A stretch of DNA of 24,131 bases from a virus: the IMG/VR virus record IMGVR_UViG_3300008267_000371, positions 1-24,131 of that record; one strand, written 5' to 3'. Below, piece by piece: positions 1 to 24,131 of the stretch (the first letter of the stretch is position 1; each line of letters opens with the position of its first letter). The notes under the pieces were generated by a model, which was not told where the DNA came from, did not search any database, and saw nothing but the letters and a program-made list of their open reading frames with translations. The translations under genes were made by a program, and so were the position numbers.

Positions 1-1
1 A

Positions 2-2251
2 AATACTAGTTTTTTTGCAACAGGCCTTATTAAAACTGGCACTTGGTATCATTTTGCTGCGTCGCGCAATGCTGGTGTTATCAAGGCATACATCAACGGC
101 ACAGCGTTTGCCACAATTGCGAATACTAATTCCATCGGCTCTACGTCCAAGGTTCTAAACATTGGACAGCAGCCGGGAGGAACTTGGCCTTGGAACGGAT
201 ACGTTGACGATTGGCGTATCTCCAAGGGCATAGGCCGCTACCCCTACAACTTCACGCCCCCAACAGCAGAGTTCCCGAACATCGGCGGCACGGTCACGCT
301 GACTGCCGATCCGTATTACGACTACACCACTCTGCTGCTGCCCGGTAACGGCACCAACGGAGCGCAGAACAATACGTTCCTAGACTCATCCACCAACAAC
401 TTCACGATCACCCGCAACGGCAACACGACGCAGGGTACGTTCTCGCCGTTCTCGCAGACGGGGTGGGGGAACTACTTTGATGGGACAGGCGATTACCTTA
501 CCGTTTCCAACAATACCGCGCTGCAAATGGGAAGCGGGGACTTCACTATTGAATACTGGTGGTATCCGACCAGTATCGCCAGTTATCAAAATCCAATAGA
601 CAAAGGGTATGCCCAAGCTGGCGGATTGCTTTTGCAGACTGGCAACGGCGATGGAAAGATTATTGTTTACGCTAACGGCGGCGCTGTCATTACCGCAAGC
701 ACGGCAGTCGCCGTAAACGCTTGGAACCACATGGCACTTGTTCGTAACGGAACATCGCTGGTTCTATATCTAAACGGCACATCAGTTGGGTCGGCAACAA
801 ATTCAACCAATTTTAATAATGCATCGGATTTAGGAATTGGCGCAACTGCTACAGCCCCAGGCGGCGGCGGCATTGGGTCGTTCCCAATCGTGGGCTATTT
901 GTCCAACCTTCGTTTTGTGAAGGGAACTGCCGTATACACAGCTAACTTCACGCCTAGCACGACGCCGCTTACCGCCATTACTAACACCTCCCTTCTGACC
1001 TGTCAGAGCAACCGCTTCGTAGACAACAGCACCAACGCCTTTGCCATCACGCGCAACGGTGATGTGTCCGTCCAAGCCTTCAGCCCGTTCAACCCCACGG
1101 CAGCGTGGAGTGCAGCGACGTATGGCGGGAGTGGGTATTTTGATGGGAGCGGAGACTCATTAACAGCAACAAACAACGCTGCTTACGATTTTGGAAGTGG
1201 TGCATTTACGATTGAAGCATGGGCTTTTCCAACAACGGCATCTCAATTAGCGTTTGCGGCAAGAGGACAAAGTACTGGATTTGAAGGTTGGATTATTTCA
1301 ACCACAAATTTTCTTGCTACTACAAATGGGTCAAGTTGGGACATTACAATAACCTTTACCACGGCATTAACAGCAAATGCTTGGAATCATGTTGCAATAG
1401 TTCGTAACGGCAATGTTTACACTGCTTACTTGAACGGTGTTGCAAATGGCACAACCACCGTTTCTGGATCAATTGTTGCTGGTACAGCCGTTGCAGTTAT
1501 TGGGCGACGAGCCGGACAAACTGATTACAGCGGCTACATTTCCGACCTTCGCATTGTCAAAGGCACTGCCGTTTACACCGCTAATTTCACGCCTCCGACT
1601 GCCCCGCTCACCGCCATCACTAACACATCCCTGCTCACCAACTTCACCAACGCAGGCATCTACGACGCTACGTCCAAGAACGACCTTGAGACGGTGGGCA
1701 ACGCGCAGATCAGCACGACGCAGAGCAAGTTCGGCGGGTCGTCGATGTACTTTGATGGGAGCGGAGACTGGTTAAAACTTAGCAACAATACGGCAGCGCA
1801 AGCGCAAGGGTTTGGAACCGGCGATTTCACGATTGAGTGCTGGGTTTATATCACCAGTTCAACCGTCGCAAACAATGGCATTTACGATTGCAGGTATTCC
1901 GCTTCTGCAACTGGCCCGTTGATTTATTACATTCCGACATCGGGATTGTTTATGTTTTACAACGGATCAAACACCATAAATGCCGGCACAATTACCATTA
2001 ACACATGGAATCATGTGGCTTTAGTTAGGTACTCTGGTGTCACTAAGTTGTATATCAACGGAACGCAGGGCGGCAGTAACTACACCGATACAAACAACTA
2101 TACATCGGGAGCCAATTCGGGTGCTGTTGGCGCGTTTTATGATGGCACTGGCGGCTGGAACGGCTACATTGACGACTTGCGAGTAACCCGTGGCATCGCC
2201 CGTTACACCAGCAACTTCACCCCGCCGACTACGGCGTTCCTGACCCTGTAA
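2..2251 (+). CDS. LamG-repeat virion protein (5' partial)
   Basis: The reading frame is open from the first bases of the window to TAA at 2249-2251, so the gene starts outside; the Met at 527 is internal. About 749 residues are visible. They hold one partial and three full laminin-G/concanavalin-like jelly-roll units. Each unit opens with YFDGxGDxL (about 476, 1136 and 1748), passes through GDFTIExW and AWNHVALVRNG, has a YLNG strand, and closes with GYISDLRIVKGTAVYTANFTPP-type strands. Units are joined by linkers of about 50 to 60 residues, two of them with LTAITNTSLL. LamG folds bind glycans or other ligands. In a phage late region they are expected on tail fibres or other exposed virion parts, so a receptor- or surface-binding role is inferred. 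Base composition alternates between GC-rich linkers and AT-richer LamG cores. The fold call is strong; the virion location is inferred. Confidence 0.88.
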   Translation, partial: NTSFFATGLIKTGTWYHFAASRNAGVIKAYINGTAFATIANTNSIGSTSKVLNIGQQPGGTWPWNGYVDDWRISKGIGRYPYNFTPPTAEFPNIGGTVTLTADPYYDYTTLLLPGNGTNGAQNNTFLDSSTNNFTITRNGNTTQGTFSPFSQTGWGNYFDGTGDYLTVSNNTALQMGSGDFTIEYWWYPTSIASYQNPIDKGYAQAGGLLLQTGNGDGKIIVYANGGAVITASTAVAVNAWNHMALVRNGTSLVLYLNGTSVGSATNSTNFNNASDLGIGATATAPGGGGIGSFPIVGYLSNLRFVKGTAVYTANFTPSTTPLTAITNTSLLTCQSNRFVDNSTNAFAITRNGDVSVQAFSPFNPTAAWSAATYGGSGYFDGSGDSLTATNNAAYDFGSGAFTIEAWAFPTTASQLAFAARGQSTGFEGWIISTTNFLATTNGSSWDITITFTTALTANAWNHVAIVRNGNVYTAYLNGVANGTTTVSGSIVAGTAVAVIGRRAGQTDYSGYISDLRIVKGTAVYTANFTPPTAPLTAITNTSLLTNFTNAGIYDATSKNDLETVGNAQISTTQSKFGGSSMYFDGSGDWLKLSNNTAAQAQGFGTGDFTIECWVYITSSTVANNGIYDCRYSASATGPLIYYIPTSGLFMFYNGSNTINAGTITINTWNHVALVRYSGVTKLYINGTQGGSNYTDTNNYTSGANSGAVGAFYDGTGGWNGYIDDLRVTRGIARYTSNFTPPTTAFLTL
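1139..1769 (+). repeat. 19-bp direct repeat opening two LamG units
   Basis: TTTGATGGGAGCGGAGACT is present identically at 1139-1157 and 1751-1769, 612 bp apart, encoding the FDGSGD start of two LamG units. A diverged version (TTTGATGGGACAGGCGA) starts at 476. Linker DNA before these sites is also similar between units. The repeats could support homologous exchange of whole LamG cassettes (inference). Confidence 0.75.
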
Positions 2252-2259
2252 GGTGACAC

Positions 2260-2598
2260 ATGACTCTTTATAGTTTCAAAGGCCACTACCCGGTCGAAGT
2301 CATCGACAATAACAAGGGTTGGTACGAGGTTCCCGCCAAACCCGAGGCACCAGAAGGTAAGCAAGTTGCGTGGCTAAACGGCGAATGGGTCGTGCGTGAT
2401 CCAAAGCCCGAGGATTGCCCCGGCTACCAATGGAACTGGAACCACAGCGAAATGGCGTGGGTGGAGTGTGAGTATTCGCAAACTGCCGTCATTGAAGAAG
2501 GTGGCGAGGAAGTGGAACCTCCGGTTATTACGGAGCCGACCGTTTCTGCTGTGGTCAGCAACGAATTTGATATCACTGTCGATGGAGTGCCCATTTAA
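2260..2598 (+). CDS. Small acidic hypothetical protein, possible fibre companion
   Basis: A 112-residue protein starting 8 bases after the LamG gene, with AAGGTG upstream of the ATG. It is acidic and Trp-rich: residues near 40-70 contain WLNGEWVVRD and GYQWNWNHSEMAWVE, followed by a Glu/Pro-rich stretch. Position directly behind a fibre-like gene and the Trp-rich beta-type motifs recall small tail-fibre assembly or chaperone proteins, but no family is firmly recognised. It is followed without gap by the next gene (TAA then TTG), suggesting coupled translation. No signal peptide or membrane segment is seen. Function is unknown; the chaperone idea is only contextual. Confidence 0.75.
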   Translation: MTLYSFKGHYPVEVIDNNKGWYEVPAKPEAPEGKQVAWLNGEWVVRDPKPEDCPGYQWNWNHSEMAWVECEYSQTAVIEEGGEEVEPPVITEPTVSAVVSNEFDITVDGVPI

Positions 2599-3141
2599 TT
2601 GAGCAACCTCTACGTCAACGGCGGTTATTGGATATTCGAGTACGCCGAGGGCGAGGCTCGAGGTGAGGCTGCGCTTAACGCTGCGGCATCCCTATCCGCC
2701 ATTGGCGAGAGGGTTCTAGGAGGAGCCTCTAGCCTCACTGCCGCTGCGACGATGACCTCAGCGGCAGTCAGGGTAAGACTTGGCTCGACATCTGTACTAG
2801 CCGAAGCGTCGCTCTCGATTGATGGCGTGCGTATTAGGGATGCGCAGGCTGCGCTCAATGCGGTGAGCACGCTAACCGCCAGCGCCATGAAGGTGGTGGT
2901 CGGTCAGGCGCAGCTCAGTGCGATTGCCACGCTGACCGCCACTGGCGTGCGAGTGCAGTTTGGCACAATCGCTATGTCTGCACTCTCGAGCATGACGACG
3001 GCTGGCAGGATTAAGTGGGAAGTGGAGCCTGACACGGCAGAGATATGGACGACATCGGCTGACACTTCCGAGACTTGGACACCGGTATCTAATACCGCAG
3101 AGACGTGGACAGTTAAGGTTCACCCTGCGATCTTGCAGTAG
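2599..3141 (+). CDS. Ala-rich 20-residue tandem repeat protein
   Basis: A 180-residue protein beginning at TTG right after the upstream TAA; GGAG at 2584-2587 is a usable ribosome site. Residues 16-135 consist of six tandem 20-residue units with the pattern GVRVxxGxAxLxAxATLTAx. Residues 136-171 then hold Trp at 140, 150, 160 and 170, exactly ten apart, in AEIWT, SETWT and AETWT motifs. The N-terminus ([14 protein letters not shown]) looks like a beta-rich attachment or cap. The short alternating hydrophobic/small pattern suggests repeated beta-hairpins or a beta-solenoid, as in fibre shafts (inference). Located between two fibre-type genes, it is probably a virion appendage part. I do not recognise a named family. 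Confidence 0.78.
2644..3003 (+). repeat. Six 60-bp coding repeats
   Basis: The six units encode residues 16-35, 36-55, 56-75, 76-95, 96-115 and 116-135 of the Ala-rich repeat protein. Period is exactly 60 bases with no insertions. Protein similarity is much clearer than DNA identity, so the array is old or under selection for sequence drift with constant length. Confidence 0.75.
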
Positions 3142-3149
3142 GAGCTAAC

Positions 3150-4508
3150 ATGGCAGATTCAACTACCACTAACTTGTCACTGACCAAGCCAGAGGTTGGC
3201 GCCTCTGCGGATACTTGGGGCGGCAAGCTCAACACCAACTTCGACACCATCGACGGCATCTTCAAGGATGACGGCACTGGCACGTCTGTCGGTATTCAGG
3301 TTGGCTCCGGCAAGGTGCTCAAGATTGGCGGCACGATGAACATGAGCGCGCTGACGGCGTCTAAGGCGCTGGCGCTGGATTCCAGTAAAAACGTCATAAC
3401 GACGGATGGTCTTACCGGCGCCACGACTTCCGCTAAGACTGCGCTTGGGGTGGCCGCAGGCGACAGCGTAACCACGGGAACGCTAAACACATTTATTGGC
3501 GAAAATGCCGGTACGGCGGTAACGACCGGCGTTTCTAATACCGTTGTTGGATATGACGCTGGCGCTACCAGCAACACCTCGTTTAGCACTTATGTCGGTT
3601 ATCAGGCAGGCCGAAACGTATCCGCAAACGGTTGCACCGCTCTTGGTAACTCTGCCGTGCAAGGTGTATTTGGTTCTTCAAGTGGTGGAAACAACACCGG
3701 CATCGGATTTTGGGCGCTTCGTGAAATTACAACTGGCGCAAGCAATACGGCTGTTGGCAACGTCGCTGGAGACAGCATCAGTTCTGGTACGTTCAATGTT
3801 TGCGTTGGTAGTTTTGCTGGTTCAAGCATTACTAGTGGTGGCAGTAACACGGTGCTTGGGTACTTCGCTGGCGGCAGCATTACAACCGGCCAATTAAATT
3901 GCGCTATCGGCGATGCAGCATATAGCTCTGGCAATTATCAAAATTCGGCTTGTCTGGGTTATAACTCACAAGTAACGGGGTCTGATCAGGTACAACTTGG
4001 TGATTCAAACACCACTACTTATGTGTACGGCTCAGTCCAAAATCGTTCTGATGCGCGCGATAAAACAGAAATAGCGGACACCAATCTTGGGCTAGATTTT
4101 GTCATGGCTCTCAAGCCGCGCAAGTTTAAGTGGGATATGCGCGAAGATTACCGCACCACTCCTCCGGTAAAACCAAACCCGGTGGACTTTCCGAATGATG
4201 ACGCATACCAAGCTGCCATCAGCCAATGGCAAGCTAATTACTCTAGCTGGCAAGAAGCAAACAAATTAGCCAATCTGACGCACGACGGTACGCACAAGCG
4301 CAACCGATTCCACTATGGCTTGGTGGCTCAAGAGGTCAAAGCCACGATGGACGCAATGGGCGTGGACTTTGGCGGCTACCAAGACCACAGCGTTAAAGGT
4401 GGCGACGATGTGTTATCCATCGGCTACGAGGAAATGATCGCCCCGCTCATTAAGGCCATCCAAGAGCTTAAGGCCGAGTTTGATGCCTACAAGGCATCTC
4501 ACCCGTAA
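3150..4508 (+). CDS. Tail fibre with C-terminal peptidase S74 chaperone
   Basis: A 452-residue protein with GGAG six bases before ATG. Residues 1-40 ([20 protein letters not shown], then NFDTIDGIF) match the N-termini common on phage fibres. Residues about 110-290 carry repeated motifs such as [20 protein letters not shown] and [10 protein letters not shown], resembling the trimeric beta-roll repeats of YadA-type heads. Residues 300-452 form an intramolecular chaperone of the endosialidase-tail/peptidase S74 type, with S300-D-A-R-D-K305, [10 protein letters not shown] and a final helix ([18 protein letters not shown]). In this family the Ser/Lys pair cuts just before the Ser after trimer folding, so a mature fibre of 299 residues is predicted. 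It probably binds the host surface. The insertion with repeated Trp and Gln near residues 335-370 is longer than usual. Confidence 0.9.
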
Positions 4509-4522
4509 TAGAGTGATGTGCC

Positions 4523-4759
4523 ATGTCTGAACAAGAGCACAACAACGCGCTGGAGCTTGCACTGCTGCGCAAAGATTTTGAGGCGCTACAGGCTGACATG
4601 ACCGAAGTGAAGGGCGATCTCAAGAAGCTCGCCACCGCTTGGTCTACCGCAGAGAACCTTGTGGCCTTTGTGAAGTGGTTGGCAGGCCTTGCTGCTGCAC
4701 TAGCCCTGATCACCGGAATGGTGAAGGGCTGGTTCTCGATGCCTTCCGCGAAGGAGTAG
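4523..4759 (+). CDS. Small one-TM protein with N-terminal coiled coil
   Basis: A 78-residue protein. Residues 8-35 form a charged heptad-like helix (LELALLRKDFEALQADMTEV). Residues about 46-67 form one hydrophobic segment (LVAFVKWLAGLAAALALITG), followed by a short cytosol- or periplasm-facing tail. This layout resembles XhlA-like haemolysin/holin accessory proteins, but sequence alone does not prove it. The gene sits among tail genes, about 6.7 kb from the main lysis cassette, so it could be an extra holin or antiholin or a membrane-anchored assembly factor. The end of the gene includes the AAGGAG that serves the next gene. Confidence 0.75.
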   Translation: MSEQEHNNALELALLRKDFEALQADMTEVKGDLKKLATAWSTAENLVAFVKWLAGLAAALALITGMVKGWFSMPSAKE

Positions 4760-4761
4760 AA

Positions 4762-6237
4762 ATGCTGTTACCTATCAACCTGCCGCCGGGTGTATACAAG
4801 AATGGCACCGACTATCAGGCCAAAGGTCGATGGTTTGACTCGTCTTTGGTTCGCTGGTACGAGGGCACAATTCGCCCGGTAGGCGGCTGGCGCAAGAAGT
4901 CCAACTCAGCCGCTAATGGTTCATGCCGCGGCGTGATTGCTTGGCGCGACAACGGGAATGACCGCTGGATCGCTCTTGGCACCCACACCAAGCTATATGT
5001 GATGAGCGAGGCTGGAACCCTGACCGACATTACGCCGGCAGGGTTTACGGTTGGCCGAGCAGATGCCGACTACAACAACGGCTATGGCGGCGCCACCTAT
5101 GGCTCTTATGCCTATGGCGTCGCTCGCCCAGACGCAGGCTCCATCGACCCGGCTACGACATGGACGATGGACACATGGGGGCAGTACCTGATCGCCTGCT
5201 CCAACGACGACGGCAAGCTGCTCGAGTGGCAGCTCAGTACCGGCAGCGATGCGGCTGCTCTGGCCAACGCGCCGATTGACAACAAGGCGGTCATGGTGAC
5301 CGAGGAGCGGTTCGTATTCGCCCTCGGTGCCGGTGGGGTAGGCCGAAAGGTTCAATGGTGCGACCAAGAAGACAATACCCTCTGGACGCCGGCCATCACC
5401 AACCAAGCGGGTGATTTCGAGCTGGAGACGGCTGGCACCCTAATGGCCGGCAAGCGCCTCCGTGGCGTCAACTTGCTATTTACCGATGTGGACGTCCACA
5501 CGGCCAACTACGTCGGGCCGCCGTTCGTCTACGGCTTTGAGCGTATCGCCTCTGGCTGCGGCCTGATTGGGCCTCAGGCGGTAGCCGCCGTGGAGTCGGT
5601 CGCCTTCTGGATGTCCCCGGCCGGGTTCTTCATCTATGATGGCTTTGTCAAGCCGATTAGCTGTGACGTTCTGGATTATGTCTTCACGAATCTGAACGAT
5701 TCTCAGAAGTCCAAGGTCTACGCCGTGGCCAACAACCAGTACGGCGAGATCTGGTGGTTCTACCCGAGTGCGACCAGTCTGGAGGTTGACTCGTATGTGT
5801 CTTACAATTATAGGGAGAACCACTGGGCAGTAGGGTCTTTGGCCAGAACCGCTGGCACCGACCGTGGCGTATTTAGCTACCCGCTCATGGTGTCATCCGA
5901 TGGCTACGTCTACGAGCACGAGGTTGGCCTAAATTACGATGGCGCAAGTCCGTTTGCAGAGACAGGCCCATTTGAGATTGGCAATGGTGATCGCACCATG
6001 ATGGCGAGGCAGCTTATCCCCGACGAAAAGTCGCTCGGATCTGTCTCGGTTCAATTCAAGACCAAACTGACGCCAGAAGGGTCAGAGTCCACTAAGAGCT
6101 ACACGATCAACGGCGCGTATACCAATGTGCGCTTCTCCGGCCGTCAGGCCGCGATGCGCGTGACGGGTGCTGCGCCTAATACCGACTGGCGCCTCGGCAC
6201 GATGCGCCTTGATGTAGTGGAGAGCGGAAGACGATGA
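4762..6237 (+). CDS. Virion stabilisation/tail-type protein
   Basis: A 491-residue protein. I chose the ATG at 4762, five bases after AAGGAG (4751-4756), because upstream in-frame sequence overlaps the preceding small gene and does not look protein-like. The start (LLPINLPPGVYKNGTDYQAK, then GRWFDSSLVRWYEGTIRPVGGW) is a conserved signature of a widespread phage structural family, often called stabilisation protein or Gp10-like. The body is rich in aromatic beta-strand motifs (WIALGTHTKLYVMSEAG, FWMSPAGFFIYDG, IWWFYPSA), suggesting a beta-propeller-like fold. Such proteins are thought to close or extend the portal/tail channel. Its stop overlaps the next start (ATGA). Family identity is moderately sure; precise role is inferred. 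Confidence 0.8.
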   Translation: MLLPINLPPGVYKNGTDYQAKGRWFDSSLVRWYEGTIRPVGGWRKKSNSAANGSCRGVIAWRDNGNDRWIALGTHTKLYVMSEAGTLTDITPAGFTVGRADADYNNGYGGATYGSYAYGVARPDAGSIDPATTWTMDTWGQYLIACSNDDGKLLEWQLSTGSDAAALANAPIDNKAVMVTEERFVFALGAGGVGRKVQWCDQEDNTLWTPAITNQAGDFELETAGTLMAGKRLRGVNLLFTDVDVHTANYVGPPFVYGFERIASGCGLIGPQAVAAVESVAFWMSPAGFFIYDGFVKPISCDVLDYVFTNLNDSQKSKVYAVANNQYGEIWWFYPSATSLEVDSYVSYNYRENHWAVGSLARTAGTDRGVFSYPLMVSSDGYVYEHEVGLNYDGASPFAETGPFEIGNGDRTMMARQLIPDEKSLGSVSVQFKTKLTPEGSESTKSYTINGAYTNVRFSGRQAAMRVTGAAPNTDWRLGTMRLDVVESGRR

Positions 6238-6611
6238 TGGAGCAACAGCAAGAGATTGCCGAGCTAGTCTCGCCGTTTCGCGAGCTGATCGAGCGCGCCT
6301 TGAAGGAAAACTACGGGCAGCTCGGATATCAAGACGTGCTCGAGGGGATTGAGGAAGGAGAGTATCAATTCTGGTCTGCGGCCAACTCTTGCGTGGTGAC
6401 GACGATTGACGTCTTCCCGCGCATGAAGCAACTGACCGTGATCATCGGCGCTGGCGATCTTCAAGAAATTGACGACGTCATTCGCCCTATCGTTGAGGAA
6501 TGGGCGCGAAGCATTCAATGCGACGCGATGATCATCATGGGGCGCCCCGGCTGGCAGAAGGCGCTCGAGGGCTACAAACGCACCGCAGTGGTGCTCGAGA
6601 AAAGACTATGA
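6234..6611 (+). CDS. Small virion-region protein, possibly GNAT-like
   Basis: A 125-residue protein starting at ATG 6234 inside the upstream TGA (a second ATG follows at 6237). It begins with a helix (EIAELVSPFRELIERALKEN). A beta/alpha pattern follows, ending in DAMIIMGRPGWQKALEGYKR and a final strand (TAVVLEKRL). The C-terminal G-R-P-G-W-x-x-x-L-x-x-Y order resembles small GNAT-fold proteins that sit beside internal virion genes in podoviruses. No complete acetyl-CoA loop can be confirmed by eye, so an enzymatic role is not claimed. Overlaps of four bases on both sides point to translational coupling with the stabilisation and ejection genes. Confidence 0.75.
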   Translation: MMEQQQEIAELVSPFRELIERALKENYGQLGYQDVLEGIEEGEYQFWSAANSCVVTTIDVFPRMKQLTVIIGAGDLQEIDDVIRPIVEEWARSIQCDAMIIMGRPGWQKALEGYKRTAVVLEKRL

Positions 6612-8476
6612 GCAATCTTTTTAAGTCTAAGACCAAGAAGGAAGAAACGCAGAAGACCGAGATAGATCCGCAGATCTATCAGCAGGTCTTAGCGAATCTG
6701 GATCTGGCGCGACAGGTCGCGTCAATCCCGTACCAGCCGTACACCGGCCTGATGGTGGCGCCATTCACGCGCGACTACATGGCAGGCGAGGATGTGGTGC
6801 GCCGTATCGCTCAAGAGGGTGGATTCATCCCGGAGCTGGAGATGGCCGCGCGTCAGGCTGCTGGCGATCTTGGCTACCAGTCTGGCGATATCACCGCCCC
6901 AACATTTGACCCGCGAGTAGTCGCCGAGCGTATCGGCGCCGAGCGCGTTGGGCAGTCGCTGACTGGCGGCCCGATGCAGATCAATGCGCAGCAGGTTGGC
7001 CGCTCGCTTGCTGGTGGGCCGCAGCAGGTGCGCGCCGGTCAGCTCGGCACCACCTTCGCGGCGCGTGACGTCTCTGGGCCGGGCGGTGCGCCACTGGCGC
7101 AGGGCGCGAGCGTGCTCGGCCGAGACATCCAGCAGTACATGTCGCCGTACACGCAGAATGTGATTGAGGCGGGGCTTTCCGATATTGACCGAGCTGCCGC
7201 TTTGCGCCAGCAAGACATCGGTGCACAGGCAATTCGTGCTCGCGCATTTGGTGGCTCGCGTCAGGCGGTGCAGGAAGGTATCGCGGCAGGCGAGGCAGAG
7301 CGCGAGCGCAATCGGTTTATCGCCGAGCAGCGCGCGCAGGCCTTCAATCAGGCCATGCAGGCTCGGGAGGCCGATGTTGGTCGCGAGCAGCAGGCAGGGC
7401 TTGCCAATCAGGCTGCCGTGCAAAACGTCATGGAGATGGCGCAGCGCGGAGAGATCAGCAACCAGCAGCGCGATATCGAGCTGCAACGTCTTGGCGTCAC
7501 CGCTGGCACGCAGAACATTGAGGCGGGACTGCGCGCAGATCTGGCCAACCAGCAGGCGATGGAAAACTACATGCGCCTCGGCCTCACGGCAGAGCAGGCC
7601 AACCAGCAGGCGAATCTGGACGCACAGCGCTCAAACCAGTCCACGGTGCAGGATTACATGCGCATGGGGCTGACCGCCGAGCAGGCGAACCAGCAGGCGA
7701 TGCTGGACGCTGCTCGCTTGAACCAGTCGGCAGGTCTACAGGCGCGTCAGGCAGAGCTTGGTGCGATGGGCGATCAGGCGAGCCGTATCCTCGAGGCGCA
7801 ACGCGCCAACGAGGCGGCACGTCTGGGTGCTGCGAACTTCCGCCTTGGCGCAGGGTCGCAGCTCGCCGGATTCGGTCAGCAGGCGATGCAGAATCGCTAT
7901 GGCGCAGGGCAGCAGCTTATGGCGATTGGCACAGGTCAGCAGGGACTTGCACAGCAGTACCTCGACGCGCAGCAACAAGAGTTCATGCGCCGTCAGAACT
8001 ACCCGCTGCAACAACTCTCGATCCTGCAGGGTGCCGTCGCCGCCAGCCCGTACAACCAGACGGTCACGGGCAGCACGACGGTCACCGGACGGCCGAGTTA
8101 CTTTGACATCTTCCGGCAGGCTGTTGGCTCATTCCCGATGCCGAGTGGCGGAAACACTGGCTCTGACATGGACATGAAGACCAACGTCAAGAAGATCAAG
8201 AACCCTCTTGACAAGGTCAATCGTCTCAAGGGCATCGAGTTTGAGTGGGAGAATGGATACGGCCGCGACGAAGATGAGGATATGGGCGGCGAAGACGATA
8301 TGAGCATCTCGGCACAAGATCTCGAGAAGGTCATGCCGAGCGCGGTATCTCGCCGCGGCGATGGGATGCGTCAGTACGACGTGCCGCAGATGGTTGGCCT
8401 ATTAACCGAGGCCGTCAAGGAGCTAGACAAGAAGGTTAGCTCTGGAAAGAAGGCCGGGGGTAAGAAAAATGTTTGA
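6608..8476 (+). CDS. Gln/Ala-rich ejection-type protein with S74-like C-terminus
   Basis: A 622-residue protein starting at ATG 6608, which overlaps the previous TGA. Residues about 170-480 are long, charged, Gln/Ala-rich helices with repeats (MRLGLTAEQANQQA and MRMGLTAEQANQQA, 29 residues apart), as in internal DNA-ejection proteins. The C-terminus from residue 519 differs: S519-D-M-D-M-K524 is followed by TNVKKI, GIEFEWENGYG, SISAQDLEKVMPSAV and VPQMVGLLTEAVKELDKKV. This reproduces the order of an S74 intramolecular chaperone, with the Ser/Lys spacing kept but the usual Arg replaced by Asp and the domain short (104 residues). Self-cleavage before S519 is therefore possible but uncertain. 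Long Asp/Glu-rich insertion at about 560-575. Role in DNA ejection or tail needle assembly is inferred. Confidence 0.82.
   Translation: MSNLFKSKTKKEETQKTEIDPQIYQQVLANLDLARQVASIPYQPYTGLMVAPFTRDYMAGEDVVRRIAQEGGFIPELEMAARQAAGDLGYQSGDITAPTFDPRVVAERIGAERVGQSLTGGPMQINAQQVGRSLAGGPQQVRAGQLGTTFAARDVSGPGGAPLAQGASVLGRDIQQYMSPYTQNVIEAGLSDIDRAAALRQQDIGAQAIRARAFGGSRQAVQEGIAAGEAERERNRFIAEQRAQAFNQAMQAREADVGREQQAGLANQAAVQNVMEMAQRGEISNQQRDIELQRLGVTAGTQNIEAGLRADLANQQAMENYMRLGLTAEQANQQANLDAQRSNQSTVQDYMRMGLTAEQANQQAMLDAARLNQSAGLQARQAELGAMGDQASRILEAQRANEAARLGAANFRLGAGSQLAGFGQQAMQNRYGAGQQLMAIGTGQQGLAQQYLDAQQQEFMRRQNYPLQQLSILQGAVAASPYNQTVTGSTTVTGRPSYFDIFRQAVGSFPMPSGGNTGSDMDMKTNVKKIKNPLDKVNRLKGIEFEWENGYGRDEDEDMGGEDDMSISAQDLEKVMPSAVSRRGDGMRQYDVPQMVGLLTEAVKELDKKVSSGKKAGGKKNV
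7571..7744 (+). repeat. Tandem 87-bp coding repeat
   Basis: Two adjacent 87-bp units (7571-7657 and 7658-7744) encode 29-residue helical repeats beginning MRLGLTAEQANQQA and MRMGLTAEQANQQA, both ending near NQS. A weaker third copy precedes them around 7480-7570. They extend the helical body of the ejection-type protein. Confidence 0.75.
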
Positions 8477-8768
8477 GACTAACCCGCTAAAGAATCCCGG
8501 CGACATCTTTGGGCGCAAGAAGACTGCTGGCCAGAAGACGCTTGATCTCCTAAAGCAGCTCGGCGTGCAGTACGAGATACCAGAGCCAGAAGACAGCATG
8601 AGTGTGCTCAGTGCTCTTGGAGATGATCCGCTCGCGTCTTCTCTCTCGCTGCGACCCGGTAAGGCGATGGGCGATCTGTCGATGGATATCTACAACCCGC
8701 AAAATATTTACGGGAACTTTTACAAAAAGATGGGCGGCCGAAAGGTGCGCGGCCTGTTAGGCGATTGA
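8469..8768 (+). CDS. Hypothetical protein between ejection-type genes
   Basis: A 99-residue protein whose ATG lies eight bases inside the 3' end of the preceding gene. It is basic at both ends (NPLKNPGDIFGRKKTAGQK near the start, YKKMGGRKVRGLLGD at the end) with an acidic centre (IPEPEDSMS). No membrane segment, Cys cluster or known motif is seen. Tight overlap with the S74-type protein and the following virion gene suggests co-expression and a part in the same structure or its assembly. I do not recognise a family. Confidence 0.72.
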   Translation: MFETNPLKNPGDIFGRKKTAGQKTLDLLKQLGVQYEIPEPEDSMSVLSALGDDPLASSLSLRPGKAMGDLSMDIYNPQNIYGNFYKKMGGRKVRGLLGD

Positions 8769-8775
8769 GGTAGTT

Positions 8776-9978
8776 ATGGCAACCCCAATGGAAAAAACGA
8801 AAAAGCGACCCGGACTGCTTACGCGGTATGTCGGCGGTCTTCTTGGCGAAGACGTCGAGAACATGTCCGAGGAGGACTTGAGTAAGTTTAGGCAGGAGGC
8901 GCTCCTCAGTGCCATCAGCGGCCTAGGCGGTGGCGTCGGTTTGCTCGGTGGTCTTGGGCAGATGGCGCAGCGCAAGACTGCGCGCCAAGAAATGCAAGAG
9001 CAGCAGCGTCGTCTTGGTGCTGCGCGTCAGGCAGAGAGCCAGATATCTGGTCGCCTTTATGGCGGACTTCCGATGTCTACTGCTCCCGGCGCTATGGGCG
9101 CAGATGACGAGCTGACCGGCGTCAGCGTGCAGTCGCCGTATCGCCGAGATCCGACAGGAGCTGCGGCGCTTGCTGGCACAACTGCTGGCCTTGACGCGAT
9201 GAAGCTCAACCCGATGCTGTCTGACATGCTCAAGAATCAGGTCGGGCAGCAGGTCGTTGGCGGATCTATCTATGACCGTCAGACCGGCCAGTTCGTTACG
9301 CCACCGCGCGATCAGGTCAAAACGCTTACGGCTGAAGAGGTCAAGGCGCTTGGACTTCCGACTGGCGCTATTGTTCAGCAGGATGCGGCAGGCAGAATCT
9401 CCATCATAAGAAACCCGGCTGCAGAAGGCGGCCCAAAGATTCCATCATTTGGTGATGAGAGCAGCCTGCGAAAAGAGTGGAACGCCCTAACAGAAGACTA
9501 TCGCGCCATTGGGTCGATGTGGTCTAAGGTTCTTGAGGCAGGCTCAAACCCAACAGCGGCAAACGATATCGCGCTGCTCTTCGGTTACATGAAAATTCTT
9601 GATCCGCGCAGCGTGGTTCGAGAGGGTGAGTTTGCTACGGCGCAGAACGCTGGAAACATCAGCGAATCGATTCGCGCCAAGTACAACCAGCTCGTCAAGA
9701 GCGGTGAGCGCCTCACAGAAGAGCAGCGTCAGGCCTTCTTGCAGTCCGCCTATGGCGCTGTCAAGAGTCAGGTTCCGCAGCTCAACTCGTTGCAAAAGCA
9801 ATACACGGCTATTGCGACGGCTCGAGGATTCGACCCAAATATGGTTCTTACCAGTCCGCTGCAAGGCGCTCTGTTGCCGAAGGTCAGCGGCGTCGATGAC
9901 CCGAACTACAAGGCAATCCCGAATAACGGGCTTTACGAAGGCGCTGATGGTGTTATCCGTAGAAAGAGGGCGCAGTAA
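8776..9978 (+). CDS. Internal virion/ejection-type protein
   Basis: A 400-residue protein with GAGG upstream of ATG. Residues about 35-65 are a Gly-rich hydrophobic stretch (LLSAISGLGGGVGLLGGLGQ) that could enter or cross a membrane, followed by Gln/Arg-rich helices. The best marker is near residues 260-310, where DIALLFGYMKILDPRSVVRE leads into GEFATAQNAGN. This signature recurs in large internal virion proteins of many podoviruses and related phages. These proteins leave the head with the DNA and help to cross the cell envelope. Here the signature stands in a separate mid-sized gene rather than in a giant multidomain protein. It ends at TAA overlapping the next ATG. The family call is moderately sure. 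Confidence 0.75.
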   Translation: MATPMEKTKKRPGLLTRYVGGLLGEDVENMSEEDLSKFRQEALLSAISGLGGGVGLLGGLGQMAQRKTARQEMQEQQRRLGAARQAESQISGRLYGGLPMSTAPGAMGADDELTGVSVQSPYRRDPTGAAALAGTTAGLDAMKLNPMLSDMLKNQVGQQVVGGSIYDRQTGQFVTPPRDQVKTLTAEEVKALGLPTGAIVQQDAAGRISIIRNPAAEGGPKIPSFGDESSLRKEWNALTEDYRAIGSMWSKVLEAGSNPTAANDIALLFGYMKILDPRSVVREGEFATAQNAGNISESIRAKYNQLVKSGERLTEEQRQAFLQSAYGAVKSQVPQLNSLQKQYTAIATARGFDPNMVLTSPLQGALLPKVSGVDDPNYKAIPNNGLYEGADGVIRRKRAQ

Positions 9979-11468
9979 TGAGCTACGGCAATGATGAAAT
10001 AGTTGGCAAGTCCAAAAGTGACGAAAAAGATCAGTCTGCTATTGAGTACACGCGCGACGTGTTGCGGCAGATTCCGCGCCAGCTTGGGCTGACTGCGCGA
10101 AACATTGTCACTGGCGCAACCGCTATACCCGGCATTGCTGCTGACGTGACGATGAGCGGAGTCAACGCGCTGCTGCCATCTAACATGCAGCAGGCCATGC
10201 CAAGTCAGGCGCTGCAAAACTTCATGTCACGCGCTGGACTGCCCGAGCCTGAGACTGGCCTTGAGCGATTCAGCGGCATGATTCAGTCTGGCCTGACCGG
10301 CTCAAGAATTGATCCGATGGCAGCAGTCGCTGCGCTTCGATCAACTGGCACGGCTGCGCCTAGCGCGGTGAGAGCTGCTGGCCCGTTGGCTACTCCGCAG
10401 AATGTGACGCTGCCGACGCCGAAGCAAGAGACGTTCTATGAGGGGCGCGGTCAGGGCTACGTTGTCCCGCCTGCATCCATTCGCAGCGACATGCCGACGC
10501 AGATTGCTGAGAGCATGGGCGGCAAACGACTGACGGCAGAGATAGCGTCAGAGCGTAATCAGGACGTCACCAACATGCTCGCTGCCAGAGCACTTGGCCT
10601 TAGCGAGAATCAGCCTATCACGCAGTCATCGCTTAAGGCGGTGAGGACTGAGGCTGGCAAGGTTTACGGTCAGATCAGCAACAGTGGAAGGATTCAGGCA
10701 GATCCTCAGTACAAGTCTGAGATCGATGCAATCGCGCAGAATGTACAGAAGATTGCGGCCGACTTCGGTGACCTTGATGTTGGTGCTAGAAAGGAAATCG
10801 AAAAGCTCGCAAAGGATCTGAATCAGCCGAGCTTCTCCTCTGAAAGCGCCGTCTTGTTGTTGCGCCAGCTTCGCGATGACGCGACCAAGATGATGAAGTC
10901 GGAAAGTGCGAAAGATGCCAGCCTAGGCATGGCGCAGCGATCTGCTGCGAATGCGCTTGAGGCTGCGATCATGCGTCACCTTCGTCGCATTGGCCGAGAT
11001 GATCTTGCCGATCAGTTCAATGATGCGCGAACCAGAATTGCAAAGGCTCATGACGTCGAGGCCGCAACTAACTTTGCAACTGGCGAAGTCAACCCACGAG
11101 TGTTCGAGCGATTGCTTGCCAATGGCGAACCACTCTCTGGAGAGCTTGCGCTAATCGGTCGCATGGGCGCTGCATTCCCGCGGTCTATGACGCCGAGGCG
11201 CGATAGCACCGGCGTGACGGCGCTTGATATCGGCCTTGCTGGTGGTGGTCTTGGCGCTGGTTTCTTGGCGCAAGACCCGCTTATGGCTTTTGCCGGCGCA
11301 TCGCTTCCGGTTCTTCGTCGCGGAATTACTCGAGGTCTGCTGACAGAACCTGTGCAAAACGTATTGTCTCGCCCTTACCCCGGCGTGCCGGGCAGCGCGT
11401 TTGGCGCAGGCGGCGGCATATTGATGTCGGAGTCGGAAGCAGAACAGCGTAAACGTCGAGGGCGCTAG
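9978..11468 (+). CDS. Internal virion-type protein with glycine-rich C-terminus
   Basis: A 496-residue protein whose ATG shares one base with the upstream TAA. The N-terminal signature RQIPRQLGLTARNIVTGA plus the hydrophobic IPGIAADV segment is widespread in phage internal or ejection proteins. The middle (about 170-360) is helical, with KEIEKLAKDLNQP and LLLRQLRDDATKMMKSE, and resembles a long coiled bundle. Residues about 410-460 are Gly-rich and hydrophobic (IGLAGGGLGAGFLAQDP), a possible membrane-inserting segment. The last residues are strongly basic (EAEQRKRRGR). It probably cooperates with the two upstream proteins during DNA delivery. No lytic transglycosylase motif was found in any of them. 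Confidence 0.74.
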   Translation: MSYGNDEIVGKSKSDEKDQSAIEYTRDVLRQIPRQLGLTARNIVTGATAIPGIAADVTMSGVNALLPSNMQQAMPSQALQNFMSRAGLPEPETGLERFSGMIQSGLTGSRIDPMAAVAALRSTGTAAPSAVRAAGPLATPQNVTLPTPKQETFYEGRGQGYVVPPASIRSDMPTQIAESMGGKRLTAEIASERNQDVTNMLAARALGLSENQPITQSSLKAVRTEAGKVYGQISNSGRIQADPQYKSEIDAIAQNVQKIAADFGDLDVGARKEIEKLAKDLNQPSFSSESAVLLLRQLRDDATKMMKSESAKDASLGMAQRSAANALEAAIMRHLRRIGRDDLADQFNDARTRIAKAHDVEAATNFATGEVNPRVFERLLANGEPLSGELALIGRMGAAFPRSMTPRRDSTGVTALDIGLAGGGLGAGFLAQDPLMAFAGASLPVLRRGITRGLLTEPVQNVLSRPYPGVPGSAFGAGGGILMSESEAEQRKRRGR

Positions 11469-11469
11469 C

Positions 11470-11625
11470 ATGGACATCTTCGAGATCTTCACCCGCGCAT
11501 GGCCAATCATCCTTGCGATCATCACGCTTATCATCGTGCTCTCGAAGCTCGACCTGCGCGTGGCGGTGCTCGAGGACAAGATCAAGACGATCTTTGACCT
11601 GATCAACAAGGGCAACAAGTCATGA
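11470..11625 (+). CDS. 51-aa membrane protein heading the lysis cassette
   Basis: A short frame starting one base after the previous stop and ending TGA at 11623-11625, where it overlaps the next ATG. The 51 residues begin MDIFEIFTRAWP, pass through one strong hydrophobic helix (IILAIITLIIVLSKLDL) and finish with a short charged helix (RVAVLEDKIKTIFDLINK). The layout (one TM, then a coiled helix) could be a small holin, antiholin or inner-membrane spanin-like protein. Codon use and the ATGA junction with the holin support it being real. No lipoprotein partner of Rz1 type was found, so the spanin idea is weak. Confidence 0.72.
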   Translation: MDIFEIFTRAWPIILAIITLIIVLSKLDLRVAVLEDKIKTIFDLINKGNKS

Positions 11626-12089
11626 TGGAAACCCTACTCGGCGGTGTCTTTGGCGGCCTGCTGCGCTTGGCGCCGGAGGCTCTCAAGTTCTTTGACTCGA
11701 AGAACGAACGCTCGCATGAGCTGCGCATGTTGGAAGCAGAGATGAAGTTTGCGCAGGTGAAGGGCGAGATTGCCATGCGCCAGACTGAAGCGCAGATGAC
11801 GCTGGCCGAGGTGGATGCAATCGGTGAGGCATTCAAGGAGCAATCCGCCACGGCGCAGGCCGCTGGAAAGATCGTTGCTGGAATCTCCGCACTGGTGCGC
11901 CCATTTGTGACCTACCTCTTTGTGATCGCCTATGCCGCGGTCAAGGCGGCAGGATTCGCCATCGCGCTCGAGCAGGGCGGCGACTGGAAGCAGGTACTCA
12001 CCACGATGTGGGGCGTCGATGACATGGCCGTGCTGAATATGATCCTCAGCTTCTGGTTCGTCGGGCGCGTCTATGAGCGAGTACGATAA
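11622..12089 (+). CDS. Multi-TM holin-like protein
   Basis: A 155-residue protein. An amphipathic Gly/Leu segment (residues 4-20) is followed by a charged helix (about 25-75, with LRMLEAEMKFAQVKGEIAMR). TM helices then lie at about 95-116 (FVTYLFVIAYAAVKAAGFAI) and 135-150 (AVLNMILSFWFVGRV). The order resembles the three-TM holin family first described for gene-transfer-agent release. The next gene is an endolysin without its own export signal, which needs a holin, and it overlaps the end of this one by 17 bases. The holin role is therefore well supported by context. The function of the long cytoplasmic helix is unknown. Confidence 0.8.
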   Translation: MMETLLGGVFGGLLRLAPEALKFFDSKNERSHELRMLEAEMKFAQVKGEIAMRQTEAQMTLAEVDAIGEAFKEQSATAQAAGKIVAGISALVRPFVTYLFVIAYAAVKAAGFAIALEQGGDWKQVLTTMWGVDDMAVLNMILSFWFVGRVYERVR

Positions 12090-12531
12090 GGCGCTGGCGA
12101 TAGCCGCCGACCTATGCCGACACTTTGAGGGGTTCCGAAGCAAGCCGTATATCTGCCCTGCCGGCTATCCCACGATAGGCTACGGCACGGTCTACAAGCC
12201 TGACGGGACCAAGGTCACGATGGATGACCCGCCGATCAGCAAAGAGTTGGCCAATGAGTGGTTATTGTCCGAGCTACGGACAAACTACGGCGCCGGTGTG
12301 TTGAGAACCTCGCCCAACCTAATAAACCACCCGAACGCTTTGGCATCTGCCATTGATTTTGCTTACAATCTCGGTGTCTCACGCTACAGGGCAAGTACAT
12401 TGCGCAAGCGACTCGAGGCCGAAGATTGGGATGGAGCAAAGATTCAGCTCATGCGCTGGACAAAGGCTGGTGGCAAGGTGCTGCCGGGCTTAGTGCGACG
12501 TCGTCAAGCGGAGGCTCAGTTGTTGCCATGA
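12073..12531 (+). CDS. Endolysin, GH24 lysozyme
   Basis: A 152-residue muramidase of the phage T4/P22 lysozyme type that cuts the peptidoglycan glycan strand. The active-site spacing E-8-(D/C)-5-T is present as E19, C28 and T34 (HFEGFRSKPYICPAGYPTIG), with Cys at the middle position as in P22-type rather than T4-type enzymes. The following GYGT, FAYNLG and RR-containing C-terminus (LPGLVRRRQAEAQLL) are family-typical. There is no hydrophobic signal-anchor at the N-terminus, so release through the holin just upstream is expected. Gene overlaps on both sides (17 bases upstream, ATGA downstream) keep it inside the lysis unit. Confidence 0.93.
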   Translation: MSEYDKALAIAADLCRHFEGFRSKPYICPAGYPTIGYGTVYKPDGTKVTMDDPPISKELANEWLLSELRTNYGAGVLRTSPNLINHPNALASAIDFAYNLGVSRYRASTLRKRLEAEDWDGAKIQLMRWTKAGGKVLPGLVRRRQAEAQLLP

Positions 12532-12833
12532 AGAACCCGCGTACAGATGGAGTCCCCTCCCAGTTCCAACTTGCCGGCCATACCATCAAGGTGGTGGTTG
12601 TTCCACCTCGCAAGTGGAAGCACGGCAAGAATTGCGTCGGCATCTGGTTGCCGGGCGACTACCGCATCGAAATCGTATCAACCTGCAGAGGATCGAATCG
12701 TCAGCAAGTGTTTTGCCATGAGGCAATACACGCGCTGCTGGAGATCGCTGGTCTGGATGACCTCAATAGCGATGAGTCCAAGGTGGATCTTTTGGGCCAC
12801 TTGCTCCAGCAGATGCTGACCACCATGGAATGA
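12528..12833 (+). CDS. Small HExxH metallopeptidase-like protein
   Basis: A 101-residue protein starting at ATG 12528 inside the endolysin stop; upstream in-frame sequence lies in the endolysin gene and is rejected. It has a beta-strand lead (HTIKVVVVPPRKWK, YRIEIVS) and then the zinc-site helix CHEAIHALLEIAGL with HExxH at 64-68. The following NSDESKVDLLGHLLQQML helix offers E83 as possible third ligand. The arrangement recalls compact ImmA/IrrE-like zinc peptidases, minus the HTH part. Placement between endolysin and phosphoesterase might suggest a role in lysis or in protein turnover, but no substrate can be named. The fold call rests on this motif and helix order. Confidence 0.78.
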   Translation: MKNPRTDGVPSQFQLAGHTIKVVVVPPRKWKHGKNCVGIWLPGDYRIEIVSTCRGSNRQQVFCHEAIHALLEIAGLDDLNSDESKVDLLGHLLQQMLTTME

Positions 12834-13573
12834 AACGCCACCTCATTATCCCTGACGCACAGATCAAGCCCGGCTCACCGACTGACCACATCAAGTGGTG
12901 CGGGGAGGCGATCCTAGACTACAAGCCAGATGTCATCGTCTGTCTCGGGGATTGGTGGGATCTGCCCTCGCTTAATTCTCATGCGCCAGCCGGTAGCGAG
13001 GAGCTTGAGGGGCGCCGATACCATGAAGATATAAAGGCTGGCAACGAATCCTTTAATAAGCTCGACTCTTATTTAAGGAAGTCACGCAGCAAGACGTGGC
13101 AGCCGCGCAAGGTGTTTCTCGAGGGCAACCATGAGAACCGCGCGAACCGCATCGCCAAGAACGACCCAAAATGGAAGGGCATCATCGGCTCGCACAACTG
13201 CGAGACGCTCGATTGGGAGCGCCATAAGTTTCTCAAGATCTGTGAGATTGACGGGATCAAGTATTGTCACTACTTCCCGAACCCGTTCTCGGGTAAGCCC
13301 ATAGGCGGCACGATCGTCAACAGGCTGAACTCGATTGGCGCGTCATTTGTGCAGGGCCACCAGCAGGGCTTCTTGTACGCCTCGAAGCAGTACCCTGACC
13401 ACGTCAAGCATGGACTGGTCGCCGGGCGCTTCTATCTCGAGCATGAGGGCTACCGCCCAGACGATGTGCAGACCAATGAATGGTCTGGCATCGTGGTTCT
13501 CAATGGCGTCAGGAAGGGAGACTATGATCTGATGCCGCTGCGGATGGACTACCTACGGCGGAAGTACGGCTAG
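12830..13573 (+). CDS. Calcineurin-like metallophosphoesterase
   Basis: A 247-residue protein starting within the previous TGA. It has the metallophosphoesterase motif series: IPDAQ (D9), CLGDWWD (D41, D44), LEGNHENR (N100, H101) and QGHQQG (H177). H147 of YCHYF is a further possible ligand. In the standard family the first motif is DxH and the last GHxH; here both second positions are Gln (Q11 and Q179). The DxQ form does occur in phage members, but both changes together could alter metal binding. The substrate is unknown: nucleotides, nucleic acid ends or phosphoproteins are all possible. It closes the rightward late unit, and its last 65 bases overlap a predicted gene on the other strand. 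Confidence 0.88.
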   Translation: MKRHLIIPDAQIKPGSPTDHIKWCGEAILDYKPDVIVCLGDWWDLPSLNSHAPAGSEELEGRRYHEDIKAGNESFNKLDSYLRKSRSKTWQPRKVFLEGNHENRANRIAKNDPKWKGIIGSHNCETLDWERHKFLKICEIDGIKYCHYFPNPFSGKPIGGTIVNRLNSIGASFVQGHQQGFLYASKQYPDHVKHGLVAGRFYLEHEGYRPDDVQTNEWSGIVVLNGVRKGDYDLMPLRMDYLRRKYG

Positions 13574-13781
13574 ACTTCAGGCGCTCGATCTCGGCGCGCA
13601 GTTTCATCTCGGTCTCGACGGCGTCTGTCAGCCTCATTAGCAAGTCTTTGGTGCGGCGCCGCTCCACCGATAGGCAGTGCTCCATCTCGCTAACAATCTC
13701 TCGCAACTGCGCGACAGTCAGCGACCGCGCCAGCATCTCTCGGCGCCAAGATCCGCCTTCGCTCTCTGTGTCGATGTTCAT
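13509..13781 (-). CDS. Predicted coiled-coil protein, end of leftward operon
   Basis: A 90-residue frame on the minus strand from ATG 13781 to TGA at 13509-13511. The middle is a clear heptad-like helix (TVAQLREIVSEMEHCLSVER, then LMRLTDAVETEMKLRAEIER) with a Ser/Ala-rich tail. A longer version from TTG 13874 would overlap the upstream gene by 25 bases but adds a very Arg-rich lead that looks non-coding. It lies 68 bases behind the DUF3310 gene and in the same direction. Its end overlaps the phosphoesterase gene by 65 bases tail to tail. No family is recognised. Helix regularity argues for a real protein, but the overlap keeps confidence moderate. Confidence 0.5.
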   Translation of the reverse strand: MNIDTESEGGSWRREMLARSLTVAQLREIVSEMEHCLSVERRRTKDLLMRLTDAVETEMKLRAEIERLKSSRTSAVGSPSAAASDHSLPS

Positions 13782-13849
13782 AAGTGTCCGGCTATCGCGT
13801 CGGGGCCGGCGCTCCGAGTAGCGTACACGCGCGATTCGTGCTCTAGGGT

Positions 13850-14284
13850 CTACTCCTCTTCTGACCTGCGCCAAGTCCCTTCGTTGATCTGCCGCGCCAC
13901 CTTCAGCGCGTCAGTAAAGAGCGCCTGATTCCAGATCGCGATCACCTGCTCTCTGGTTATCTCAGGCTTGGCGCTATCAGTCTCGCCAAGATCAATAATA
14001 TCTTCGCACACCTGCGCGCCCTTGGTACAGAACCACGCGGCCTTGCGCAGATCCTGCTCTCGAGAGTTTCCGCCCTTGCGGCCAGCGCGCGAGAGGTACT
14101 TGATCGCAGAACCGACGCAGTAGCTCACCGCGCCATCATCGCCGAGCACGGCCTGTATGTAGTCAATCGCCTCGATTGGCTCGCCGTTGGGCAGTGTGAG
14201 CTGGTAGTGCTGTGGATGGTTGACCACATCCTCGTCAGCATCACCGCGCAGCCATGCGTCGATGTCTTCGTTGATATTGCTCAT
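13850..14284 (-). CDS. DUF3310 (SaV-like) protein
   Basis: A 144-residue protein. The start ATG 14284 is supported by a TGATG overlap with the small gene before it; a GTG at 14296 lacks a ribosome site. Residues 22-27 give NHPQHY, followed by EAIDYIQAVLGDDGAV, then GSAIKYLSRAGRKGG and QDLRKAAWF, the full signature of DUF3310. This domain is frequent in phages and is also part of the T7 gp1.7 nucleotide kinase, so a link to nucleotide metabolism is possible. A short acidic N-terminal lead (EDIDAWLRGDADED) and a C-terminal helix of about 55 residues flank the domain. It belongs to the leftward operon with SSB and nuclease. Confidence 0.88.
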   Translation of the reverse strand: MSNINEDIDAWLRGDADEDVVNHPQHYQLTLPNGEPIEAIDYIQAVLGDDGAVSYCVGSAIKYLSRAGRKGGNSREQDLRKAAWFCTKGAQVCEDIIDLGETDSAKPEITREQVIAIWNQALFTDALKVARQINEGTWRRSEEE

Positions 14285-14421
14285 CACAGCACCCACGTTG
14301 CAGTTTTGATCGCGATGCCTATCACTAAGCCACCAACAGCAGCGCCAAGCAAGGCCATGCCCATGACAAATATGATGGCGCCAATCATCAGGAGCGTATC
14401 ACTCCAGTCATTGTTTTTCAT
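14284..14421 (-). CDS. 45-aa hydrophobic membrane protein
   Basis: A short minus-strand frame begins at ATG 14421, inside the TGA of the nuclease gene (ATGA), and ends TGA at 14284-14286, overlapping the DUF3310 ATG. The 45 residues read MKNNDWSDTL followed by about 30 hydrophobic residues with Gly/Ala (MIGAIIFVMGMALLGAAVGG, then LVIGIAIKT). That is enough for one long or two short membrane helices. Coupled junctions on both sides and a hydrophobic protein product support it as a gene. Function is unknown; in an early operon it might modify the host membrane or block a second phage (speculative). Confidence 0.68.
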   Translation of the reverse strand: MKNNDWSDTLLMIGAIIFVMGMALLGAAVGGLVIGIAIKTATWVL

Positions 14422-15125
14422 GCCGCCCTCTTCTTGAGTTTCTCGTTCAGGTCATACAGCGAACGCAGGTTGATGAACGCCGGCCAAGCATCATCGTCGA
14501 GCGACGGGTAGAAGTGGTGGCCGAAGTCACCATTCTCTTTGCTGAAGCGCAGCAGGTGATAACCGCCGTCGATCTTGGTGCCGGTGCACTCTTCGTATGC
14601 TTTCGCATAGGCCACCAACTGGATCAGGTACTCAGGGTACACGCCGCCCGATGTCTTAAAGTCACCGAGCACGATCTTGCCGTTGAGCTTACCGATGAAG
14701 TCCAGCGTGCCGCCGTAGCGGTACGTCTCCGACAATACCGGCACCTCGCAGTCGATGATCTCGAGCTGTGTGCCCTTGCACCAGAACTCGAAAGCAGAGT
14801 AGGCGCTGACCACCTGCGCGCGAAACGCAGCCGGGTCTCGCGTCTCTGCCTTCTCCATCGTCTTCTCGAGGTGCTGGTGCGGATCACCGCCCTTGACGAA
14901 CACCTCGCACATCTCATGCACGCAGGTGCCAATCGCCAGTGCATCATTGGCATCGTATAAACCAGCCGGGGCTTCCATGCCCTGCCCCTCCAGCACGCCG
15001 TGTGCGCGACCGGTCTTATACGCCCAGTTGATCAATGCACCGGGGTCTTTGATCTTGAGGATTGTGGTGACAGACGGCACTTTCGTGCCGTCCGCCAGTT
15101 TATATCCACCGCGTAAGGTGGCCAT
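14418..15125 (-). CDS. PD-(D/E)XK exonuclease, RecB/Cas4-like
   Basis: A 235-residue nuclease. Motifs in order: VPSVTTIL near the start, GTCVHE at 66-71, E127 in CEVPVL, D142 in YGGTLDFIG, and LGDFKTS with D155 and K157, then YLIQLVAYAKAYEE (the Q/Y motif of RecB-type nucleases). This is the PD-(D/E)XK arrangement of Cas4, AddB/RecB and phage exonucleases. No four-Cys iron-sulphur cluster is present, so it is not a Cas4 proper. Beside an SSB-like gene it probably trims DNA ends for recombination-dependent replication or degrades host DNA (inference). Its ATG overlaps the SSB stop as TGATG. Confidence 0.87.
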   Translation of the reverse strand: MATLRGGYKLADGTKVPSVTTILKIKDPGALINWAYKTGRAHGVLEGQGMEAPAGLYDANDALAIGTCVHEMCEVFVKGGDPHQHLEKTMEKAETRDPAAFRAQVVSAYSAFEFWCKGTQLEIIDCEVPVLSETYRYGGTLDFIGKLNGKIVLGDFKTSGGVYPEYLIQLVAYAKAYEECTGTKIDGGYHLLRFSKENGDFGHHFYPSLDDDAWPAFINLRSLYDLNEKLKKRAA

Positions 15126-15769
15126 CAGAACGCGATCTCATCGTCGGTAAACTCCTGATTGACAGGAGCAGGCTTCGCTGCAGCAGGCGCTGCCTTCGGC
15201 AACACCGGCGCATCTACCACACGATTGGCGATCTTGTCTTGCACCCACTGCGGCAGTTTGTCAAACGCCACCGGATCTGGCTCGTCGATGCTGTACGTCA
15301 GCGCTTCACCTTCCAGCGTCGGCGCCGGCATACCCTTCGGCAGCGGCATGATGCTGGTTAGGTTGGCGTAAGTCTTATCACCCTTAACGCTGTGCGTGAC
15401 GTTGATAAACGCAGGCTTGCCGAGCACGTTGACCAGATCGAACTTCTTCAGCTCTTCTGGCGTGAAGGCACGGCCGCGCCATGACTGCAGCAACTGCCGC
15501 AGCGTCGCCTTCTCGTTGAGGCTCAGGCCAACCGTGCGGCTGATGACCGCCGGCAGGCTCTTGGCCTCGCCATCCTTGGTGATCTCGACGCGCTCGCTCG
15601 GGATCTGGAAGCGCAGCATGAGCGTGCGCTTGGGCGCGTACTGACCGCCCGGTGAGGCCTGCACGCCAAGGTCTACGACCATGTCGCACACGGCTGCATA
15701 GGCGCCTGCCTCGAGCGGCTTGCGCTCGGGATAGTTGCCACCACTTGATGCTGATACATAAATTGCCAT
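15125..15769 (-). CDS. Phage single-stranded DNA-binding-like protein
   Basis: A 214-residue protein with AAGGAG nine bases before ATG 15769. The fold markers are GNYPERKPLEAGAYAAVCDM, VVDLGVQ, LMLRFQIP, then SLNEKATLRQLLQSWRGRAF and LGKPAFINVTHS with KTYANLTSI. These are conserved in a widespread phage group usually seen beside recombination nucleases. The C-terminus is a flexible Ala/Pro stretch closing with the acidic tail FTDDEIAF, like the interaction tails of SSB proteins. It should coat single strands during replication and recombination and recruit partners through the tail. It heads the part of the operon that includes the nuclease. The SSB label is strong by tail and context, not by direct OB-fold proof. 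Confidence 0.82.
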   Translation of the reverse strand: MAIYVSASSGGNYPERKPLEAGAYAAVCDMVVDLGVQASPGGQYAPKRTLMLRFQIPSERVEITKDGEAKSLPAVISRTVGLSLNEKATLRQLLQSWRGRAFTPEELKKFDLVNVLGKPAFINVTHSVKGDKTYANLTSIMPLPKGMPAPTLEGEALTYSIDEPDPVAFDKLPQWVQDKIANRVVDAPVLPKAAPAAAKPAPVNQEFTDDEIAF

Positions 15770-15794
15770 TGTCTTAAACTCCTTCAGTTACGGT

Positions 15795-15908
15795 TCACCA
15801 GTAATCGACGCCGCTTCTTTTGCTGCGCCAGTTTGGCGGGGGAACCTGCCGCCATTCCAATTGTGTATCTCGGCGCAGTTTGCGCCAGAGGTCGAGTATC
15901 CAGTTCAT
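15795..15908 (-). CDS. 37-aa basic Trp-rich peptide
   Basis: A small minus-strand frame: ATG 15908 overlaps the TGA of the previous small gene (ATGA) and ends TGA at 15795-15797. The product (MNWILDLWRKLRRDTQLEWR then QVPPPNWRSKRSGVDYW) has five Trp in 37 residues and a basic amphipathic N-terminal helix. No family is recognised. The coupled junction is the main support; a tiny early host-takeover peptide is possible but unproven. Confidence 0.48.
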   Translation of the reverse strand: MNWILDLWRKLRRDTQLEWRQVPPPNWRSKRSGVDYW

Positions 15909-16015
15909 CGCTCAAAGATCGCCACGGCAATCGCGAGCACTGCGAACACGGCGCACACCTTGATCAAAGTCACAGCGTGCGGCAGCTCTTCCGGGGTCAG
16001 CGTGAAGATGTCCAT
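15905..16015 (-). CDS. 36-aa one-TM peptide
   Basis: A small minus-strand frame from ATG 16015, sharing a base with the upstream TAA (TAATG), to TGA at 15905-15907. The product is MDIFTLTPEELPHAVT followed by a hydrophobic helix (LIKVCAVFAVLAIAVAIFER). A single membrane segment is clear. Both gene junctions overlap, as in the rest of the operon. Function is unknown. Confidence 0.55.
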   Translation of the reverse strand: MDIFTLTPEELPHAVTLIKVCAVFAVLAIAVAIFER

Positions 16016-16215
16016 TAGACTTCCACCTTCGGGCGATATTGTTTGTACAGCGCCTCGGCTTCATCGCGCAGGCCGATGTTGCCAAGCCGGTTGATCATCA
16101 TGCGAATCTGTAGCGCGCTGTCCCATCCGGCCTTCCAAGCGCGGTAGTCGTCGCTGTATTCGCTATACCAGTCATGGGTCTTAAGCTTCTGCTCGAGGTC
16201 TTGCAGGGTGGTCAT
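16015..16215 (-). CDS. First gene of leftward operon, hypothetical
   Basis: A 66-residue protein with AAGGAG five bases before ATG 16215, about 44 bases after the proposed transcription start. It is helical and charged: LQDLEQKLKTHDWYSEYSDD, YRAWKAGWDSALQIRMMINR, then LRDEAEALYKQYRP. The aromatic-rich centre is distinctive, but I recognise no family. As first gene of an early operon controlled by the Cro-like protein, it could act in host takeover or in DNA metabolism. It is followed by two tiny coupled frames before the SSB gene. Confidence 0.72.
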   Translation of the reverse strand: MTTLQDLEQKLKTHDWYSEYSDDYRAWKAGWDSALQIRMMINRLGNIGLRDEAEALYKQYRPKVEV

Positions 16216-16265
16216 GTCATCTCCTTCTATCGCTTCTAGCCAAGCACCGCGCCGGCCATGTGTGA

Positions 16266-16294
16266 ATCCTAGACGGTCTGAAAAAACAATACAA
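16266..16294 (-). promoter_or_regulatory. Leftward sigma70-type promoter
   Basis: On the minus strand, TTGTAT (16289-16294) and TAGGAT (16266-16271) are separated by exactly 17 bases, each matching 4 of 6 consensus positions. Start of transcription near 16259 would give a leader of about 44 bases before the first operon gene. The -35 box overlaps the left operator. Confidence 0.6.
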
Positions 16295-16305
16295 GCACTT
16301 TTTGT
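16291..16305. promoter_or_regulatory. Candidate operator O1, ACAA-N7-TTGT
   Basis: ACAAGCACTTTTTGT is an interrupted palindrome (ACAA, seven bases, TTGT). It overlaps the -35 box of the leftward promoter by four bases, so a bound protein would block RNA polymerase. The same pattern recurs 45 bp away as O2. Confidence 0.55.
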
Positions 16306-16318
16306 GTAAATAATTCGC

Positions 16319-16347
16319 TTGACGGCAGGATGGCCACAAACTAGGCT
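16319..16347 (+). promoter_or_regulatory. Rightward promoter of the Cro-like gene
   Basis: TTGACG (16319-16324) and TAGGCT (16342-16347) lie 17 bases apart. The -35 box matches 5 of 6; the -10 box matches only at T1, A2 and T6, the most conserved positions. A start seven bases downstream would fall at about 16354, only two bases before the ATG, giving an almost leaderless mRNA. No strong ribosome site precedes the ATG. Confidence 0.5.
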
Positions 16348-16350
16348 TGT
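16336..16350. promoter_or_regulatory. Candidate operator O2, ACAA-N7-TTGT
   Basis: ACAAACTAGGCTTGT repeats the ACAA-N7-TTGT pattern of O1 and covers the whole -10 box of the rightward promoter. Centres of O1 and O2 are 45 bp apart. Binding here would repress the regulator's own gene and the replication operon behind it. Confidence 0.55.
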
Positions 16351-16355
16351 AGGTT

Positions 16356-16565
16356 ATGAAAAAGCAACCACCGGAAACTATCGCCCTGCTCCACGCCGTG
16401 GACATACTGGGCGGACAAACGGCCACCGCAAAGAGGCTTGGCGTAAGCCAGCAGGCGGTGCAGTATTGGATCAGACGTGGCAGGGTGCCTGCCCTGAAGG
16501 CTATTCCGCTCGAAGCCGCAAGCGGAGTCTCTAGGAATAAACTGCGGCCGGACTTGTACCCATGA
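16356..16565 (+). CDS. Cro/YdaS-like HTH regulator
   Basis: A 69-residue DNA-binding protein. After a short lead, LLHAVDILGGQTATAKRLGV and SQQAVQYWIRRGRVPA form the helix-turn-helix, with the recognition helix near residues 31-41 (SQQAVQYWIRR). The tail KAIPLEAASGVSRNKLRPDL is typical of YdaS/Cro-like phage and prophage regulators. It lies at the divergent junction of two operons and probably binds the two matched palindromes just upstream, repressing its own promoter and the leftward one. No partner CI-type repressor with a protease or oligomerisation domain and no integrase is in the window, so lysogeny cannot be concluded. Its stop overlaps the prim-pol start (ATGA). Confidence 0.85.
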   Translation: MKKQPPETIALLHAVDILGGQTATAKRLGVSQQAVQYWIRRGRVPALKAIPLEAASGVSRNKLRPDLYP

Positions 16566-18613
16566 AACCAGAACTGACCGCTATCGTGCCGGTCGAGAAG
16601 ATCCTCGATCTGGCCAAGAAATACCCCGTATTCCCATGCAGGAGGAACGATGAAAAAGACGCAGAAGGGCGCACGCTCAAAGCCAAAAGCCCACTCACCA
16701 AAAACGGATTTAAAGACGCCACGCAAGACGAAGCCCAGATACGTCGATTCTGGGCCAGTCACCCTGACGCACTCGTTGGGGTTCCAACCGGCAGCCGCAC
16801 CAACCTCGCCGTCATCGACTTCGATACTCGGTCGGCTGACGCAATGGCTCAAGAGTGGCTGGCAGAGAATCAAGCCGCTTTAACTGGTACGCGAGTCCAC
16901 CAGACCGGCGGCGGTAGCGGCGGCCGGCACTACATCTTCAGCCTGCCGCACGGTGTCAAGATCCGCGGCGGCGTGTCCGTCACGCTCGGCAAGGTCAAGC
17001 GGCAAGGCCTCGACATCCGTGCCGAGGGCGGATACATCATCTGGTGGCCGCTGCACTACGGCCAAGGCGGCCCGTTGAACGATATCCGCTCGCTACCCGC
17101 AGGGTTGATCGACGAGCGGCGCATGGATCTTGAGCTGCCGGCAGAGGTGGCAGCCAAAATGCCAGCGAAGCCCGGCACCAGTCAGGACTTCCAGCGCGAG
17201 CTGCCGCGGATCACCGAGGCGCTGGCCTACATCGACCCTAGCCCATACGACGCATGGCTCATGGTCGGCATGGCGCTGCACCACGCAAGTGGCGGCGCGG
17301 ACGATGGCCTTGAGCTGTGGGATGCGTGGGCGAGTGGCGGTATCACTGGCAGCCTGCCGGACAACTACGCCGGGCGCGCCGACATCGAGTACCGCTGGCA
17401 GAGCTTCCATCTGGATCGCGGCAAGGGCGTGACGCTCGGCAGTCTGTTCAATGCGGCTAAGGGCGGCGGCTGGGTGTCGGTGCCAGAGGCGGTGCGGCTA
17501 GGGCCGCCAAAGCGCGAAGAACCGCAGGTGTCCTACGAGGATGTGCCCGAAGCGCAAGGCATGATGCGGGTGGTTGAGCCTGAAGTGCCTGCGCTAAACG
17601 CAACAAACGAAACAGCGTCGCCCGTTCGACGCCGTCTCACGCTGAGGCCCATTGGCGAGATCGTGAGCGAGCGGCGCGAGGCGACGTGGTTGATCCACAA
17701 CGTCATCGAGGCCAATGTGCTCGCCGTGCTCGCAGGGCCGCGCGCCAGCTTTAAGTCGTTCATTGCACTCGATTGGGCCATGAAGATCGCCTGCGCAGGC
17801 AACGCGGTGGTGGTGCTGTCGGGCGAAGGTGCAGGCTTAGGCAGGCGCGCCGAGGCGTGGATGCAGCAGCACGGCCAAGGCCAAGAGCTGCAAGATCTGC
17901 AACTGCTGGCGCTCGAGTCGGTGGCCAACCTGAACGCCGAAGAAGAGATGGCGGGGCTGCAGCAGGCTATTGAGGAGGCTGGCATTCGGCCAGCGCTCGT
18001 GATCGTCGATACCTTCAGCAAGTTCTCGGCAGGGCTTGATGAGAACAGCAACCAAGAGGTGGCCGAGTATCTCTCCAAGCTCACAGTCGGTGTCCGCGAG
18101 CGGTACTGCTCCGCGGTGCTGCTGGTGGCGCATAGTGGCCACGGCGATGCCAAGCGGCCAAGAGGCGCCAGTGCGCTAATGGCGAACCCGGATGCTGAGT
18201 ACATCGTCGAGCGGCCGGATGCGCAGGCGATGGTGGTGACGGTCACCCGCGAGCGGTTCAAGGACACGGCCAGTATGCAGCCGCTCGCATTCGAGGCGGT
18301 CGAGGTTGACCTAGGCCGGGTGGACAAGTACGGCGAGGCGGTCAAGTCGCTGGTGATGAAGGAGACGAACGCTCCGACCAAGGCGGCCGCGGCTCACTCG
18401 CCCCAAGGCAAGGCACAGCGGACGATCCTGTTTGCGCTCAGGGAGCGCCAGAAGAAGTCCGAGACGCCGCTCGTCTGGACGGTCGAGGAGATTCGCCAGA
18501 TCGGTCGTGAGTGTGGGGTGCCGCGGCAGTCTGTCCACGATGCGGTCGAAAAGTTGATGCTCTCACCCTTCCTGAAGGCCACTGTAGGTGGCTCCATGCT
18601 AGGTGAACCGTGA
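16562..18613 (+). CDS. Prim-pol/PriCT/RepA-type helicase fusion
   Basis: A 683-residue replication protein. Residues 10-190 form a primase-polymerase domain: VIDFDT gives D86 and D88, GGRHYIFS gives H123, and GLDIRAEGGYIIWWP gives the third acidic residue D151. Residues about 215-300 match a PriCT-type linker (ALAYIDPSPYDAWLMVGMAL). Residues 360-600 are a RepA/RecA-like ATPase: Walker A GPRASFKS at 392-399, Walker B ALVIVD ending at D483, HSGHG at 524-528 and RPRGASALM after it. The final part (about 610-683) has a winged-helix-like stretch (TVEEIRQIGRECGVPRQSVH). It should prime and unwind DNA at the phage origin. Its TGA touches the first iteron-like repeat, which is the most likely site of action. 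Confidence 0.92.
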   Translation: MKPELTAIVPVEKILDLAKKYPVFPCRRNDEKDAEGRTLKAKSPLTKNGFKDATQDEAQIRRFWASHPDALVGVPTGSRTNLAVIDFDTRSADAMAQEWLAENQAALTGTRVHQTGGGSGGRHYIFSLPHGVKIRGGVSVTLGKVKRQGLDIRAEGGYIIWWPLHYGQGGPLNDIRSLPAGLIDERRMDLELPAEVAAKMPAKPGTSQDFQRELPRITEALAYIDPSPYDAWLMVGMALHHASGGADDGLELWDAWASGGITGSLPDNYAGRADIEYRWQSFHLDRGKGVTLGSLFNAAKGGGWVSVPEAVRLGPPKREEPQVSYEDVPEAQGMMRVVEPEVPALNATNETASPVRRRLTLRPIGEIVSERREATWLIHNVIEANVLAVLAGPRASFKSFIALDWAMKIACAGNAVVVLSGEGAGLGRRAEAWMQQHGQGQELQDLQLLALESVANLNAEEEMAGLQQAIEEAGIRPALVIVDTFSKFSAGLDENSNQEVAEYLSKLTVGVRERYCSAVLLVAHSGHGDAKRPRGASALMANPDAEYIVERPDAQAMVVTVTRERFKDTASMQPLAFEAVEVDLGRVDKYGEAVKSLVMKETNAPTKAAAAHSPQGKAQRTILFALRERQKKSETPLVWTVEEIRQIGRECGVPRQSVHDAVEKLMLSPFLKATVGGSMLGEP

Positions 18614-18726
18614 TGTCCGAAAATGTCCGAAAACGTCCGAACCGGACATTTTCGGCGGGTCATTTATGTCCGAAAATGTCCGAGAGTCCTTTAGGACTCG
18701 GACATTCGGACATGACCTTCGGACAG
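18613..18726. repeat. Iteron-like array, candidate replication origin
   Basis: Core unit ATGTCCGAAA. Forward copies: 18613-18622, 18623-18632, 18633-18642 (ACGTCCGAAC), 18666-18675 and 18676-18685 (ATGTCCGAGA). Inverted copies of the ATGTCCG core: ending at 18649, 18705 and 18713, with a variant at 18719-18726. Tandem spacing is 10 bp, one helical turn. A hairpin GAGTCC-TTTA-GGACTC lies at 18684-18699 in the middle of the right half. A reading frame crosses the array, but the ribosome site and natural start of the next gene lie beyond it at 18748. Position directly after the replication gene supports an origin. Confidence 0.72.
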
Positions 18727-18747
18727 AGAGACAGACATGAGGTTGGT

Positions 18748-18951
18748 ATGAAGTACAAGACAGACAAAGGGCAGGGTGTTGCTTTGGTACAACATGTTGC
18801 AGATACGCCAATGGCTAAGCGCATGGTCGAGGGAATGGGCGAGGAGGGGCTGGCGCTGATGCGTACCTTCCAGCAGCACTTCGGTGCGAAGCTCGTTCAC
18901 TACCAAGACGAGGCTGGCGAGGTTGGTAAGAGGCCCGGGTGGGCGGAATGA
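18748..18951 (+). CDS. Hypothetical protein after the iteron array
   Basis: A 67-residue protein starting at ATG 18748 with GAGG five bases before it. The frame is open back to 18610 but that part is only translated iterons, so the longer start is rejected. Sequence features: KGQGVALVQHVADTPMAKRM then VEGMGEEGLALMRTFQQHFG, a helical and mildly amphipathic product without a known motif. It overlaps the next gene (ATGA at 18948-18951). A role near replication is suggested by place only. Confidence 0.68.
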   Translation: MKYKTDKGQGVALVQHVADTPMAKRMVEGMGEEGLALMRTFQQHFGAKLVHYQDEAGEVGKRPGWAE

Positions 18952-19214
18952 AACAGGACGCCATGAAGTTGCTCGGGCCGCTCGAGTGGGAAGACTCCGC
19001 CTTCTGGGGTATGACGTCCAAGTGCCGTCGGTTCTCGATACGGAGTCAGACGGTCAGCGGCAAGACCGAGCATGTGCTCTGGCGACGTGGCCGGGATGGC
19101 ACGGTCATACCGATCAACCTTGGCACCTTCGACACCTTCGAGAAGGCGGTCGAGGCTGCCGAGGAGGCCAAGTACGATACGCCGAAGCGACGTCGGCAGG
19201 AGTTCGAGTGGTGA
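18948..19214 (+). CDS. Hypothetical small basic protein
   Basis: An 88-residue protein starting at ATG 18948 in the previous stop; a GTG at 18939 is less likely. It has an alternating pattern with CRRFSIRSQTVSGKTEHVLW, RRGRDGTVIPINLGTFDTFE and KAVEAAEEAKYDTPKRRRQE. This beta-strand then helix order resembles small single-domain phage proteins that bind nucleic acid or other proteins, but no family is clear. The strongly basic end could bind DNA. It is coupled to the next gene through GTGA. Confidence 0.7.
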   Translation: MKQDAMKLLGPLEWEDSAFWGMTSKCRRFSIRSQTVSGKTEHVLWRRGRDGTVIPINLGTFDTFEKAVEAAEEAKYDTPKRRRQEFEW

Positions 19215-19573
19215 GAAAGAATTGCCCGATCTGTGGGGTAGAGAACACGGGCGGTCAGCCTCATCGATGGCATAAGGAGGCTCACCGAAAGAAAGGGCAC
19301 TCTGTCGCCGACATCACTGACATGGTGGCCAAGACCAGCGAGTTCCGTAAGACGGTTGAGCTGATCTGTCATGCGGTGGATCTGGCAAGGCAGCCTGATG
19401 GTTGGCGGTCTAACCCGAAGCGGACTGAGTACCATCAGGCCTACTATTGGCGAAACGTAGAGAAGCGACGGGTTCAGCGAAAGGTGAGCAAGTCTCTGCG
19501 TCGCAGGGTGCGGCCCTTGATTGCTGATCTATGCCGTGCTGTAGACTTGGCCAGAATATCCGCGAGGTGGTGA
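19211..19573 (+). CDS. Hypothetical CPxC protein, basic
   Basis: A 120-residue protein with a GTG start at 19211 overlapping the previous TGA (GTGA). The first residues (MRKNCPICGVENTGGQPHRW) hold one CPIC pair and nearby His residues; a second Cys pair of a full zinc ribbon is absent. Two similar segments follow: ELICHAVDLARQPDGW near the middle and DLCRAVDLARISARW at the end, suggesting an internal duplication of a short helix. The centre is very basic (WRNVEKRRVQRKVSKSLRRR). Nucleic-acid binding is plausible; no family is recognised. Confidence 0.68.
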   Translation: MRKNCPICGVENTGGQPHRWHKEAHRKKGHSVADITDMVAKTSEFRKTVELICHAVDLARQPDGWRSNPKRTEYHQAYYWRNVEKRRVQRKVSKSLRRRVRPLIADLCRAVDLARISARW

Positions 19574-19574
19574 G

Positions 19575-19898
19575 ATGGGAGCAAGACAGAGACAACGTGG
19601 TGCCGAGACTGAGCGTGAGGTCTGCAAGGTCATATCCGAGTCAACAGGGTGGCAGACTTCCAGAATCTTAGGTCAGGCTCGAGATGGTGGCGCAGATGTG
19701 CGACTGGCTCAGTTTCTGATCGAGGTCAAGCGTCGCAAGTCCATTGCGGTTTATGAGTGGCTAGAGCAGTGCCAAAGGGCTTGCAAGCCAACTGACAAGC
19801 CGGTGGTGATCGCAAGAGGTGATCACAAGGGATTCGTCGTCATCCAGCCTCTGGAAGATTGGCTCGAGATGGCCAAGCGTGAGTTACCCGAAAGATGA
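19575..19898 (+). CDS. Holliday-junction-resolvase-like PD-(D/E)XK nuclease
   Basis: A 107-residue protein with GAGG upstream. It starts with a basic helix (MGARQRQRGAETEREVCKVI) and then has RILGQARDGGADVRL with the first Asp, FLIEVKRRKSI with E-x-K, and VYEWLEQCQRACKP. The order helix with Glu, D, ExK and following helix is the archaeal-Hjc-like or PD-(D/E)XK resolvase pattern used by many phages to resolve branched DNA before packaging. The length is typical. It lies two genes before the terminase small subunit, which fits a debranching task. A different small nuclease of the same fold cannot be excluded. Confidence 0.78.
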   Translation: MGARQRQRGAETEREVCKVISESTGWQTSRILGQARDGGADVRLAQFLIEVKRRKSIAVYEWLEQCQRACKPTDKPVVIARGDHKGFVVIQPLEDWLEMAKRELPER

Positions 19899-20194
19899 AG
19901 TGCGCAAAATGTGGGAAGGCGACCGAGGTTGTGAAGGTCTACCAGTTCCCAACTGAGGCGAGACGAAGGCGAGAGTGTCTAACCTGTGGGTTCAGGTTCA
20001 CGACGGCAGAGAGAGTCTGGCGCAAGGTCTACGCCGATGAGATCCGAGCGGTCAAAGAGAGGCCGGCAAAGAAGGTCAAGCCTGAACCAGCACCGAGACG
20101 AAGAGTCTGGTCTAACTTTGACGTGGTATCGGCTGACGACTATCAGATGGACTGGGAAGACGTCAGCACCTATGTGCATGTGAGGGATGATTGA
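19895..20194 (+). CDS. NrdR-like zinc-ribbon protein without ATP-cone
   Basis: A 99-residue protein starting in the resolvase stop (ATGA). Residues 1-40 have MKCAKCGK, then RRRRECLTCGFRFTTAERVW. This is almost the N-terminal zinc ribbon of the bacterial regulator NrdR, with both CxxC pairs and the RRRREC and RFTTxERV motifs. NrdR then has an ATP-cone domain of about 100 residues; here there is only a charged linker (AVKERPAKKVKPEPAPRRRV) and a short acidic end. It can thus be expected to bind DNA but not to sense nucleotides by an ATP-cone. Zinc-ribbon orphans of this type occur in phages just before terminase genes. Role unknown; regulation of nrd or late genes is speculative. Confidence 0.82.
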   Translation: MKCAKCGKATEVVKVYQFPTEARRRRECLTCGFRFTTAERVWRKVYADEIRAVKERPAKKVKPEPAPRRRVWSNFDVVSADDYQMDWEDVSTYVHVRDD

Positions 20195-20703
20195 TGGCAG
20201 GTTCTCCGATCAAGAAGGAACGGCGAGAGCGAGCAATCGCATTGATGGCGAAGGATACCTTCATGCCTGAGCTGTGCGAGTACATCAGCAACGGCGGCAG
20301 TCTGGTGCAGTTCGCATTGACGGCTCAGATACCTTACGGCCGGATGCACCAGTTCCTGATGGCCGATGAAGAGCGCAAGCAGCAGATCGAGATTGCCAAG
20401 CGTGCTCGAGCTATGTGGCATGTGGATCGTATTGAGCGGCTGGCTGACTCGGTGGAGCAGGAGCAGATCGATCCTCATGCTGCGAAGGTGGCAAGCGATA
20501 TCAGGCGATGGGTTGCGTCCAGATTGGACATGCAGCAATGGGGCGAGAAGGTGCAGCAGAAGATCGAGATCACCGACACGACGCAGCTTCACCTCGAGGC
20601 AGTGCGCAACCTGATGAAGACGGTGAACACTATCGAGCCTGAAAAGCTGACCTCTGACACAGCGACGCGCAGCGAAACGGCCGCGCGCGACACATCAGAA
20701 TGA
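20194..20703 (+). CDS. Terminase small subunit
   Basis: A 169-residue protein. ATG 20194 shares a base with the upstream TGA and has GAGG about eight bases before; TTG 20191 is a weaker choice. The N-terminal half has helices with an HTH-like turn (FALTAQIPYGRMHQFLMADE). The middle has DRIERLADSVEQ, then KVASDIRRWVASRLDMQQWG, a hallmark of Sf6-type small terminases where similar helices build the oligomer ring. The tail is a flexible Thr/Ser/Glu stretch. It should recognise the packaging site on phage DNA and load the large subunit. Its partner lies 293 bases downstream. Confidence 0.86.
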   Translation: MAGSPIKKERRERAIALMAKDTFMPELCEYISNGGSLVQFALTAQIPYGRMHQFLMADEERKQQIEIAKRARAMWHVDRIERLADSVEQEQIDPHAAKVASDIRRWVASRLDMQQWGEKVQQKIEITDTTQLHLEAVRNLMKTVNTIEPEKLTSDTATRSETAARDTSE

Positions 20704-20708
20704 GCGTA

Positions 20709-20720
20709 ACGTTATAACGT
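20709..20720. repeat. 12-bp perfect palindrome
   Basis: ACGTTATAACGT is fully self-complementary. It is framed by two direct CGTAAC words (20705-20710 and 20718-20723), 13 bp apart. It begins five bases after the small terminase stop codon, so it could be a protein-binding site for terminase or a regulator. Confidence 0.6.
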
Positions 20721-20849
20721 AACACTGACTTTATGCAGATTCATGCGCATAATCGACGGTTTGACACGCAGCGCGAAACAGCGCGCGCGCAAGTCATTGA
20801 TTCGCAAGGGGTTATGCGAGAGGTTCGTATAATACCCATTATGTTAAAT

Positions 20850-20869
20850 AGTGGATAACCTGTGCATAA
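20850..20869 (-). promoter_or_regulatory. Paired DnaA-box-like sites
   Basis: Read on the minus strand, TTATGCACA (20861-20869) matches the consensus TTATNCACA, and TTATCCACT (20850-20858) differs at one base. Their starts are 11 bp apart, close to one helical turn, next to an AT-rich stretch at about 20825-20850. Binding by host DnaA is inferred. Confidence 0.5.
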
Positions 20870-20996
20870 CCGCGCAAATGAGAACGATTCGCAAATACCC
20901 CCCCCCGGGGGTGGCAGGTGGCGGGGGCGGCGCTGGCGTACTACCCCACAGAGACCCCCGTATGGGGCCGAATAACCCCCTCCGGGGAGGCATGAC

Positions 20997-22394
20997 TTGA
21001 AAAATCCCTTCTACGACTTCGTCTCGCGCTATTACAGGAACCCTGTGGCCTTCGTAAGGGAGGTGCTAGGGGTGGAGCCTGACCCGTGGCAGATCGAGCT
21101 CCTAGAGCTTCTGGCGGCCGGTGAGCGCAAGATCAGCGTCCGCTCCGGCCACGGCACCGGCAAGTCCACCGCAGCCTCTTGGTCGATGCTCTGGTTCATG
21201 CTCACCCGCGCCCCGGTCAAGGTGGTGGTCACGGCACCGACCGCCTCGCAGCTCTTCGACGCCCTTTTCGGCGAATGCCGCCGTTGGGCCAAGCTGCTAC
21301 CCCCCGCCATAGCCGACCTAATCGAAATCAAGTCCGACCGCATCGAACTAAAGGCCAGCCCGGAAGAGGCCTTCATCTCGGCTCGTACCAGCCGCGCCGA
21401 ACAACCGGACGCGCTGCAGGGTATCCACGCCGAGTATGTGCTACTGGTGGTGGACGAGGCGCCCGGCGTCTCCGAGGCGGTCTTCGAGGCCGCCGGTGGT
21501 TCGATGTCAGGCCACAACGCGACGACCCTGCTGCTCGGCAACCCCACCCGCACGCAGGGGTATTTCTACGACACGTTCTACCGCCTAGCCGGCGACTGGA
21601 AAAACCTGCACGTCTCCTGCCTAGACTCGCCCAGAGTCTCGAGCGACTACGTTTCGGAGATGGCAAGCCGCTACGGCGAGGGGTCGAACGCCTACCGGGT
21701 GCGCGTGCTCGGCGAGTTCCCGCTGGCCGACGACGATACGCTGATTGGGTTGGAGCTGGCGCAGTCAGCCATCGACCGCGATGTGGTGCAGAACCCCGGC
21801 GCACCGATCCTCTGGGGTCTGGACGTCGCGCGTTTTGGCGCTGACTCGTCCGCCCTTTGCAAGCGGCAGGCAAACGTGGTGCTCGAGCCGGTCAAGACAT
21901 GGCGCAACCTTGACCTGATGAGCCTATCCGGTGCGGTGCTGCACGAATGGGAATCGACCGAGCCGAAGGATCGCCCGGTTGAGATACTGGTCGATAGCAT
22001 CGGCTTGGGCGCAGGTGTAGTCGATCGATTACGGGAGCTGAAGCTACCCTGCCGCGGCATCAACGTCGGTGAGTCGCCGGCCATCAAGGGGCAGTACGCG
22101 AACCTTCGCGCAGAGCTTTGGGGCAAGACCAAGGCATGGCTTGAGGCGCGCGATTGCAAACTGCCGCGTGACGAAAGGCTGGTCAATGAATTATCCTCAC
22201 CGCGGTACTCGTTCATGAGCAACGGCAAGCTGAAACTCGAGAGCAAGGACGACATGAAGCGCCGCGGGTTGGCATCGCCTGACGTCGCCGACGCTTTTGT
22301 GCTGACCTTTGCGAGTGATGCGGCAACGATTGGCGGTGCGTATTCGCCGACGTGGACGAAATCTGTTAAAAGACAAATTCGTGGCGTCGTGTGA
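20997..22394 (+). CDS. Terminase large subunit
   Basis: A 465-residue packaging motor. TTG at 20997 is chosen as start: GGGGAGG lies six bases before it and the downstream sequence (KNPFYDFVSRYYRNPVAFVR) looks native; the ATG at 20992 opens only a two-codon frame. ATPase domain: Walker A SGHGTGKST at 50-58, Walker B VLLVVDEAP with D153 and E154, and coupling motif GNPT at 181-184. Nuclease domain of RNase-H type: D276 in WGLDVARFG, D333 in ILVDSIGLGAG and D432 in DVADAF. It cuts concatemers and drives DNA into the procapsid through the portal. The gene is clearly complete. Family details (headful or cos) cannot be told from sequence alone. Confidence 0.95.
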   Translation: MKNPFYDFVSRYYRNPVAFVREVLGVEPDPWQIELLELLAAGERKISVRSGHGTGKSTAASWSMLWFMLTRAPVKVVVTAPTASQLFDALFGECRRWAKLLPPAIADLIEIKSDRIELKASPEEAFISARTSRAEQPDALQGIHAEYVLLVVDEAPGVSEAVFEAAGGSMSGHNATTLLLGNPTRTQGYFYDTFYRLAGDWKNLHVSCLDSPRVSSDYVSEMASRYGEGSNAYRVRVLGEFPLADDDTLIGLELAQSAIDRDVVQNPGAPILWGLDVARFGADSSALCKRQANVVLEPVKTWRNLDLMSLSGAVLHEWESTEPKDRPVEILVDSIGLGAGVVDRLRELKLPCRGINVGESPAIKGQYANLRAELWGKTKAWLEARDCKLPRDERLVNELSSPRYSFMSNGKLKLESKDDMKRRGLASPDVADAFVLTFASDAATIGGAYSPTWTKSVKRQIRGVV

Positions 22395-22416
22395 CGCCGA
22401 AAATGCGAGGAGACTG

Positions 22417-23427
22417 ATGAATGCTAAAGCCAAGCGACGTCGCTCTGTTCCAGAAGCGCCTCGACAAGAAAGCCCCGTCCAAGCCGGAGCCAAAGAAGCC
22501 GCCACAGCCGACAAAGAAAACGCCACCGGATTCCCCGCCGGCCGCGTAATACTCGCCGAGCATGGCGTACGGATGCTGCGCCTAGAGATACCGGGCGAAT
22601 ATCCAGCGTGCAATCCGTCTATCGCCGCAGATGGTGCGGGAAATCTCGCGTGCATTGTCCGCACGGTCAATTACACGCTCGGGATTGAGGGTGGTATTTC
22701 GTTTGGCAATAGCCCTCGCCCTGATACCGCCAACTGGTTTGTTCATATCACGCCTGATTTGACGCAGGGCGAGATACGGCGCATTGACGAAAGCGTTGTC
22801 AGATCGTACCGAGTGCCGGCGCGTGACGGCCTTGAGGATGCGCGGCTCTTTTGGTGGCGCGATGGCTGGTGGTACATGGCCTCAGCCTGTCACCACGGGC
22901 CGCGCTGCCGTAACACGATGGCGTTATGCCAGCTTCCGCATAACGGGCCAGTGCAGGAGCTGGAGTTCTTGGTCAGTCCGCACAGTCTTGAGCGCGAAAA
23001 GAATTGGATGCCGTTTATCGACGGCGAGCGGCTCGGATTTCTGTATTACGGATCACCTGCAGAATCATATGAGCTGTGGCCGCAGAATCGCCGGGTGAAT
23101 TTGGGCGGTGATGACGGCACGCTGAAGGGCTGGTCTGGTTCGTCGCAGCTGGTGCGATACGGGCATTGGTGGCTTGGTGTGGTGCACCAGCGCCAGAAGC
23201 AGCGCGGAAAGCATGTCTACGCTCACCGGTTCGTCATGTTCAATGACCTATTCATCCCGATACAGATTGGGCGTGAGTTTTTCTTCCGAGACGAGACGAT
23301 TGAGTTCTGCGCCGGGCTGGTAGAGCATCAAGGCCAGTACATAGCCTCGTTTGGCGTGATGGATCGCGAAGCGTGGCTATGTGCACTCGCACCGGTTCAG
23401 GTTGAAAGTCTGCTCGGGGGACAATAG
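22417..23427 (+). CDS. GH130-like beta-propeller protein (start uncertain)
   Basis: From ATG 22417 the protein has 336 residues; from ATG 22573 (MLRLEIPGEYPACNPSIAAD) it has 284. The conserved part starts at RLEIPGEYPACNPSIAADG and runs to the end. Motifs such as DGLEDARLFWWRDGWWYMAS, REKNWMPF, SSQLVRYGHWWLGVVHQ and EFCAGLVEHQGQYIASFGV have the repeated blade pattern of five-bladed glycosidase or phosphorylase-like propellers (GH130/GH43-like). The EDAR and NWMPF positions fit the sugar-binding face of that fold. A glycan-active or glycan-binding role is likely, but no catalytic acid was assigned. The site between terminase and portal is unusual, suggesting an accessory gene. The lead of 52 residues is dubious, since another frame there looks more coding. 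Confidence 0.72.
   Translation: MNAKAKRRRSVPEAPRQESPVQAGAKEAATADKENATGFPAGRVILAEHGVRMLRLEIPGEYPACNPSIAADGAGNLACIVRTVNYTLGIEGGISFGNSPRPDTANWFVHITPDLTQGEIRRIDESVVRSYRVPARDGLEDARLFWWRDGWWYMASACHHGPRCRNTMALCQLPHNGPVQELEFLVSPHSLEREKNWMPFIDGERLGFLYYGSPAESYELWPQNRRVNLGGDDGTLKGWSGSSQLVRYGHWWLGVVHQRQKQRGKHVYAHRFVMFNDLFIPIQIGREFFFRDETIEFCAGLVEHQGQYIASFGVMDREAWLCALAPVQVESLLGGQ
22421..22549 (+). CDS. Alternative 42-aa Lys/Pro-rich frame
   Basis: A second frame starts at ATG 22421, eight bases after GAGGAG (22407-22412), a better distance than for ATG 22417. The 42 residues (MLKPSDVALFQKRLDKKAPS, then a Lys/Pro-rich tail ending DSPPAA) stop at TAA 22547-22549. Third positions are clearly richer in G/C than in the competing frame over the same bases. 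It might be a small gene before the propeller gene or the true start of a frameshifted longer protein. It is given as an alternative, not as a sure gene. Confidence 0.38.
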   Translation: MLKPSDVALFQKRLDKKAPSKPEPKKPPQPTKKTPPDSPPAA

Positions 23428-23441
23428 GAGAGGGATAATTT

Positions 23442-23455
23442 CGGCACGGGTGCCG
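23442..23455 (+). promoter_or_regulatory. Hairpin between Shine-Dalgarno and portal start
   Basis: CGGCACGGGTGCCG forms a stem of five to six pairs with a tiny loop. The only purine-rich ribosome site (GGAGAGGG, 23427-23434) ends 25 bases before the ATG at 23460, too far for normal use. Folding of the 14-base hairpin would shorten the gap to about 11 or 12 bases. Confidence 0.5.
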
Positions 23456-23459
23456 GTCT

Positions 23460-24131
23460 ATGAACTATGCTGACGGATCGATGATCGAGAAGACCGAGGC
23501 TGCTCTAGGCCTTGGCCCTGAGCCTATGGACGAAAGCGAACTGCAGTCCGTAGTGCAGGCCGAGCTGGTCGATGCGGTATCGTTCATCGATAACGACCTC
23601 TCGCCGAACCGCGCTCGAGCGATTGAATACTATCGCGGCGAGCCGTTTGGCAACGAGGAAGAAGGCCGCTCGCAGGTGGTGTCTACGGATGTCCGAGACA
23701 CGATCAACGGCATCATGCCGTCTCTCATGCGCGTCTTCTTCGGCTCGTCCAAGGTGGTCGAGTTTGTACCGCGCGGCCCAGAAGATATCCAGACTGCCGA
23801 GCAGGCGACCGACTACGTCAACTGGATCTTTACCTCGGATAATAACGGCTTCTTGGTGCTGCACTCCGCATTCAAGGATGCGCTGCGCGGTGCGCTCGGT
23901 ATCGTCAAGTTCTATTGGGAAGAGAAGGTCAAGGTCAAGACCGAGCACTACAGCGGTCTGGATGAAACCGCGCTGACGCTACTGCTCGATGAGCCGGACG
24001 TGATTGGCTCGGCCATCAGCTCAGAGGATGACCCGAGCTGGCAGGCGCCGGTTGACCCGATGACCGGGCAGCCGGTGATTGATCCCACCACGGGACTGCC
24101 GCCGCAGGCGCCGCAGATTTATGCCGTGGAG
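23460..24131 (+). CDS. Portal protein (3' partial)
   Basis: The frame from ATG 23460 stays open to the window end; 224 residues are visible. The N-terminal part has VVQAELVDAVSFIDNDLSPN, then RARAIEYYRGEPFGNEEEGR and SQVVSTDVRDTINGIMPSLM with RVFFGSSKVVEFVPRG. This is the typical start of portal proteins in P22-like and related phages. The following ALRGALGIVKFYWEEKVKVK helix-strand pair matches the wing region. A Pro-rich acidic insertion (DDPSWQAPVDPMTGQPVIDP) follows. The portal is the dodecameric DNA channel of the head vertex and partner of the terminase. A later ATG at 23481 is possible but has no better ribosome site. Translation may depend on the hairpin upstream. Confidence 0.88.
   Translation, partial: MNYADGSMIEKTEAALGLGPEPMDESELQSVVQAELVDAVSFIDNDLSPNRARAIEYYRGEPFGNEEEGRSQVVSTDVRDTINGIMPSLMRVFFGSSKVVEFVPRGPEDIQTAEQATDYVNWIFTSDNNGFLVLHSAFKDALRGALGIVKFYWEEKVKVKTEHYSGLDETALTLLLDEPDVIGSAISSEDDPSWQAPVDPMTGQPVIDPTTGLPPQAPQIYAVE

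Follow-up and report, generated by a model that had tools for sequence, protein, structure and literature searches.

Two palindromes overlap divergent predicted promoters

Why would phages without visible lysogeny diversify their repressor specificities and swap them, in the way that temperate phages do? The question arises from a 24-kb fragment in an IMG/VR virus record, analysed here over its whole length of 24,131 bases (the window), in which two copies of one palindrome lie beside the gene of a small helix-turn-helix (HTH) protein. The pattern ACAA-N7-TTGT occurs in the window as two exact matches only, O1 (16291-16305, ACAAGCACTTTTTGT) and O2 (16336-16350, ACAAACTAGGCTTGT). In dinucleotide shuffles of the window 0.17 copies are expected, and two or more appear anywhere in 4 of 100 shuffles; the weightier test lies in comparison with relatives.

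O1 overlaps the -35 of PL, a predicted leftward promoter (16266-16294, minus strand; -35 TTGTAT at 16294-16289, 17-base spacer, -10 TAGGAT at 16271-16266), and O2 contains the -10 of PR, its predicted rightward counterpart (16319-16347, plus strand; -35 TTGACG at 16319-16324, 17-base spacer, -10 TAGGCT at 16342-16347). These overlaps had been proposed in a first-pass annotation of this DNA, whose coordinates prove exact, and they are seen again in most relatives. Both promoters are sub-consensus, with 7/12 and 8/12 matches, respectively, and a generic promoter scan detected neither; geometry in relatives was used instead. The hexamers, spacings and operator overlaps of PL and PR repeat in most relatives and across the regulator classes described below, and this recurrence appears to be better evidence for the predicted promoters than the consensus match itself. 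The regulator gene begins on the plus strand at 16356, next to O2 as annotated, with five intervening bases. The PR -10 ends 8 nt before its ATG in the window and 6-10 nt before it in nearly all relatives, so near that the regulator mRNA is probably leaderless. An AT-rich block lies between the operators (16308-16315, AAATAATT); similar blocks recur in most classes, as AAATATTTTT and AAATAATT, and may represent a shared UP element or a third binding site.

The first-pass annotation went on to describe a bidirectional switch. What stands of this is the geometry, which predicts repression of both promoters; that the protein represses and switches, we infer. The two sites are unequally placed, one at the PL -35 (O1) and the other at the PR -10 (O2), as might be expected of a regulator that activates one promoter and represses the other, making a true switch instead of a simple shut-off. 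Yet in the window each site overlaps a core promoter hexamer, and a dimer bound at such a place usually blocks polymerase; neither occupies the usual position of an activator site, and we regard activation as improbable.

The operators change with the recognition helix

Relatives were collected by protein searches of viral contigs. The regulator found 28 loci and the primase 80, some of them shared, and the DNA upstream of each regulator was extracted from this comparison set of approximately 100 related environmental phage contigs. The window's regulator, with the recognition helix VSQQAVQYW, belongs to class A (S/T-QQAV-QY or -HD). Both ACAA-N7-TTGT sites are present, 44-45 bp apart, in all 20 distinct class-A switches, whose regulators are 62 to 100% identical; O1 is found in 20/20, and O2 takes the form ACAANNTANNNTTGT in every one, with a TA at the same position inside it (20/20), as a -10 contained in the operator would predict. 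In the protein-found set, none of the switches with other helices carries both ACAA-N7-TTGT sites.

The non-QQ relatives carry other palindromes, most of them likewise 44-45 bp apart; these were identified post hoc, by inspection of the sequences. Class B regulators (KPQAVHQ) have TCAAG-N5-CTTGA at O1 and, in most cases, a similar site 45 bp away. A KPQAVQQ regulator is accompanied by hybrid TCAAG...CTTGT sites 62 bp apart, an RPQAVQK regulator by ACAACC-type half-sites ~44 bp apart, and an APAAVSR regulator by YAACC/GGTTAA-type half-sites ~63 bp apart, the spacings in classes C and D being hand-counted in one printed sequence each. The second site of class C is only half palindromic, and a search for dyads alone was too noisy to define sites in classes C, D and E. 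Across classes, a Lys or Arg in the final variable position of the helix is paired with C at half-site base 5, and a Gln with G. This correspondence recalls the rules of Hall et al. 2005, as far as they are cited in PMC4488713, which link Cro helices to half-sites in lambdoid Cro proteins. The phages offer at least five naturally occurring pairs of Cro recognition helix and operator, the KPQAVQQ intermediate included, on which a protein-DNA recognition code could be tested. The arrangement differs in L045-type relatives (L045:80-210, also L046, L048 and L057), where one palindrome seemingly carries the -35 of both divergent promoters.

The first-pass annotation had proposed counting the pattern in the complete genome, as a test for many further copies; carried out on related genomes, the count did not refute its proposal. 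Of 10 long class-A records, nine have exactly two copies, both at the switch, and one has three; all seven long relatives with a different recognition helix lack the pattern. The two-site rule includes G001 and G005, which like G003 have 127-base end repeats and are probably complete genomes.

The pairing was also approached from the DNA side. When 2.9 million viral contigs were scanned for paired ACAA sites, TA being required in the second, 71 stretches were returned; a member of the regulator family starts directly after O2 in 42, with a QQ helix in 41 of these. The remaining stretches, which have other spacings or lack such a gene, are probably mostly unrelated, and one (L159) is cut off by the contig end. 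The equivalent TCAAG scan returned 36 stretches, 23 of them with the regulator, all 23 being KPQA[VI]HQ and all at the same spacing. Loci recovered by scanning overlap with those found by protein. At L149, twin ACAA sites lie beside a regulator with a TPQAVQKW helix, an exception to the QQ pairing and a possible intermediate specificity. A DNA search of the switch against cultured phages gave no match.

In phylogenetically independent contrasts a change of helix came with a change of operator in 9/9 cases for class A (QQ; p=0.004) and in 13/13 for class B (KPQ; p=0.0002). This linked change lends strong comparative support to the proposal that the adjacent 69-aa HTH protein has both sites as its operators. 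Together with the conservation of the sites across relatives, it argues strongly against the repeats having arisen by chance, notwithstanding the shuffles, or being the sites of another DNA-binding protein, and we consider either origin extremely improbable.

Operators and the DNA-reading half of the regulator are exchanged as a cassette

Mapped onto a 65-primase tree, helix class requires at least 28 changes, near the 32.2 of shuffled labels, and is thus nearly free of the ancestry of the adjacent gene. Close pairs, compared as DNA, show where the borders lie. Between L083 and L084, identity is mostly 83-100% upstream of approximately -100 to -120 (lower at the far left end) and mostly at least 90% from +150 on, with 43-73% for most of the stretch between these borders; L059 and L066 have the same border pattern. 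In the alignments of these close pairs, the borders delimit a cassette of ~300 bp, evidently swapped between near-identical flanks. In other pairs the likeness is largely confined to the right side, the leftward gene being mosaic too. The last residues of the regulator are nearly invariant among relatives, so that the leader of the leftward transcript and the regulator 3' end could serve as homology arms. In tables read by hand, at least six metagenomes contain more than one class (e.g. 3300044641, with A, B and C). These data support the first-pass reading of the sites as real and largely right, and extend it: the site-regulator pair appears to be an exchangeable specificity cassette with no detectable partner repressor.

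The regulator is a Cro-type protein

The regulator (16356-16565, plus strand, 69 aa) is a Cro/YdaS-type HTH protein, with Pfam matches to YdaS (YdaS_toxin, 7e-16) and P22_Cro (4e-8). Its AlphaFold model (mean pLDDT 92.9) has five helices, and the best solved structural match to that model is Xfaso 1 Cro (PDB 3bd1; TM 0.84, rmsd 0.8), also the top match by sequence profile, at 40% identity. The protein thus resembles Cro in being small and single-domain with a predicted Cro fold, and in its candidate palindromic operators, which lie on putative divergent early promoters and are linked to the recognition helix. The Pfam name invites a different reading, as a YdaS-type toxin module. No partner gene of a YdaS/YdaT toxin-antitoxin pair is adjacent, however: the next gene encodes a primase-helicase rather than an antitoxin, and the leftward neighbour lacks a Pfam match. 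Moreover, operator linkage points to a DNA-binding role, and the case has been made that YdaS itself is homologous to Cro and is no toxin (PMC5917428). We give the toxin reading almost no credence.

Compared with Xfaso 1 Cro, which shares the same all-helical fold, the regulator here has no detectable divergent CI-type repressor gene and would drive a primase directly. With Cro and CI of phage 434 it shares a recognition helix that opens with QQ, and ACAA half-sites. The phage 434 operator is ACAA-N6-TTGT; the site here is 15 bp long with N7 instead of 14 bp with N6, and the operators total two, where 434 has three in each control region. The lambdoid CI-Cro immunity region likewise has divergent early promoters, operators on core promoter elements and specificity exchanged as a module, whereas here two operators, no CI and no integrase were found. 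Cluster A mycobacteriophages are temperate and have many dispersed stoperators, unlike the two sites per genome here. What their immunity systems share with these phages is the diversity of repressor-operator specificities among relatives (PMC6550527). In the telomere phage PY54, a lytic Cro repressor similarly acts at very few operators; PY54 differs in possessing a partner prophage repressor and a prophage state (PMC4488713).

No lysogeny genes were detected in the phages

If the regulator were the CI-like maintenance repressor of a temperate phage, with an integrated or episomal prophage, the locus would be an ordinary immunity region. The lambda cI mRNA from PRM is leaderless, and the leaderless repressor mRNA predicted here recalls it. 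Frequent exchange of operator-repressor specificity is likewise typical of temperate immunity regions (compare Mavrich and Hatfull, PMC6550527). Against this, profile searches found no tyrosine integrase in 17 records and no serine recombinase, ParA or S24 repressor in 12 records, though distant families could be missed. A lambda-type region would have a divergent CI-type repressor gene and three operators per control region; each genome here has a single HTH_3-like match, no S24 and two sites. In a single scan of 84,980 species genomes from bacteria and archaea, no close prophage copy was seen, the best match being partial at 46%; the hits were only distant partial relatives of the primase. 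Those G001 proteins that were scanned cover terminase small subunit, portal, scaffold, virion, lysis and nucleotide functions, and none of them is the product of a lysogeny gene. Integrase, recombinase and partition genes are thus missing from the profile matches, an absence that is not proof, and we judge the temperate reading to be a minority possibility. These are apparently non-lysogenic podophages with a probable solo-Cro switch that has diversified in the manner of an immunity region.

A model for a lone Cro-type repressor

We therefore favor, with considerable confidence, a model in which a Cro-type autorepressor represses both early promoters and in which operators and the DNA-reading half of the protein form an exchanged cassette. 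The 69-aa all-helical protein would bind as a dimer to the two 15-bp palindromes 45 bp apart and block RNA polymerase at both divergent early promoters. Occupancy of O1 would occlude the -35 of the leftward promoter, which serves recombination and small genes, and occupancy of O2 would occlude the -10 of the regulator's own promoter, which also drives the primase-helicase; the predicted outcome is negative feedback that limits early transcription. Operators and DNA-reading half would be inherited as one ~300-bp cassette, of which at least five specificities exist and which close relatives would trade by recombination. The selective reason for this diversity may be that a resident repressor shuts off incoming phages of the same type. 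More tentatively, and with the odds somewhat against so broad a statement, a lone Cro-type repressor may function in phages without lysogeny as a superinfection-specificity locus: in the course of an infection the resident protein would shut off incoming same-operator relatives, rare specificities would win, and the operator-plus-HTH cassette would be constantly exchanged through the conserved leader and regulator 3' end.

Neighboring genes and a conserved leader

Downstream of the regulator lies a primase-polymerase/helicase gene (16562-18613, plus strand; Prim-Pol, PriCT_2, AAA_25), whose start overlaps the regulator stop by ATGA; its translation is therefore probably coupled, which would tie repressor level to primase level. 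The first leftward gene (16015-16215, minus strand) encodes a 66-aa protein to which no function is assigned; it differs between relatives, and profile searches gave neither a Pfam nor an HTH match. Beyond it, the leftward genes at 14418-15769 (minus strand) encode a 214-aa protein (phrog_862) and an exonuclease (phrog_298).

The leftward transcript has a conserved leader (16220-16264, minus strand) comprising a small hairpin at ~16258-16237, then GAAGCGAT, then a Shine-Dalgarno sequence, all kept although the first leftward gene differs between relatives. The hairpin is probably at the extreme 5' end of the transcript. Its case is a comparative one: across 37 sequences 94.5% of cells are paired, with compensatory changes in 2 of 7 pairs; the covariation score is reached by 0/500 shuffles, and pairing is far lower in slid versions. 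Three pairs are supported by RNAalifold alone, single-sequence folding does no better than shuffles in 4 of 5 cases, and an Rfam search gave no match. Reading the leader as a short peptide gene (ATGGACGGC...TAG) was rejected, as some relatives lack the ATG or are frame-shifted.

Gene content near the switch varies further. In G005-type phages, a 200-aa ORF resembling an HNH endonuclease (L025:3207-3809) separates the regulator from a replication protein. The helicase half of that replication protein is similar to the one in the window, and its first part is different. Near the switch in G001, a ferredoxin-like protein (phrog_3704; L110:12496-13212, minus strand) is encoded, a possible auxiliary metabolic gene.
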